Assembly (NCBI RefSeq): GCF_001458775.1
Contig: NZ_CZPZ01000012.1
Location: 372,001 to 436,000, forward strand
Reading direction: 5' to 3'
Origin: Candidatus Nitrospira nitrificans
Lineage (GTDB): Bacteria; Nitrospirota; Nitrospiria; Nitrospirales; Nitrospiraceae
DNA: 64,000 nucleotides
Shown here: positions 1 to 64,000 of the stretch, in pieces
Position numbering within the stretch: position 1 is the first letter of the stretch
Layout of the letters: the number at the start of each line of letters is the position of its first letter
Made by a program: the position numbers and the translations under genes
Notes under the pieces: generated by a model
The model's input: only the letters and a program-made list of their open reading frames with translations
The model's database searches: none
What the model was told of the DNA's origin: nothing

Positions 1-261
1 CGGTTCCCACCATTTCACGGTGGTAGCACCCGGTTTCAAGCTTTGTCAAGGTGAGTCATCCGGTGATCAGGTGGTCGGATCTTGCGAGCGGCTCCATGGC
101 GGTTAGGGATCCAATCTGAAAATTGCCGGGGCGCAATCCAACGCGAAACGCATGAGGGGTCCGACTTGGTGGGACCAGGTCCTCATGCGCTCTACAGCCC
201 TTCTCGGTCGTCGTATGATTCTGGTTGAGTTGCCTTTGAGCCGACTTGCATAATAGTCGAT
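1..261. other. Left edge and upstream region of the pdh operon
   Basis: There is no convincing gene here. One plus-strand frame is open from the window edge to a stop at 104-106 and could be the last 34 codons of a truncated gene, but it has no recognisable sequence. A small hairpin (CCACC / GGTGG) lies at 7-23. The last 15 bases contain the putative -10 box of pdhA. Confidence 0.3.
249..254 (+). promoter_or_regulatory. Putative -10 box of pdhA (leaderless)
   Basis: CATAAT lies 7 nt before the pdhA ATG, and no Shine-Dalgarno sequence lies between them. Transcription would begin at or next to the start codon. I see no clear -35 box. Confidence 0.35.
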
Positions 262-1227
262 ATGGACCCGGCTGATCTCCTCTCGCTGTATCGTCAGATG
301 TTGCTGATTCGTCGATTCGAAGAGAAATCGGCGGAGATGTACGCCCTTGCCAAGATCGCCGGCTTTCTTCATTTGTATATCGGTGAGGAGGCGATCGCGG
401 TCGGCGCCATCGCTTCCCTTCGGCCGGACGATTACGTCATCAGCGCCTATCGCGACCACGGACATTGTCTTGCGCGCGGGTCCGATCCGGGCCGAGTCAT
501 GGCCGAGTTGTTCGGCAAGGCGACCGGCCTCTGCAAAGGCAAGGGCGGGTCGATGCACTTAATCGATCTGTCGCACAGGTTTATGGGTGGGTATGCCATC
601 GTGGGAGGCCACATCCCGCTCGCAACGGGTCTGGCCTTTGCGAATAAATATCAATCGCTCGATCTGGTCACGGTCTGCTTTTTTGGTGAAGGGGCGCTGC
701 CGAGCGGGCAGGCGCACGAGGCGTTCAACCTGGCTGCTCTGTGGAAACTGCCGGTGATCTTTATCTGTGAAAACAATCGGTATGGCATGGGCACACCGGC
801 CGAACGGGCCATCGCGCTGTATGGGGATGTAGCCGAAACCGCTCGATCCTACGGCATCGCGGCGGAATCGGTGGACGGCATGGATGTGCTCGCGGTCCGT
901 TCGGCGATGCAGCGGGTGGTGGCGCAGGTCCGTGCGGGGGATGGGCCTTGGTTCATCGAGGCGACGACCTACCGGTTCATGGGCCATTCGATGGCGGACC
1001 CGGCGCACGGTCACTACCGGACCAAAGAGGAAGTGGAGGAGTACCGAAAACGTGATCCGCTTGTCTTGTTGAAGCACGCCATGATGGCTCGGAAGCTGGC
1101 GGACGAGGCGGACTTCAAGCAGCTGGAGGGGGAAATCAGAGAAGTTGTGCGGGCCGCCGTGAAGTTTGCAGAAGAAAGTCCGTTTCCGGCCCGCTCGGAT
1201 CTGCACGCCGACGTCGTACAGGAGTAG
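262..1227 (+). CDS. pdhA: Pyruvate dehydrogenase E1 component, alpha subunit
   Basis: This is the thiamine-diphosphate-binding alpha subunit of the E1 decarboxylase. With the beta subunit it decarboxylates pyruvate and reductively acetylates the lipoyl group of E2. The 321 residues match the two-subunit E1 family. The N-terminal half has the typical IRRFEEK and YRDHGH segments. The ThDP/Mg site runs from a GEG motif (GDG-like, near residue 142) to ENN (near residue 171). The phosphorylation-loop-like segment YRFMGHSMADP lies near residues 237-247. It is first in a pdhA-pdhB-pdhC operon with 7 nt to pdhB. The start has no ribosome-binding site but sits 7 nt after a CATAAT box. A related branched-chain or acetoin dehydrogenase E1 is a less likely alternative. 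Confidence 0.9.
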   Translation: MDPADLLSLYRQMLLIRRFEEKSAEMYALAKIAGFLHLYIGEEAIAVGAIASLRPDDYVISAYRDHGHCLARGSDPGRVMAELFGKATGLCKGKGGSMHLIDLSHRFMGGYAIVGGHIPLATGLAFANKYQSLDLVTVCFFGEGALPSGQAHEAFNLAALWKLPVIFICENNRYGMGTPAERAIALYGDVAETARSYGIAAESVDGMDVLAVRSAMQRVVAQVRAGDGPWFIEATTYRFMGHSMADPAHGHYRTKEEVEEYRKRDPLVLLKHAMMARKLADEADFKQLEGEIREVVRAAVKFAEESPFPARSDLHADVVQE

Positions 1228-1234
1228 GCGAGCA

Positions 1235-2203
1235 ATGGAATTGTCGTATCGTGAAGCTCTGAATCAGGCCATGCGCGAGGAGATGCGCCGGGACCGGCGC
1301 ATCTTTTTGATCGGCGAAGACGTCGCCTACTATCAGGGCGCCTTCAAGGTCAGCAAAGGATTCGTCGAGGAGTTTGGGCCTCAGCGCGTGATCGATACGC
1401 CCATCACCGAAGCCGGCTTTACCGGCCTGGCCATCGGCGCCGCCATGGCGGGGTTGCATCCGATTGTAGAACTTATGACGATGAATTTCGGCGTCCTGGC
1501 CCTCGATCAGATCGTCAATAACGCCGCCAAAATCCGGTATATGTCCGGAGGACAACTGTCGGTGCCGCTCGTCATCCGCGGCCCCGGGAGCGCCGCCCAC
1601 CAGTTGGGGGCCCAGCATTCGCAAAGTCTGGAGGCCTGGTTCTGCCATGTGCCGGGACTGAAAGTCATCGCGCCCGCTACGCCGAACGATGCGAAAGGTC
1701 TGCTCAAGAGCGCGATCCGAGACCCTAACCCGGTCATCTTTATCGAAGCGCAGCTTTTGTACGGCACGAAGGGCGAGGTGCAAGAAGGTGAGTTCACTAT
1801 TCCAATCGGCGTCGCCGAGGTGAAACGGACGGGCCGGGACGTCACCATCGTCGCGTATTCGAAAATGCTGTTGCTCGCGCTGGAAGCCGCCGACGCGCTG
1901 AGCCGCGAAGAGGTCGAGGCGGAAGTGATCGATCTGCGCACGCTCAAACCGCTGGATCTTCAGACGATCGCGGCGTCGGTCAAAAAGACCGGGCGTCTGG
2001 TGATCGTCGAGGAAGGCTGGCATTTCTGTGGCCTGGGCGCGCAGATTGCCGAGAGCGTGTATTCGACCACGTTCGATTATTTGGACGGTCCGATCCGGCG
2101 AGTCACCGGTGAAGATGTGCCCATGCCCTATTGCCGCCCGCTGGAAGATGCGGCGATTCCGGACGTGCCGCGCGTGATCGAGGCCGTCAAGTCGCTACTG
2201 TGA
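1235..2203 (+). CDS. pdhB: Pyruvate dehydrogenase E1 component, beta subunit
   Basis: This is the beta subunit of the E1 heterotetramer and completes the ThDP active site with PdhA. I chose the ATG at 1235, after pdhA stops; the protein then begins MELSYREALNQAM as in the family and has 322 residues. Hallmarks are LIGEDVAYYQGAFKVSKG, DTPITEAGFTGLAIGAA and the RGPGS..HQLGAQHSQS segment in the middle. The C-terminal transketolase-like domain has EVIDLRTLKPLD and IVEEGWHFCGLGAQIAE. It lies between pdhA and the E2 gene, so a complete E1-E2 core is encoded. Confidence 0.92.
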   Translation: MELSYREALNQAMREEMRRDRRIFLIGEDVAYYQGAFKVSKGFVEEFGPQRVIDTPITEAGFTGLAIGAAMAGLHPIVELMTMNFGVLALDQIVNNAAKIRYMSGGQLSVPLVIRGPGSAAHQLGAQHSQSLEAWFCHVPGLKVIAPATPNDAKGLLKSAIRDPNPVIFIEAQLLYGTKGEVQEGEFTIPIGVAEVKRTGRDVTIVAYSKMLLLALEAADALSREEVEAEVIDLRTLKPLDLQTIAASVKKTGRLVIVEEGWHFCGLGAQIAESVYSTTFDYLDGPIRRVTGEDVPMPYCRPLEDAAIPDVPRVIEAVKSLL

Positions 2204-2223
2204 ACTGTGAGGGGAGGAGAGCC

Positions 2224-3417
2224 ATGGCAAGCCGCGTTGTAATGCCCAAACTCACGGATACGATGGAAGAGGGCGTGCTCCTCCAATGGAAGAAACGAGA
2301 AGGGGATTCCGTACAGGCCGGAGAGGCTCTGGCTGAAATCGAAACAGACAAAGCGGTCATGGATCTTGAAGCGTTCGCCTCCGGTATTCTTCGGAAGATA
2401 CTCGTGCAGGATGGGGAAACAGTGGCGTCTGGAACGCTGTTGGGCGTCATCGGCGAGGCGGATGAAGACATCACGGAAGCCTTGTCCGACAAGGTCATGC
2501 CCGTGGCCTCGACCGGCGCCAAGCCCGCAGTTGCATCGACAATCTCGCCCGGCGCGTCACCCATGGGTACAGGAGAGAATCGCATCATCGCCTCCCCGCG
2601 GGCCAAGGCCCTGGCCGCTGAGCGGGGGATCGATCTCTCCGCGGTAACCGGCACCGGTCCCGGTGGGCGAATCGTCGAGGAGGATGTGGCCGGCGCGCAA
2701 GGGACTGCAACGACGACGATGCCGGCCGGAACCGATCAGCCCCTGACGCAAATGCGGAAAGCCATCGCCAGGGCGACGGCGCAGAGCAAAGCGCCGGTGC
2801 CGCACTTCTATCTGACGAGGGAGATCGACATGGACGCGGCGGAGCAGTTTCGCCGTCAGTTCAAAAAAGACCGGCAATCTCATCCTTCAATGACCGATCT
2901 GCTCATCAAAGCCGTGGCTCTGGCGCTCCGTAAGCATCCGGAACTGAACGTGTCCTATACCGGCGAGGCGATCAGGCGGTATGAGCGAATCGATATCGGC
3001 GTTGCGGTCGGCATGGAGGACGGCTTGGTGACGCCCGTCATTCGCGATTGCGGCGCCAAGACGTTGGAAACGATCTCATCTGAATCGCGGGCGCTCATCG
3101 AGCGGGCGAAACAGAAACGGCTGCAACCGCAGGAATACAGCGGCGCCACATTCTCCATCTCCAATCTCGGCATGTTCGGGGTGGACAATTTTCTCGCCGT
3201 CCTCATCCCACCGCAAGCCGCCACACTGGCCGTCGGTGCCGTTCGGGACGTGCCGGTCGTTGTTTCGGGCGCCGTGAAAGCCGGCCGCAGAATGCACGTG
3301 ACATTGTCGTGCGATCACCGGGCCATCGATGGTGTGATGGGCGCGAAGTTTCTGATCGAGCTGAAGCGCATCGTCGAACACCCGCAAGAACTTGCCGCCC
3401 AGGCGATGAAGTCCTGA
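2224..3417 (+). CDS. pdhC: Dihydrolipoamide acetyltransferase (E2 of pyruvate dehydrogenase)
   Basis: E2 carries the acetyl group on a lipoyl arm and transfers it to CoA. The start at 2224 follows a GGGGAGGAG ribosome-binding site and gives 397 residues. The single N-terminal biotinyl/lipoyl domain (about 1-80) has the lipoylated lysine in ETDKA (K43). An Ala/Pro-rich linker leads to a peripheral subunit-binding domain ([15 protein letters not shown], about 120-155), then the catalytic domain with the HxxxDG motif (H365, D369). No E3 gene follows: 167 bp later comes uvrA. Lipoamide dehydrogenase must be encoded elsewhere. Confidence 0.92.
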
Positions 3418-3568
3418 AGCCAGCGTCTGGAGGGTTCATCAGCTTTCCCTCATCCTTCGCATCCGCATCGACCATTCGGCAGACACCTTTACCCAGCATC
3501 CTCGTGCCCGTCTTCCATCGAAAACCGAAATGGTTGGCGTCCACCGGCCGCCGTTCATCCCGCCATGC

Positions 3569-3574
3569 TATAAT
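3569..3574 (+). promoter_or_regulatory. Putative -10 box of uvrA (leaderless)
   Basis: A perfect TATAAT ends 9 nt before the uvrA ATG. There is no Shine-Dalgarno sequence and no clear -35 hexamer at the usual distance. A leaderless or nearly leaderless mRNA is inferred. Confidence 0.4.
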
Positions 3575-3583
3575 CCCACGCTT

Positions 3584-6088
3584 ATGGGTAATTCGATCGT
3601 CATCAAAGGGGCACGGGAGCATAACCTCAAAAACATCGACGTGGAAATTCCACGCGACAAGCTGGTGGTGATCACCGGCTTGAGCGGCTCGGGCAAGTCG
3701 TCGCTCGCTTTCGATACGATCTATGCGGAAGGGCAGCGGCGCTATGTCGAATCCCTCTCGGCCTATGCCCGGCAATTCCTCGAACAGATGGGGAAGCCGG
3801 ATGTCGATTCGATTGAAGGCCTGTCGCCTGCCATCTCCATCGAACAGAAGAGCACCAGCCATAATCCTCGTTCCACCGTCGGCACGGTGACGGAAATCTA
3901 TGACTATCTCCGCCTGCTCTTTGCCCGCGTCGGGCGGCCCTACTGTTTTCAATGTGGCGAAGAGATTACCGCGCAGACCGTGCAACAGATGGTGGACGCG
4001 ATTGCCTCGCTGCCGGAAGGCATGAAATTCCAGATTCTCGCCCCGATCGTGCGTGGGCGAAAGGGGGAATACCGGAAGGAACTGCTGGAGATGCGCAAGG
4101 CGGGCTATGTCCGCGCGCGTGTCGACGGCAAGATTGTCGATCTTGGGGAAGATCTCACGCTCGATAAACAGAAGAAGCACACGATCGACATCATCGTCGA
4201 TCGGTTGGTGATGAAATCCGGCGAGGCGCTCATGCGGCGACTGGCGGATTCTGTCGAAACGTCGGTCAAGCTGACGGGCGGGCTGGTCGGTGTGCTGACG
4301 GACGACGGCCGGACCAGGCTCTACAGCGACCGGTTGGCTTGTATCAAATGCGGCGTGAGTTATCCGGAGGTCGAGCCCAGGATCTTTTCGTTCAATAGCC
4401 CGCACGGAGCGTGTCCGGCTTGCGACGGCATCGGCTCTGTCATGCCCCCCGGCTGTCAGGAGGAAGCGGATCTCACGCTGCTGGAGCCCTGCGCCGTCTG
4501 CCATGGGGCGAGGCTGAGGCCGGAAAGCTTGTCGATCAAATTGGCGAAGCAGTCGATCGCCGAGGTAACCAGCCTCTCGGTTCGCGCGGCAGCCGACTTT
4601 TTCCTCTCGTTGAAGTTTACCGACCGTGAACTCGTGATCGCCCATCGGATCTTGAAAGAGATTCGGGAGCGGCTCGGGTTTCTTGTCAATGTGGGGCTGG
4701 ACTATCTCACGCTCGATCGGGCTGCGGCGACCTTGTCCGGGGGCGAGGGGCAACGGATCAGGCTCGCCACGCAGATCGGGTCAGGCTTGGTGGGCGTGTT
4801 GTATATCCTGGACGAACCGTCTATCGGACTCCACCAGCGCGATAATCGTCGATTGTTGCAGACGTTGCTCAGGCTGCGAGACCTGGGGAACACCGTCGTC
4901 GTCGTGGAACATGATGCCGAGACGATGATGGCGGCTGACCATGTCTTGGATATGGGCCCTGGCGCGGGCTCGCAGGGCGGGCATGTGATCGCGCAGGGCA
5001 CGCCTCAGCAGGTCATGGTCGACCCCAACTCATTGACCGGCCAATATTTGCGTGGCATTCAGACCGTGTCTGTCCCGCAGCGGAGCCGGAAGCCTCGGGG
5101 GACACTGTCGGTAGTCGGAGCGCAAAAGCATAATCTGAAGAACGTGACGGCGCGCATTCCGATGGGTCTCTTCACCTGCGTGACGGGGGTCTCCGGATCA
5201 GGGAAAAGCACGCTGGTACTGGAGGTGCTCTTCCATTCCCTCTCGCAACTGCTCTACCACAAGAAGCCGAAGATCGATGGGTGCAAAGACCTCAGGGGCG
5301 TGGATGCGCTCGACAAGGTGATCGATATCGATCAATCGCCCATCGGGCGGACACCGAGGTCGAATCCTGCCACCTATACGGGCCTCTTTGGTTACATCCG
5401 CGATCTCTATTCCAATCTGCCGGAATCGCGCGTCCGTGGTTATAAACCGGGGCGGTACAGCTTCAACGTCAAGGGCGGCCGATGCGAAGCCTGCCAAGGC
5501 GACGGCCTCATCAAGATCGAGATGCATTTCTTGCCGGACGTCTATGTGACCTGCGAAGTGTGCAAGGGCCAACGGTACAACCGCGAAACTCTCGAAATCC
5601 ACCATAAGGGCAAGAGCATCGCCAATGTGTTGAATATGACGGTGGACGACGCGTTGGAGTTCTTTGAACACATTCCGTTGATCAAAACGAAACTCCAGAC
5701 CCTGCACGATGTCGGCCTGCACTATGTGAAGCTCGGCCAATCGGCGACGACGCTCTCCGGCGGCGAAGCCCAGCGGGTGAAACTCTCACGCGAGCTCTCC
5801 AAGCGAGCGACGGGGCGGACGATGTACATCCTTGATGAGCCGACGACGGGATTGCATTTCGCCGATGTGCAGCGATTGCTCGATGTGCTGGATCGGCTGG
5901 TCGAAGCCGGCAATACGGTGCTGGTGATCGAACATAATTTGGATGTCATCAAGAATGCGGATTGGATCATCGACCTGGGGCCGGAGGGCGGAGATCGTGG
6001 CGGCGAAATTGTGGCGGAAGGGCCGCCGAAAGAAATCGCCAAGTCGAAGCGATCGTATACGGGACAGGTGTTGAAGGAAGCAGGGTTG
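3584..6088 (+). CDS. uvrA: Excinuclease ABC subunit A, lacking the insertion domain
   Basis: UvrA is the dimeric damage-recognition ATPase of nucleotide excision repair and loads UvrB. The protein has about 835 residues against roughly 940 in the canonical family. Present are Walker A I (GLSGSGKSS, about 31), the UvrB-binding domain (about 110-245), the first zinc motif (CIKC..CPAC, ending at C280), an ABC signature (LSGGEGQR), Walker A II (GVSGSGKST), the second zinc motif (CEAC..CEVC) and a second signature (LSGGEAQR). After C280 the sequence jumps within about 20 residues to [10 protein letters not shown] (C303). In E. coli about 120 residues lie between these points, so the insertion domain is almost wholly absent. 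uvrC lies elsewhere in the window (23-25 kb). The start follows a TATAAT box without a ribosome-binding site. Confidence 0.93.
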
Positions 6089-6345
6089 TAAGGGCGGATC
6101 GTTCGAGAGTCGGCATAATGTAATGGACAGTGGTTGCAACTGGTCTCATACGCATAGTCGAGCGCGATTCTGAAGCGCGATAAGAATCGCATGCCATCGC
6201 ACTCGGCACCCTTTATGGCTGTTATCTCTCCTGCGCTTGCCATGCCGATTCTCGAATGATCCATCCCTTCCATCCCCGCTAAGAAGGAAATGGAGAAGTG
6301 GTGGTTGATGGTGCGCATGGGCCTTAGCTACATCGTGGAAAGTAA
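6089..6345. other. Intergenic region after uvrA
   Basis: No gene is seen. An 8-bp stem (GCGATTCT at 6164-6171, AGAATCGC at 6183-6190) could end the uvrA transcript, but no T-run follows it. Confidence 0.35.
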
Positions 6346-6995
6346 ATGACTAATATCCGCGAAATTGAAAAGCAGTTTGAGACCTACCGCGCCAATCTAA
6401 ACTCCGAGGCTACCCGGTTGGCCTGTTATGTCGCGTTATATAAAAGACTGTATGAACGGAGGAATGATCGTCTCCGGGAGATGAATCTGGCTCCAGCTTT
6501 CTTCTTGACCGCAACAGATGCTCTCTTTTCTGCCATCATCCTCTGGGTCGACAAGCTATTTGTTGAGAAGGGTCAGAGAGGTATTTTTAACTTCTTGGCA
6601 TTTGTGGAGTCCAACCTCAGCATGCTTGCTATTGAACAGCTAAAGCGTCGGAAAAACTATCCTGATGGACATTGGATGCTGGCTAGAGACGCAATTACGC
6701 TTCAGACGGTTAATGCGAATCGTGAACGAATCAGGAATCTTGACTGCCTGAAAAGCTTTGCAATACGCAGGGACAAGTTTCACGCACATTTTGACAAGGA
6801 GTACTTTTTTGATCGCCATCGATTGGAAGACGACGCGCCGTTGGTATGGGTGACTTTGAGAAAGTCATCGAGGTCCTCTCTGACATCATCAACCATTATT
6901 CAACTGCCTATGACGGAAATGTGTTTGTGTTGACTCCGCAGAATATCAATGACCTTGATGACCTATTGAATCGTTTACACAGGACTATGGATTGA
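6346..6995 (+). pseudogene. HEPN-domain (AbiU2-like) protein, frameshifted
   Basis: The first about 168 residues form a helical protein with the HEPN signature R-x5-H (RDKFHAH, R142-H148) followed by FDKEYF. This resembles the AbiU2-type HEPN proteins, a group with many RNases linked to abortive infection. After DAPLVW the reading frame becomes unrelated. One base further the natural ending continues (GDFEKVIEVLSDIINHY to LLNRLHRTMD) up to a stop at 6993-6995. A single missing G in the GGG run at 6848-6850 explains this. The frame as given stops at 6933. Base composition appears more AT-rich than the neighbours, consistent with transfer. No partner nucleotidyltransferase gene lies next to it. 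A sequencing error in the G-run is a real alternative to a true pseudogene. Confidence 0.6.
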
Positions 6996-7252
6996 GTGGA
7001 AGGTGATGATGTTTTGACTAGTTGCGGCAATACGTCGAAATTGAAAGGATGGGAATGCAGACAACCCTCATGCGGACGATCTCGAACATCTTCCTGACCG
7101 CTACCTCGTATAGGTATTCCACCTGACAAATGCATCGATGTCTCGCAAGTTATCCCGATAGTTCATCCCGGTAATTGAGCATTTACTTTCCTGCCGCGCG
7201 AACTCAAGGGACAATATGCCAGCATTGCTCAAAAGAAGGAGGAGTCGGTCCG

Positions 7253-7582
7253 ATGCAGACTGTCGCGTTGTTGACGATTTCGAATGTGTTCATGACGCTT
7301 GCGTGGTACGGCCATCTGAAGTTCAAGGACTATCCCTTGTTCACGGTGATTCTGGCGAGTTGGGGGATCGCCTTCATCGAATATTGCTTTCAAGTGCCGG
7401 CCAATCGGATCGGCCATGGGCAATTCACTGCGGCACAGCTCAAGACAATTCAAGAGGTGATCACGCTGGTCGTTTTCTCGATCTTCTCCGTTGTGTACCT
7501 CAAAGAAGCGTTGAAGTGGAACTATGTGGTGGGATTCGCGTTGATTGTGGTGGCGGTGTTCATCATTTTTAAGGAATGGTGA
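7253..7582 (+). CDS. DUF486 (DMT-like) small membrane protein
   Basis: The product has 109 residues and about four hydrophobic helices, beginning MQTVALLTISNVFMTLAWYGH. It matches the DUF486 family, related to small multidrug/drug-metabolite transporters. The central PANRIGHGQFTAAQLKTIQE segment is characteristic. The start at 7253 is set by AAGGAGG about 11 nt upstream. The substrate is unknown. It stands alone between the HEPN pseudogene and the ATPase gene. Confidence 0.8.
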   Translation: MQTVALLTISNVFMTLAWYGHLKFKDYPLFTVILASWGIAFIEYCFQVPANRIGHGQFTAAQLKTIQEVITLVVFSIFSVVYLKEALKWNYVVGFALIVVAVFIIFKEW

Positions 7583-7719
7583 CGGTCAGCGGCTTGCCAT
7601 ACATGCCGCCTACTCCTTCCGGTTGATCTGATCACTCCTCTCCCGCTTGCAGCTCGTCTTTTAGGCCACTACAATATCGCGAAATTTATCTTGATCGTCG
7701 AGCGAAGGGGGACAGAGGC

Positions 7720-10251
<2,532 letters not shown>

Positions 10252-10668
10252 CGCGAAGCCGAAGGAAATCGGATATCGCTGGTTAGCTTGAGCTTTTCTT
10301 CCGACAGTCATGTAGCTCCCCGTGACTTCCCTCCTCCCAGGTTCCTATCAAGTTTTGTGATCGAGCGACCGAAACAATAGGGTATGGGTTTACTGGAAAC
10401 CAATGTAGTATCAGGGAGTTCCGTGGCAATGTTCTTGTCCGAACCAGCCGATTCTTCCACTGACATCCAACAGTTCCGGCAGGTCTTCTTTCCACAAGGG
10501 CCTACTCAGAATCAAAGACATGGCGGTGCCGCCTTCGTGGAATTGTCCGGCTTCTGTGGTTTCCTACGATCGAGGTTCAGCCGACAGGCAGCGACTCGTT
10601 GCGCAGCGGACAGATCCTCTACTCCTGAGAAGCGGATGGCCGCATAGCCTTCAACCTGAAGGAGCAAC
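10252..10668. other. Intergenic region before the FIST gene
   Basis: This stretch of 417 bp has no convincing gene. A plus-strand frame at 10384-10647 has no ribosome-binding site and no family resemblance. The promoter of the FIST-kinase operon must lie here, but I cannot point to it. Confidence 0.4.
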
Positions 10669-11814
10669 ATGATGGAAGTTCATACCCTTCGTTACGATCA
10701 GAAAGAACGCTGGTCCGTCACAAATCGTCCACGGATTGACTCACGCCGAACATTGGTGTTGCTGTTCGGGCCTTCCGGCTTGCTCGATTCGGCCGACCCG
10801 CTCAACGAGGTGATGGGTGACTATCCTGAATCGGTCGTCATGGGATGCTCGACTGCCGGAGAGATTCTGGGAACACAGATCTTTGACGAAAGTGTGAGTG
10901 CCGCGATCGTACGCTTTGACCATACGGATCTTCGGATGGCCAGCGCCCCCGTGCAGTCGATGGACGACTCGTTTGTCGCCGGGCAGGATATTGCCCGCCA
11001 GCTGAAAGATGCTCGATTGCGAGGCATCCTCGTCCTTTCAGATGGACTGTGCGTGAACGGGAGCGAGCTGGTCCGAGGCCTCAATGCTGCGGTCCCGACC
11101 TCCGTTGTCGTGACCGGTGGATTGGCCGGAGACGGCGACCGTTTTCGTCGAACCTGGGTGTTGCAAAACCGACGGCCGCAAACAGGCTTTGTGACGGCAG
11201 TCGGGTTCTATGGCGATCGCATTCGGATCGGGCATGGATCGAAAGGGGGCTGGGATCTGTTCGGCCCGGAGCGTCGTGTGACGAGATCGAAAGGAAACGT
11301 CCTCTTTGAGCTCGATGGTCGCCCCGCCCTCCAGCTCTACAAGGAATATCTCGGCGATCGAGCTGCGGGATTGCCGGCGACGGGGCTCTTGTTTCCGCTC
11401 GCGTTGCGCGCCAGCGAATCGGACGCCAAGAGCCTGGTCCGAACCATTTTGGCCGTGGATGAGCGGGAACAGTCGCTCACGTTCGCCGGCGATATTCCGG
11501 AAGGAGCGTTCGTGCAGTTGATGAAGGCGAATTTCGACCGGCTCGTTCAAGGCGCGTCGGAGGCGGCCTCCTCCACGAAGCCATCGACGGACGGCGGTTC
11601 TTGCACCCTTGCGATTGCGATCAGTTGTGTGGGGCGGCGTCTGGTGTTGGGGGAACGAACGGAAGAAGAAATCGAGGCGACTCTGGATGTGCTTCCCAAA
11701 GGGACCAGACAGATCGGGTTCTACTCCTACGGGGAGCTGTCCCCCTTTGCGACAGGAACCTGTGATCTCCACAATCAGACGATGACGCTAACGACGTTAA
11801 GCGAAGCGGCGTGA
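10669..11814 (+). CDS. FIST-domain sensory protein
   Basis: The protein has 381 residues with FIST_N (about 25-220) and FIST_C (about 220-365) domains. FIST proteins are proposed small-ligand (possibly amino acid) sensors that act with signal-transduction proteins. Typical segments are VMGCSTAGEI, the VVTGGLAGDGDRF motif, FELDGRPALQLYKEYLG and the C-terminal GFYSYGELSP. AAGGAG lies just upstream, and either ATG 10669 or 10672 could be used. It ends 6 bp before a hybrid histidine kinase and is probably co-transcribed with it, so it may supply the kinase's sensory input. Confidence 0.87.
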   Translation: MMEVHTLRYDQKERWSVTNRPRIDSRRTLVLLFGPSGLLDSADPLNEVMGDYPESVVMGCSTAGEILGTQIFDESVSAAIVRFDHTDLRMASAPVQSMDDSFVAGQDIARQLKDARLRGILVLSDGLCVNGSELVRGLNAAVPTSVVVTGGLAGDGDRFRRTWVLQNRRPQTGFVTAVGFYGDRIRIGHGSKGGWDLFGPERRVTRSKGNVLFELDGRPALQLYKEYLGDRAAGLPATGLLFPLALRASESDAKSLVRTILAVDEREQSLTFAGDIPEGAFVQLMKANFDRLVQGASEAASSTKPSTDGGSCTLAIAISCVGRRLVLGERTEEEIEATLDVLPKGTRQIGFYSYGELSPFATGTCDLHNQTMTLTTLSEAA

Positions 11815-11820
11815 TCGTTC

Positions 11821-14800
11821 ATGCACCCGATGCTGGCTCGACAACTGAAACGTTTAGACCTGGATGAACAGCATCCGCCGCCGTCACTCGAGGCTTGGAG
11901 CAAGTTGCTTGAGCGGATTGAACGGAGCTATGTGGAGGCCGATCAGGGCCATGCGCTCTTGGAGCGGTCGCTGGCTCTCTCCTCGAAGGAGATGCAGGAT
12001 CTCTACGCTCAGCTCAAACAGACCAGCGACACACAACTGGCGCGGGAACGCAATAAGCTCCAGGCCGTGTTGTACTCGCTGGGGGATGGCCTCTGTGTCG
12101 TCGATCCGGCGTGGAAGATCCAGATGACGAACCAGGCGGCTGAACTGTTGTTGGGAGAAACGGCTCGCGCCCTCATCGATCGTCCCGTGTACCAGATGAT
12201 TTCTCCGGGACCGGGGGAATTCCGAGAAGAGTGTTTGATCACCGATGCGACGTTTCCGCCTCTTGAATCCGGCGAGCCATATCGGACGGACGACGGCTTG
12301 CTGGTGAAGGCAGACGGCCAGCTGGTCCCGATCTCGTTGGTGGTCACGCCGATGCTGTCGGACCGTGGAGTGATGGGAGCGGTTCTGGTCTTCCGGGATA
12401 TCAGTCAGCAGAAGCAAGTCGAACGAGAACGTCTGCGCATAGAAGGCCTTCTCCGGCGCATTCAAGCGGGATTATCCGAGCTGGCCAAGAATGCGCACGT
12501 GTACGGCGGTAATCTCCAAGGCGCGGTTCAAGCCGTCACCCGCGTGGCCGCGGAATGTCTCCATGCGGAGCGAGTCAGCATCTGGTTTTTTACCGATGAT
12601 CGATCCGGCCTTCACTGTGCTGATCTGTATCAGCTCGCCACTCGAGAACATTCTCAGGGGCTGGCGTTGAGCGCGACGGATTACCCGAATTACTTCCGGG
12701 AACTCGAAACCGAACGTGTCATCGCAGCCGATGATGCTCAAACGGATACGCGAACAGCGGAATTTACGGCGGGCTACCTGGCTCCGCTCGGCATTACCTC
12801 CATGCTGGACGTGCCCATTCGATCGGAAGGCCGGATGGTCGGCGTCATTTGCCACGAACACATCGGCCCGAAGCGACAGTGGATGATGGAGGAACAGCAT
12901 TTTGCCGCATCCGTCGCGAATACGGTGGCCCTCGCGATCGAGGCCGCCGATAGACGGAAGGCCGAACAGGCGCTCCGAACCAGCGAAGGACGCCTGATGA
13001 CGACGGTACAGAGCACGAACATCGGGATTTGGGACTGGGATCTGAATACGAACGACGTGTATTTCTCGCCCGAGTGGAAACGGCAACTTGGGTATGAGGA
13101 TCATGAGCTCGCCAACACGTTTCAGGAATGGGAAAGCCGGATTCATCCTGAAGACCACGAGCGGTCATTGGACGCCATTGAGGCGTATTTGAACGGGCGA
13201 ACCTCCGCGTTCGAGAATGAGCACCGTCTTCGTCATAAGGATGGGTCGTACCGATGGATTTTTGCACGCGGAACCAAGGATGAAAGTGAGTTATTGCCCC
13301 GCATGGTCGGGATCCACATCGATATAACCGACCGCAAAACAGCGGAAGGGCTGCTGCGTCAGGCCAAGGAAACCGCCGAAGCCGCCAGCCGGGCCAAGAG
13401 TCAGTTCCTCGCGAACATGAGTCATGAAATTCGGACGCCTATGAACGGCGTGCTCGGCATGGCGGAACTCATGCTCCGATGCCCTCTCGGCGACAAAGAA
13501 CGTTATTTGACGGAATCCATCCATCGATCTGGTTCGATCCTGCTCGCGCTGATCAACGACATCTTGGACTTCTCAAAAATCGAAGCCGGGAAATTACAAC
13601 TGGAGGCGATCCCGTTTGAGGTTCGTCGGACGATTCAGGAAGCGATTGATCTGGCGATGTCCGAAGCGCAGAAAAAGCATCTGAAGCTATCGTGGCATAT
13701 TGCCGATGATATTCCCGTTTACCTGCTCGGTGATCCGACGCGGCTCGGGCAAATCATCGTCAATCTGGTCGGCAATGCCGTCAAGTTCACAGAGCGGGGC
13801 GGCGTCGAGGTGGCTGTGTCCCTAGAGAGCCAGCAAGGGGAGACGTATGGATTGTCGGTCATGGTACGAGACACAGGCATCGGCATCTCCCCCGAGGCTC
13901 AGGCGTATATCTTTGCCGCGTTTTCCCAAGCCGACGGCTCAACCACAAGGAAATATGGCGGCACCGGCTTAGGGCTGGCGATCGTTAAGCAACTCGTCAC
14001 GATCATGGGTGGGCATATCGAGATTCAAAGCGCTCTGGGAAAGGGATCCACCTTCAGGTTTGACGCATATTTCAAACGATGCGACCCTGTCCGGATGTCG
14101 CTGCCGTCTCCCGCCGAGAAACGCGGCATCGGCGGTGAAACGTTCGTCCATCCTGCGAAAGGATCAGATCTGGTCCGCATTCTGTTGGTTGAAGACAACC
14201 CGGTGAATCGAGAAGTCGCCTGCGGCATGCTGGAAACGTTCGATCTCCAAATTGAGACGGCTGAGAACGGGCGAGAGGCGGTCGCTGCGGCCGCGGTGGA
14301 GGGCGCGGAGTACTCGCTCATCTTCATGGATTGCCAAATGCCTGAAATGGATGGATTCACCGCGACTCGATTGATCAGAGAACATGAGGCGGCCAAAACT
14401 GTTTCGAGTTCGGGGTTTCAGGTTTCAGGCTTCCGAATAGAAACTCGAAACCAGAAACGCGAAACTTTTCCCCGCGTGCCGATCGTTGCGCTCACGGCAC
14501 ATGCGATGCAGGGAGATCGAGAATTATGCCTTGCCGCAGGCATGGACGACTACCTGACAAAGCCATTTACGCTGTCTCAGCTTGAGCAGGTGCTGGCCCG
14601 TTGGGTGTCCAAGAAGAGAGCCGGCCCGGTCGATGGGGTCGGCGCGTCGTCGAGTGTGCCGTTGCGACGGAACGATCACCGACCGCAGGACGTTTTTCAA
14701 AAGGCGGAAACACAGCGGGACACGAATGTTGAATCGGCGGCGATTGATCAATCAGCGCTCGCCGCCATCCGCGCCGTGCAACGACCAGGCCAACCCGATA

Positions 14801-15099
14801 TCGTCGCGCGCATCGTGAGGCAGTACATGGACTCGTCGCCGGAGATCCTCGATCGGATACGCCGTGCCGTCTTGTCACGAAATGCGGCTGAGCTGCGTGC
14901 CGCCGCGCATCTTCTGAAGTCGAGCAGCGCCCAGCTGGGAGCCATGGCGGTGGCATCCGGCTGTCGTGATCTGGAAATGATGGGCGCCAGTCAAGAGCTG
15001 GAGCGAACGGAGGAAGCGCTCAGGACACTGGAGCGCCACTACGCCGCGGCCTGTGTCGCCTTTCATGCTGAAATCAGCAAGGGGAGGGCGGCGGCATGA
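11821..15099 (+). CDS. Hybrid sensor histidine kinase (PAS-GAF-PAS-HisKA-HATPase-REC-Hpt)
   Basis: This is a cytoplasmic phosphorelay kinase of 1092 residues with no transmembrane segment visible. In order: PAS (about 80-195), GAF (about 215-375), PAS_3 (about 390-510), HisKA with the phosphorylated histidine in [11 protein letters not shown] (H535), HATPase with DTGIGIS and GGTGLGLA, a receiver with phospho-acceptor D837 ([11 protein letters not shown]), and an Hpt domain with [13 protein letters not shown]. Residues about 861-882 of the receiver (between D837 and [11 protein letters not shown]) are encoded by an inverted heptad repeat that is absent from ordinary receivers. It overlaps the next kinase gene by ATGA. 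It lies downstream of the FIST gene and probably forms one signalling operon with it. Confidence 0.9.
14401..14465 (+). repeat. Inverted heptad-repeat element inside a receiver domain
   Basis: The left arm is four GTTTCAG-type heptads (14401-14428). An 11-bp loop follows, then GAAACYN heptads (14440-14465) in the complementary orientation. It is translated in frame and adds about 22 residues to the receiver. The heptad type is the same as in the element at 26.2 kb. Confidence 0.75.
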
Positions 15100-16670
15100 C
15101 GGAGGAACGTCGCCCCACGGTTCTCCTTGTCGATGATGATACCGTCGCCCGCCTGCTGGCGCGTGCGGCGCTCGAGCAAGCCGGTTGGACGGTCGAAGAG
15201 GCGGAAAATGGACGTCTTGGGGTTGAGGCGTTCGTCCGCCATCTTCCTGATCTGGTACTGCTGGACATCATGATGCCGGAAATGGACGGCTTTGCCGTGT
15301 GCGCCGAGTTGCGGCGGATTCCGGAAGGCGCGCATACACCTATCCTGATCATGACCGGGCTGGAGGACTATCAGTCGATTACTCACGCCTATGACGTAGG
15401 GGCTACCGACTTCATCGTGAAGCCGATCAATGGCCTGCTCCTTGGGCATCGGGTCCGCTATATGGTACGGGCCGGTCAGGCCATGCGAGACCTACGAGAC
15501 AGCCGGGAGAAGTTGGTGCGGGCTCGCGACGCCGCGCTTGAAGGCGCCAGGCTGAAATCTGAATTTCTGGCGACGATCAGTCACGAGATTCGAACGCCGA
15601 TGAACGGCATCATTGGAATGGATGAATTGTTGCTCGATACGGAGCTCTCCCCTGAGCAACGAGACTGCGCCGAAACGATCAAGGAATCCGCCGACGTATT
15701 GCTGGGAATCGTCAACGACATCTTGGACTTTTCCAAACTGGATACCGGTCGCGCCACGGTGAATCGGGAGGAGTTTGTGCTGAGTCGAGTGGTCGATGAC
15801 AGTGTGGCGGCGTTCCGAGCGCGGGCACAAGAGAAAGGATTGGTCCTGCGCCAGGACATCATGTCGGCGGTGCCGACGACGCTCTGGGGCGATCCGGCTC
15901 ACCTCGGGAGGCTTCTCTCCCTGTTGCTCAGTAACGCCGTGAAGTTTACTGAGCGTGGGGAAGTCTACGTGCACGTTCACCCGGTCTCTCAGCCGTCCGA
16001 TGAACCGATGTCCGGACAACGGATCGGCGCTGGTCGTATCCGATTTACCGTGGCCGATACGGGGATCGGCATCAGCGCGGCGGACGCGCAACGATTGTTT
16101 CAACCCTTTGTGCAGGTAGACGGATCCTATCGGCGCAAGTATGGGGGCACCGGCTTGGGATTGGCGCTGGCCAAACAGCTCGTCGAGCTGCTGGGGGGAA
16201 CGATTGCATTTGAGAGTACGCCGGGGAAGGGGAGCCGCTTCTGGTTTGACCTTCCGCTTGCACGCGCCGGTGACGGCGTGCCGGAGACAGTCGGATCTCG
16301 TGACGCGCTGGTCTATGTGAGCGAAATCGTCAGTCAAGCCGTTATTAACAGAACATTGGAAAAACTCGGATATCGCGTCCATACCCTGTCGGATGTCGAA
16401 GATCTGGCCAAGATAGGGCCGGAGCTTGCGCCCACCTTGTTCGTTGTCGAGTGCAACGTACTGGCTCAGGAATCAGTGCGCATGCACGTGCGAAGGTTGA
16501 AGGAGCGCTTCTCTCGGTTGCGAATTCTAGGGCTGGCGCAGGAGCCGTTCGGTAGCGAGGTTGCGGCGCACCTTCCGTTCCACATCGACGGACGTCTTGG
16601 CAAGCCGTTGACGGTCGAAGCGATCAAGTCGGCTGTTGAGACCAACGGATCCTCCAAACTCGCCGCCTAG
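15096..16670 (+). CDS. Response regulator-histidine kinase fusion (REC-HisKA-HATPase-degenerate REC)
   Basis: The protein has 524 residues. The N-terminal receiver has its acceptor aspartate in [11 protein letters not shown] (D57). A short coiled linker leads to HisKA with [10 protein letters not shown] (H163) and HATPase with DTGIGIS and GGTGLGLA. The last about 120 residues fold like a receiver, but the acceptor position reads VVECN, so glutamate replaces aspartate. It starts inside the stop of the preceding hybrid kinase (ATGA overlap), implying coupled translation. The likely role is as partner or target of that kinase's Hpt domain. No DNA-binding output domain is present, so the final output lies elsewhere. 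Confidence 0.88.
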
Positions 16671-16697
16671 CAGCTCTCGAATTCTGTGCCTGCGCCA

Positions 16698-16715
16698 GCA
16701 GGTTATCGACAAACC
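16698..16715 (+). repeat. Solo copy of the GCAGGYTRTYGACAAA repeat end
   Basis: GCAGGTTATCGACAAACC matches the terminal motif of the MITE-like element at 17.6-17.8 kb. A further copy is at 17560-17577 in the same orientation. Confidence 0.45.
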
Positions 16716-16770
16716 ATTTCCGCTTATGGAAAACAGGGAGCGACGCTAGAGCCTCTAGGGCCTCTTCACC

Positions 16771-17346
16771 TCAGTGCTTCTTGTCCTTTTGCATGATCTT
16801 GTCGGTCCATGCCAGTAAAATGGCGGACGCTAAGAAGGTCATGTGGATGAAGATCTTCCACTTCAAATGTTCCGGGTTTTCATTGGCGACGTCGACAAAT
16901 CCTTTCAATAAATGAATGCTGGAGATGCCGATCAAGGAAGCCGCCAGCTTGATCTTGATGGTTCCAGGATCGACATGAGTCAGCCAATCGGGGCGATCCG
17001 GATGTTGCTCCAAATCCAGCTTGCTGACGAACGTCGCATACCCTCCGATGATCACCATGGTCAGCAAATTCGCGACCATCGTCACATCGATCAATCCCAG
17101 AACTCCCAGCATGAAGACCGTCTCATCCATCTTGTTGATGTGGAGCACCATTTCCCAGAGCTCGACGAGAAATTTGTAGGCATAGAGCAGCTCCGCCACG
17201 ATGAGTCCACCATAGAGCGGAGCTTGAATCCATCGACTCGCAAAGACAATGGATTCGAACGTGGCCTCGACGTGATTGGCGGCTGAGTGTGAAGTCTTCG
17301 GTGGTCTGTGCATATCGTGGGATTCGGTCGAATCAGAATCGAACAT
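16771..17346 (-). CDS. UPF0114 / TIGR00645 family inner-membrane protein
   Basis: The protein has 191 residues and three or four transmembrane helices (around residues 45-65, 85-115 and 140-185). It matches TIGR00645, the family of E. coli YqhA, of unknown function. Diagnostic stretches are the LYGGLIVAELLYAYKFLVEL helix, GLIDVTMVANLLTMVIIGGY, and VDPGTIKIKLAASLIGISSI. The ATG at 17346 is preferred because AGGAGG lies 6 nt upstream; a TTG codon directly before it is less likely. It is monocistronic, with a repeat-rich upstream region. Confidence 0.88.
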   Translation of the reverse strand: MFDSDSTESHDMHRPPKTSHSAANHVEATFESIVFASRWIQAPLYGGLIVAELLYAYKFLVELWEMVLHINKMDETVFMLGVLGLIDVTMVANLLTMVIIGGYATFVSKLDLEQHPDRPDWLTHVDPGTIKIKLAASLIGISSIHLLKGFVDVANENPEHLKWKIFIHMTFLASAILLAWTDKIMQKDKKH

Positions 17347-17950
17347 CAAAACCCTCCTAGCTGGACAACGATGCGGGCTCTTTCCCGTGACGAATCGACG
17401 ACGGAGCGTATCCTAGTTAGTGAATGCGAAGCTGTCAATTCCATGTGTGCGTGGTGTCGATGGGCCGCGCGAGCCGTCCAGCCTGCCCCGGGCGATGGGC
17501 ACGTTCCGCATGAGCCAATGCCTGCTGCAATTCACAAACTTGTCGGCGAGAATCGACTGGCAGGTTATTGACGAACTATCTGACGACCAAGGGATGAAGC
17601 CTCCTTTACTCTCACAGAGGGAATCCTAATGCCCCGCAGGCTGTTCAGAGAGGCCGTCATTCTCACCCGCCCATCCCAGCGCGCTCGCCTCGCGCCTCGT
17701 CGACGCCCGGCGCGGCGAAGCCGGGGGCCTCGCGCGCCTCACAGACTCGTCGAAGCGGGCTTCACATTTCCAAGCGTCGCGACCTGTCTCGCGAAGCCGC
17801 TTCGGCAAGGCGGGGAACGCCGCTGGCGGACTTTGTCAACAGCCTGCTAGTTCAGTGGATAGTGAGCGATCAGCGGGCAATGCTGGAGGGAGCGTCAGGG
17901 TCAGAGAGGGAATGAGGAAAAACCGCGGGCATGAGTCGGTGCTTGACGTG
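17347..17950. other. Repeat-rich intergenic region
   Basis: About 600 bp lie between the UPF0114 start and the end of the response-regulator gene. It holds the MITE-like repeat at 17636-17847 and one solo repeat end at 17560-17577. I see no gene. Confidence 0.5.
17636..17847. repeat. MITE-like GC-rich element with terminal inverted repeats
   Basis: This 212-bp element has imperfect 21-bp inverted ends beginning GCAGGCTGTT (17 of 21 positions match between left end 17636-17656 and right end 17827-17847). The interior is very GC-rich, with internal palindromes, and codes for nothing. The ends resemble the solo motifs at 16698 and 17560. It has the size and shape of a non-autonomous transposable element. 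Confidence 0.6.
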
Positions 17951-18631
17951 TTAGAAGTTTTGGCTTCTCGCCCCACCAGGCACCTGGGTTTCCCTCATGA
18001 ACCAGGCCACGGCTTCTGTCCGACGCTTGACCTGCAGTTTATCAAAGATATTGGCCAGGTAGTTTTTCACCGTTTTGTCGCTCAAGCGGAGCTGGACGGC
18101 GATCTCTTTATTTGTTTTTCCTTCAGCCAGAAGCGGCAGGATCAAGCGTTCTTGCGGGGAGAGTCGAGAAGTCCCATGGGGCGTCGTTCCCAGGTGCGAA
18201 CTGGTCCGAATCCAGCGCAGGGCTTGCTGGGTGACTCGTGGGTCGAGGTAGCCCTGTCCGCCGGCGACGGTGCGAATGGCGCGAATCAGCTCATCCATTC
18301 GAATATCCTTGAGGACGTAACCGTGGGCTCCGTTTTGGACGGCGGCCATCACCGAGGAATCTTCTGCGTAACTCGTCAGGACGAGGATCCGAAGCTTCGG
18401 CGCCACGGCCAGCAGTCGTCGGCAGGCTTCGGTCAGCGAGGCGTCCGGAAGTTTCACGTCGAGTAACACCATCTGCGGGGCGAGACGTTCCACGGCCGCG
18501 ACGCCGTCCGCCACCGTTCCGGCCTCCTCGACGATCGCCATATCCGGTTCGAGGTGCAGCAGCGCGCGCAACCCTCGACGAACCATCTCATGGTCGTCGA
18601 TAAGAATGATGCTGGTCGGTGATGGTTTCAT
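17951..18631 (-). CDS. NarL/LuxR-family response regulator
   Basis: The 226 residues comprise a receiver (acidic pair D12-D13, acceptor D58 in VLLDVKLPD, conserved K in GYVLKD) and a C-terminal LuxR-type helix-turn-helix (LSPQERLILPLLAEGKTNKEIAVQLRLSDKTVKNYL split around residues 158-200). It is a phosphorylation-controlled transcription factor. The start at 18631 overlaps the stop of the histidine kinase gene by ATGA, so the two are translationally coupled partners. A quorum-sensing gene lies divergently upstream of the kinase, with lux-box-like sites between, so the pair may be under AHL control. Confidence 0.9.
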   Translation of the reverse strand: MKPSPTSIILIDDHEMVRRGLRALLHLEPDMAIVEEAGTVADGVAAVERLAPQMVLLDVKLPDASLTEACRRLLAVAPKLRILVLTSYAEDSSVMAAVQNGAHGYVLKDIRMDELIRAIRTVAGGQGYLDPRVTQQALRWIRTSSHLGTTPHGTSRLSPQERLILPLLAEGKTNKEIAVQLRLSDKTVKNYLANIFDKLQVKRRTEAVAWFMRETQVPGGARSQNF

Positions 18632-19431
18632 ATGGATGTCAACTGAGGTTCTAAGGAAAATTCCGCGATGACGTGCGTCCCTGCTCCTGTCTTGGACTGA
18701 ACCCGCAAGACCCCGCCGAGCCGCTTGGCTCGAGCCTCCATATTCGCAAGCCCATAGCCTCGTGGATGCCCGTCCGACGGCGAAAATCCAATGCCGTCGT
18801 CCTGAATGCTCACGCGAACCCTCGCGCCCCGCATGCGAATCGAGATGACCACTCGGGTTGCGTCGGCGTGCCGCGCGCAATTGCTGAGCGCCTCGCGCAC
18901 GATATTCAGGATTTCGCGCTCTTCCTCGTGCGTCAGCACCTCGACGGCGCTGCGTTGGATATCCAGCTTAATGCACAACCGCCCGGCTTGCTCGTAGGTC
19001 GAGCATAACGTGGAGAGCTCCGATGACAAGTCGAATTCTTGAACACTGCCCGACTCTAACTCTCGAATCATCCCACGGATCTCATGAATCAGTTGATTGA
19101 TCTGGTGGATCATCCGGTCGTCGGCTTCCTTCCGTTCCATCGTCTGGTCGTTCCGAGACCGCCGCGCCGCTTCTATGTTCAACCCGATGGCATACAACGA
19201 TTGCAGCACGGAGTCATGGAGATCTCGACCGACACGGCTCCGATCTTCCAGGAGTTTACTCAACCGGCCTTCAGTCGCTTTGAATGCGGTCGTTAACTCG
19301 CCGACGCAAGGCTGCAACTGGTAAAGATCGAGAGATTCCGTCGGTGGTCGGACCGGCCGAGCCGTCGACAATATGGAGGTTGACTGAAGCCCTCCGTCCA
19401 ATAAGTGAAAACTGGCCTTGCCTTGTGTCAC
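18628..19431 (-). CDS. NarX/DegS-type sensor histidine kinase (HisKA_3)
   Basis: This is a short soluble kinase of 267 residues. An uncharacterised N-terminal 50 residues lead to a HisKA_3 dimerisation domain with RDLHDSVLQ (H72) and a HATPase with NIVREALSNCARHA, DDGIGF and GYGLANMEARAKRLGG. No transmembrane or known sensor domain is present, so the signal is unknown. I chose the GTG at 19431 because AAAGGAGGG lies 7 nt upstream; an upstream frame extension to 19461 lacks such a site. The partner response regulator overlaps its stop. A lux-box-like palindrome lies 90 bp upstream. Confidence 0.87.
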   Translation of the reverse strand: MTQGKASFHLLDGGLQSTSILSTARPVRPPTESLDLYQLQPCVGELTTAFKATEGRLSKLLEDRSRVGRDLHDSVLQSLYAIGLNIEAARRSRNDQTMERKEADDRMIHQINQLIHEIRGMIRELESGSVQEFDLSSELSTLCSTYEQAGRLCIKLDIQRSAVEVLTHEEEREILNIVREALSNCARHADATRVVISIRMRGARVRVSIQDDGIGFSPSDGHPRGYGLANMEARAKRLGGVLRVQSKTGAGTHVIAEFSLEPQLTSI

Positions 19432-19520
19432 GCCACACCCTCCTTTCGCATTTCTCATCAATAACGGACCTGTTCAGCACCACATGATCGGTATTTGTAA
19501 GCTAAAGGGACAGGTAACAC

Positions 19521-19540
19521 ACCTGGCGGATACGCCAGGT
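19521..19540. promoter_or_regulatory. lux-box-like palindrome 1
   Basis: The 20-bp site reads ACCTGGCG-N4-CGCCAGGT, with 8-bp arms. It has the same length and outer bases (ACCTG...CAGGT) as the classical lux box bound by LuxR-AHL. It lies between the divergent histidine kinase and luxI genes, nearer the kinase. Confidence 0.6.
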
Positions 19541-19664
19541 GGATGGCCAAGCCCTAGGTGAATCCCTCGACCTCTTGCCGTCACGCCACCATCCCTCCCT
19601 CAGCTTCCTCATCATCTCCGGAAACCAAGCAGACGGTACCAGTACTTACGTGAGCCAGACCTGG

Positions 19665-19694
19665 ACGGCACCTGGCGAGTCCGCCAGGTGCCGT
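19665..19694. promoter_or_regulatory. lux-box-like palindrome 2, extended
   Basis: The core 19670-19689 again reads ACCTGGCG-N4-CGCCAGGT. The symmetry extends to 13-bp arms (19665-19677 and 19682-19694). It lies about 120 bp upstream of luxI. The long arms could also form an RNA hairpin, but no T-run follows. Confidence 0.6.
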
Positions 19695-19811
19695 CTTGCT
19701 ACTTGAAATGGAAACATTCGGCCACTTTAACTGGCCGACCGGTCCTAATGACTCTACGTACACCAATGAATTGGGCTTATATCGAGCCCTAATCCGACAA
19801 GGAGGTTGCAC

Positions 19812-20567
19812 ATGCACGTCACAGCAATCAGAGAGGAAAGAGAAGTCGCGTTCTACGAAGGAGAGCTTCTGGTCAAGACGCTCGAAACAAAGGAGGAGAT
19901 GACCCAGGCCTATCAATTGCGGCATCGTGTGTTTGCTGAACGGCTGAAGTGGGTGCCTGAACGGGCCGACAGATTGGAAGCTGATGTCTATGATGCGTGG
20001 AGCACCTCGATCGGGGTGTTTGGGGCCGACAATAGATTGTTGGGATTAGTGCGCATGACCCATGCGCCTGTCCCCTTCATGTTGGAAAGTGAATTCAGCG
20101 CCTGCCTCGTGGGAAGCCACCAAGTTCGGAAGGAAATCGATACGGCGGAGATTACACGACTAGCCGTCGATCCGACGATTGCTGATCGTGGCCTTTCAGC
20201 AAGATTAATGAAAGTCATCTTCAAGGGCATGTACCAATGGTGCCGGCTTCACGATGTTCGCTACACCTATATGGTGGTCGAGTACAGGCTGTTGCGGGTG
20301 GTTCAGCGCATGGGGTGGCCGTGCCATGCCATCGGGGAACCGGTCGCGCTCCCGCCGGCCGAGGTGCTCTCTATCGGTGGGTTGCTCGATCTGGATGAAT
20401 TTCGCATGCAAGCCTCAGCATGTCGCCCGAGCATGCTCGAATGGCTCACGACAACGACGCCCGCTCTCAGCCGGGCGCAGCTGGAATCGTCGACGGAGCG
20501 CGAAGAAAACGATATCGTGGAGTATGCTGAATTCGCAAAAGATCGGCGACTCGTGCGCGCCGCCTAG
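19812..20567 (+). CDS. luxI: Acyl-homoserine-lactone synthase
   Basis: LuxI-type enzymes make N-acyl-homoserine lactones from S-adenosylmethionine and acyl-ACP. The 251 residues carry the family's key positions: R and F in LRHRVF, W in RLKW, the two aspartates in EADVYDAW, the arginine in LGLVRM, and E-x-T-R in AEITRLAV. The ATG at 19812 is set by AAGGAGG 6 nt upstream. The C-terminus is longer than in many LuxI proteins and ends in an acidic tail. Two lux-box-like palindromes lie upstream and a LuxR gene lies convergently downstream, so positive autoregulation is likely. The acyl chain cannot be predicted. Confidence 0.92.
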   Translation: MHVTAIREEREVAFYEGELLVKTLETKEEMTQAYQLRHRVFAERLKWVPERADRLEADVYDAWSTSIGVFGADNRLLGLVRMTHAPVPFMLESEFSACLVGSHQVRKEIDTAEITRLAVDPTIADRGLSARLMKVIFKGMYQWCRLHDVRYTYMVVEYRLLRVVQRMGWPCHAIGEPVALPPAEVLSIGGLLDLDEFRMQASACRPSMLEWLTTTTPALSRAQLESSTEREENDIVEYAEFAKDRRLVRAA

Positions 20568-20628
20568 CCGAGCTCCGATACCAGGCGACCGAGAGCGGCA
20601 TCGGCTCTCGGGGGATGTAAGGGAATGT

Positions 20629-21447
20629 CTACATGGCTGACGGCAAGCCGTGAAGTGCCGGGAGGCCGTGTTCGATGGCGGTCGCAACGGCCTGAGAGCG
20701 GGACGTCACCTCGAGTTTGGAAAAGATGCGCTCGATGTGGAATCGGACCGTTCGTTCGCTGACTCCGAGAATCTTGCCGATTTCCCAATTGGTTTTTCCG
20801 TTCTTCATCCAATTGAGGATCGTGACTTCTCGAGAGGAAAGCCCTTTCACGCATTGACCGGTTGCCGACACCGATTTCGAGGCGGTTCTGAGCAAGGCCA
20901 TGTGAATATAATATCCCAGGTATTCGACGAGCGGAACCAATCGCTTCGCATCAAGCGGTTGCTCGCTGGCGAACGAACAGAAGGTCGCGACCCCACAGGC
21001 TTGATCGACCGATCCTGTGGTGATGCCGTCGCACAGGCCGAATTGGCGAGCGGTGGCGATAAACTCCTGTTCCTTCTCGGAGGACATGCCCCGATAGATC
21101 TCCTGCCAATGCTGAGTGCCGGCTGAGGTCAAGGCTGATTTGAACACCGGGTCGACGTCCGCAAACCCATTTTTCCAGTACAGGTACAGCCATTCATCCG
21201 GATAACTGGCATTGACGACATTCCCGAATCCGGCGAATGTTTGATTCGGTCCGAGGCGGACGAGACCTCCTAAGGCTTTCGTGAAGGAGAAATAGTTTTG
21301 AAATCGAATAAGCACATCCCGCACGTGATCGGGAGTCTCCGCTTGCATCACGTAGTGGAGAATTTCTAGAAGGTTTTGACATTCGACTTTAGAGAGTGTG
21401 TCGAATGTCGCGCGTGAGAACGGTTGTCTCGTGAGTGCATGAGCCAT
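20629..21447 (-). CDS. luxR: LuxR-family AHL-responsive transcriptional regulator
   Basis: The 272 residues comprise an N-terminal autoinducer-binding domain and a C-terminal LuxR helix-turn-helix. Ligand-pocket positions are recognisable: W and Y in DEWLYLYWKNG, D-P in ADVDPVF, W in QHWQEI, and G in LCDGITT. The HTH runs LSSREVTILNWMKNGKTNWEIG and then VSERTVRFHIERIF. The start at 21447 (MAHALTRQ) is chosen because AGGAGG lies 7 nt upstream; an in-frame extension exists but is less likely. It is convergent with luxI. With the AHL it probably binds the palindromes at 19521 and 19670. Confidence 0.92.
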   Translation of the reverse strand: MAHALTRQPFSRATFDTLSKVECQNLLEILHYVMQAETPDHVRDVLIRFQNYFSFTKALGGLVRLGPNQTFAGFGNVVNASYPDEWLYLYWKNGFADVDPVFKSALTSAGTQHWQEIYRGMSSEKEQEFIATARQFGLCDGITTGSVDQACGVATFCSFASEQPLDAKRLVPLVEYLGYYIHMALLRTASKSVSATGQCVKGLSSREVTILNWMKNGKTNWEIGKILGVSERTVRFHIERIFSKLEVTSRSQAVATAIEHGLPALHGLPSAM

Positions 21448-21517
21448 CGGTGAGCCTCCTAACATAAGAAGGAGGGCTCAAATTTACCATACAATCACCT
21501 CGTAGAACTCGATAAAT

Positions 21518-21588
21518 CGTACTAGGGGCATCACAAATACGTACTAGGGCCGATCATCTCTATGCGTGAGACATATGACGCTAGTACG
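21518..21588. promoter_or_regulatory. Three CGTACTAG motifs between luxR and the porin gene
   Basis: CGTACTAGGG occurs at 21518-21527 and again at 21540-21549 (22 bp apart, about two helical turns). An inverted copy CTAGTACG lies at 21581-21588. The site is in the divergent promoter region of luxR (minus) and the FadL-type porin (plus). It could be an operator; the regulator is unknown. Confidence 0.4.
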
Positions 21589-21685
21589 CTTATGTATGTA
21601 TCGAATGAAAAGCGTCGAGGAGGATCGGAGCCGATCAGTGTAGCCTTTCTTCAGCGGGGGATACACGCGTTAGTGGAGGGCTCAT

Positions 21686-23062
21686 ATGTTGACCCATGCG
21701 CGATATCTCGGCGGAGGTATTTTCATGGTCATCTTCTGGTCTTGCCTCCTGGAGCCGACGGATGCTCAAGCGCAGGCCCTACGTTTTCAGCCTCAAGGGG
21801 CGCGCGCCGCGGGGCAGGGCAATGCATTCGCGGCGGAAGCCGATGATGCTTCAGCCATCCACTACAACCCGGCCGGGTTGACTCAAGCGGTAGGAGTTCA
21901 AAGCATCCTGGGGCTGAATGCGGTTGGGGGTTCCGTCAAGTTCAAGAGCCCGGCCGGTCTCGATAGTCGCGGCGATTTCAACGGGAGCGTGAACTGGCCC
22001 CCTCCCAGCAACTTTTATCTCAGCGCCAATCTCGCCCCGCTTGGATCGCCCCTTCTCTCGCCCGTGACGGTGGGGATCGGGTTGGCGGCGCCGTTCGGCT
22101 TGAATACCAGCTACCCTGTTGATGGTCCGTTCAACACGGCCGTCACCTCGGCCGCGCTCCCGCTGATCGCAATCAAACCGACGATTGCGTATAAAATAAG
22201 CGATGCGCTCTCTGTCGGTGTGAGCGCCGACATTTATACCTTTGCAAGCTTTCTCGGTGAAGGACATGTGGAACAAAAACAGGTGAGCGCCGGAGGATTG
22301 GGAATTCCGGCCGGAGCGTCCGTCGAACTAAACGGTCAGGGAACCGGAGCCGGCCTGACGGCGAGCATGCTCTATACTCCCGTGAAGAACCAGGCCGGTA
22401 AATCGGTTGTTTCAATCGGGCTTGTCTATCGCTCGCAGGCTGTGATGCCCTTGAAAGGGTCGTTTCTCGTCAATGGAATAAAAATGGCCGATGCCTCGAC
22501 GGATCTTGTATTGCCGCAGATGGTGCTCGGGGCGCTCGCGGTCTGGCCGATTCGATCCCCAGAGCGGGAATGGAAAGTCGAAGTCGATGTCGAATATGTG
22601 GGGTGGAGTTTGAATAGGAATCTTGATGTCCGCCTTTCAACCGGTGGGACGATTCCCCAGCCCCAACAGTGGAAGAACGTGCCGGTGATCGCGGTCGGAA
22701 CCGAATATAAATGGCTGAATCCACGCTGGTTGCCGGATTGGGACATCGCAGCCCGTTCCGGTTATACCTATACGGAAGATCCCGTCCCTGATCGGACCTT
22801 CAATCCTGCGACCATTTCCCTGACGGCACACACATTGTCCCTCGGCGCGGGAGTGCTTTGCAAAGGAGCGGGACGATTCCTGGGTCTGATTCCGTGCAGC
22901 GGCGAGTCGGCGCTGTGGCCGAAAGGCATCGGGCTCGATCTTGCTTATCAGGAATGGTTCTATGAATCACGCACGGTGACCGGCAATCAAAATCCGACCG
23001 TGGACGGGACCTACCACGCCTTCGTCCATCTGGGAACGTTCAGTTTTCGGTATTTATTTTAA
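21686..23062 (+). CDS. FadL/OmpP1/TodX-family outer-membrane transporter
   Basis: The protein has 458 residues. A signal peptide ends near AQA (about 30), and the hatch begins ALRFQPQGARAAGQGNAF, followed by ADDASAIHYNPAGLT, the hallmark of the FadL family. The rest is beta-strand-rich and ends in aromatic F (RYLF), typical of outer-membrane barrels. FadL proteins admit long-chain fatty acids or other hydrophobic compounds. The start follows GGAGGG. Its gene is divergent from luxR, which raises the possibility of AHL or lipid import, but this is conjecture. Its stop overlaps the convergent uvrC stop by 9 bp. Confidence 0.88.
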   Translation: MLTHARYLGGGIFMVIFWSCLLEPTDAQAQALRFQPQGARAAGQGNAFAAEADDASAIHYNPAGLTQAVGVQSILGLNAVGGSVKFKSPAGLDSRGDFNGSVNWPPPSNFYLSANLAPLGSPLLSPVTVGIGLAAPFGLNTSYPVDGPFNTAVTSAALPLIAIKPTIAYKISDALSVGVSADIYTFASFLGEGHVEQKQVSAGGLGIPAGASVELNGQGTGAGLTASMLYTPVKNQAGKSVVSIGLVYRSQAVMPLKGSFLVNGIKMADASTDLVLPQMVLGALAVWPIRSPEREWKVEVDVEYVGWSLNRNLDVRLSTGGTIPQPQQWKNVPVIAVGTEYKWLNPRWLPDWDIAARSGYTYTEDPVPDRTFNPATISLTAHTLSLGAGVLCKGAGRFLGLIPCSGESALWPKGIGLDLAYQEWFYESRTVTGNQNPTVDGTYHAFVHLGTFSFRYLF

Positions 23063-24889
23063 GCGGCGAGTCGAGGTCGACGGATGCTCTTGTTCAAGCG
23101 CCCGGCGGAAATTCAACACGGTCTCCGCAGTGAGTCCTGCCTCCCGTAGGGCTTCATCGCTGGCCGAAACCAGCTTGTCGAGGCTGCCGAACCGGTTGAG
23201 AAGCTGATTGCGCCGAATTTCCCCGATCCCGACGACTTGATCCAGTTTTGAACTGAGCAGTGACTTGCCGCGCAACTTTCGGTGAAATGTGATCGCGAAG
23301 CGATGCGCTTCATCGCGAACATGTTGCAACAGATGGGTGGCCGGAGAGGTGGATCGGAGGACAATCGGATTTTTTCTTCCCGCCAAGAAGACGCGCTCCT
23401 CTTTGTCGCCGCGGGCCTTGGCCAGCCCCAGGATCGGTAGCCCCGGGTGTCCCGCCTCCTTGAGTCCCTCCAGCGCGGCGGCCAGTTGGCCTAACCCGCC
23501 GTCGATGAGAATCAGATCCGGCTGCGCCAGATTCTCCTCTCGCCGGTAGCGACGCGTGACCACTTCTTTCATGCTGGCGAAGTCGTTGGCCCCTGTGACC
23601 GTTTGGATTTTGAACCGCCGATAGTCCGCCTTCTTCATCTGTCCGTCTTCCCACACGACCATCGAGGCGACTGATTGGTTGCCCATCGTATTCGAGATAT
23701 CGAACCCTTCGATTCGATGTGGAGCCTGTTCCAGCCTCAGCAGCCGTTTCAGCTCCTCACCCGCTTGCCGGTCGAGTTCCTCATCGCGCAAGTGATCGGC
23801 GACCGCCGCCGCCGCATTCTCTTCGGCTAAGAGGACGAGCTGATGCTTGGCGCCGCGTTCGGGTGTCAGAATCCGGACTGGTTCGCCCCGCTTGTCGGAG
23901 AGCCACTGTTCGATCAACATGGCGTCCTCCAGTTTGGCCGGGCTCAGGACTTCTCTGGGCGGCTGGCCGTCCTTGTTGTAGAACTGTTCGATCGCGGACC
24001 GGACCAGCTCCTCGTCCGGCGTGTCCGCCGACTGAGGCCAGAAGAAATCTTTCCGTCCGATCAGCAAGCCGCCGCGCACGAACAGAATCTGGAGGTCCAC
24101 TGCCGAACCTTGTCTGGCTAAGCCGATCACGTCCTGATCGGTCGACGAGGTCTGCGTGATCCGCTGCTTTTCCAGCATGCGTTGGATCTTAAAGAGACGG
24201 TCGCGCAGCCGGGCCGCTTCTTCGAATTCCTCCCGGTCGGCCGCCGTTTCCATGCGGGCACGCAGATCGTCCAGTAATTCAAGATCCCGGCCTTCCAAAA
24301 ACTGGCGGACCTGTTTGACGATCTGGTGGTACTCCTCTTTCGACTGATTGCCGGTGCAGGGCGCCATGCATCGCTTGATCTCGAATTCGATGCAGGCGCG
24401 GTCGGCGGTCCCGTCGATGTCTATCGCGCATGTGGCGAGAGGAAAGACGTGTTTGATGACTTTCAACGTTTCCCGCAAGGCGTTCGCGGGGGTATAGGGG
24501 CCGTAGTAAAGGGCCCCGTCTTTTTGCACGCGGCGCACGATCGAGAGGCGTGGAAAATCGTCTTTGATGGGCAGCCGCACATAGGGATACTGCTTGTCGT
24601 CCCGCAACACGATGTTGAAACGGGGTTTGTGGCGCTTGACCAGATTGCTCTCCAGAATCAGGGCTTCAAGCTCAGATCGGGTCACCAGTGTCTCTACGTC
24701 CGTGACGCAACTGACGAGAAGACCGGTCTTGGGGCTGTGGTCTGCTCCCTTCTGGAAATAGGATCGGACGCGATCGGCGAGCACCGCGGCTTTCCCGATG
24801 TAAATGATTTCTCCTTGCTCGTTCTTGAACAAGTAGACGCCGGGACTACCGGGCAGATGGGCGAGTTTGGATTGGAAGTCAACAGTCAT
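23054..24889 (-). CDS. uvrC: Excinuclease ABC subunit C
   Basis: UvrC makes both incisions around the lesion bound by UvrB. The 611 residues hold a GIY-YIG nuclease domain (GVYLFKN and IYIGKA near residues 16-33), the Cys-containing IKRCMAPC segment, a UVR (UvrB-interacting) motif (about 200-235), an RNase H-like nuclease (FDISNTMG, LILIDGGLGQL) and tandem helix-hairpin-helix motifs at the C-terminus. I chose ATG 24889 (MTVDFQSKL). This start codon and the bases around it belong to a heptad repeat, and no ribosome-binding site is present, so the element may have replaced the native leader. An upstream in-frame codon at 24919 is possible. Confidence 0.92.
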   Translation of the reverse strand: MTVDFQSKLAHLPGSPGVYLFKNEQGEIIYIGKAAVLADRVRSYFQKGADHSPKTGLLVSCVTDVETLVTRSELEALILESNLVKRHKPRFNIVLRDDKQYPYVRLPIKDDFPRLSIVRRVQKDGALYYGPYTPANALRETLKVIKHVFPLATCAIDIDGTADRACIEFEIKRCMAPCTGNQSKEEYHQIVKQVRQFLEGRDLELLDDLRARMETAADREEFEEAARLRDRLFKIQRMLEKQRITQTSSTDQDVIGLARQGSAVDLQILFVRGGLLIGRKDFFWPQSADTPDEELVRSAIEQFYNKDGQPPREVLSPAKLEDAMLIEQWLSDKRGEPVRILTPERGAKHQLVLLAEENAAAAVADHLRDEELDRQAGEELKRLLRLEQAPHRIEGFDISNTMGNQSVASMVVWEDGQMKKADYRRFKIQTVTGANDFASMKEVVTRRYRREENLAQPDLILIDGGLGQLAAALEGLKEAGHPGLPILGLAKARGDKEERVFLAGRKNPIVLRSTSPATHLLQHVRDEAHRFAITFHRKLRGKSLLSSKLDQVVGIGEIRRNQLLNRFGSLDKLVSASDEALREAGLTAETVLNFRRALEQEHPSTSTRRLK

Positions 24890-24947
24890 TGGTCGATAGT
24901 CAATGGGGAACGGGTACAATCATTGGTCAACGGTCATTAGTCAATGG
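24885..24947. repeat. Heptad-repeat arm (left) of a composite element
   Basis: Heptads of type GTCATTG overlap the uvrC start (24885-24905), then four TCATTGG-type heptads follow (24920-24947). The complementary arm is at 25226-25246, and a decayed four-helix-bundle gene lies between the arms. Confidence 0.7.
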
Positions 24948-24992
24948 TCGCCAGGACGAGTAACCATTTTATCAATGATGGTGGGGAGAGGG

Positions 24993-25209
24993 CTATTGAT
25001 GGTCTGCTGTCCCAATGCTGCGGATATATCCGTTCAAGAGACGGAGGAACGTGAACAATTCTTCATGCAGCGATTCCACTTCCTCCTTTGTCAGGTAGGA
25101 TTCGTCTTGGCAGTCGATTTGCGATGAGATAGAGACGTCTGCGGATGTCTCTCCCGGTTCTCCAAACATCCAAATCTTGGAAAGATGTGACATTCCTTGA
25201 ATTTGTCAT
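24993..25209 (-). pseudogene. Four-helix-bundle (23S rRNA IVS-type, TIGR02436) gene, internally deleted
   Basis: The frame from ATG 25209 begins with the typical family start (SFQDLDVWRTGRDIRRRLYLIANRLP). It then meets the C-terminal part only in another frame (DESYLTKEEVESLHEELF, LLNGYIRSI, ending at 24993). The middle, including the expected QLxRAAxSIPxNIAEG segment, is missing. So about 45-50 residues and the frame were lost near 25105. Family members are about 120 residues. They are known from intervening sequences in 23S rRNA and as free-standing genes. The remnant sits between the inverted heptad arms at 24885-24947 and 25226-25246. Confidence 0.65.
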
Positions 25210-25225
25210 AGCCGGTTCTCCGGTT

Positions 25226-25246
25226 CTATTGACCAATGACCATTGA
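25226..25246. repeat. Heptad-repeat arm (right) of a composite element
   Basis: There are three CCAATGA-type heptads, complementary to the TCATTGG arm at 24920-24947. The arm ends 5 bp before the dapF-like stop codon. Confidence 0.7.
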
Positions 25247-25251
25247 CGTGG

Positions 25252-26121
25252 TCAGCGTAGCGAGCGGACGAACGACGGGCTCAATGTCCCACGCGCGACT
25301 TCGGCCACCGGCCCCTTCATGGTGAGGCTGAAGTCCGGAGCCACGGTGATATTCAGCACGCCCCCCGGCATCTTCACGGTGACGGGACTCTTGACCAAGC
25401 CCAGGCGCACCGCCGCGCTGGCTGCCGCACAGGACGACGAGCCGGAGGCCTGCGTCTCTCCTGCGCCTCGCTCCCAAATCAGAATGAAGACTTCGTTACG
25501 TCCGGTTGGAACCGCGAGCTGCACGTTGATCCGTTTAGGAAACAGCCTGTGGTTTTCCAGGGCCGGCCCAAGGGCCAAGAGTTCCTCCCGTGACCAGGAT
25601 TCTCCGGTGGGCTTGAAGACGACACAATGGGGATTGCCGACACTGACGCCGGTAAAAATCAACGAGCGGCCTGCCGCTTCGATCGGCTGCTGAATCAACT
25701 CAGGCACGTTCAGTGAACAGGGGAGCGCATCCGGCTTGAACGTGGCGACGCCCATCGCGACGGTCGCAGCGGCTGCATCGCCATGCCGGTTTATATGCAG
25801 GTCAATGCCGACCAGCCCGCCCTTTGTCTCGACCGTGAAACGCGTTTTCTTCGTCTTCCCGGTCGCATGGAGATAACGCGCAAAGATTCGGAGGCCGTTC
25901 CCCGACTTTTCCGCCTCGCTGCCGTCCGGGTTGAAAATGCGCAGGCCGAAATCCGCCTTCCTCGAAGGGACCAACGCTAAAATTCCGTCGCTGCCTACGC
26001 CCCAATTGCGGTCGCAGACCGACTTGATGTTCTTTGGGATCAACTTGAACGTCAGCTCCTTGCGATCCATCACCAGATAATCGTTGCCGAGGCCATGTCC
26101 GCGGAAGAAACCGTTCTTCAT
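25252..26121 (-). CDS. dapF: Diaminopimelate epimerase-like protein with both catalytic cysteines replaced by serine
   Basis: The overall fold signature is that of DapF (289 residues, two pseudo-symmetric halves), which interconverts LL- and meso-diaminopimelate for lysine and peptidoglycan synthesis. Visible motifs are HGLGNDYLVMD, FNPDGSEAE, the substrate-binding GNPHCVVF and ERGAGETQA. The two catalytic cysteines of the family (in CGNG and ACGTG) are S73 (KSGNG) and S226 (ASGSSS) here; a cysteine at 231 is nearby but displaced. The start at 26121 follows GGAGGAG. It may be a divergent epimerase, a related isomerase, or an inactive paralogue. The gene symbol reflects family, not proven activity. 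Confidence 0.72.
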   Translation of the reverse strand: MKNGFFRGHGLGNDYLVMDRKELTFKLIPKNIKSVCDRNWGVGSDGILALVPSRKADFGLRIFNPDGSEAEKSGNGLRIFARYLHATGKTKKTRFTVETKGGLVGIDLHINRHGDAAAATVAMGVATFKPDALPCSLNVPELIQQPIEAAGRSLIFTGVSVGNPHCVVFKPTGESWSREELLALGPALENHRLFPKRINVQLAVPTGRNEVFILIWERGAGETQASGSSSCAAASAAVRLGLVKSPVTVKMPGGVLNITVAPDFSLTMKGPVAEVARGTLSPSFVRSLR

Positions 26122-26171
26122 TCTTCTCCTCCTCCGTATCTCGTCGTTCATTCCTCCGATCCTGAGTTCCA

Positions 26172-26241
26172 GGTTTCATGTTCGAAGTTTCAAGTTGTGC
26201 AGAATCCAAAACCTCAAACTTGAAACATGAAACCTGAAACC
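26172..26241. repeat. Inverted heptad-repeat element (GTTTCAN/GAAACNT type)
   Basis: The left arm is three heptads of type GGTTTCA (26172-26192) and the right arm four of type AAACATG (26216-26241), separated by about 23 bp. It lies between the VOC and dapF-like genes. It is the same heptad family as the insertion in the receiver domain at 14.4 kb. Confidence 0.7.
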
Positions 26242-26265
26242 GTTGGCCGATACGCTTCACGAGTC

Positions 26266-26673
26266 TCACACGATTGTCTCGCCGGCCGGCCGTTCAATGA
26301 GCTCGATCTCATAACCGTCGGGCGCGTCAATGAAGATGAACCGGCTGCCGGAAGAGGTGGTCGTCGGGCCGTCGGTGATCTTGACCCGCTGCGCATTGAG
26401 CGAAGCGATCGTTTCATCGAGGCTTTCGACTTGAAAAGCCAAATGCACGAGGTCTTCCTGGACCTTCACCGGGCCGCTTGGCGGGAAACTGGTCAGTTCG
26501 ATCAACTCGTCGCTGTTGGGTACCTTCAAGAAGGCGAGGTGTGATCCGCGAGGCGAGGTTTTCCGTTCGATGACCTCAAGGCCCAAGACGGTCGAGTAAA
26601 ACCGGATGGTCTCATCCAAATCGCTGACCCGCATGCGGGTGTGGAGAAACTTTTTGACTCGTAAATTAGTCAT
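26266..26673 (-). CDS. VOC-superfamily protein (glyoxalase I-like)
   Basis: The 135 residues form two beta-alpha-beta-beta-beta modules. The segments HTRMRVSDLDETIRFYSTVLG, HLAF, VHLAFQVESLDETI and the C-terminal DPDGYEIELIE-like DAPDGYEIELIER are typical of lactoylglutathione lyase and related metalloenzymes. Metal ligands H12, E (ELIELTSF), H (VHLAF) and E (YEIELIE) are in place, so glyoxalase I (methylglyoxal detoxification) is plausible, but other VOC functions cannot be excluded. The start codon ATGACT lies inside a heptad repeat and lacks a ribosome-binding site. Confidence 0.8.
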   Translation of the reverse strand: MTNLRVKKFLHTRMRVSDLDETIRFYSTVLGLEVIERKTSPRGSHLAFLKVPNSDELIELTSFPPSGPVKVQEDLVHLAFQVESLDETIASLNAQRVKITDGPTTTSSGSRFIFIDAPDGYEIELIERPAGETIV

Positions 26674-26741
26674 TGATCAATGGTCATTGAACGGCGAATG
26701 CTCTCTCATCATACCAATGACGAGTGACCAATGACTATTGA
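26666..26741. repeat. Inverted heptad-repeat element (TCATTGG type)
   Basis: The left arm is three heptads (26666-26686) holding the start codon of the VOC gene. The right arm is four heptads (26714-26741) holding the stop codon of the acetyltransferase gene. The loop is about 27 bp. Confidence 0.75.
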
Positions 26742-27211
26742 CTGTTTCTTGCCGGTCCTGCCGTTTTGCGCAAGAGCACTTCGGCGCTGCCTGGAATCAA
26801 AAAATTGGGCATGGGGCCGATTTCCAGATAGCCGTGTTTCTTGTAGAAGGCCCTAGCGGACTCGTTAAAGTCCGACACGCAGGCGAAGAGGTTCTTGGTT
26901 CTCTGAAAGACGAGCTCCTCGATGTGCTGCAACAGCCGACCGCCGATTCCCTTCTGACGAGCCCATTCAGCCACGCCTAAGAGCTCCAAATAATCGCCCA
27001 GGAGAAATTTCTGCTTCACGATGGCGACGCCCGCCACTTGTCCATCGAGAAGAGCGACATAACAGTCTCTTCCCTGAGGCGTCGGACAAAAGATGCGGTT
27101 CCAATCGTCCTTCGAGTATCCGAGTCTTCTCCAGGGATCGGACTCACCGAGCAATTGAACGACGGGCTCACGATCGTCCGGCTGTATGTTCCTGATCACC
27201 GGGTCAGTCAT
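26735..27211 (-). CDS. GNAT-family N-acetyltransferase
   Basis: The 158 residues have the GNAT core: strand and helix around IRNIQPDDREPVVQLL, the acetyl-CoA loop in GVAEWARQKGIGGRLLQHIE (R/QxxGxG/A type), and the ESARAFYKKHGYLEIG ending. The substrate is unknown. The start at 27211 overlaps the stop of the deacetylase gene by 8 bp. Its last codons and stop (NSQ, TAG) are made of heptad-repeat sequence. Confidence 0.85.
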   Translation of the reverse strand: MTDPVIRNIQPDDREPVVQLLGESDPWRRLGYSKDDWNRIFCPTPQGRDCYVALLDGQVAGVAIVKQKFLLGDYLELLGVAEWARQKGIGGRLLQHIEELVFQRTKNLFACVSDFNESARAFYKKHGYLEIGPMPNFLIPGSAEVLLRKTAGPARNSQ

Positions 27212-27923
27212 GGGTCGGGGGAGTACAGTTCAGCAGCTCGCTGACGGTCATGGGTCGGAGTCCTTTCCGGGGCAGGATGTCCGACGTGAGCTGCTCGATC
27301 ACTTGCCGGGTTTGCTTGCCCTTGCCGTTGGCATGGAAGACGATGATGCTCCCCGGTTTCGCGCGCTGCGCGACTTTGGCGAGGATCCGCTCGGCGGAGA
27401 GCGTGGGGTCCGGATCGCCCGATTCGATGTTCCATTGGATGAACTGCAGGCCGAGCAGCTGTGTCACGGCGACGGTCACGTCGTTGTATTCGCCGTACGG
27501 CGGCCGAAACAACGTCGCCGGACGGGCATAACGGTCTTGCAGGATTTTGACGGGGCCAAGGATCTCCGCGCGCTGTTCGTCGGCATTGTGCATGGGAAGG
27601 TGGGCATGGACGTCACCATGGGTCCCGACTTCGAAAAATTCCATGCCCAACAGACGGTTCACTTCCGGTTCATGTTTGGCTATCCACTTGCCGGACATGA
27701 AGAAGGTGGCGGGAATATGATGTGTGATCAGATAGTCCATCAACGGCCGATCGTAGCCGGGTCCCTTCCGCACGGGACAGAGATCGAATGTCAGTGCCAC
27801 ACCCGGGCAGGTCGGTGGACCGGACTTGATCACTTGGGCCACACCGTCTACGGGAACGAACGGCCAGGAAGCCGCGGCTGACAGCAAGCCGATCAGCAGG
27901 CGTCGCAGAACGTGTCGTCGCAT
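27204..27923 (-). CDS. Secreted polysaccharide deacetylase-family (CE4) protein
   Basis: The 239 residues start with a signal peptide (RRLLIGLLSAAASWPFVPVDGVAQ). The NodB/CE4 domain shows ALTFDLCP, the histidine motif in THGDVHAH, and RPPYGEYN. In classical members motif 1 is TFDDG, with the second aspartate binding the metal; here it is TFDLC, so metal binding must differ. Likely targets are peptidoglycan or exopolysaccharide amino sugars. The ATG at 27923 has no ribosome-binding site but follows a TATACT box by 7 nt. It is first of a probable operon with the acetyltransferase. Confidence 0.82.
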   Translation of the reverse strand: MRRHVLRRLLIGLLSAAASWPFVPVDGVAQVIKSGPPTCPGVALTFDLCPVRKGPGYDRPLMDYLITHHIPATFFMSGKWIAKHEPEVNRLLGMEFFEVGTHGDVHAHLPMHNADEQRAEILGPVKILQDRYARPATLFRPPYGEYNDVTVAVTQLLGLQFIQWNIESGDPDPTLSAERILAKVAQRAKPGSIIVFHANGKGKQTRQVIEQLTSDILPRKGLRPMTVSELLNCTPPTHD

Positions 27924-27930
27924 GGGGGCT

Positions 27931-27936
27931 AGTATA
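27931..27936 (-). promoter_or_regulatory. Putative -10 box of the deacetylase gene (leaderless)
   Basis: TATACT on the minus strand ends 7 nt before the ATG at 27923, and there is no Shine-Dalgarno sequence between. A transcript starting at the start codon is inferred. Confidence 0.4.
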
Positions 27937-27993
27937 CCTGAACCGATGGAGAAGAATTGACCCCTTGCGTATTCCGCTGTTACGGTGTTGTCG

Positions 27994-29154
27994 ATGCAAG
28001 TACCTTCCTGGGAAATCGGTCGCGCGTTGGGAATTCCGATCCGCATCCATGCCTCATGGTTCGTGGTGTTTCTCCTCGTCACCTGGTCGCTCTCGACCGG
28101 GTATTTGCCGGACAGTTTGCCCGGGCTCACGTCCGGACGTTATTGGGCCATGGGGGGCCTCGCGGCAGTCCTGTTATTCGCCTCCGTGCTCTTGCATGAG
28201 CTCGGCCATTCCTACGTCGCGTTGTACTACCACATCCCGATTGAAAAGATTACGTTGTTTATTTTCGGCGGCGTGGCTCACATGCGGAAGGAAGCCCCCA
28301 CACCCCGCGCCGAATTTCTCATTGCGTTGGCCGGGCCGGCGGTCAGCTTTGTGATCGGCGGTCTGTGCTTTGGGTTCGTGGAGCTGGCCGAGGCGATTCA
28401 ACGGCAACATGGCCTCCAGGGGTGGGTCATGCTCGGGGCCTTGCTGGGTTTCGTCAATATGCAACTCGGGCTCTTCAATATGATTCCAGGTTTTCCGCTG
28501 GACGGCGGGCGGATGTTACGCGCGGGGCTGTGGGCATGGGGAAAGGATTTTTATCGAGCGACCAAGCAAGCCGCAGGGGTCGGCCTTGCGTTTGGATTGA
28601 TGCTTGGGCTGGCGGGCCTTGTCGTGCTGTACGGGGCCGCGAGCGGCGGATTGCCGACGTCGATGGCATCGAACGGCGGGTGGGTGGTGGTCATCGGCAT
28701 GTTTCTCTTCGCCGCCGCCCTGGCGAGCCGTCGCCAAGCCGACATGCGCCAGTCGTTGGCGGCGGTCCCTATTCGGGATGTCATGGCGACGACGGTCGCC
28801 TCCGTTCCGTCGCATTGCACGCTGGATGTGGCGGTGAATCAGTATTTCCAATCCTATGGCTACGGCGGTTTCCCCGTGTTAGAGGACGGGCGATTGGTGG
28901 GACTGATCACCACGCTTGAGATTCAGAGCGTCCCGCCGTCGCTGTGGCCCTGGCGCAGGGTCGAGCAGGTGATGCGTCCTCGTTCGGAATCGTTGGTGAT
29001 CGAGCCGGATAGTCCTGTGATGCATGCGCTGGAGCGTATGGCCCGCGAAGGGTGGGATCGCTTGGTGGTCATGCAGGATGGGGAAATCGTCGGGCTTGTG
29101 ACCCATTCGACCATCGTGCATTTTCTACAGCTACGCAGCGGTTCCAGCCGATAA
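27994..29154 (+). CDS. Site-2-protease-type M50 metalloprotease with CBS pair
   Basis: This is an intramembrane zinc protease of 386 residues. The zinc site is HELGH (H68-H72) in the second hydrophobic segment, with the third ligand in NMIPGFPLDGGRML (about 160-170). Four to six transmembrane helices are followed by a C-terminal tandem CBS domain (about 250-380; VPIRDVMATTV, VMRPRSESLVIE) that could sense adenine nucleotides. Family members cleave membrane-bound anti-sigma factors or other substrates. The ATG at 27994 gives MQVPSWEIGRALG, the usual family start; a TTG 9 nt earlier is possible. It is divergent from the deacetylase. Confidence 0.88.
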   Translation: MQVPSWEIGRALGIPIRIHASWFVVFLLVTWSLSTGYLPDSLPGLTSGRYWAMGGLAAVLLFASVLLHELGHSYVALYYHIPIEKITLFIFGGVAHMRKEAPTPRAEFLIALAGPAVSFVIGGLCFGFVELAEAIQRQHGLQGWVMLGALLGFVNMQLGLFNMIPGFPLDGGRMLRAGLWAWGKDFYRATKQAAGVGLAFGLMLGLAGLVVLYGAASGGLPTSMASNGGWVVVIGMFLFAAALASRRQADMRQSLAAVPIRDVMATTVASVPSHCTLDVAVNQYFQSYGYGGFPVLEDGRLVGLITTLEIQSVPPSLWPWRRVEQVMRPRSESLVIEPDSPVMHALERMAREGWDRLVVMQDGEIVGLVTHSTIVHFLQLRSGSSR

Positions 29155-29159
29155 TCGCG

Positions 29160-29231
29160 TCATTGGTCATTCGTTATAGGTCATTAGACGATGTTCGGCC
29201 ATCCAGTGACTATTGACCAATGACCAGTGAC
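29160..29231. repeat. Inverted heptad-repeat element (TCATTGG type)
   Basis: The left arm (29160-29187) is exactly four 7-mers of type TCATTGG. The right arm (29204-29231) is exactly four of type CAATGAC. The loop is 16 bp. It lies between the convergent protease and YihY genes. Confidence 0.8.
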
Positions 29232-29243
29232 TCATTCCGGTCT

Positions 29244-30113
29244 CTAATCATCAGTCGTCGTTGGTTGAGGCAGGCAGGTGACCTGTTGTAGCTTGCGGGC
29301 GATGATCCCACCGAAAAGCAAGAGTCCGGCGGAATAGTACACCCACAGGAGCAAGAGGACGACCTCCAACAACGATCCATAGAGCCGTGCGTAGACCGTG
29401 GCATAGTCGCTGTAGCTCACGAACAACAACTTCGCCGAAACCCAGAGCAGGCTGAACGTCAGCGCGCCTGCCATGGCGTGGCGCCACTGAGGGCGGCGGC
29501 GAGGCACCAGGCGGTACAGCAGGCTCACCGTCAGGAACGCCAGGGAAAAGGGGAGGGTGTATGTGAGATGAAAATCATGGGCGGCGAGGGCGACGAGATC
29601 GAGCCCCCACAGCTTCGGCGCATAGGCGGTCAGAAAGGTGATGGTTTGCGTGGCGACATAGGAGAGGAACAATAGAAGCCCTGTCGATCCCAGCAGGGCG
29701 ATGGAGATCGCGGAAGAAATCAACGGGTGACGCTTTTGGGTGCTTTCAAATACCACGTTGAGCGCGTAGTCGAGCTCGTAAAAAACGAGCCCTCCAAACC
29801 AGAAGAACGACAGAAATACGAGCCAGCGCACACTTTCCAATGCGCTGATCCGGTGCAGCTCTTCAGCCAATCGTTCACCCAATGAAGGCAGAAAGCCCTT
29901 CAGGAAGCTCAGGATGAATTGCTCGCCGATGATGGTTTGGCTGACCAGGAAGCTGATCCCATACAGGAGAAGAAAGACGAGCGGAAAGAGCGAGAGTAGG
30001 GAGAAAAAGGCCAAGGCCGCCGCCAGACTCGGGCAGCCCTGGCGCAAGAACGCGGTGACAGTCTCGATCAGGAAGCGGAGGACGGTCATGATGCTCCGCA
30101 TGCGGATCGGCAA
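29244..30113 (-). CDS. YihY/UPF0761 family inner-membrane protein
   Basis: The 289 residues have about six transmembrane helices. The family mark is the N-terminal FLRQGCPSLAAALAFFSLLSLFPLVFLLLYG region and the FGGLVFYELDYALN helix. Formerly called ribonuclease BN or BrkB, the family's function is uncertain. It lies 12 bp after nuoN in the same direction and may be read through from the nuo operon. ATG codons at 30113 and 30089 are both possible starts. Confidence 0.83.
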   Translation of the reverse strand: MPIRMRSIMTVLRFLIETVTAFLRQGCPSLAAALAFFSLLSLFPLVFLLLYGISFLVSQTIIGEQFILSFLKGFLPSLGERLAEELHRISALESVRWLVFLSFFWFGGLVFYELDYALNVVFESTQKRHPLISSAISIALLGSTGLLLFLSYVATQTITFLTAYAPKLWGLDLVALAAHDFHLTYTLPFSLAFLTVSLLYRLVPRRRPQWRHAMAGALTFSLLWVSAKLLFVSYSDYATVYARLYGSLLEVVLLLLWVYYSAGLLLFGGIIARKLQQVTCLPQPTTTDD

Positions 30114-30125
30114 CCCACGACGGCC

Positions 30126-31592
30126 TTACTTGAGCGCTGATACCGCTTGCATGGCGAAGTCCACGAGTGGGTTCGGATAGATCCCAAAGATGACCACCCC
30201 GGCCACCGCGCAGGCCAACACGATGGAGAGACTCGGTGACATGACCATGCGAGGGCTCGCGCTCGACAGGTCGATCGGCTCGCGCATGTACATGACCATC
30301 ACCAGCCGGAGGTAGTAATAGGCCGAGATGACGGCAAAGATGAGCGCGACGGCAGCCAGCCACGGCAGACCGGCTTCCACCGCCGACATAAAGACATACA
30401 GTTTTCCGATGAACCCCGCGGTCGGAGGAATGCCCGCCAGCGAGACCATGAAGATCAACATGAGCAGCGCGGCCACCGGATGCCGTTTGGCGAGACCGGT
30501 GAAATCTTCGATGTTTTCTCCTTCGATCCCGTCCTTGCGAAGCATGGCGACGATGGCGAACGCGCCGAACGTCATGAACGCATAGAGCGAGAGATACAGC
30601 AGCACGCTGGCGATACCGGACGAGGTCCCGATGTGTCCGGTTGCGACCACGCCGATCAGCGCGTAGCCGGCATGGGCGATGCTTGAGTAGGCCAGCATGC
30701 GTTTCACATTCGTTTGCACCAATGCGACGATATTCCCCAAGATCAGGGTGGCAAGGCAAAGGATGAGGAACATCGCGGACCAGTTGGCTTTCAGGCCACC
30801 GAGTCCTTCGATGAACACTCTGAGAAATGCGCCGAAGCTTGCGGCTTTGGCTGCAACCGCCATGAAGGCGGTGACGGAGGTCGGAGCGCCTTGGTAGACA
30901 TCCGGCGTCCACATGTGAAACGGCACCACGGCAAGTTTGAACCCGAATCCGACCGCGAGCAGGATCGTGGCAAACAACAAGAGCGGATCGTCCAGGTTAC
31001 GACCGGAGATCGCCGCGGCGATCTCCGGCAGCCTGGTGCTTCCGGTCGCTCCATAGAGGAGCGAGATGCCGTAGAGGAGGATTCCCGATGAAAACGCTCC
31101 CAACACGAAGTACTTGGCCGAGGCTTCCAAGGAGCGAGGTTCCGATCGCTTCAGGCCCGCCATGACATACAGCGAGAGGGACATCAGCTCGGTGCCCAGA
31201 TAGAGGGTCAACAAATCGGCCGACGAGACCATGACCATCATCCCCGAGAGCGAGAGCAGGACGAAGCCGTAATATTCGCCGAAGTACAGCCGCTCTTCTT
31301 TCAAATAGGAATGAGAGAGAAGAATGGTCAGGCCGGTGACGAAGTAGAGGAGCAGCTTCCAGAAGGCTCCGTAGGCATCGATCACGACGAGCCCGCTGAA
31401 GATTGCGGCGGGAGCCTGTATTTGGGAAGCCGTCAATCCCATGCACACGGCAAGTGTTCCCAGGCTCAGCCACACCAAGCCGTCTTTGTCGGAGGCCCGC
31501 AGCACCGGATCGAGCACGAGCACGATGCAGGCTGCCGTGACGATCAGCAATTCCGGAAGGATGAGGAACAAGTCCGCCGCCGAGAAGGTCAT
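30126..31592 (-). CDS. nuoN: NADH-quinone oxidoreductase subunit N
   Basis: NuoN is one of the three antiporter-like proton-pumping subunits in the membrane arm of complex I. The 488 residues form about 14 helices with the Proton_antipo_M core (LMSLSLYVMAGL with its key glutamate just before, in GTELMS; FKLAVVPFHMWTPDVYQGAP; SSIAHAGYALIG). The ATG overlaps the nuoM stop (4 bp). It is the last nuo gene of the operon. Confidence 0.95.
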   Translation of the reverse strand: MTFSAADLFLILPELLIVTAACIVLVLDPVLRASDKDGLVWLSLGTLAVCMGLTASQIQAPAAIFSGLVVIDAYGAFWKLLLYFVTGLTILLSHSYLKEERLYFGEYYGFVLLSLSGMMVMVSSADLLTLYLGTELMSLSLYVMAGLKRSEPRSLEASAKYFVLGAFSSGILLYGISLLYGATGSTRLPEIAAAISGRNLDDPLLLFATILLAVGFGFKLAVVPFHMWTPDVYQGAPTSVTAFMAVAAKAASFGAFLRVFIEGLGGLKANWSAMFLILCLATLILGNIVALVQTNVKRMLAYSSIAHAGYALIGVVATGHIGTSSGIASVLLYLSLYAFMTFGAFAIVAMLRKDGIEGENIEDFTGLAKRHPVAALLMLIFMVSLAGIPPTAGFIGKLYVFMSAVEAGLPWLAAVALIFAVISAYYYLRLVMVMYMREPIDLSSASPRMVMSPSLSIVLACAVAGVVIFGIYPNPLVDFAMQAVSALK

Positions 31593-33178
31593 TGCGGTCG
31601 GCCCTCCGTCCCGGCCTGCGCTTCTTGACTGAACGTCGGTCCGATTGTCGTGATGGCATGCTCCATCGATGGAGTGAAGGAGGCATCTCGGCGCATGGCT
31701 GAAGCTCGCTCAGCAACCGGGGGGGAGATGCGCGCGATGACTTTCTCAACGCTGGGATGCATGCGGGTCAAGATGGGGTTCGGAAAGATCCCGATCAAAA
31801 AGATCAATGCGACAAGCGGCACCACGGTGATCATCTCACGCAGGTTCACATCGCGAAGTTTCGGGAGCATGTGCGGGTCGGAGACGCCGAAGGCGACACG
31901 TTGAACCATCCAGAGCAAGTAGGCCGCCGCGAGGATGATTCCCAACGAGGCGAGGGCGGCGGCGATTTTGCTCCAGAGGAAGGTGCCTACAAGGATCATA
32001 AACTCCCCGACGAAACTGTTCGTGCCGGGCAGCCCCAATGAAGACAAGGCGAAAATGACCAGGACCGTCGCATACCGCGGCATCGGTTTCGTGAGGCCGA
32101 CATTGTCGGCGATCTGTCGGCTATGGGTGCGTTCGTAAATCATTCCGACGCAGAGAAAGAGTCCACCGGTGGTGATGCCGTGGTTCACCATCTGCATGAC
32201 GGCGCCTTCGATTCCTTGAATATTGAACATGAAGAGGCCGAGAGTCACGAACCCCATATGGCTCACGCTGGAATAGGCGATGAGTTTTTTAAGATCGGCT
32301 TGCGCCAACGCCATATAGGCTCCATAGATGATCGCCGCAATCGAAAGCCCCACGATGAACGGAGTGAACAGCTGTGAGGCATCCGGCAACATGGGAAGGC
32401 TGAAGCGCAGAAACCCATAGGTGCCCATCTTGAGCAGCACGCTGGCGAGGATCACGCTGCCGGCCGTGGGCGCTTCCACGTGCGCATCGGGCAGCCAGGT
32501 ATGGAACGGGAACATAGGGACCTTGACGGCGAAGGCGGCGAAGAACGCGAGGAAGAGCCAGAATTGCAACGATTGGGAATAGGCGCCTTGGCTCAATTGA
32601 AGAATGTCGAACGTATGGCCGCCTTGGAAGTACAAGACCAAGATTGCGACCAGCAGCAAGACGCTGCCGGCGAGGGTATAGAGCAAAAATTTGATCGCGG
32701 CGTAGAGGCGATTGGGTCCGCCCCAGACTCCGATCAGGAGATACATCGGGATCAGCATCGCTTCCCAAAACACATAGAACAGCACGAAATCCAGCGCGCA
32801 GAATACCCCGATCATGGCGCTTTCCATGATCAGCAGCATGGCCATGAAACTTCGAATCCTCTTCTCAATGGAGTACCAGGAAATCAAGATGCAGAGCGGC
32901 ATCAGGACCGTCGTCATGAGGACGAGCGGGAGACTGATTCCGTCGAGGCCGAGCCGGTAGTTGATGGACAGCGCCGGAATCCACCGGGCCGATTCAACGA
33001 ACTGCATCTGACCGGATGACGCATCGAACAGCCACCAGAGCGGGAATGAGATCAGGAGGTCGATCACGGTGACCGTAAGGGCGAGCAGCCGGGTCGAGGT
33101 GTCCTTCACGACAAAGACCGCAGCCGCTCCGGCCAGGGGGATGAAAATCAATAGTGTAAGCCAAGGGAAACTGGTCAT
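31589..33178 (-). CDS. nuoM: NADH-quinone oxidoreductase subunit M
   Basis: NuoM is the second antiporter-like subunit. Its 529 residues show the FYVFWEAMLIPMYLLIG segment with the essential glutamate, the lysine-containing VKVPMFPFHTWLPDAHVEAPT, and LKKLIAYSSVSHMGFV. The start codon ATGACC lies within the heptad-repeat arm at 33173-33200, with no ribosome-binding site. Confidence 0.95.
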   Translation of the reverse strand: MTSFPWLTLLIFIPLAGAAAVFVVKDTSTRLLALTVTVIDLLISFPLWWLFDASSGQMQFVESARWIPALSINYRLGLDGISLPLVLMTTVLMPLCILISWYSIEKRIRSFMAMLLIMESAMIGVFCALDFVLFYVFWEAMLIPMYLLIGVWGGPNRLYAAIKFLLYTLAGSVLLLVAILVLYFQGGHTFDILQLSQGAYSQSLQFWLFLAFFAAFAVKVPMFPFHTWLPDAHVEAPTAGSVILASVLLKMGTYGFLRFSLPMLPDASQLFTPFIVGLSIAAIIYGAYMALAQADLKKLIAYSSVSHMGFVTLGLFMFNIQGIEGAVMQMVNHGITTGGLFLCVGMIYERTHSRQIADNVGLTKPMPRYATVLVIFALSSLGLPGTNSFVGEFMILVGTFLWSKIAAALASLGIILAAAYLLWMVQRVAFGVSDPHMLPKLRDVNLREMITVVPLVALIFLIGIFPNPILTRMHPSVEKVIARISPPVAERASAMRRDASFTPSMEHAITTIGPTFSQEAQAGTEGRPQ

Positions 33179-33262
33179 CGGTCATTGGCCAGTGGTCAAT
33201 CGTCGTTGGAAAGAAGAGCAGGACGACGTGCTCTCCAGTGACCAATGACGAATGACCATTGA
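33173..33262. repeat. Inverted heptad-repeat element in the nuoL-nuoM junction
   Basis: Four GGTCATT-type heptads (33173-33200) and four CCAATGA-type heptads (33235-33262) flank a loop. The loop begins TTGGAAAGAAGA and ends TCTCCA, as does the loop of the nuoJ-nuoK element. This marks the two as copies of one ancestor. Confidence 0.8.
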
Positions 33263-33271
33263 CTCTTCCTT

Positions 33272-35170
33272 CTACGAAATCAGAAAGACTGTCACGATTA
33301 CGACCACTCCGACCGCCATTGCCAGCGCGTAATGTTGGGTCTGTCCGCTCTGGACCAATCGTAACAGCCAGCCTCCCCAGGTGACGGCACGCGCGATACC
33401 GTTGACGGTTCCATCGATCACTTGGATATCAACCCGCTTCCAGAGTCCGGAGGCTGCCGCAAACGTCGGTCGCACGAATAGACGATCGTATGCTTCGTCG
33501 ACATACCATTTGTTCAACGAGCCGCGATAGAGGCTGCCCCACTGCCGAGCCAAGCGATCCGGAAGATCCGGGTTGAGGACATAGACATAATAGGCGGCGG
33601 CAATCCCGATCAGACCCATCGCGGTTGCCGCGGCCATAATCATGAGGCCCTCCGAGCCATGATGAGCGGTTGAGTCGCCCCCGGTTGAAAAGACCGGCTC
33701 CAGAAATGATGGGATGCCGAGATAGCCCGTCAGAACACTGAAGAACGCCAGAATGAGAAGCGGGGTCGTCATCGTCTGCGGCGGCTCATGGACATGATCG
33801 GCATGGCGCGGATCGACACGTGAAGTCCCCCAAAACGTGACGAACACGAGCCTGAAACTGTAAAAGGCGGTCAGGAGAGCCGTCAGCAGACCAACGAGCG
33901 TCAGGATCCGACCAAGGTCGCCGGATGACCAGGCGGACACGAGGATGTCGTCCTTGCTGAAGAAGCCGGCCGTCAGAGGAAAGCCGGCAAGCGCCAGCGA
34001 GCCCACCACAAACGTCCAGTAGGTAATCGGCAACTTGTCTTTGAGGCCGCCCATGTGCCTCATATCTTGCTCATGGTGCAGGGCAATAATCACGGAGCCG
34101 CAGCCTAAAAACAGCAAGGCCTTGAACGCGCCGTGCGTCAATAAGTGATAGATGCCGGAGGCATAGGCGCCGAGCCCGCACGCCATGATCATGTACCCGA
34201 GCTGACTGACCGTCGAATAGGCGACGACACGCTTGATGTCGGTCTGAGTCAGCGCGATCGTGGCGCCGAGGACCATCGTCGCCGCGCCTGTCATCGCCAC
34301 CACGTCCATCGCGATCGGAGAAAGGTTATAGATCGGGGCGAGACGCGCCACCATGAAGACGCCGGCGGTGACCATCGTGGCGGCGTGAATGAGGGCCGAA
34401 ATCGGTGTCGGTCCTTCCATCGCATCAGGCAGCCAGACGTGGAGCGGAACTTGCGCCGACTTGCCCACTGCGCCGGTGAACAATAAGAGCGCAATAAGCG
34501 TGAATACCGACACTTCCCATGTGCCGCCGAAAGGACCAAGGAGGTTCATCGTCACATCCGTCGCTTCATGGAGGGCGGGGAAGATATCAAGATAGTTCAG
34601 TGAGCCGAATTGGTACCAGATGAGCAGAAGGCCGAGCATGAAGCCGAAATCGCCGACGCGGTTCACCAGAAAGGCCTTGGTGGCGGCTGCGCAGGCGGCG
34701 GCGCGCTCGTACCAGTGCCCGATCAACAAATAGGAGCATAGCCCGACGGCCTCCCAGAACACGAAGAGCTGTAATAAGTTGTCGGCCAGCACCAACATCA
34801 ACATGGAAAAAGTGAACAGCGCGATGTAGCCGAAGAAACGGGCATAGCCCGACTCGCCATGCATATAGCCGATCGTATAGACATGCACGAGCGAGCTGAC
34901 ACCGGTGACCAATAGGAGCATCACGGCGGTGAGTCGGTCGATATGGAGACCGATGTGAATGTCGAGGTGACCGGAAGCCAACCACGTATAGAGTGGAACA
35001 GAAACGACGGACCCCGAGACGACCTCGAAAAATGCCGACAGCGACAACGCGAACGACAGCAGCACCGCCGGAACCGCAACCAAGTGCGCGCGGTCCTTAA
35101 TATGCGATCCCGCCAGGCCTAATACCAGAAAGGCGATCAGCGGCAGAAGTGGGATGAGGGCGTAGATCAT
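33272..35170 (-). CDS. nuoL: NADH-quinone oxidoreductase subunit L
   Basis: NuoL is the distal antiporter-like subunit with the long lateral helix. Its 632 residues include LFVFWEAVGLCSYLLIG, GKSAQVPLHVWLPDAMEGPTPISALIHAATMV (split by the usual motif boundaries), VAYSTVSQLGYM and a C-terminal extension with an amphipathic stretch and a last helix. It lies between nuoK and nuoM, both junctions holding heptad elements. Confidence 0.95.
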   Translation of the reverse strand: MIYALIPLLPLIAFLVLGLAGSHIKDRAHLVAVPAVLLSFALSLSAFFEVVSGSVVSVPLYTWLASGHLDIHIGLHIDRLTAVMLLLVTGVSSLVHVYTIGYMHGESGYARFFGYIALFTFSMLMLVLADNLLQLFVFWEAVGLCSYLLIGHWYERAAACAAATKAFLVNRVGDFGFMLGLLLIWYQFGSLNYLDIFPALHEATDVTMNLLGPFGGTWEVSVFTLIALLLFTGAVGKSAQVPLHVWLPDAMEGPTPISALIHAATMVTAGVFMVARLAPIYNLSPIAMDVVAMTGAATMVLGATIALTQTDIKRVVAYSTVSQLGYMIMACGLGAYASGIYHLLTHGAFKALLFLGCGSVIIALHHEQDMRHMGGLKDKLPITYWTFVVGSLALAGFPLTAGFFSKDDILVSAWSSGDLGRILTLVGLLTALLTAFYSFRLVFVTFWGTSRVDPRHADHVHEPPQTMTTPLLILAFFSVLTGYLGIPSFLEPVFSTGGDSTAHHGSEGLMIMAAATAMGLIGIAAAYYVYVLNPDLPDRLARQWGSLYRGSLNKWYVDEAYDRLFVRPTFAAASGLWKRVDIQVIDGTVNGIARAVTWGGWLLRLVQSGQTQHYALAMAVGVVVIVTVFLIS

Positions 35171-35172
35171 AA

Positions 35173-35263
35173 GTGGTCAACAGTCATTAGTCATTGGTCA
35201 ATAGGTCACTCGGCGAAAATAGGTTGAACCATGTTTCTTCAACAATGACCGTTGACCATTGAC
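35173..35263. repeat. Inverted heptad-repeat element in the nuoK-nuoL junction
   Basis: Five heptads of type TTGGTCA (35173-35207) and three of type CATTGAC (35243-35263) are separated by a 35-bp loop. The element fills nearly the whole gap between the genes. Confidence 0.75.
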
Positions 35264-35268
35264 TTTTT

Positions 35269-35574
35269 CTACCATTTGAGCAGGTTGAACTCTTCGACAT
35301 TGATGGTCGATCTCGATCGGTGCAGGGCGATGATGATCGCGAGGCCGACGGCGACCTCGGCGGCGGCGACCGTCAAGGCAAAAAAGACAAACACTTGACC
35401 GCCGAGATCCTGCAGATGATCGGAGAATGCGACGAAGTTGATGTTGGTCGCGTTCAGCATCAGTTCCACGGACAGCAGAATGGCGATGATATTGCGCCGG
35501 ATCAACACGCCCACGACGCCTGTCAGGAAGACGATGGCGCTCAAGATGAGGTAATAGGAAATCGGAATAGTCAT
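35269..35574 (-). CDS. nuoK: NADH-quinone oxidoreductase subunit K
   Basis: The 101 residues form three transmembrane helices with the conserved buried glutamates in [14 protein letters not shown] and in [12 protein letters not shown]. It is a small membrane-arm subunit in the proton path. The ATG at 35574 lies within a heptad arm and no ribosome-binding site is seen. Confidence 0.95.
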
Positions 35575-35653
35575 CGGTCACCAGTCATTTGTCATTGGAA
35601 AGAAGAATGAGGCAGCACGGTCTCCACTGACCATTGACTATTGACCATTGACT
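35570..35653. repeat. Inverted heptad-repeat element in the nuoJ-nuoK junction
   Basis: The left arm (35570-35597) is four heptads and includes the nuoK start. The right arm (35626-35653) is four heptads and encodes the last codons and TAG of nuoJ. The loop begins GGAAAGAAGA and ends TCTCCA, like the element at 33.2 kb. Confidence 0.8.
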
Positions 35654-36180
35654 CCTCCTGCTTCGCCCTCGCCGATGTCGCGTTTGGCGAGGACGATGGC
35701 GCCGATCATTGCCACAAGGAGCACCAAGGAGGCCACCTCGAACGGGAACAAATAGGTTGAAAAAAGCGTCTTGCCGATGGCCAAGGTATTGTCGATGGCG
35801 AGGGCATCATGCGGCTCCGACTGGAGCGACGGACTCCCGGTGATGACGGCGCCGGCTCCGCCGGAGAGCAGCAAGACGGACTCAATGAGCAACGGCACGC
35901 AGACAATCCCTGCGATCCGCCATTGGCTGTGGTACCGGTCGTCTTGCGTGACATTGAGCAACATGACGACGAACAGATACAGCACGAGAATGGCCCCGGC
36001 ATAGACGATAATCTGCACGGCCGCGAGAAATTCGGCATGAAGCGTGATGAAGAGTCCCGCGACATGGAAAAACATGACCAAGAGCGACAGCGCGCTGTAA
36101 ACGGGATTTCTCAATGCCACCACCAGAATAGAAGTGACGGCGATCATCCCGGCGAAGTATCCAAAAAACAGCTGTGACAT
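35638..36180 (-). CDS. nuoJ: NADH-quinone oxidoreductase subunit J
   Basis: The 180 residues have five transmembrane helices, with the conserved AVQIIVYAGAILVLYLFVVMLLN segment (pi-bulge helix TM3). The last codons (VNGQ and TAG) lie in the heptad arm at 35626-35653, so the native C-terminus was probably altered by the element. The start follows AGGA a few bases upstream. Confidence 0.93.
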   Translation of the reverse strand: MSQLFFGYFAGMIAVTSILVVALRNPVYSALSLLVMFFHVAGLFITLHAEFLAAVQIIVYAGAILVLYLFVVMLLNVTQDDRYHSQWRIAGIVCVPLLIESVLLLSGGAGAVITGSPSLQSEPHDALAIDNTLAIGKTLFSTYLFPFEVASLVLLVAMIGAIVLAKRDIGEGEAGGVNGQ

Positions 36181-36268
36181 GGACGGTTCCTGGGTTAGCG
36201 ACCGACCTGGACTAGACTACCGCAACGGTGTTGTCGTCATCGGCCGTTCGATGCGTGTTCTTTGAAAG

Positions 36269-36835
36269 TCAGTCCGGTTTTGGCGGCACGTGTTTGAATG
36301 CGACGTTGAAGAACGCGACGTTTGGATGTTGCAGTTCCAAACGTTTCTCGCGGATCGGAAACGAACGGTCGCCGATCGCGAGTAATTGTTGTTTGTTCAG
36401 GTGCAGCTGGCGCTTGTCGTAGACCGCCCACTCAAATTCTCTCGTCATGCCCAGCGCATCGACAGGGCAGGCATCCACGCACATCCCGCAGAACAAGCAC
36501 CGGGTCATGTCCATGTAATATTCTTTCGAGTACCGCTTCGTCGGTTCACCCGGCACTTCGGCGCTGACGACACGGATGACGCGCGACGGACAGGCGGCTT
36601 CACAGAGATCACATCCCACGCACTTCTCGGTCCCATCGTCGTATCGGAGCAGCGCGAGCATGCCGCGGTAATTATCCGGCAGCGTGCGTTTTTCGTGAGG
36701 GTACTGCAAGGTCACGGGACGGTAATTGAGGAGATGCGACAACGTCGCTTTCATGCCGACGAGGATCTCGTAGAACGTGATCGTTTTGAACCATTCGCGC
36801 AGGTTCAAACGTTTGGTGGTCGTCGTAGATGCCAT
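36269..36835 (-). CDS. nuoI: NADH-quinone oxidoreductase subunit I
   Basis: NuoI carries the two [4Fe-4S] clusters N6a and N6b in the peripheral arm. The 188 residues have two ferredoxin motifs, CVGCDLCEAACPSRVI and CLFCGMCVDACPVDAL. The ATG at 36835 gives the normal family length; the frame is open much further upstream only because it runs through nuoH. It lies 14 bp after nuoH. Confidence 0.95.
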   Translation of the reverse strand: MASTTTTKRLNLREWFKTITFYEILVGMKATLSHLLNYRPVTLQYPHEKRTLPDNYRGMLALLRYDDGTEKCVGCDLCEAACPSRVIRVVSAEVPGEPTKRYSKEYYMDMTRCLFCGMCVDACPVDALGMTREFEWAVYDKRQLHLNKQQLLAIGDRSFPIREKRLELQHPNVAFFNVAFKHVPPKPD

Positions 36836-36849
36836 ATCGATCTCGCCCG

Positions 36850-37926
36850 CTATTTCATCTGTTGGTAGAAAAACACCGCGAGGGCCGTCACGACGATGTT
36901 TCCCAACGCGATGGGCAACAGCACCTTCCAGCCGAACCTCATCAATTGATCGTAGCGCAGTCTCGGCAGCGTGGCTCGCAGCCAGAAAAAGAGGAACAAG
37001 AACGAGTACGTCTTGACCGCGAACCACATGGTGTTCTCGACCCAGGCCAAGGACGGCAGGCCGAGGAGCGCCATAATCGTTCCCGGGTACGGGGCGTTCC
37101 ATCCGCCGAGGAACAGCGCGGCCGCCACGCAGGACACTAACACCATGTTGGCGTACTCGGCGAGGAAAAAGAATGCGAATCGGAGGCCGCTGTATTCAGT
37201 GAAGAAGCCGGCGACGAGCTCGCTTTCCGCCTCCGGCAGGTCGAACGGGACTCGGTTGGTTTCCGCCACCGCCGAGATCACGTAGATGACGAACGCGAAA
37301 ATTTGCGGGGCCGGCAGCGCGAAGAGATACCAATTCCAAAAGCCTCCGGCCTGGGCGTCGGTGATTTTCACCAGGCTGAGCGTGCCGGCCAGAATCAACA
37401 CGCCGACGATGGACAGTCCCACGTTGAGCTCATAACTGATGATCTGCGCCGCCGATCGGAGCCCGCCGAGCAACGAGTATTTGCTGTTGGACGCCCATCC
37501 CCCCAGGATGATGCCGTAGGCGCCGAGCGACGCGAAGGCTAGGATGTACAGAATGCCGATATTGATGTCGCTGACGACAAACGGCCTCACGGTGATGCCG
37601 CCGACCTCGAACGTCTGATTGGGGCCCCACGGGATGACGGCAAATCCGATGAACGCGGGAATCAAACACAGGATCGGAGCCATCGTGAACAGGAACTTGT
37701 TGGCCCCGGCGGGGATGATGTCTTCCTTGAAGAAGAGCTTGATGGCATCCGCAAACGGTTGGAGAATGCCGTAAGGTCCTACTTCCATCGGACCCATGCG
37801 GTCCTGCATCCAGCCGAGGACTTTTCGTTCCGCAAGGGTGAGGATGAGCACAGTGATGACTACGATGCCCATGACCGCGGCGATCTGGGTCAGGGAGATA
37901 GCGAGACGCAATCCGAATTCAGTCAC
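36850..37926 (-). CDS. nuoH: NADH-quinone oxidoreductase subunit H
   Basis: NuoH forms the quinone-channel subunit linking the two arms. The 358 residues comprise eight helices, with ERKVLGWMQDRMGPMEVGPYG, LPEAESELVAGFFTEYSG (conserved acidic loop) and the final LRYDQLMRFGWKVLLP. The start is GTG at 37926 with GAGGAG upstream. Confidence 0.95.
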   Translation of the reverse strand: MTEFGLRLAISLTQIAAVMGIVVITVLILTLAERKVLGWMQDRMGPMEVGPYGILQPFADAIKLFFKEDIIPAGANKFLFTMAPILCLIPAFIGFAVIPWGPNQTFEVGGITVRPFVVSDINIGILYILAFASLGAYGIILGGWASNSKYSLLGGLRSAAQIISYELNVGLSIVGVLILAGTLSLVKITDAQAGGFWNWYLFALPAPQIFAFVIYVISAVAETNRVPFDLPEAESELVAGFFTEYSGLRFAFFFLAEYANMVLVSCVAAALFLGGWNAPYPGTIMALLGLPSLAWVENTMWFAVKTYSFLFLFFWLRATLPRLRYDQLMRFGWKVLLPIALGNIVVTALAVFFYQQMK

Positions 37927-37973
37927 GATAGGACTCCTCGATTAGCACAGTGATCCGCGTTGAAAAAGAGTCA

Positions 37974-40640
37974 TCACGCCACCTTCATGATGGACACCGT
38001 CGCCGTCCGGAACGACGGCGCATGGGTGATCGGATCGACAGCGCATTCAAATAGTTGGACGGCCTGTTGACCAAAGTGAGAGGGGAACCATGCCGTTCCT
38101 TGCGGGACCCGTTCCATAATTTTGACCTCGGTGGTCATTTCTCCGGAAGTGCTGGAGAGGCGGACGCGGTCGCCGTTCGATAAGGTAAAGCGCGCGGCAT
38201 CGAGCGGATTGATGCGGAGCCGGCCGCTGCCCTCGATTTGTAACAGCCCTTTCGAGCGCGTGGACAATTTTCCTGAGTGGAACAGGCTCTGCGACAATTC
38301 CAGCCGCACGGTGCCGTCCGGTCTGGGCGTTCGTGGGATCGGGCGGTACCTCGTGGCGAGGTCGCGCTGATATCCGGCGGTGAGATAGCGGTCCACGGCC
38401 GAGCGATCCACTTTGGGCGGCAACGGCGCCGGCCCCAGCGAGCCGTAGCCAGGTATGAGGCTTCGGATTTCCTTGAGAATCTCTTTGCTCTCGGCATATT
38501 CCATGGGTGAGTTCAATAAGATGGAAAGCGCGGAAAAGACTTCCCAGTCGGGGCGACTCTCTCCGACAGGCTCGATCGCCGGGCGAACGGCCTGCACATG
38601 TCCCTCGGTATTGGTAAATGTTCCGTGTTTTTCCAGAGAAGACGCGACCGGCAACACGACATGGGCCAAGGCGGCCGTCTCCGTCAAAAACAGCTCTTGG
38701 CACACCAGGAGATCGAGAGCGCGCAGCGAGGCCTCGGCATGTATCGCCGCAGGGAGGCTTCCGACCGGATTCTCTCCGACGATGAACATCGCCTTGAGTG
38801 ATCCGGCCTTGGCTCGCTTCAACATCTCGATGAGGGAAGCCCCTCTCTCGGTCGGAAGTTCGCTTTTCCATTGCGTTGCGATCCTCTCGCGCTCCGTGTC
38901 GCTGGCGAGGGGATGCGCGCCGGGAAGAAATTCGGCGATGGTTCCCATTTCGACCGCGCCCTGGTCGTTGTTTTCTTCGGCGAGCGGCGCAAAGCCACAG
39001 CCGGGCTCCTCCAACTTCCCGGTCAGGAGAAGCAGATCGAGGAGGGTCAAACATCCGCGGTAGCCATGGTCGCTTCGCAATAGGGGCTGACCGGCCAGGA
39101 TGACGACTCGGCGCGCTCCTGCCGCCGCCGCCGCGGCCCGCGCAAACGCATCCGGCTCGATCCCGGTCGCCGCTTGGAGGTCCTGCCAAGAGATCTGTTG
39201 CAGCGCGCTCGTCATGGCCTGGACGTAGGACGGATGCCGTTGCGCAAGATCAGGGTGGATCAAATTCTGTTCGACGACGGCCTTCACCAGGCCGACGATC
39301 GCATGGTGCGTGTCGCTGGTCGGGATGCGGAAATGATGATGCGAGAGATTGGCGATGTTGCTGATCGTGTCGACGACTGGCTCCAACGACTCGATCGTAA
39401 TCAGCGTCGCCCGACGTTTCTTCACCGCCTCTTTCACCTTGAGACCGGTGATGGGATTGGTCTCGGTGATGTTCGTCCCGACGAGGAGCAGGACATCCGC
39501 GTCCAGGATGTCGTCGAAGGTGACGGTCCACCGATGCGTCCCCTGCACGAGTCGCATGGCATGCAGGCCGTTGACATGGCCATAGCGGGCGCTGCTGTCG
39601 ATATGGTTGGTGCCGACGGCCACGCGAAGAAACTTCTGGAACAGGTACAATTCTTCATTGGTGCAGCGTCCGGAAATCAAGCCTCCGAAACTCTGTCCCC
39701 CATGGGCGGCTTTAATTTCGCCGACACGGCTTGCGACATACTCCAGAGCTTCTTCCCAGGTCGCTTGCACGAGCGCGCCATCACGCCGTATGAGCGGGTG
39801 AGTGAGGCGATCGGGGTGGCTGGCCGCATGGAATCCAAAAAACCCCCGGGCACACAGATCGCCGTTGTTGCGTCCCGCTCCATGCGCCGAATTCACTTCA
39901 ATGAGTTCCTGCCCCTTCGTCTGCACGGTGATCTGACACCCATCGCCGCAGTACCCGCAGATGGTTTCGGCTCGTTTCAGCATCCAGGGCCGGTACTCGT
40001 ACATGGACAGTCGGCTGGTAATCGCTCCGACCGGACAGATCTGCACGCAGCCCCCGCAGAACTCACAATCGAGCGGGTGGGAGCCGAAGTGCTTGATTTC
40101 CGTCATGGTGCCGCGACCGACCGGCGCCAACGCCTTGACGTCCATGACTTCATCGCAGTACCGGACGCAGCGGAGGCATTGGACGCAGCGATTCATCTGC
40201 GTTTCGATCAGCGGACTGAAATACTCCTTTTGGAAGATGCGCTTGGTTTCAACGAACCGGCTGGTGGCGGTGTACTGGTGCGAAAAGTCTTGAAGGTCGC
40301 ACTTCCCCCCTTGATCGCAGACCGGACAGTCCAGCGGATGATTGGCAAGAATGAACTCGAGCACCGATTTATGGGCGTCGTCGACCACCGTGGTGGCGGT
40401 GCGTACGCTCATTCCTTCGTCGGCCGGCGTGCTGCAGGCCGTTTGAAGCTTGGGCATCTTTTCGATTTCGACCAGGCACATGCGGCAATTGGCGTCGGGT
40501 TTGAGTTTCGGGTGATAGCAGAAATGCGGAATCATGACACCGACGCGACGGGCCGCTTCGATCACCAATGTGCCTTTGGGGACGTTGACCGTCATCCCGT
40601 CGATCGTGATGCGCACAGTTGGTATTGCTGTGTCTGCCAT
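37974..40640 (-). CDS. nuoG: NADH-quinone oxidoreductase subunit G
   Basis: NuoG is the largest peripheral-arm subunit (888 residues). The N-terminal region carries the N1b [2Fe-2S] ligands (CYHPKL..CRMC..C), the His-containing N5 motif, the CPVCDQGGKC segment and the two N4-type tetrads ending CGGCVQICPVGA. A further CGYCGDGC motif (formate-dehydrogenase-like, N7-type) follows, then a molybdopterin-oxidoreductase-like domain without metal function and a C-terminal barrel (about 780-888). GGAG precedes the start. Confidence 0.95.
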   Translation of the reverse strand: MADTAIPTVRITIDGMTVNVPKGTLVIEAARRVGVMIPHFCYHPKLKPDANCRMCLVEIEKMPKLQTACSTPADEGMSVRTATTVVDDAHKSVLEFILANHPLDCPVCDQGGKCDLQDFSHQYTATSRFVETKRIFQKEYFSPLIETQMNRCVQCLRCVRYCDEVMDVKALAPVGRGTMTEIKHFGSHPLDCEFCGGCVQICPVGAITSRLSMYEYRPWMLKRAETICGYCGDGCQITVQTKGQELIEVNSAHGAGRNNGDLCARGFFGFHAASHPDRLTHPLIRRDGALVQATWEEALEYVASRVGEIKAAHGGQSFGGLISGRCTNEELYLFQKFLRVAVGTNHIDSSARYGHVNGLHAMRLVQGTHRWTVTFDDILDADVLLLVGTNITETNPITGLKVKEAVKKRRATLITIESLEPVVDTISNIANLSHHHFRIPTSDTHHAIVGLVKAVVEQNLIHPDLAQRHPSYVQAMTSALQQISWQDLQAATGIEPDAFARAAAAAAGARRVVILAGQPLLRSDHGYRGCLTLLDLLLLTGKLEEPGCGFAPLAEENNDQGAVEMGTIAEFLPGAHPLASDTERERIATQWKSELPTERGASLIEMLKRAKAGSLKAMFIVGENPVGSLPAAIHAEASLRALDLLVCQELFLTETAALAHVVLPVASSLEKHGTFTNTEGHVQAVRPAIEPVGESRPDWEVFSALSILLNSPMEYAESKEILKEIRSLIPGYGSLGPAPLPPKVDRSAVDRYLTAGYQRDLATRYRPIPRTPRPDGTVRLELSQSLFHSGKLSTRSKGLLQIEGSGRLRINPLDAARFTLSNGDRVRLSSTSGEMTTEVKIMERVPQGTAWFPSHFGQQAVQLFECAVDPITHAPSFRTATVSIMKVA

Positions 40641-40653
40641 GCTCTCCAGTATT

Positions 40654-40706
40654 CGTTAAACGTTAACCGTTAAACATGATTCTTGCGAATAACGATTCAC
40701 GATTAA
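40654..40706. repeat. Inverted heptad-repeat element (CGTTAAN type) in the nuoF-nuoG junction
   Basis: There are three CGTTAAA/C heptads (40654-40674) and three CGATTAA-type heptads (40686-40706). The 11-bp loop ends GATTCTTG, also found in the nuoE-nuoCD element. The right arm contains the nuoF stop codon. Confidence 0.75.
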
Positions 40707-42010
40707 CGTCTTATTCCCACTTGCCCCGGCATGATCAAATTCGCCGCTTCTGCTTCATTGATGAGGTCGACGTATTCCTGCCGCCAATGCTTCAGCGTGC
40801 TCTGGATCGGCGCGACTTCCGCGTCGCCGAAGGCACAGACGGTGCGGCCTGCGATGTTTTTGCATAGATCCAACAAGGTTTCAAGGTCCTCCATCCGACC
40901 TCGCTTCGCCAAAATTCGACGGAGTGTCTGGACGAGCCAGGAACTGCCTTCTCGGCAAGGGCTGCATTTCCCGCAGGACTCATGGTAGAAAAATTCCATG
41001 AGCCGAAGCGCGGCCCAGACCATGCTGGTGCCCTCTTCCATGACCGTCACGCCCCCTGATCCCAACATCGATCCCGCCGCCGCCACGTGCTCGAAATCCA
41101 GTTTTACGTCGAGATGGGCCGGCGTCAGAAAAGGCGCCGATGCTCCACCTGGAATAAAGGCCTTCATCGGCTTGTCGGATCGCATGCCGCCAGCGTACTC
41201 ATACACCAATTCGCGGACCGTCATTCCCATCGGAACTTCATAGTTGCCCGGTCGTTTCACATGCCCGCTGACGCAGAAGACCCTGGTGCCGGTGCTCTTC
41301 GGCGGCGAACCGATCGCCGCAAACCATTCGGGGCCTCGGGTAACGATGTGGGGGAGGTTCGCCAGCGTCTCGACGTTATTGACCACGGTCGGCTTATTAT
41401 AGAGCCCATGCGTGGCTGGAAACGGCGGCTTGATGCGGGGGAGTCCGCGTTTGCCTTCGAGTGATTCCAGGAGGGCCGTTTCCTCGCCGCAGATATAGGC
41501 GCCCGCTCCCCGATGCACCCACACGTCCGCGTTGATGCCTGTGCCGAGGATGTTCTTTCCGATATATCCGGCGGCTCTCGCTTCGCCGATGGCCTGTTCC
41601 AAGATCTTTGAGCCCAAGACCATTTCCCCGCGGATATAGATGTAGGCGGATTCCGCGCCGATGGCATAGCAGGCCAATACGATGCCTTCCAATACTTGAT
41701 GAGGGTCCCGCTCCATGAGTTGACGATCCTTGAACGTACCGGGCTCGCTCTCGTCGGCGTTGCAGCACAGATATCGGGGGCCGTGATAGTCTTTCGGTAG
41801 AAATCCCCATTTCACGCCGGTCGGGAAGCCTGCGCCGCCTCGGCCGCGCAGACCCGATTTTCGGACGATCGTCGTCACGTCTGCCGGGGTGATTTTCCCG
41901 AGCGTGTTGCGCAAGGCTTGATAGCCTCCGGTCTTCTCATAGTCAGACAGCGACCCGGTATAGCCGGGTTGCGACATATTTTTGAGCAGGATCAGTTCGT
42001 GTTTCGCCAT
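40703..42010 (-). CDS. nuoF: NADH-quinone oxidoreductase subunit F
   Basis: NuoF binds NADH, FMN and the [4Fe-4S] cluster N3. The 435 residues hold the glycine-rich GLRGRGGAGFPTGVKWG (NADH/FMN), ICGEETALLESLEGKRG and the cluster ligands ESCGKCSPCREG with a distant C in IAGRTVCAFG. It lies between nuoG and a decayed four-helix-bundle gene that separates it from nuoE. Confidence 0.95.
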   Translation of the reverse strand: MAKHELILLKNMSQPGYTGSLSDYEKTGGYQALRNTLGKITPADVTTIVRKSGLRGRGGAGFPTGVKWGFLPKDYHGPRYLCCNADESEPGTFKDRQLMERDPHQVLEGIVLACYAIGAESAYIYIRGEMVLGSKILEQAIGEARAAGYIGKNILGTGINADVWVHRGAGAYICGEETALLESLEGKRGLPRIKPPFPATHGLYNKPTVVNNVETLANLPHIVTRGPEWFAAIGSPPKSTGTRVFCVSGHVKRPGNYEVPMGMTVRELVYEYAGGMRSDKPMKAFIPGGASAPFLTPAHLDVKLDFEHVAAAGSMLGSGGVTVMEEGTSMVWAALRLMEFFYHESCGKCSPCREGSSWLVQTLRRILAKRGRMEDLETLLDLCKNIAGRTVCAFGDAEVAPIQSTLKHWRQEYVDLINEAEAANLIMPGQVGIRR

Positions 42011-42013
42011 ATG

Positions 42014-42478
42014 CGTTAATCGTTAACCGTCAATCGCCAGAAGCTGACTTTGACTTCGCAGACTTAAGATACCTGATAAAACCGTTCACGATGGTAATGG
42101 CTCTCAAGATGTCGCCTCGAATCCGATCAAAGCTTTCTTCTTCAATAATCTTCTCATCTTTGCATGCGATTAAATGATCTAGAATTTCATACAATGATCC
42201 ACGGGCCTGCCTTGCAAACTGAGCATTTTCTGAGTAATGGAAGCCACCATATCCTTCTGCCAAGTTGGCAGTTACGGAACGAGAAGCACGAATGAGTTGA
42301 TCAGTCAGCCGATTTTTTCATCCTTTGGAAAAGTTTCAGCCAAATTCGAAAGTCTGATACATAACTCCCGACAAACCTTCCAGACATCAAGACCTTCAAA
42401 GGTTCGAACGGTTATGGTTTATCTTTTGACGTATGTAGTCCCTCGTTTAACGAATAACGATTAACGTTCAACGTTCAC
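42014..42478. repeat. Composite heptad-repeat element carrying a four-helix-bundle gene
   Basis: The left arm (42014-42034) is three CGTTAAC-type heptads. The right arm (42444-42478) is five heptads of type CGATTAA/CGTTCAA. The arms are in inverted orientation. The about 410 bp between them is a decayed four-helix-bundle gene whose stop codon is inside the left arm. The right arm encodes the last residues and stop of nuoE. The whole interrupts the nuo operon between nuoE and nuoF. Confidence 0.75.
42030..42415 (-). pseudogene. Four-helix-bundle (23S rRNA IVS-type, TIGR02436) gene, frameshifted and without start codon
   Basis: The N-terminal frame reads TVRTFEGLDVWKVCREL, LSNLAETFPKDEKIG and then hits a stop. 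One base over it resumes as LTDQLIRASRSVTANLAEGYGG and continues to NGFIRYLKSAKS at 42030. A single missing C near 42308 (GGCTG instead of GGCCTG) joins the halves into a normal protein of about 128 residues. The codon where ATG is expected is ATA (42413-42415), with an in-frame stop just upstream. These two lesions make expression of an intact product unlikely. This protein family occurs in intervening sequences of 23S rRNA. The remnant lies between inverted heptad arms. The downstream 77-codon frame from 42263 could still be translated. Confidence 0.7.
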
Positions 42479-42991
42479 CGGCAAGGGCCACATAAACGGA
42501 CCGCTCTTCAGCCGGCTGGTTCCGGTCGAGCGCAGATCGGCCAAAATGCGGTCCAGTTTGTCCTCGGTCAGTTGCTCGTAATAGTCCTCGTTGATCTGCA
42601 TCATGGGCCCGGTCCCGCACGCGGCCAAACATTCCACCGCGGTGAGGCTGAACAGTCCGTCCGCCGTCGATTCACCCGGGGCGATCCCCAGCTTCGCCTT
42701 GATCCATTCGATCACCGTATCCGATCCGACCAGGGCGCACATGAGGGATTTGCACACCTGAATGTGGAATTTGCCCACCGGCTTCAGGTTGAACATCGTG
42801 TAAAAGGTGATCGTTTCATAGACCTGCGGAGGCGTCAGCCTGAGCAGATGCGCGATCTCTTGCATGGCCGATTCGGTCACATAGCCCTGGTCACGCTGCG
42901 CGACATAGAGGAGTGGGATCAACGCGGAGCGCTTGACCGGATAGCGCGATAAGATCTCGGCTATTTCGTCCTTATATTTGTCTTGCAACAC
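42461..42991 (-). CDS. nuoE: NADH-quinone oxidoreductase subunit E
   Basis: NuoE carries the [2Fe-2S] cluster N1a. The 176 residues show VCKSLMCALVGSD (first cysteine pair) and ECLAACGTGPMMQINEDYYEQLT (second pair). The start is GTG at 42991. The last codons (VNVER, TAA) are written in the heptad arm at 42444-42478, so the C-terminus probably changed when the element arrived. Confidence 0.94.
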   Translation of the reverse strand: MLQDKYKDEIAEILSRYPVKRSALIPLLYVAQRDQGYVTESAMQEIAHLLRLTPPQVYETITFYTMFNLKPVGKFHIQVCKSLMCALVGSDTVIEWIKAKLGIAPGESTADGLFSLTAVECLAACGTGPMMQINEDYYEQLTEDKLDRILADLRSTGTSRLKSGPFMWPLPVNVER

Positions 42992-43009
42992 TGGACCACC
43001 TTGTCATTT

Positions 43010-43083
43010 CGTTATTCGTTAAAAGTTAATCGCCGGAATGTAGTCGATTCTTGCGTTTAACGAATAACGATTCACGTGTAACG
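43010..43083. repeat. Inverted heptad-repeat element (CGTTAAN type) in the nuoCD-nuoE junction
   Basis: There are three heptads (43010-43030) and four in the complementary arm (43054-43081). The 23-bp loop ends CGATTCTTG, shared with the element at 40.7 kb. Confidence 0.75.
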
Positions 43084-43086
43084 TCC

Positions 43087-44838
43087 TTACCGATCGCATT
43101 CCCCCATGACCACATCGTAGGTGCCGAAAATCGTGATGATGTCGGAAATCAGGTAACCGCGCGCCATATGGTCGAATGCACCCATGTGGATGAAGGAGGG
43201 CGAGCGAATTTTCAACCGATACGGGCGTGGAGATCCGTCGCTGATGATGAAAAATCCCAATTCCCCCTTCGGCGCTTCGGTCGCGCAATAGGTTTCCCCC
43301 TTCGGCGGCTTGAACCCTTGCGTAAAAATAATGAAATGGTGAATCAAGCTCTCCATGTCGCGCATCACTTGCGGTTTGGGCGGAGGAATGTATTGCGGGA
43401 TATCGGCGATGATCGGCCCGGGCGGCATCTGATCGAGACATTGTGAAATGATCCGCGCGCTCTGGCGCATCTCCTCGACACGAATCCAATAGCGATCATA
43501 CGTGTCGCCGTTTTTTCCGACCGGCACTTCCCAGTCCACTTTGTGGTAGACGCCGTAGGGCTCGAGTTTACGTACATCATAAGACACGCCGGATCCCCGC
43601 AAGGCAGGGCCGGTCATGCCGAAATTGATGGCATCCTCTCCGGAGATGACGGCGACATGCTTCGTTCGTCCCAGCCAAATCCGATTGCCCGCGAGCAGCG
43701 AATCGTACTCGTCCACCTTCTGCGGGAAGGTTTCGAGAAAGGCTTTCAGGCGGTCCACTAACTCCGGAGTGAAGTCGCTATCCACGCCGCCGATCCGGTA
43801 ATAATTCAAGGTCAGTCTGGCCCCACACAGCCGTTCGAACATGTCGAGCAGGGTTTCCCGCTCTCGAAACGTCCAGAAGAAGACCGTCATGGCGCCGATA
43901 TCCAGGGCCTGCGCGCCCAACCAGAACAGATGACCCAGAATGCGCTGCATCTCCGCGACAATGGTGCGGACATACTCCGCTCGTTCAGGCACGGTGATAT
44001 CGAGGAGCTTCTCGACGGCTCGGACATAGGCATAGTTGTTCGCCATGGCGCAGACATAGTCGAGGCGGTCGGTATGGGGGATGATCTGCATGTAGGCCAG
44101 ACCTTCGGCTAATTTCTCGACTCCCCGATGGAGATAGCCGAGATCCGGCGTGGCCTTGACGATCCGTTCTCCATCCAGCTCCAGGACAACCCGCACGACT
44201 CCATGCGTGCTTGGATGTTGCGGGCCCATATTCAGCAACAGTTCTTCCCGCCGGTTTGACGAAGAGCCGTTCGGCTCCAACAGGAACAACTTCCTTTCAG
44301 CCGCGGAGACTTCACTGTCGACCTGCTCGATCGGCGGCTCATCAAGACGAGGAATAAAGTCGAACTGACTGCGCCAGCCACGGCCTTCCGTCGGGAAATC
44401 CTTCCGTAACGGATAGCCTTCCGCGTAGTCTTCCGGCAGGAGGATGCGGCGCAGGTCCGGGTGGCCTGTGAACCGGATCCCCATCATGTCGTACACTTCC
44501 CGCTCCAGGAATGCCGCGCCGCGCCAGACGCTCGTGACGGAATCCAGCGACGGGTTGTCTTCGGTGATCCGCGCTTTCAGGCGGATTCGTTTGCCGTGGG
44601 GAAGCGATAATAAAAGATAGATGACCTCAAACCGCTGCTGGTCGGCCGGATAGTCGGCGGAGCAGATATCGGTGATATGGTCAAAACAAGCCTCGGGATC
44701 GTCGTGCAAAAACCGGGCGATCTCCAAGATTCTTGGGGCAGCGACATGAACGGTCACTTCCGATCGAGCCGTGTCGACATCGACGGAAAGGACCGCCTCG
44801 GGGAACTTCTTCAGCAAGGTTTCAGTGAGGGATTGCAT
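43087..44838 (-). CDS. nuoCD: NADH-quinone oxidoreductase fused subunit C/D
   Basis: One 583-residue protein joins NuoC (about 1-165; EREVYDMMGIRFTGHPDLRRILLPEDY) and NuoD (about 200-583; NMGPQHPSTHGVVRVVLELDGE, the quinone-site HRG in YLHRGVEKL, and the C-terminal ISDIITIFGTYDVVMGECDR). Such fusions also occur in enterobacteria. NuoD lines the quinone pocket. A MidA-type methyltransferase gene lies just upstream of the operon, and its known mitochondrial homologue methylates an arginine in the NuoD counterpart; the HGVVR arginine is present. Confidence 0.95.
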   Translation of the reverse strand: MQSLTETLLKKFPEAVLSVDVDTARSEVTVHVAAPRILEIARFLHDDPEACFDHITDICSADYPADQQRFEVIYLLLSLPHGKRIRLKARITEDNPSLDSVTSVWRGAAFLEREVYDMMGIRFTGHPDLRRILLPEDYAEGYPLRKDFPTEGRGWRSQFDFIPRLDEPPIEQVDSEVSAAERKLFLLEPNGSSSNRREELLLNMGPQHPSTHGVVRVVLELDGERIVKATPDLGYLHRGVEKLAEGLAYMQIIPHTDRLDYVCAMANNYAYVRAVEKLLDITVPERAEYVRTIVAEMQRILGHLFWLGAQALDIGAMTVFFWTFRERETLLDMFERLCGARLTLNYYRIGGVDSDFTPELVDRLKAFLETFPQKVDEYDSLLAGNRIWLGRTKHVAVISGEDAINFGMTGPALRGSGVSYDVRKLEPYGVYHKVDWEVPVGKNGDTYDRYWIRVEEMRQSARIISQCLDQMPPGPIIADIPQYIPPPKPQVMRDMESLIHHFIIFTQGFKPPKGETYCATEAPKGELGFFIISDGSPRPYRLKIRSPSFIHMGAFDHMARGYLISDIITIFGTYDVVMGECDR

Positions 44839-44850
44839 GGTTTTAAGCCT

Positions 44851-44924
44851 GGTCAGTAGTCAGTGGTCACTGGTTGGTGGTGATGTCCAATCTCGCGCGC
44901 CAATGACGAATGACCAAATGACTA
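44851..44924. repeat. Inverted heptad-repeat element (TCATTGG type) in the nuoB-nuoCD junction
   Basis: The left arm is GGTCAGT-type heptads (44851-44880) and the right arm CCAATGA-type heptads (44900-44924) ending in ACTAC. The arms are less regular than in the other elements. Confidence 0.65.
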
Positions 44925-45401
44925 CTTTACAAATACCTTTTCGCGCTGAATCTTCTCTTGTAACTTTAAGAGTCCGTCCAGCAAAGCCTCTGGTCGCGGC
45001 GGACACCCGGGTACATAGACGTCGACCGGTATGATTTGATCCACACCCTGAACGACCGCGTAGCTGTTGTAGTGATTGCCCGAGGTCGCGCACGAGCCCA
45101 TGCAGATCACGTATCGAGGCTCGGGCATCTGGTCGTAAATCCGTCGAATGACCGGGGCCATCTTGCGCGAGACCGTTCCCGCGACGATCATGAGATCCGA
45201 TTGCCTGGGTGAGGCGCGAAAGACCCCGGCGCCGAAGCGGTCAAGGTCGTATCGGGAAGAGACGCTCGCAATCATCTCGATGGCGCAGCAAGCCAGGCCG
45301 AACGTCATGGGCCACAGCGCCGACTTCCTGGCCCAGTTGACGACCGCGTCAAGATTCGTCGTCACGATATTCGCGTCAAACTGCCGTTCTAATAGACTCA
45401 T
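44922..45401 (-). CDS. nuoB: NADH-quinone oxidoreductase subunit B
   Basis: NuoB holds the terminal [4Fe-4S] cluster N2 next to quinone. The 159 residues have the adjacent cysteines in GLACCAIEM, then CMGSCATSG and [15 protein letters not shown]. It lies between nuoA and nuoCD with heptad elements on both sides. Confidence 0.95.
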
Positions 45402-45408
45402 AATGTAT

Positions 45409-45491
45409 CGTTATTCGTTACACGTTAACCGACAGGGCATTCATCGTGGTTGTGCGGATCTTGCGTTTAACGATTCACGAATATCGTTTAA
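45409..45491. repeat. Inverted heptad-repeat element (CGTTAAN type) in the nuoA-nuoB junction
   Basis: There are three heptads (45409-45429) and four complementary heptads (45464-45491). The loop ends GGATCTTG, close to the loop ends at 40.7 and 43.0 kb. Confidence 0.75.
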
Positions 45492-45499
45492 CGTATTTA

Positions 45500-45871
45500 C
45501 TAATCCCACTCCAGCGCTCCTTTTTTCCATGCGTACCAGAATCCCACCACCAGAATGGCGATGAACAGGGTCATCTCCACTAATCCAACCAGCCCGAGAC
45601 TGGTGAAAGCAACCGCCCAGGGAAACATAAAGACAATCTCAATATCGAAGATCACAAACAGCATCGCGATGATGTAATACCGCATCGGAAACTGGACGCG
45701 GGCGTCCTGAAACAGCGGGCTTCCGCTCTCGTAGGGGGCCAATTTGGCCCGATAGGGTTGATTCGGGCGGACGAACCAGCCGAGCAAGAGCGTCAGCGTC
45801 CCCAGGGCGATGCCCACGCCGATGAAAATGAGGATCGGGACATAGTTTTCCGGAACGGCTGTGTCACCCAT
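45500..45871 (-). CDS. nuoA: NADH-quinone oxidoreductase subunit A
   Basis: The 123 residues form three helices. The family segment [41 protein letters not shown] contains the cysteine-free loop followed by the conserved acidic helix. It is first of the nuo genes (order A, B, CD, E, F-N). GGAG lies 6 nt before the ATG, immediately downstream of a heptad array. Confidence 0.94.
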
Positions 45872-45879
45872 GGGAACTC

Positions 45880-45994
45880 CGTGAAGCGTGAAGCGTGAAG
45901 CGTGAAGCGTGAAACCCGCTTCGTCCGCCTTGGGCGAGACTTCGCCCGCAAAGCCCGCATCGACGAGTCTGGGAGGCGAGCGTGAAACGTGAAA
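45880..45994. repeat. Direct heptad-repeat array (CGTGAAG type)
   Basis: Five consecutive CGTGAAG/A heptads (45880-45914) and two CGTGAAA heptads (45981-45994) lie in the same orientation. A GC-rich segment with a small hairpin (GGGCGA / TCGCCC) lies between. It occupies the nuoA leader region. Unlike most elements here the arrays are direct, not inverted. Confidence 0.75.
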
Positions 45995-46032
45995 CGTCGC
46001 CGGATGACGCAGATGACATCATTCTACATCCC

Positions 46033-47229
46033 TTATGCGGCAGATTGCGTCGTCAGCGCCGAACCAAAGAACGGTTTGTACCGCAAACCGTCGAGTTCAG
46101 GGCGCGCGAGGCCCTTGTGTTGGATGAGCACCTTGAACGTCGTGCCCATCCCATTCGGTCTGAGCAGATGAACGGCCGCGTTGAACGCCGGGCTGTCCTG
46201 TTCCAACTCCGCGATCATCTGTTCGGCGCCGAGTCCCATGAGAAAACTCATCTGGTTCGTGAAACCGGTCGTCCGGAGTCCCTGTCCTTCGCCGGTTGCC
46301 GCCAAGCACGAAAAATCCACATGGGCGGTCATGTCCTGGTCGCCGATGCGCAGAAACGGATCTTCGTTGACGGATTGCCGGAAGTAACAAAGAAACGTGC
46401 CGTTCTTTCGATCCGGCCGATAGAGGTCCTGGGCCGTGTGGCCGTAATCAAGGGTGAGCACGAAGCCACGATCCAGATGCCGAGCGACTTGCTCCATCCA
46501 GTCCAGGGCTCGGAGATTGATCTCGGTTCGATAGCCTTCCGGCCACTCAGCGCGCAAACGGTCCAGATGATCGGCGAGGGTTGTGGAGGACAGCGGTCTG
46601 AGACATTCAATGAACTGCCCGTCCCGATAATCCACCCAGAGTTCCTTGATTCCCTCTGCCGTGACCTGAACGCGGTGGACGGGAAACGAATCGACGAGTT
46701 CATTGCTCAAGAGCAACCCAGACAGACCATGAGGGGTCAGATGGGGAAGATCGTCCGCCCATGTCAGGAGGGCTGCTCGATCCAGCCAAGAAGCCAGGTT
46801 CGCGCGCTGCACCTCGCGCATGGCGGGGCTTCGGTCTATCAAGACATACCGAAGGTGCTGAAAAAACGATTGGTAGCGATGCGCGCAGGTTGCCAGAATG
46901 TGCTTCGCCAGCAAACCTTTGCCGGGCCCCATTTCAACGATGGTAAAGGGATGGGGTTGGCCGAGTAATCGGTACATCTGTTCGGCTTGTGCGGCCAGCG
47001 CTTGCCCAAGGATGGGATGGACATCCGAGCTCGTGTAAAAATCCCCTCGCCAGCCGATCCGTTCTTGGGCTGGTTGAGCGGGACGCATGTAATAGCCGAA
47101 TTGCGGATGGTACAGCGCCAATTCCATGAAACGGACGAATGGAATCGGGCCTGAAGCGGCGATCTCAGAGGCAATGGTAGCAACGAGTTCCGGGTGCCCT
47201 GTGCTCACGGAAAGCTCCAAATTCACCAT
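46033..47229 (-). CDS. MidA/NDUFAF7-family SAM-dependent methyltransferase (DUF185)
   Basis: The 398 residues begin with a helical region (FVRFMELALYHPQFGYYMRP, then GDFYTSSDVHPILGQALAAQ). A Rossmann methyltransferase core follows with IVEMGPGKGLLAKHIL (SAM motif I) and VLIDRSPAMREVQ. This is the DUF185 family. Its mitochondrial member NDUFAF7 (MidA) methylates an arginine of the complex I 49-kDa subunit during assembly. Its position directly upstream of nuoA on the same strand supports the same role here. I chose ATG 47229; the ribosome-binding site is weak. Confidence 0.82.
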   Translation of the reverse strand: MVNLELSVSTGHPELVATIASEIAASGPIPFVRFMELALYHPQFGYYMRPAQPAQERIGWRGDFYTSSDVHPILGQALAAQAEQMYRLLGQPHPFTIVEMGPGKGLLAKHILATCAHRYQSFFQHLRYVLIDRSPAMREVQRANLASWLDRAALLTWADDLPHLTPHGLSGLLLSNELVDSFPVHRVQVTAEGIKELWVDYRDGQFIECLRPLSSTTLADHLDRLRAEWPEGYRTEINLRALDWMEQVARHLDRGFVLTLDYGHTAQDLYRPDRKNGTFLCYFRQSVNEDPFLRIGDQDMTAHVDFSCLAATGEGQGLRTTGFTNQMSFLMGLGAEQMIAELEQDSPAFNAAVHLLRPNGMGTTFKVLIQHKGLARPELDGLRYKPFFGSALTTQSAA

Positions 47230-47894
47230 CCAAGATGAAAAAAGCGACACCCCTAGCCTATGGGCAGCGCCTGCCCATCTTTGGGTGCCGAAGGGGAAGT
47301 AGAGTAGCCTTCGGAAGAGCGGTAAGTCAAGGCGGAACAAGGAAGAATAGGCAAAGGTTATCGCCCAGGATCGAACTCGCGCATCGATTTCTGCTCACCG
47401 TCGTCTGTCAACGCGGATCGCGATAAGGTGAGGGGTGATCGGGCTCGAACGTCTTCAATGCGTGATGGCTTTGGGGCAGGCTCTCTGGCTATGGGTTTTG
47501 GCCTCGTTGCATCAGTCTGATCTCTGGTATAGGGGTCGAATATTCATAGGGCTTTCGAGACCAGCGTTCTTGACGAACAGAGCCCACGGCATCGCCACCG
47601 ATGCTCGTGGGATTTTTATTCTCCTTTGTCGGATACGCTGTGGTTCGCTACAGAAGATGCAGGATAGGCAAACCGACCCACAACGTGTTGCACCCGATAG
47701 ATGCTGTGATCAAAACAGCAGAAACCGCTGTGTCCGACATAGTCGTACGCTTCGTGGCATTTCCCGGGTAGAACTTGTCTCAAAATTGCTTCAGCCGGGC
47801 CTGGTGATGGATGCCAGTTGGACAAGCTTAGGAAGTTGGGAGCATATATTCCCACGGACCAGTAACATGAATACGGTTGTGTGGCCCGTGGAGC
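47230..47894. other. Long intergenic region with terminator and possible structured RNA
   Basis: These 665 bp have no convincing protein gene. A strong intrinsic terminator on the plus strand at 47583-47617 implies a plus-strand transcript beginning upstream, although no coding gene precedes it. Pairings such as GGCTCGAA with TTTCGAGACC (about 47449 and 47550) suggest a folded RNA of about 150-250 nt. A T-arm-like motif near 47370 does not form a full tRNA. Confidence 0.3.
47583..47617 (+). terminator. Intrinsic terminator
   Basis: The stem CCCACG-GCATCG pairs with CGATGC-CGTGGG, with one bulged T and a CCAC loop. TTTTT follows at 47613-47617. It is oriented to stop plus-strand transcription. 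Confidence 0.7.
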
Positions 47895-48293
47895 CTATCT
47901 GTTGCCGCCGCCGGTCTGCTTTCGCATCCAACGGCTCAGTTCATCCTTAGCCATCTCACCGGCCGCGACCCCCCGCGTCACGGTTTCGAGGTCTTGGGGA
48001 GAGACCATCAGCTCGATGCCGTTTTTATCGAGGAAGACGAACGCCGCCATTACCGCGGCTCGTTTATTTCCATCGAGGAACGGGTGGTTTTGAGCGATGT
48101 GGAACAGATAAGCCGCAGCCATAGCGGCCAAGTCCTCGTGCAAATACGATCCGCCGAATTGTTGCCGAGGCATGGCGACGGCTGCATCGAGAAGACCGTA
48201 ATCTCTCATTCCTTCCATGCCGCCCTCTTGTTCGATGGCGCTGGAGTGAATGATCAGCACGTCTTCCGGACTGAGAAAAACAATTTCTTTCAC
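47895..48293 (-). CDS. Doc-type (Fic family) toxin
   Basis: The 132 residues match the death-on-curing family. The catalytic Fic motif is HPFLDGNKR (from H70), with GGSYLHEDLAAMAAAYLFHIA before it. Doc of phage P1 phosphorylates elongation factor Tu and stops translation. It follows an AbrB/MazE-type antitoxin by 2 bp, forming a toxin-antitoxin operon. The classical Doc partner is Phd, so this pairing with a MazE-like fold is a mixed module. Confidence 0.87.
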   Translation of the reverse strand: MKEIVFLSPEDVLIIHSSAIEQEGGMEGMRDYGLLDAAVAMPRQQFGGSYLHEDLAAMAAAYLFHIAQNHPFLDGNKRAAVMAAFVFLDKNGIELMVSPQDLETVTRGVAAGEMAKDELSRWMRKQTGGGNR

Positions 48294-48295
48294 GG

Positions 48296-48523
48296 TTAGT
48301 CCGCCAATCGCTTGAGCATCGGTCCGTACCGGCGACGCATCTTTTTCAGCGACACCTCAACCTCCTCTCGACCGATTCCAACATTGGCCGGCGTGATGAC
48401 GAGCGCATTGCCGCTGACGGTGAGTTGAAGCGGGGTATTCTCCTTGATGCCAAGCGCTTCCATCATCGGCTTTTCGATGACCAGCGCCATGCTGTTGCCG
48501 TGCTTCTGAAGGGTTTTGATCAT
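48296..48523 (-). CDS. AbrB/MazE-type antitoxin
   Basis: The 75 residues have an N-terminal swapped-hairpin DNA-binding domain (TLQKHGNSMALVIEKPMMEALGI) and a charged C-terminal tail (VEVSLKKMRRRYGPML) that would bind the toxin. The start at 48523 is set by CGGAGG upstream. It would neutralise the Doc toxin encoded 2 bp downstream and repress its own promoter. Confidence 0.85.
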   Translation of the reverse strand: MIKTLQKHGNSMALVIEKPMMEALGIKENTPLQLTVSGNALVITPANVGIGREEVEVSLKKMRRRYGPMLKRLAD

Positions 48524-48843
48524 CTCGCACCTCCGTTTATACAATGTTACAACATGGCTGAGCCGGTGTCCATGGCACGTTCACATCTCGACGCAGGGGT
48601 TGTGTTCGTCCCAAGGGCAGGGCTTCCGCTCGGATAGGACTCGGCCCGTGGGTCGTTTCTGTCCCGCCAGACGGTCTTTACGGCGTATTGCGTGATCAAC
48701 GGATGGCGTGTAAGCAGTGTGAGTTCATGGTGGACAGCTTGGCAAAGGCGTGGTTGGAAAGGGCGAAGCGGTTCACTTGCAGTGGGAGCAGATCAAGTCA
48801 TGCCGGAGCTGAAGGTCCAGCTCCCACACCCGACCCTCTCCCT
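48524..48843. other. Intergenic region between secA end and antitoxin start
   Basis: No gene is seen in these 320 bp. A perfect hairpin with 7-bp stem (GGAGCTG 48805-48811, CAGCTCC 48818-48824) lies just beyond the secA stop and may act as a transcript end, although there is no T-run. Confidence 0.4.
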
Positions 48844-51567
48844 CTATGTCCCGTGGCACTTCTTATATTTTTTGCCGCTGCCGCAGGGGCAGGGATCATT
48901 GCGGCCGACCTTGTTTTCTGTCCGCTGGGCGGGGGTGTGCGCCGCGATCGGTTCGTCGCCGCGGTTCAAGGTGAGTTTGGGTGGCGGATGCGCAATGATC
49001 GGTTGCGGCGGAGTGGCCGGCTGTTCTCCTTCGTGCCGGACGGCCTGCACATGGAAGAGCCGGTCAAGTGTGTCGGATTTGACTCGGTCCATCATGCCGG
49101 CGAACAGATCGAACCCCTCGCGTTTATACTCAATCAATGGATCTTTCTGCCCGTAACCACGAAGGCCGATGCCGTCTCGCAGGTGGTCCATCGCCAACAG
49201 ATGATCCTTCCAATGATGATCGATGACCTGGAGCATGAACGTTTTCTCGAGAAAACGCATCAACTCCGCTCCCAGCTCCTCTTCTTTTTTGGCGTAGGCC
49301 TCTCGCACCTGGGCCCGAAGATCCTCCAGCAATGCGTCGCGCCCGACATCGCGGAGCGAGTCCCCGCCGTCTTGCTTGCCGTGCGTGATGTCGAGGCCGA
49401 ACTGACCATGCATGACCTCGGTCAATCCTTTCACGTCCCACTCTTCCGGATATTGTTCAGCGGGGCAGTACACGTTCAGCGTCGATTCGATCGAGCCGGT
49501 CATCATGTCATGGAGGTCGGCGGTCAAGTTCTCTCCGCTCAGCACGGCGCGGCGATGGCGATAGATCACCTCGCGCTGCTTGTTCATGACATCATCGTAT
49601 TCGAGGAGCTGTTTGCGGATTTCGAAGTTATGGGCTTCGACCTTTTTCTGCGCGTTCGCGATGGCGCGGGTCACCATGCCGTGTTCGATGGGAACGCCTT
49701 CTTCCATGCCGAGCTTCAGCATCAACTGCGAAACCCGTTCGGAGGCGAAGATCCGCATCAGGTCATCTTCGAGCGACAGGTAGAATCGAGAGGTACCGGG
49801 ATCACCCTGGCGACCGGCCCGTCCACGAAGCTGATTGTCGATCCGGCGGCTCTCGTGCCGTTCGGTGCCGAGGATGTGAAGCCCGCCCGCCGCGATGACG
49901 TCCTGCTTATCCTTCTCACAGTCGGACCGGATGCCTTCATAGATTTCGAGCTTGCGGCTCTCGGCGATGTTTTCCTCTCGATAGAGCACTTGCTTGTACA
50001 TGAAATCCGGATTGCCGCCCAACAGAATATCGGTGCCACGTCCGGCCATGTTCGTGGCGATCGTCACCGCGCCTTTGCGTCCGGCTTGCGCGACGATTTC
50101 GGCTTCCCGCTCATGCTGCTTGGCATTGAGCACGTTATGTTTCACGCCGTTGCGGCTCAGGAGGCCCGCAATCTTTTCGGATTTCTCGATGGAAATGGTC
50201 CCGACGAGCACCGGCTGGCCGCGCTCGTGGCATTCCTTGATCTCTTCCACGATCGCCGCAAACTTTTCTTTCTCCGTCCGATACACCACGTCGGCATAAT
50301 CTTGCCGAATCATTTTGCGGTTGGTCGGCACGACGTTGACGTCGAGGTTGTAGATCTTGGCGAATTCGGCCGCTTCCGTATCCGCGGTGCCGGTCATGCC
50401 GCTGAGCTTTTTGTACATGCGGAAATAATTCTGAAAGGTGACGGACGCGAGCGTCTGATTCTCATTGGCGATCTTGACGCCCTCTTTGGCTTCGACGGCC
50501 TGATGCAGCCCATCGCTCCACCGGCGGCCCGGCATCAAGCGCCCGGTAAACTCATCCACGATGATGACTTCGCCGTCCTTCACCACATAGTCGACGTCGC
50601 GTTTATACAGCGTATAGGCCTGCAGCGCCTTCACCACATGATGGACCATATCCATGTGGGCCGGATCGTACAAGTTGTCCACGCCGAGCAGTTTTTCGAC
50701 GCGCACATTGCCGTCTTCCGTCAGTGACGCGGTCTTGGTCTTCTCCTCGATGGTGTAGTCTGTTTCGGCCTTGAGTTGCGGAATGATCGCGTTGATTCGG
50801 TAATAGAGGTCGGTGGTCTGGTCGGTCGGACCCGAGATGATCAACGGCGTCCGCGCTTCGTCGATCAAAATGCTGTCGACTTCGTCGACGATGGCGAAAT
50901 TCAGCTCGCGCTGGACACATTGACGCAAATCGTTGACCACCAGGTTGTCGCGCAGATAATCGAACCCGTACTCATTGTTCGTGCCGTACGTGATGTCCGC
51001 GCGATAGGCTTCGGGCCTGGTGCATGGTCGAAGATGCTGCAGCCGTTTGTCGGATGCATCGAAGGTCGGGTCATAGATGAACGACGCGTCGTGCTGAATG
51101 ATCCCCGTGGACAACCCCAATGCGTGGTACAGCTGAGCCATCCACTGGGCGTCACGTTTGGCGAGATAATCGTTCACGGTGACCAGATGGACGCCTTTGC
51201 CTTCTAACGCGTTGAGATAGATCGGCAAGGTCGCAACGAGTGTTTTTCCTTCGCCCGTTTTCATTTCGGCGATCCGGCCGCGGTGGAGAATCATGCCGCC
51301 GATCAGCTGCACGTCGAAATGCCGCATAGTGAGCTTGCGGCGGGACATTTCCCGGCAGACGGCGAACGCTTCGGGCAAGATGTCGTCCAGCGTCTGACCG
51401 GCTTCCAGCCGTTTCTTGAAGTCCTGCGTCTTGTCGGCAAGGGCTTGATCGGACAGTGGCGTGAGCCCAGCTTCCAAGCCGTTGATCTGCTCCACGATCG
51501 GTCGCAGCGTCTTGATTTCACGGTCGTTTTTACTGCCGAAGATCAGATTGAGGACTTGTGTAACCAT
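48844..51567 (-). CDS. secA: Preprotein translocase ATPase SecA
   Basis: SecA drives export of unfolded proteins through SecYEG. The 907 residues have the DEAD-like motor ([13 protein letters not shown] Walker [21 protein letters not shown]), the preprotein cross-linking domain, the second motor half ([28 protein letters not shown]), helical scaffold/wing domains and a C-terminal zinc tail [14 protein letters not shown] that binds SecB and lipids. I chose ATG 51567 ([12 protein letters not shown]). No clear Shine-Dalgarno sequence is present. The next genes upstream, divergent, are all exported proteins. Confidence 0.96.
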
Positions 51568-51785
51568 AGGACGATTAGGATGATGATCAAGGTCGTCGGT
51601 GAAGGCGCGTCGGCGCCGAAAATAATCCAGGAAGTATACAGCATCTGTCCGGTGAATCCTACCGCGATTCTCCGGCGGCGTCACGCCGGCTTGACAGGCG
51701 TCGTTCTGGTCACCTACTATTTGCAAGAATTGTTGCTGTGATGTAGGGTTAGGTCGACATTCGGTCTTTCCGGGAAGCGTCTTCA

Positions 51786-52094
51786 ATGGACTACACGTTC
51801 CGCAAGTTCCTCTCCGTTGTCCTGGTGCTCTGTGTGTTGGCAGTCGGCGGGCTGGCGCAAGCGCAATCCGCGGAACATGCCGGACACCATGCGCAGCATC
51901 AAGCGGCCACGCACGGGACACTGCTCTGTTCCTGGATGTGCGCCGCCGGCACGGTCCTCAACACTGAAGTGGTCTTGATTCGTGCCGAGCGTAACCCCAT
52001 CGCTCTTGTTTCGATCGTTCATTCCAGTGACTTTTTTTCTGAACCCCTGCGTATCTGTTCCAGCCGCGCTCCTCCATCCATTTCCTTATCATAA
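51786..52094 (+). CDS. Small exported His-rich CxWxC protein, copy 1
   Basis: The protein has 102 residues and no family I recognise. A signal peptide ([21 protein letters not shown]) precedes a histidine-rich stretch ([15 protein letters not shown]), a C-S-W-M-C motif, a moderately hydrophobic region and the C-terminal motif SRAPPS. The same architecture recurs at 52930, 54437, 59551 and 62572. Histidines plus the CxWxC pair suggest metal binding or a thioredoxin substrate in the periplasm. It is followed by a TlpA-like thioredoxin gene. Confidence 0.65.
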
Positions 52095-52368
52095 GCCTTC
52101 GCCGCGTGAGTCAGCGCAGTTTGTCTACGTCGCCACGCGGCGGTTCCTAGTTCCGTGGGCGAGTCAAGGTTGTACCTGGGAGAGGGAATCCTGGACGTCA
52201 TGGTGGTTGCGCATTCCATATTCTCGCTGTTGCTTGGTACAAACGCTCACATGGTCTGGCGCGGGACGAGTTCAGCCGGACTGTTGACTATTGTGGTGTG
52301 ATCAAGCCGTTCCAGTTAGATGAAAAGCGACTCATGACGAATCCATGACGGTGGCTAAGGAGATGACA

Positions 52369-52920
52369 ATGACGAGAAAGCACCATCCATCCAAAATTGG
52401 GTTGTTCGTTCTCAGCTTCGCGCTCGTGGTCGGCGGTGGTCTGGTCTGGGCGATGGGTTCTCGGGTCCCTGCGGTCGGGACGGCCGCCGAAGATTTTCGT
52501 TTGGTTGATTTGGAAGGCACGCAGCAGAGTCTCAGCCGGTATCGAGGCAAGGTCGTGCTCGTGAATTTCTGGGCGACCTGGTGCAAACCCTGCACGACGG
52601 AAATGCCCGCGATGCAGGCCACGTATGACAAACTTCGCGAGAAGGGCTTCGTGGTGCTGGCGGTCAACGAACTGGAAGACGAGGCCAAAGTGCGAGAGCA
52701 CATCAAGCAACACGGTCATACGTTCCCGGTGTTGATGGATCGAGACAACAAAGTGGCGAACCAGTTCGGGGTCTTCGGGTTGCCGGTCAGCGTGTTTATT
52801 GACGAAAAGGGCGTCGTTCAAGAATATATCAAGGGCGGTCTGTTGACTGAGCAGGTGATCCTCGACACGGTGGCGCGGATCCAGAAACCGGAATCGATGA
52901 ACGCGGCCTCTCTGCGCTGA
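52369..52920 (+). CDS. TlpA/ResA-like membrane-anchored thioredoxin
   Basis: The 183 residues have an N-terminal anchor or signal (IGLFVLSFALVVGGGLVWAMG) followed by a thioredoxin fold with the active site WCKPC (C72, C75) in NFWATWCKPCTTEMPAM. The cis-proline lies in FGLPVSVFIDEKG. Such proteins reduce periplasmic disulphides in cytochrome c or copper-site assembly. The ATG at 52369 is chosen because AAGGAG lies 6 nt upstream. It lies between copies 1 and 2 of the small CxWxC protein, whose cysteine pair is a plausible substrate. Confidence 0.88.
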   Translation: MTRKHHPSKIGLFVLSFALVVGGGLVWAMGSRVPAVGTAAEDFRLVDLEGTQQSLSRYRGKVVLVNFWATWCKPCTTEMPAMQATYDKLREKGFVVLAVNELEDEAKVREHIKQHGHTFPVLMDRDNKVANQFGVFGLPVSVFIDEKGVVQEYIKGGLLTEQVILDTVARIQKPESMNAASLR

Positions 52921-52929
52921 CCAGACGGC

Positions 52930-53238
52930 ATGACGATGAACGCAAGACGACCCGCCATAGTTTGGGGATTGTTGCTCGTCATTGTGGTGATGAGCGGGTT
53001 CATGGCTGCTCCCAGCGTCGGCCATGCGCAGCACCATGCGGATCATGCGGCCGGCGCTCATTCGACCGGCATCTGTGCATGGCTATGCGCCGGCGGCGTG
53101 GGGATCGGCTCCTCGGCCGTTCATTTGGTGTCGGGTCTTCAGCTTCTGGCATGGATCGCCATTCCTTCCTATGACATAGCCCTCAGTGTGGTTTCACTCC
53201 CGTACTTCTTCCGCGGTCCTCCTCGTTTCCTCGCATAA
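52930..53238 (+). CDS. Small exported His-rich CxWxC protein, copy 2
   Basis: The protein has 102 residues. A hydrophobic N-terminus (IVWGLLLVIVVMSGFMAAP) is followed by HAQHHADHAAGAHS, the C-A-W-L-C motif, a second hydrophobic helix (VSGLQLLAWIAIPSYDIALS) and RGPPRFLA at the end. It starts 9 bp after the TlpA-like gene; an ATG two codons later is also possible. It has the same layout as copy 1 but diverged sequence. Confidence 0.65.
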   Translation: MTMNARRPAIVWGLLLVIVVMSGFMAAPSVGHAQHHADHAAGAHSTGICAWLCAGGVGIGSSAVHLVSGLQLLAWIAIPSYDIALSVVSLPYFFRGPPRFLA

Positions 53239-53332
53239 CGTCCCACAGAGGGCATTCTTAACAACCGTGTCCCGTGGCAGGACCCGATGTGCGGGTTCCG
53301 CTGCGTCACAAGAACAGAAAGAGTTGGGAATC

Positions 53333-54403
53333 ATGGTGCGCATGGTCTGGTCCGGTGTTCTCGCTGTCGGTGGTGTCGTCGGAATGGTGGCCTCGCTGCT
53401 CAACCCGTCCCAGGTCGAGGCGTCATGCGGCTCGGTCAGTTGCTTTGTGGTGATCGGGTCTCAACAACAAGTGCCGATGAAAGGGCTGTTGACCGTCAAC
53501 GCCATCTACAACGTCACCCCCATGGAAGCGCCCCCGGGCGAGGGCGGACGTATCCCCTTTGCCGATCAGGGCGGGAGAACCCTCACGCTTGCCAACTTGG
53601 ATGTGAACCGGATCGAGACGACGACGCGCATCGCGACGCTGGATCTCAACTATGGCTTGACCGACCGTCTAGGCATCCAAGTGGCGATCCCCTACAAGCA
53701 TGTGGAATCGGATGCGCAGATCGGAGGCCTTACACCGGTGCCCTACAGCGAGAGGGGACTCGGCGATATTCGCGCCATCCTGAAATACAACGTGTTGCCC
53801 ACCTTGCGGAGCATGATCGTCATAGGAGTGGGGGTTGATTTTCCGACGGGCAGTTATGGTCGATTCGCCCAGGGAAACACGTTGGCCGAATCGACCCTCC
53901 AAATCGGTCGTGGGAACGTCGGTGTGGTCCCCATGCTCTATCAGACCTATGAGCTGATTCCCCATCGGGTGAATCAGTTCGCGTCGGCGAGTTATCGATA
54001 CACGGCGAAGAACAGCGACGGCTACAAGTTCGGCGATGAAATCAACGCGAGCTTGGGGGTCAATATCATCCCGCTCGAGCAGACTCCCTGGTTGGTGCTG
54101 ACGCAGCAGTTCAATTTTCGATGGCTGCAGAACGACGCCATGGACGCGTCACTGTTTCAATTCAATCCGGGCGGCGCGCCCATACTGCTCGATCCGGCGG
54201 TCAAGTTTCGGGCCATACCGACCACCGGCTCGACCTATGTCGCCTATTCGCCGGGCATCATGGTGAACGTCTTCAACTTCGCCTCAGCCTATTTCATCGC
54301 GCAAATTCCCATCCATCGAGACTTCAACGGCAATCTGGAACAACAGATCAGCTACATCTTCGGGGTGACGAAATCATTCCAACTGTTCGGGGGCTCTTCT
54401 TAG
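53333..54403 (+). CDS. Outer-membrane beta-barrel protein (PF13557-like)
   Basis: The 356 residues have a signal peptide (VWSGVLAVGGVVGMVASLL..VEA) and a beta-strand-rich body. Motifs such as LDLNYGLTDRLGIQVAIPY, GLGDIRAILKYN and GVDFPTGSYGR resemble the meta-pathway phenol-degradation/transporter group of barrels. A short cysteine-containing N-terminal segment (CGSVSCF) follows the signal peptide. I chose ATG 53333, since an upstream frame extension crosses copy 2. Its function is unknown; by context it is an outer-membrane part of the metal or redox system. Confidence 0.72.
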   Translation: MVRMVWSGVLAVGGVVGMVASLLNPSQVEASCGSVSCFVVIGSQQQVPMKGLLTVNAIYNVTPMEAPPGEGGRIPFADQGGRTLTLANLDVNRIETTTRIATLDLNYGLTDRLGIQVAIPYKHVESDAQIGGLTPVPYSERGLGDIRAILKYNVLPTLRSMIVIGVGVDFPTGSYGRFAQGNTLAESTLQIGRGNVGVVPMLYQTYELIPHRVNQFASASYRYTAKNSDGYKFGDEINASLGVNIIPLEQTPWLVLTQQFNFRWLQNDAMDASLFQFNPGGAPILLDPAVKFRAIPTTGSTYVAYSPGIMVNVFNFASAYFIAQIPIHRDFNGNLEQQISYIFGVTKSFQLFGGSS

Positions 54404-54436
54404 AACGGCGGCGGGAACAGTGGGATCGAATCGGCC

Positions 54437-54781
54437 ATGACGACAATGACGCGACGACAAGTTTCTCGGATGCTGAGCGGCTGTTGCGCCGTGCTGTGGT
54501 TGACCGGATCGCTGTCGGTCACGCAGGGGAATCTGACGCCGCAATGGACCGCGTCCCACTGTCCGAGCGGGCAGACGCAGAACGGTCAACACAGTCACAC
54601 TCATTGCGCGTGGCACTGCGGCGGGCTCGATATCCAAGGCGGCGGCGGACAGGGGATACTGTCAGCCGATACTCACGTGAGCCGCGTCTGGAGCCTTGGT
54701 GTCATCCCCCGACAAGATGCCGCCTCCGATGGGGACTTCCCGCCTCGCGGCCCGCCACAAGGCGCGCGTCGGATCGCATAG
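54437..54781 (+). CDS. Small exported His-rich CxWxC protein, copy 3 (diverged)
   Basis: The protein has 114 residues. A basic start (TRRQVSRML) and hydrophobic stretch lead to HCPSGQTQNGQHSHTHCAWHC, in which the C-A-W-H-C motif adjoins the histidines, then a glycine-rich region and PRGPPQGARRIA. It lacks a clear second hydrophobic helix and is the most divergent copy. It lies between the barrel and lipoprotein genes. Confidence 0.55.
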   Translation: MTTMTRRQVSRMLSGCCAVLWLTGSLSVTQGNLTPQWTASHCPSGQTQNGQHSHTHCAWHCGGLDIQGGGGQGILSADTHVSRVWSLGVIPRQDAASDGDFPPRGPPQGARRIA

Positions 54782-54857
54782 CACAGATGCAGTGAGGGAG
54801 CGGGCTGCGCTCCTCAATGTGAAAAGACGATAGGTACTAACGAGGAAGGAACAGTTC

Positions 54858-56417
54858 ATGGAAGCTCTAAATCGACGAAGCTATGTATCCAGTATCACAA
54901 CCGGCGCGTTGGGACTTGCGCTGATCGGTCTCGCGGCGTGCAATTCAGGAGAATCCACGACAACAGCCCCGTCTTCGGGCGGCAGCGCGGCGTTGCAAGG
55001 GCCGATCGCATTTGTCAAGAACAGTGGTGTCGGCAATCAAAACACACTGTCGGTCGTCGGCACGGACACGCAGGGTAATCTAAAGCTCATTTCGACAATG
55101 GGATCAGCAGGCGAATTCGAGAACAATGCATTGGGAGATATGCAGGTGTCCAGCGGCGATTGGGTCTTTATGAATCTCACGGCAGGAGGAAAAATTTCCA
55201 CGATCGATCCCCTTAGTGGAGCGACGCCGATTCATGAAGCGAATCTCCCCGTAGGGACTCGTCCTGTGCATATCTATCGTGATCAGACCGATGGAGAGGT
55301 CATCTGGTCGATGAACGATGGCGATGCGACGAACGGAAACGACGCCGGCTGCCCTGTCGGCGCATCCGTCACGGTCCTCCACAACTCTCATCTCGGAACA
55401 GGCGGGAATCCTCCGTCGGTGGTCGGGACAACGTGCACGCTTGCGGCCGGGCATGGCGTCACAGCGTTTTCTCGACCCACAGCAACCGATTCAACTATTC
55501 CCAAATATACGGTGATTACGAATGAAAAAGGCGGCCAGATGGCGTTTCTCGACAATACGAGTGCAACTTCCCCTACGTATCGTCAGATGGTTGCCAGGCT
55601 TGATTTGTGCACGAACGCCGGCCAGGCGGCCTTGAATCCTCCAGGCCCGGCCTGCGACGACGAAAGCGCCAAGGCTCTCAACGCACCCTTTACGGGCAAT
55701 GGCTCACACCCGCATGGCATCCGCTGGTCAACATTTACGGGGAAGATTTATAGCTTCCAGGAAGGCTATAACGAATTTGTCGAGGTCGATCCCAAGCTCG
55801 TTGCGCTGGGGCCTGGCCATAATGAGGGGGCCATCACCAGGAGGCTGAGCTTGGCCGGCACGCCCTATACCTCGTACGGGATCACGCCGAACGGCCGGTT
55901 CCTTTTCCTCCGAGGGGTCGATCTTACTACCGATGCCCAACACATCATCGGCAAGCTCGGGGTGGTCGATCTCAGCGGCTCGGGCACGCTGACCATTATC
56001 AATCTTCCTGATCTTCTGGATGTCGTTCCGTCGACGTTCAAATTCACGCCGGATGGGCAGCGTATGTACTTGCTCGCGTCAAACACCGACACGGGGAATG
56101 ACGCTCAAAAGGCTGCGCAGAAGAAGGATCGCCTCTTTGTATTCAACCCATCAGCCTTCCCCGCCGCGCTTCAGTCGGTAGCCGAAATCACTCTGGCTCC
56201 AGCCGGCACGCACAATTTCGATGTGTTGGTGCAGGGCGCCGGCCAGGCGAACGCGGTGTTGGTGTCGAACGGAGGGGCGGGGGTGACCGGCTCGGTGACC
56301 CTCATCAATGCCAATAACCAGATCCAGGGCAACAGCCTCGTGGTCGGGGTTAACCCGGGCGCCATCCTGTTTTACTACGAGGGTATAGCGGCCGCGAATA
56401 ATCAAGCGACCTCTTAA
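54858..56417 (+). CDS. Tat-type lipoprotein with beta-propeller-like fold
   Basis: The 519 residues begin with a twin-arginine-like start (NRRSYVSSITTG) and a lipobox (LIGLAAC, lipidated C near 32), then a Thr/Ser linker. The body has repeated blade-like segments (VGTDTQGNLKLISTMG, GKLGVVDLSGSGTLTIINL, VLVSNGGAGVTGSVTLIN) as in YVTN or surface-layer propellers, and HPHGIRWSTFTGKIYSF. Histidines in that region and paired cysteines (DAGCP..TTC; DLC..PAC) may bind metal or form disulphides. The start has AGGAAGGA upstream. I do not recognise a named family. Confidence 0.65.
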   Translation: MEALNRRSYVSSITTGALGLALIGLAACNSGESTTTAPSSGGSAALQGPIAFVKNSGVGNQNTLSVVGTDTQGNLKLISTMGSAGEFENNALGDMQVSSGDWVFMNLTAGGKISTIDPLSGATPIHEANLPVGTRPVHIYRDQTDGEVIWSMNDGDATNGNDAGCPVGASVTVLHNSHLGTGGNPPSVVGTTCTLAAGHGVTAFSRPTATDSTIPKYTVITNEKGGQMAFLDNTSATSPTYRQMVARLDLCTNAGQAALNPPGPACDDESAKALNAPFTGNGSHPHGIRWSTFTGKIYSFQEGYNEFVEVDPKLVALGPGHNEGAITRRLSLAGTPYTSYGITPNGRFLFLRGVDLTTDAQHIIGKLGVVDLSGSGTLTIINLPDLLDVVPSTFKFTPDGQRMYLLASNTDTGNDAQKAAQKKDRLFVFNPSAFPAALQSVAEITLAPAGTHNFDVLVQGAGQANAVLVSNGGAGVTGSVTLINANNQIQGNSLVVGVNPGAILFYYEGIAAANNQATS

Positions 56418-56752
56418 AGGTGATCCACTCGTCCGAGTGGAAGCTTGGAGCGGGTAGTCCATCGGATCTCTCAATGTCCGATGGGCTGCCCATCGATGGA
56501 CCGATGATCGATTGCGAGAAGAGTATCTTGTCCGAGCAGGCTGCCCTCCGGCTCGGACCAGCGTGGGACGGGGGCGCGCCTCCCTTGGCCTCCGTCCCGC
56601 ACTTTTTGAGCATCCTGCGCGATGCGTTGATATCCTGTGCACCTCAATATCTGTGACGGGGCTGGAGCCCAAAGTGAGTTGTTCCGCGACCTGCCAGGAG
56701 AGTGTCGTGAAGATTGCGCGGCGGTCTATGACGCGTCGGAAGGACATGCGAG
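56418..56752. other. Hairpin-rich intergenic region before tonB
   Basis: No gene is seen. Besides the terminator at 56563-56607 there are perfect small stems at 56425-56440 (CCACTC/GAGTGG), 56459-56484 (CCATCGGA/TCCGATGG) and 56531-56557 (TCCGAGC/GCTCGGA). The succession of stems may end the lipoprotein transcript or be a folded RNA. Confidence 0.45.
56563..56607 (+). terminator. Probable intrinsic terminator after the lipoprotein gene
   Basis: GTGGGACGG (from 56563) pairs with CCGTCCCGCAC (56592-56602) with one bulge. TTTTT follows at 56603-56607. Confidence 0.55.
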
Positions 56753-57658
56753 ATGATCTCGGTCGATGACAACCGGTTCTTTTTCCCGGCCTGGGGAATC
56801 TCGCTGACCTTGCATGGCCTCGCGGTGGGGTTGGCGGCGATGTGTGTCACGCAGGTCCAACCCCTCTTGCCTGAGGAAGTCTTCCAGTGGGACGTGGCAT
56901 TGGTAGAGGCGGCGAAACCGGAATCGAAATCGGAGCGGGTCCCGTCGGTTGTGGCCCATCATCAACCGTCCGCTCAGGTCCTGCCTCCACCTCCACCGAA
57001 ATCGGTGCCGGCGATGCCTCAGACCGTCACGCCGATTGAGCGGAAGATCGAGCCATCACGACCGACGATCGAAACCGTGCAACCGATTGAATCAAAGGTA
57101 GAGAGTCCGCAGGTACGTGAAGAGCCGGTTGAGCGGTCGATCGCCGAAATCGCTCAGCCGATGCCTGAACCGGTTGCCGTGGCTGCTTCACCCGAACCGG
57201 TCGAATCCCTCCCTGTTCAGCAGGAGCCGGCCGCACCAGCTCCTCAATCGGCCTCCGAAACTCCTGGCACTCAAGAGGCTCCCGCGCTCGTTTCGTCGCA
57301 GGATAATCGGGTGGATGCCGCTCCGGTACAGGTGATCAGGTCTGCTGGAGCGAGCGCTGAAGCTAAAATCGATCATCAGTGGCTGGCCGAGTCGCTCTGG
57401 CGGCGGGTGGCGGAGCTCAAGCGCTATCCGAATTCGGCCCGCATGAATAGTCAGGAAGGAAAGGTGATCGTGAAGGTCGTCATCCGTGCCGATGGCCACT
57501 TGGCAGACGTCTTTGTCCAGAAAAGTTCCGGGTACAGCGCGCTCGATGCGGCGGCGATCGAGGCGGTGAAACTCGCCTGTCCGCTCCATATGAAACATGC
57601 GATCGGCAAGCCGCAGATCATCGTGAGCCTTCCGATCGTGTACAGCTTGGCAAACTGA
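56753..57658 (+). CDS. tonB: TonB-family energy transducer
   Basis: The 301 residues have an N-terminal membrane anchor (ISLTLHGLAVGLAAMCVT, about 15-35) with the SxxxH pattern needed for ExbB/ExbD contact. A Pro/Glu-rich periplasmic spacer follows (about 60-200), then a C-terminal TonB domain (LKRYPNSARMNSQEGKVIVKVVI, ADVFVQKSSGYSALDAAAIEAV). It couples the proton gradient to TonB-dependent receptors, here most likely the one at 59961. No exbB or exbD lies in the window. Confidence 0.87.
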   Translation: MISVDDNRFFFPAWGISLTLHGLAVGLAAMCVTQVQPLLPEEVFQWDVALVEAAKPESKSERVPSVVAHHQPSAQVLPPPPPKSVPAMPQTVTPIERKIEPSRPTIETVQPIESKVESPQVREEPVERSIAEIAQPMPEPVAVAASPEPVESLPVQQEPAAPAPQSASETPGTQEAPALVSSQDNRVDAAPVQVIRSAGASAEAKIDHQWLAESLWRRVAELKRYPNSARMNSQEGKVIVKVVIRADGHLADVFVQKSSGYSALDAAAIEAVKLACPLHMKHAIGKPQIIVSLPIVYSLAN

Positions 57659-57717
57659 AGGGTGAGAGATGTTGAGGTCCTGGACTCGAATAGATTCATG
57701 ATCATGAAGGGGTACCG

Positions 57718-58995
57718 ATGAAGAGATTCGCTGCCGCACTTCTTGTGATGCCGCCATTGCTCGTCGCGATCACGGCGTGGGCCGGGACGTTCGAGCCGGC
57801 CATCCGGCTGGGGCCCAAGACGATGACGGTGCACCAGGTGAAAAGCGTGGTCGGCCCGTCGGTGCAGATTGATGAGCAGGGTTTTGTTTCGGCTGCCTGG
57901 GTGGAAGAAGATAAAGAGAGTCGCACGATTTTCTTCGCAAGGTCCGAACAAGCCGGTGGACCCCTTGGAACTCCCGTCCCCGTCAATCAGCCGATCGAGC
58001 ATGTCTATTATCGTCAAGAATCTCCGGCCGTGGCGGTCCGCGGAACCGACGTGTTTGTGACCTGGTCGCAGACCCATCCGAAGATCACGCCGGAGAAGCC
58101 GTTCGCCGGCGAGCTGCGGCTCAGTCGATCCACCGACGGAGGGCGGACATTCGCGCCATCGGTGCTCGTGAACGATGACGGCCAAGTCATGCAGCACACG
58201 TTCGACTCGGTCCAGGTCGCTCAGGATGGGGTTGTGCACATGGCCTGGATCGACGGCCGCGAAGGGAAAAAGGAACCGGGAACATTCGTGGCACGATCGA
58301 CGGATCAGGGTCGCACGATCGCGAAGAACCTCAAGATCGACGACGAGACCTGCGTCTGCTGCAGGACGGCGGTCTCGACATCCGCCGACGGAGTGGTGTA
58401 CGTCGCGTGGCGAAAGATTTTTGAAGGCCATATTCGCGAGACCGTCGTCTCGCGCTCGACGGACGGCGGCGAAACATTTTCTTCTTCGGTCGTGGTCGGC
58501 AATGATCGATGGGTGTATCCGGCCTGCCCCCATCGTCCGGCGTCGCTCGCGGTCGATCGGCAAGGGCGGCTGTACGTGGCGTGGTACACGGAGGGGGCCG
58601 ATGAGACGCCCGCGATCTACCTCGCCTATTCCGACGACCAGGGCAAGACGTTTTCAACGAAGAAACAGCTCAACCGTTCCAAGGGGACCTTCCCCGACCA
58701 TCCGCAGATGGCGGTCGATCCGGCAGGACGGATTGCCGTGGTCTGGGAAGAACAGTCACCTGTTCGCCGGGAAGTCGTGGCCAGCTTTTCGCTCGATCGT
58801 GGCCGGTCGTTCAACGCGCCGATCAAGCTGAACGAGAAAAATGGACAGACGCCGACGGTGGCGGTCAATCGGCATGGAACGGTGGTGATGGGTTGGAAGG
58901 AACACGCCATGCCGGCCCATCGACTTGTGACCCAAACGTTGCAGTTCCCTCCACAGAGCGAGGGACTTGAGAGGACCGACGACCATGGGCAGTAA
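57718..58995 (+). CDS. Secreted sialidase-fold (BNR repeat) protein with CxCC motif
   Basis: The 425 residues start with a signal peptide (AALLVMPPLLVAITAWAG). At least five Asp-box/BNR repeats follow (STDGGRTF, STDQGRTI, STDGGETF, SDDQGKTFS, SLDRGRSF), as in six-bladed exo-sialidase propellers. Between blades lie ETCVCCRTAVS and YPACPHRP, a cysteine/histidine set unusual for sialidases and more suited to metal or cofactor binding. True sialidase residues are not evident. The start follows AAGGGG. It overlaps the next thioredoxin gene by 11 bp, so the two are coupled. Confidence 0.75.
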   Translation: MKRFAAALLVMPPLLVAITAWAGTFEPAIRLGPKTMTVHQVKSVVGPSVQIDEQGFVSAAWVEEDKESRTIFFARSEQAGGPLGTPVPVNQPIEHVYYRQESPAVAVRGTDVFVTWSQTHPKITPEKPFAGELRLSRSTDGGRTFAPSVLVNDDGQVMQHTFDSVQVAQDGVVHMAWIDGREGKKEPGTFVARSTDQGRTIAKNLKIDDETCVCCRTAVSTSADGVVYVAWRKIFEGHIRETVVSRSTDGGETFSSSVVVGNDRWVYPACPHRPASLAVDRQGRLYVAWYTEGADETPAIYLAYSDDQGKTFSTKKQLNRSKGTFPDHPQMAVDPAGRIAVVWEEQSPVRREVVASFSLDRGRSFNAPIKLNEKNGQTPTVAVNRHGTVVMGWKEHAMPAHRLVTQTLQFPPQSEGLERTDDHGQ

Positions 58996-59554
58996 GATCC
59001 GCGCGGCGCTACGGAGATGGCTGACGGCAGGATGCCTGGTTCTGTTGGGAGTCGGTAGCTCGTTCCATAATGCCGCGGCCGCAACAAGCGACCCTTTCGC
59101 GGCCCTGCGGGTCACTCGAATTCATGCTGGTCAGCCGATCGCAGCGTTTGATCTCCAGGGGCTCGATGGCGGAACGATCCGCTCCGAAGAACTGGCGGGG
59201 AAGGTCGTGCTCCTGAACTTCTGGGCGACGTGGTGCGGGCCTTGTAAAGAGGAAATGCCTTCGCTCGCCGGACTCCAATCGCGGTTCGATCCCGCGCAGT
59301 TTCAGGTCGTGACCATCACGACGGACATGCATCCACAAGGCATCAAGCAGTTTCTTCATCATCTGGGGATCGATCTGCCTGTTCTGTTCGATGAACGTGA
59401 AGATGTTTCACGATCCTTTATGGTCCGCGGCTTGCCGACCACCGTGCTGCTTACGCAAGACGGCCGGGCTATCGGTCGCGCAGTCGGACCTCGGGCATGG
59501 GGCAGCGAAGAGTCGGTCGCCCTGGTGCGGCATGTTCTTGAAGGCATGAAATGA
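58985..59554 (+). CDS. TlpA-like periplasmic thioredoxin
   Basis: The 189 residues have a signal sequence (RRWLTAGCLVLLGVGSSFHNAAAA) and a thioredoxin domain with WCGPC in NFWATWCGPCKEEMPSL and cis-Pro in VRGLPTTVLLTQDG. It is likely a reductant for disulphides in the periplasm. It overlaps the sialidase-fold gene at its start and the fourth small CxWxC gene at its end (ATGA), which ties the three proteins together functionally. Confidence 0.88.
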   Translation: MGSKIRAALRRWLTAGCLVLLGVGSSFHNAAAATSDPFAALRVTRIHAGQPIAAFDLQGLDGGTIRSEELAGKVVLLNFWATWCGPCKEEMPSLAGLQSRFDPAQFQVVTITTDMHPQGIKQFLHHLGIDLPVLFDEREDVSRSFMVRGLPTTVLLTQDGRAIGRAVGPRAWGSEESVALVRHVLEGMK

Positions 59555-59868
59555 AGCGTTGGTGTGCCGTCGTCGCGGTTGGGATGGTCCTGCTCTACTC
59601 GGCGCTGGCGTGGGGCACAGCAGGCTGCCTCTTCATGCTGAAGACCGAACCCGCGCATGCGCATCACGACCCGCCCCATGCCGCGCACTCCGTATTCTGT
59701 GCCTGGGCTTGTCAGGCCAGCTCCATGAGCAGCCTTCACGCTGCCGCGCCGGTGCTTGCCGGTCTTCTCTTGATCACGATGCAGCGGGTGGCGAGCGCGG
59801 CCCCATCAGCCCGTCTTCTGACGAAAATCTCTCGTTCTCGCGCGCCACCCTCGCTGAGCGCAATCTAA
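59551..59868 (+). CDS. Small exported His-rich CxWxC protein, copy 4
   Basis: The protein has 105 residues. The hydrophobic N-terminus (CAVVAVGMVLLYSALAWGTAGC) is followed by HAHHDPPHAAHS, the C-A-W-A-C motif, a hydrophobic helix (HAAAPVLAGLLLITMQ) and SRAPPSLSAI at the end. Its ATG overlaps the TlpA-like stop, so translation is coupled to a thioredoxin that could act on the cysteine pair. Confidence 0.7.
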   Translation: MKRWCAVVAVGMVLLYSALAWGTAGCLFMLKTEPAHAHHDPPHAAHSVFCAWACQASSMSSLHAAAPVLAGLLLITMQRVASAAPSARLLTKISRSRAPPSLSAI

Positions 59869-59960
59869 CTTTACATTCTGTTCATTCGGTCATGACAGGG
59901 GATCCTAGGTGGATTCTCTGCCGGAAGATCCGTTTAACCACATGGAGGGAGTGAGCCGCT

Positions 59961-62327
59961 ATGTTTGTCGATGCACGAACGTTTCGAAAGTGGTCCGCGA
60001 TTCCCGTCGCAGTCTTGGCGTTGATCGCAATCGGAGGCGCGGCTGTGTTTGCGCAAGATGCTCCACCCGCCGATCCGGTGGCCATGTCGAGAGAGAAAGA
60101 GCTGAGAGATCGGCTGAAGACTATTCTGCAGGAGCTTGAAGAACTGCAACAGAAGAAAGAAAGTGAAAAGCCCCAAGCCGAGCGCTCGCCGATTATCAAG
60201 GAGACAGCCGAGTCTGGTCCTGGGGAAGCAGCGACGGAAGCCGCGGCCGATGCCAAGCCGGATTTCGATCTGTCCGACATGAGCATCGTCAGCAAGCGGT
60301 TTCAGAAGCGACCGGAAGGCGTCTCGCTGTCGGCGACGGTTCCTTCCGAAACCGAATCCCAGCCGACGAGAACCATGAAAGAATCCATGGAATCGCTTCC
60401 CGGGGTCGTCTTGCGCCAGGCGAACGGGCCTCGCGATTTCAGCATCATGATCCGCGGGCAGGGCGCCAAGACGACCTTCGCGATTCGAGACATCAAGGTC
60501 TACGAAGACGGATTCGTTCAGACTCAATCCGACGGCCTCTCACGGCTCGACATTCATGATCCGTGGTTCATGCGCGGCGTCGAAGTCATTCGAGGGGCGT
60601 CCTCGTCCTTGTATGATAACTATGCCTTGGGTGGAATGGTTCATTTCCGAACCAGACGAGGGAGCGACATTCGAGGATTGGAAACGTTCTTTTCGGGCGG
60701 ATCCTATGGATATCAGAAGTACGGTGTCGCGATCGGTCAAGAAACCGATCGGTTCGATATCTCGATGTTCGGGAGTCATGTCGCGGAGGACGGCTATATC
60801 CAACACAGTAATTACAACACGCAGACTCTCAATTTTAACATTCGTTACAAGATCGATGATCGGCAGAATTTCTATTTCAAGGCGATCACCAACTGGCTCA
60901 ATACGAAGGTGCCGACCAGACTCACGCAGGGACAATTCTTTGCCGACGACCGGCAGGCCGGCGGCGCGCAAACAATCTGCGCGCCCGGCACCTTCAACGG
61001 CGGCTGTGCCGATGCCCTTTTGCTCAATCAGAGCCGGGTCGATCGGCGCACTCTTATCGGAGGGATCTATGAGCGGCAGATCAATGCCGATACGGTCGTG
61101 ACGGTGGAAGCCGACTACGACGTCAAAGACATCCAACAGTCATTTTCGACGATCGGCGAGAACACCAACCCGAATTACAAGAGCTACGCCGATTTGCGAC
61201 ACGATGGCCGGCTGGGAACCATGCCGTTGAGGAGCTACGTCGGTTTTTTCGTGAATCAGATGGAGCAGAAGGGCAACACCTTCCAAAATTTGGCGGACGG
61301 CTTCGGAACCAAAGGAGCGCTGATCCAGAACAGCCGAGGGACCATTTTCAACATCGGCGGCCGTATCCGGGAGGAACTGGAATTTTACCCGAACTGGATC
61401 TTGGCGGTCGGGCTCGGCTTCGAACAGTCCCGTCTCAGCGTGCATGCGACGAACTACGATCCAGCGACCGGTGCGTTGGCTTCACGCGCGAGCGCGAATC
61501 GCACCTTTTCCAACTGGGCGCCGGAGGGATCGATCACCTGGAAACCATCACCGGACTATCGCCATTGGATCAGAGCGTCGACCGGCTACGGCATCCCCCA
61601 ATTCGGCAATCTCCTGCGGGATCCCGTTACGGGACAACCCGGGACCAACTTCAGCCTGAAGCCACAGAAGAACCTGAACTTGGAAATCGGCACGGAGGCG
61701 AGGCTGCATCCGACGTTGCTGGTCCACGTCGCCGCGTTTTACACCTTTTACAAAGACGAAGTCATCACGCAGGTGGTGACGGGAAATCTCGCCGCGTCGG
61801 TCAATGCGGACTCTTCCAGATACCGCGGTGTCGAAGTGTTCGCCGATTGGAGGCCGGTGGCGGGTCTGCGGATAGCCGGCGCTTACACCCACATTGATTC
61901 CGAGTACATCAATTTCTCCGACCGGACCGCCGCCGGGTTCCTTGTCCGCGACGGCAAGCAGGTGCCCAATGTGCCGACCGACATCTTGAACGGCAAGTTG
62001 GAATACTATCATGCGCCGTTGGGATTGGGCGCGTGGGTGGAAGGCAACTATTCCAATAGTTATTTCTTGAACAACAGCAACACGTTCGGATTTCCTTCCT
62101 ACGTGATCGGGAACGTGAATGTGTACAAGAACATCGAGACTGCAAAATCGTCATGGTTCCGATTCGCCAAGCTGTTTATCGAAGTCGATAACATCGCCGA
62201 TACGAAGTATGCCGCCTCCGGACAGGTGATCGGCGGGGAAACGCATGCGGCTGCCGCCGGACAACAGATCTTCTTCGCCGGCTATGGACGGGCGATCTAC
62301 GGCGGTGTGACGTTGGGACTCTTTTAG
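59961..62327 (+). CDS. TonB-dependent outer-membrane receptor
   Basis: The 788 residues have a signal peptide (AVLALIAIGGAAVFAQ) and an unusual charged coiled-coil segment (about 45-75; REKELRDRLKTILQELEELQ). The plug domain follows (MKESMESLPGVVLRQ, SIMIRGQGAKTTFAIRDIKVYEDG, GVEVIRGASSSLYDNYALGGMV), then a 22-strand-type barrel ending in LGLF. Plug motifs agree with siderophore or metal receptors, but the ligand is unknown. It is flanked by small His-rich CxWxC proteins on both sides, which points to metal uptake. The coiled-coil N-terminus could bind a periplasmic partner. Confidence 0.9.
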   Translation: MFVDARTFRKWSAIPVAVLALIAIGGAAVFAQDAPPADPVAMSREKELRDRLKTILQELEELQQKKESEKPQAERSPIIKETAESGPGEAATEAAADAKPDFDLSDMSIVSKRFQKRPEGVSLSATVPSETESQPTRTMKESMESLPGVVLRQANGPRDFSIMIRGQGAKTTFAIRDIKVYEDGFVQTQSDGLSRLDIHDPWFMRGVEVIRGASSSLYDNYALGGMVHFRTRRGSDIRGLETFFSGGSYGYQKYGVAIGQETDRFDISMFGSHVAEDGYIQHSNYNTQTLNFNIRYKIDDRQNFYFKAITNWLNTKVPTRLTQGQFFADDRQAGGAQTICAPGTFNGGCADALLLNQSRVDRRTLIGGIYERQINADTVVTVEADYDVKDIQQSFSTIGENTNPNYKSYADLRHDGRLGTMPLRSYVGFFVNQMEQKGNTFQNLADGFGTKGALIQNSRGTIFNIGGRIREELEFYPNWILAVGLGFEQSRLSVHATNYDPATGALASRASANRTFSNWAPEGSITWKPSPDYRHWIRASTGYGIPQFGNLLRDPVTGQPGTNFSLKPQKNLNLEIGTEARLHPTLLVHVAAFYTFYKDEVITQVVTGNLAASVNADSSRYRGVEVFADWRPVAGLRIAGAYTHIDSEYINFSDRTAAGFLVRDGKQVPNVPTDILNGKLEYYHAPLGLGAWVEGNYSNSYFLNNSNTFGFPSYVIGNVNVYKNIETAKSSWFRFAKLFIEVDNIADTKYAASGQVIGGETHAAAAGQQIFFAGYGRAIYGGVTLGLF

Positions 62328-62571
62328 TGCGATGGGGCAAGAGATCGCTGCATGACGCGCTCACTCATACGGTGGTGGGACTCATGGTGGCGTTCCTCTG
62401 TATTGGACGAGATGCCGCCAACATGCCGGACGGCCCTAGGGGCGGCAGGTCACATCTGTAGCATGCGTGAGCACCTGTAGGTAGACAGCCGGCGAGCGTT
62501 CCTGTACAAGGCCATAGGAGTAGTTGTCTCCAAGAACGCTACGGCAACCTGGTGGTAGACATTATACGAAC

Positions 62572-62919
62572 ATGAAACGCTTCTGCCGGACTTCTTTTTG
62601 CATTTCCATCGCCGGGTGTGTCGTGCTGATGTACGTGGCACTGGTCGTGATGACTGTCGGCTGCACGCTGGCCCATGCCGACAGAGTTCAGGCGCATCAT
62701 CACCACGGTGAAGAACAATCATCTCCCCAAAGCGCATATTGCGCCTGGGCTTGCCAGGCCACGTCGGATGTCGTCGCAGTGGCGCAGCCGCCGGTGGCGG
62801 TCTCCCGGCCCATTGTCGAACAACAAATCTCGGTTCCTGACACACATTTCCTCTCATCTGCTTCTCCGACACGTCATCCTCGGGCGCCTCCAAGCGCGGT
62901 ATTTCTCTCGCGCGGATAG
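62572..62919 (+). CDS. Small exported His-rich CxWxC protein, copy 5
   Basis: The protein has 115 residues. The hydrophobic N-terminus (ISIAGCVVLMYVALVVMTVGC) is followed by HADRVQAHHHHGEE, the C-A-W-A-C motif and, after a mildly hydrophobic part, PRAPPSAVFLSRG. CAWACQA is shared with copy 4, and both begin MKR-[WF]-C, so these two are the closest pair. The ATG at 62572 has no clear ribosome-binding site. Confidence 0.68.
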   Translation: MKRFCRTSFCISIAGCVVLMYVALVVMTVGCTLAHADRVQAHHHHGEEQSSPQSAYCAWACQATSDVVAVAQPPVAVSRPIVEQQISVPDTHFLSSASPTRHPRAPPSAVFLSRG

Positions 62920-63160
62920 GCAGCAAGATCGAACGTATCGCTCGTTCCCGAGGATGCCGTTCTCTTGATGCGTAGTTTGAGGTCGTTTCAATCGCGACAC
63001 ATCGTGAATGCTGTCTGAGTCAAGCAGTCGTTGACTCGGATGAGTGCGTCGGTCTTTTCTCTTGCCATTGTGAACGGCGAAGGAAGGGTGGGGCGAAACC
63101 GGCAAACGACTTCCCGATTGTCGCAGGTCACTATTCAAGACAGAGATGGAGGAATTGATC

Positions 63161-63493
63161 ATGAATGCAATCAGTACCTTGCAGCATAAAAGACTGCTCC
63201 GCGTGGACGAAGCCGCGAAGATTCTCAATGTGAGTCGCTGGACGGTGTATCGCTGGGTCGAGGCCGGACGACTGGGCGGAACGCGCTTGGGCGCCGGCAG
63301 TTTGAGAATCTTCAGCAATACGGTGTCGGCATTGATCGATCTACATTGCGTGGGCGCCACGCAGGACGGAAGCCTCGCAGCGCCCGCTCACATAGCGGTC
63401 GATCACTCCAAGGTTGGTGAGCGGTGTCGGCAGTCAACGTCGATGCCATGTGTGGACGATGTGTCTCTCACCCTGTTGAGCCTCTGGGAATGA
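63161..63493 (+). CDS. Excisionase/MerR-like helix-turn-helix protein
   Basis: The 110 residues hold a winged HTH of the excisionase type (LLRVDEAAKILNVSRWTVYRWVEAGRLGGTRLG, split as recognition helix SRWTVYRW and wing), then a non-conserved C-terminus. Such proteins act as DNA-bending factors in excision or as small regulators. GGAGG 8 nt before 63161 sets the start; an ATG at 63146 overlaps that site. No integrase is visible nearby. It could regulate the upstream secreted cluster or belong to what follows the window. Confidence 0.75.
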   Translation: MNAISTLQHKRLLRVDEAAKILNVSRWTVYRWVEAGRLGGTRLGAGSLRIFSNTVSALIDLHCVGATQDGSLAAPAHIAVDHSKVGERCRQSTSMPCVDDVSLTLLSLWE

Positions 63494-63733
63494 ATTTTCC
63501 GGGGCGGCATTCTATGGGTCGGTGAACCGTGTTGTGATCGGTTTGCGGCAGGAGGGTCTCGTCGGCCGGCTTTTTGTTGGAGTTTGAGAAACGCTCAGCC
63601 TCACGGCCGTGGAGGGTGACATGGTATGAGACCAACTGAAAACATCGATCAAGCAATGGACGCCTTCTGACCGGATGTATGAGGTATCCGTCCTGCCTCG
63701 TTCGTTCGAGTTGGCAACGTGGCGGAACCGGTG

Positions 63734-63739
63734 TAGAAT
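63734..63739 (+). promoter_or_regulatory. Putative -10 box of the last gene (leaderless)
   Basis: TAGAAT ends 8 nt before the ATG at 63748 with no Shine-Dalgarno sequence between. The arrangement is the same as at pdhA, uvrA and the deacetylase gene. Confidence 0.35.
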
Positions 63740-63747
63740 TCCCACCC

Positions 63748-64000
63748 ATGTCTACGACACCCGCTCCGCCTTTGCTGAAGCTGCTGCCGGCCTATCTTGG
63801 AGTGGCGTCCCTCGATGAGGCGCTGTGTCATCCGCGAATCGCTCGCATTCTCTGGCTTGAAATTTTGGTGAATGATTCCATCGAGTGGACAGCCCTGCGC
63901 CAGCCGTTGGTTCGGGAAGCGTATGAGACGGCATGCCGGTGGCACACGAGATATCGCACCCTCGTCTCCGGGCTTGTATCACGCGCCCCGCTTCCAGAAG
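63748..64000 (+). CDS. Hypothetical protein, truncated by the window edge
   Basis: An open frame of at least 84 codons runs off the end of the window. It begins MSTTPAPPLLKLLPAYLG and is predicted mostly helical (EALCHPRIARILWLEILVND). I do not recognise a family. A TAGAAT box 8 nt upstream and the absence of stops support it as real. Confidence 0.5.
   Translation, partial: MSTTPAPPLLKLLPAYLGVASLDEALCHPRIARILWLEILVNDSIEWTALRQPLVREAYETACRWHTRYRTLVSGLVSRAPLPE

Follow-up and report, generated by a model that had tools for sequence, protein, structure and literature searches.

The 0.47-kb segment between the minus-strand genes nuoE and nuoF of Candidatus Nitrospira nitrificans (contig NZ_CZPZ01000012.1, 4.1-Mb genome) is best read as one copy, now decayed, of a small mobile element. 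Inverted arrays of a 7-bp unit enclose a gene for an S23 four-helix-bundle protein, and S23 genes throughout prokaryotes and phages generally share this plan of mirrored heptad arms. The segment was studied within a 64,000-nt stretch of the contig, here called the window, and coordinates count from the first letter of that stretch. The arms of the element are inverted runs of CGTTAAN-type heptads (42014-42036 and 42444-42466), 83% complementary over 23 nt and separated by 407 nt, with the heptad run of the second arm extending to about 42482. The element and its host genes comprise the following features:

42014-42036, plus strand: heptad arm 3' of the S23 gene; holds the gene's stop codon TGA (42030-42032); 3 nt separate its end from the nuoF start codon (42008-42010)
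42444-42482, minus strand: heptad arm 5' of the S23 gene, reading inward on the minus strand CGTTGAA CGTTAAT CGTTATT CGTTAAA; holds the nuoE stop codon (42461-42463)
42030-42415, minus strand: S23/PF05635/TIGR02436 pseudogene, with ATA at the expected start (42413-42415), a base missing near 42310-42325 and the C-terminal frame at 42030-42263
42461-42991, minus strand: nuoE, the upstream host gene, whose C-terminus and stop codon extend into the arm
40703-42010, minus strand: nuoF, the downstream host gene, which starts directly after the element

The C-terminal open reading frame alone scored above the curated cut-offs of both families (37.5 bits against a cut-off of 33.8 for PF05635, and 40.3 bits against 24 for TIGR02436), and after read-through of the frameshift the scores rose to 93.5 and 91 bits (E-values of 1e-26 and 5e-26). 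An earlier note on this DNA had described heptad arms around a TIGR02436-type gene, and had read that gene as decayed, with an ATA start, one missing base and its stop codon in one arm. Both descriptions hold, the first far more generally than was proposed. Aligned with the 75% identical element of the congener G020, the window copy is one base short. ATA occupies the expected start position in both copies, so the loss of the start codon predates the frameshift, and the two lesions together make the window gene a pseudogene. The window element displays the class plan: a 7-bp array flanks the gene on each side, mirrored between the two, and both arms use one heptad. CGTTAAN-type repeats are also abundant beyond the element: two-unit matches numbered 61 in the window versus 23.9 +/- 5.7 in shuffled sequences, and three-unit matches numbered 135 in the genome versus 1 for a reversed control pattern. 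An Rfam search of the 25-47 kb portion of the window matched no family, and PADLOC returned no defence-system match.

The association is not a peculiarity of this operon. S23 genes above the family cut-off are carried by 58 of 79 congener genomes, and they are flanked almost everywhere by mirrored heptad arrays, the heptad itself differing from locus to locus. Flanks were scored by lag self-similarity, a motif-free measure that assumes no heptad. Lag 7/14 self-similarity in the two S23 flanks of the genus was 13.9/14.6, as compared to about 9-10 elsewhere; lags 7 and 14 alone were raised, and the signal was absent within the gene and 500 bp away. To quantify mirroring, the upstream flank was matched with the reversed downstream flank, and the null was provided by a partner flank taken from another locus. 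The mean arm match in the genus was 16.4 versus 8.8 for the null, and 58 of 69 S23 genes exceeded the 95th percentile of the null. When the 69 loci were grouped into 19 sites, 17 of these had a copy above the same threshold. S23 genes lacking heptad flanks, which the earlier note had named as the observation that would refute a link, did not prevail and the link was not refuted: they are the minority in the genus and also across phyla, where 70 of 79 loci exceeded the 95th percentile of the null (mean arm match 19.3 versus 8.5) and lag-7 scores in the two flanks were 14.7/15.4 versus about 10. Arms were present in Bacteroidota, Clostridia, Planctomycetes, Chloroflexi, candidate phyla and Methanophagales archaea. 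At 39 loci on viral contigs the heptad signal was equally strong, with lag-7 flank scores of 16.4/15.8. One pair of loci (L169 and L216), in a Methanophagales archaeon and a Nitrospirota bacterium, encodes S23 proteins that are 69% identical and uses the identical heptad GGAATAG, an apparent cross-domain transfer of the element.

Several lines of evidence show that arms and gene travel as one unit and that the protein is under selection. Median arm length is 31 nt, or about 4-5 heptads, with some 36-45 nt between arm and domain end. At both ends, the inward-reading strand of the arm is G-rich and C-poor (G 0.36, C 0.12). Heptads are closely related between the two arms of one locus (distance 1.15) and divergent between loci (3.27). 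Where S23 proteins at different sites are at least 70% identical, their heptads agree within one mismatch in 60% of cases versus a background of about 2%, and below about 60% protein identity the heptad flavour is uncorrelated with the protein. Among unlinked viral copies of one family, homology spans one arm, a leader with a TATAAT-like box, the gene and the other arm, and stops outside. The gene evolves under purifying selection, with a median dN/dS of 0.098.

Gene-less heptad elements are far more numerous in this genome than gene-bearing ones. In 464 kb sampled, we counted 22 arrays with lag 7, compared with 0-6 for other lags; the majority of the 22 form mirrored pairs that enclose no gene. 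The window contains the following gene-less elements:

40647-40708: CGTTAAN inverted element between nuoF and nuoG
43010-43083: CGTTAAN inverted element between nuoD and nuoE
45409-45493: CGTTAAN-type inverted element between nuoA and nuoB
35175-35265: GTCATTG-flavour element on one side of nuoK
35577-35656: GTCATTG-flavour element on the other side of nuoK
33163-33267: GTCATTG-flavour inverted element adjoining nuoL
26166-26244: GTTTCAN-flavour inverted element
26667-26746: GTCATTG-flavour inverted element

A seeming second gene-sized gap between arms (35175-35656) was discarded, as it is nuoK lying between two gene-less elements. Upstream of nuoA, a perfect direct array of five CGTGAAG heptads (45874-45920) has no clear mirrored partner. 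Across genomes, gene-less arrays track S23 number. In the sampled stretches, S23-rich genomes had 26 arrays per 400 kb and S23-lacking relatives 2 per 360 kb, a third match in the latter being dismissed as a run of N, and the density of one flavour correlated with the number of S23 genes in the 79 genomes (rho 0.63, p about 7e-10, uncorrected for phylogeny). Two S23-bearing genomes, G001 and G012, had no gene-less arrays in the stretches sampled, and the agreement of gene-less flavours with the S23 arms of the same genome was a trend that did not reach significance (14/120 permutations). The proposal of the earlier note that small elements are derivatives of gene-bearing ones is borne out in part: gene-less derivatives exist, as illustrated by an internal-deletion remnant at the nuoE/nuoF site of the congener G066, and array density behaves accordingly, but most small elements contain no remnant of a gene.

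Occupancy of individual junctions varies between related genomes. At the nuoC/nuoD junction of Mesorhizobium, an S23 element is present in 8 of 30 species and a short intact junction in the other 22 (15 counted automatically, 7 by eye). No direct target-site duplication was visible at these insertions. In the AGTGAGT-type Mesorhizobium copies (L423-L452), the host 7-mer GGCGAAG adjoins the 5' arm and occurs again, in inverted orientation, immediately beyond the 3' arm; these copies trace to a single ancestral insertion. One and the same phage junction may be empty, gene-less, or occupied by unrelated S23 elements with other heptads. At nuoE/nuoF, a gene-bearing element is found in the genome studied here (G000) and in G020, a remnant with both arms intact in G066 and a single arm in G030 and G052, while in other congeners the junction is occupied by gene-less elements of different flavour or is almost bare. 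The nuoD/nuoE junction varies between species in a similar manner. We do not regard the nuo sites of the genus as clean empty sites, as several of the 'empty' ones are deletion scars. In five congeners (G053, G051, G054, G057 and G068; loci L114, L115, L125, L126 and L131), the nuoD/nuoE junction holds a non-heptad hairpin family, GCCAGGATGTTCC ... GGAACATCCTGGC, in the place taken by heptad elements in other species.

No recent transposition within a genome was caught. A near-identical pair of S23 genes in genome G091, considered as a candidate, was rejected, since two related CRISPR arrays carry the same inserted element. In this pair (L294 and L295, at about 1520320 and 1736797 of G091:C1), the S23 element sits at one end of the array, adjoining the CRISPR repeats. 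On two viral contigs that are 99.6% identical (L282 and L284), the whole S23 element is tandemly duplicated in one relative to the other with one CAACGTT arm in common, reflecting either recombination between arms or an assembly effect. An empty site for L284 was not found, only two contigs carrying L284 having turned up.

The closest known relative of the element is the 23S rRNA intervening sequence (IVS) with an S23p open reading frame, as described for Coxiella and Leptospira, and the parallel drawn by the earlier note is a real one. Both encode the same protein family, place the gene in the loop of a terminal inverted repeat, have tandem heptamers upstream of the gene and a decaying reading frame, and are sporadically distributed. 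The Coxiella IVS carries tandem GACAGAT heptamers upstream of the S23 start, in strain-dependent copy number, as well as a 28-bp terminal stem, and its mobility has been suggested before (PMC4990558). In contrast, known IVSs reside in rRNA and are cut out by RNase III, whereas the present elements lie between protein genes, in phages and in a CRISPR locus; none of the S23 loci checked for a location inside 23S rRNA showed a 23S motif. Strictly speaking, the window element is no IVS, because it lies between nuoE and nuoF and not in rRNA. Heptads had been noted at one IVS locus without generalisation, and in open-licence papers we found no general link between heptads and S23. The S23-bearing heptad element shares the IVS plan outside rRNA.

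Other repeat systems are related more loosely. REP/REPIN sequences with their RAYT (Y1) transposases similarly combine few gene-bearing copies with many small, palindromic, gene-less intergenic copies, yet the present element has no Y1 transposase, encodes S23 alone, and ends in heptad arrays rather than REP hairpins. Y1_Tnp (PF01797) showed no association, being found in 15/20 S23-rich and 13/20 S23-lacking genomes. Diversity-generating retroelements (DGRs) encode a homologous four-helix-bundle protein, Avd (PHROG 3206), while the present element has neither reverse transcriptase nor template/variable repeats. Heptamer direct repeats have been described in Beggiatoaceae (TAACTGA) and Geobacter (MTYCTGA and GGGACCG) (PMC4679880, PMC2700814). 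Compared by description only, they likewise form intergenic runs of a 7-bp unit that are abundant per genome, but the papers present them chiefly as direct repeats or candidate regulatory sites and draw no connection to S23 genes.

Taken together, the S23 element is probably a selfish mobile element of fixed plan, whose pentameric protein putatively recognises the heptads and helps to copy or insert the element with host enzymes. The plan begins with about 4-5 heptads in an inward-reading array that is G-rich and C-poor, continues with a short leader and the S23 four-helix-bundle gene, which runs in the direction of the host operon, and closes with the same array inverted. S23 proteins have been described as homopentamers (PMC4990558), PDB entries 2gsc and 2rld contain five chains each, and the PHROG 3206 match is annotated 'Avd protein of DGR'; a catalytic domain was not found in the protein. 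The Avd-related homopentamer would recognise the heptads, perhaps one per subunit, and would assist in copying or inserting its own element as well as gene-less relatives via host replication or recombination enzymes. Sense-orientation junctions between operon genes may be the places that tolerate insertion, and the S23-bearing intervening sequence of 23S rRNA would be the same element after landing in rRNA. More tentatively, we consider it possible that these elements form a domain-wide class without a known transposase, in which the arrays at the two ends, with a heptad particular to each locus, are read by a pentameric four-helix-bundle protein that moves the element and its gene-less derivatives with host enzymes, the classic S23-bearing 23S IVS being one landing site. 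PF05635/TIGR02436 is a very common family without known function, and the heptad arms give a first clue to its role. With mirrored, locus-specific arrays around nearly all sampled members, the family gains a cis-acting partner, and the function and mobility of S23 become testable by binding and movement. Where S23-bearing 23S intervening sequences come from has been a question ever since their first description, and the S23 elements are also a likely source of the heptad hairpins found in the intergenic gaps of many genomes.

The same architecture could instead act at the RNA level, as in the 23S IVS: the arms would pair in the operon mRNA, RNase III would cut the hairpin, and S23 would bind or protect the stem, adjusting expression of neighbouring genes. 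An RNA-processing role is possible because S23 genes are sense-oriented in operons, being co-directional with both neighbours at 118 loci and opposite to both at only 8. The published RNase III precedent in IVSs points in the same direction, and so does the finding that, in orthologues at one site, the two arms of a copy match each other more closely than arms combined from different copies (126 pairs versus 30). The predicted fold of the window element, at -135 kcal/mol, is more stable than that of shuffled sequences (-124 kcal/mol), but the z score is only -1.86. Moreover, arm mismatches are not biased toward G-U pairs in the sense transcript (167, versus 180 in the antisense), and spread of the cassette to phages, archaea and unrelated junctions would be left unexplained. 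We therefore consider an RNA-level function unlikely, and removal of the segment from nuo mRNA, which the earlier note had raised, found no support in either the strand symmetry of the mismatches or the fold. Copying through RNA, with S23 acting as an Avd relative together with a reverse transcriptase supplied in trans, would agree with the DGR annotation and the sense orientation, yet it appears very improbable, given that reverse transcriptase (PF00078) is no more frequent in S23-rich (3/20) than in S23-lacking genomes (4/20).

Alternatively, the heptad hairpins might be REP-type host repeats that exist independently of S23, the genes hitchhiking on them or inserting into them. The excess of gene-less elements in this genome would fit such a scenario, as would the CGTKAAN arrays that persist in some S23-lacking congeners (e.g. 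G075 and G011). However, arms follow the protein from site to site and homology stops at them, S23 arms with locus-specific heptads occur in all phyla sampled, and array density follows S23 number, which makes independent host repeats a decidedly weak candidate. Finally, as heptad hairpins are common in the nuo operon, a single case could be coincidence, one gene happening to fall between two of many hairpins. The association, however, recurs in nearly all congener S23 loci, in about 80 cross-phylum loci and in 39 viral loci, and the lag-7 signal and the mirrored-arm tests, in the genus and across phyla, rule out a chance association, leaving such an artefact a negligible prospect. The mobile-element reading is the one that we favour.

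At a minority of S23 loci, the period of the flanking arrays is 8 rather than 7. At one locus of G091 (L296, 2440-3850), GGTGAAGG-type octamer arrays flank the S23 gene, and such octamers also form in-frame runs within the gene of an ArsA-like ATPase, at two places: close to its start and at the junction of its halves. Cyanobacteria are known for heptanucleotide STRR repeats, and S23 genes are frequent on the plasmids of Nostoc, Calothrix and other cyanobacteria.
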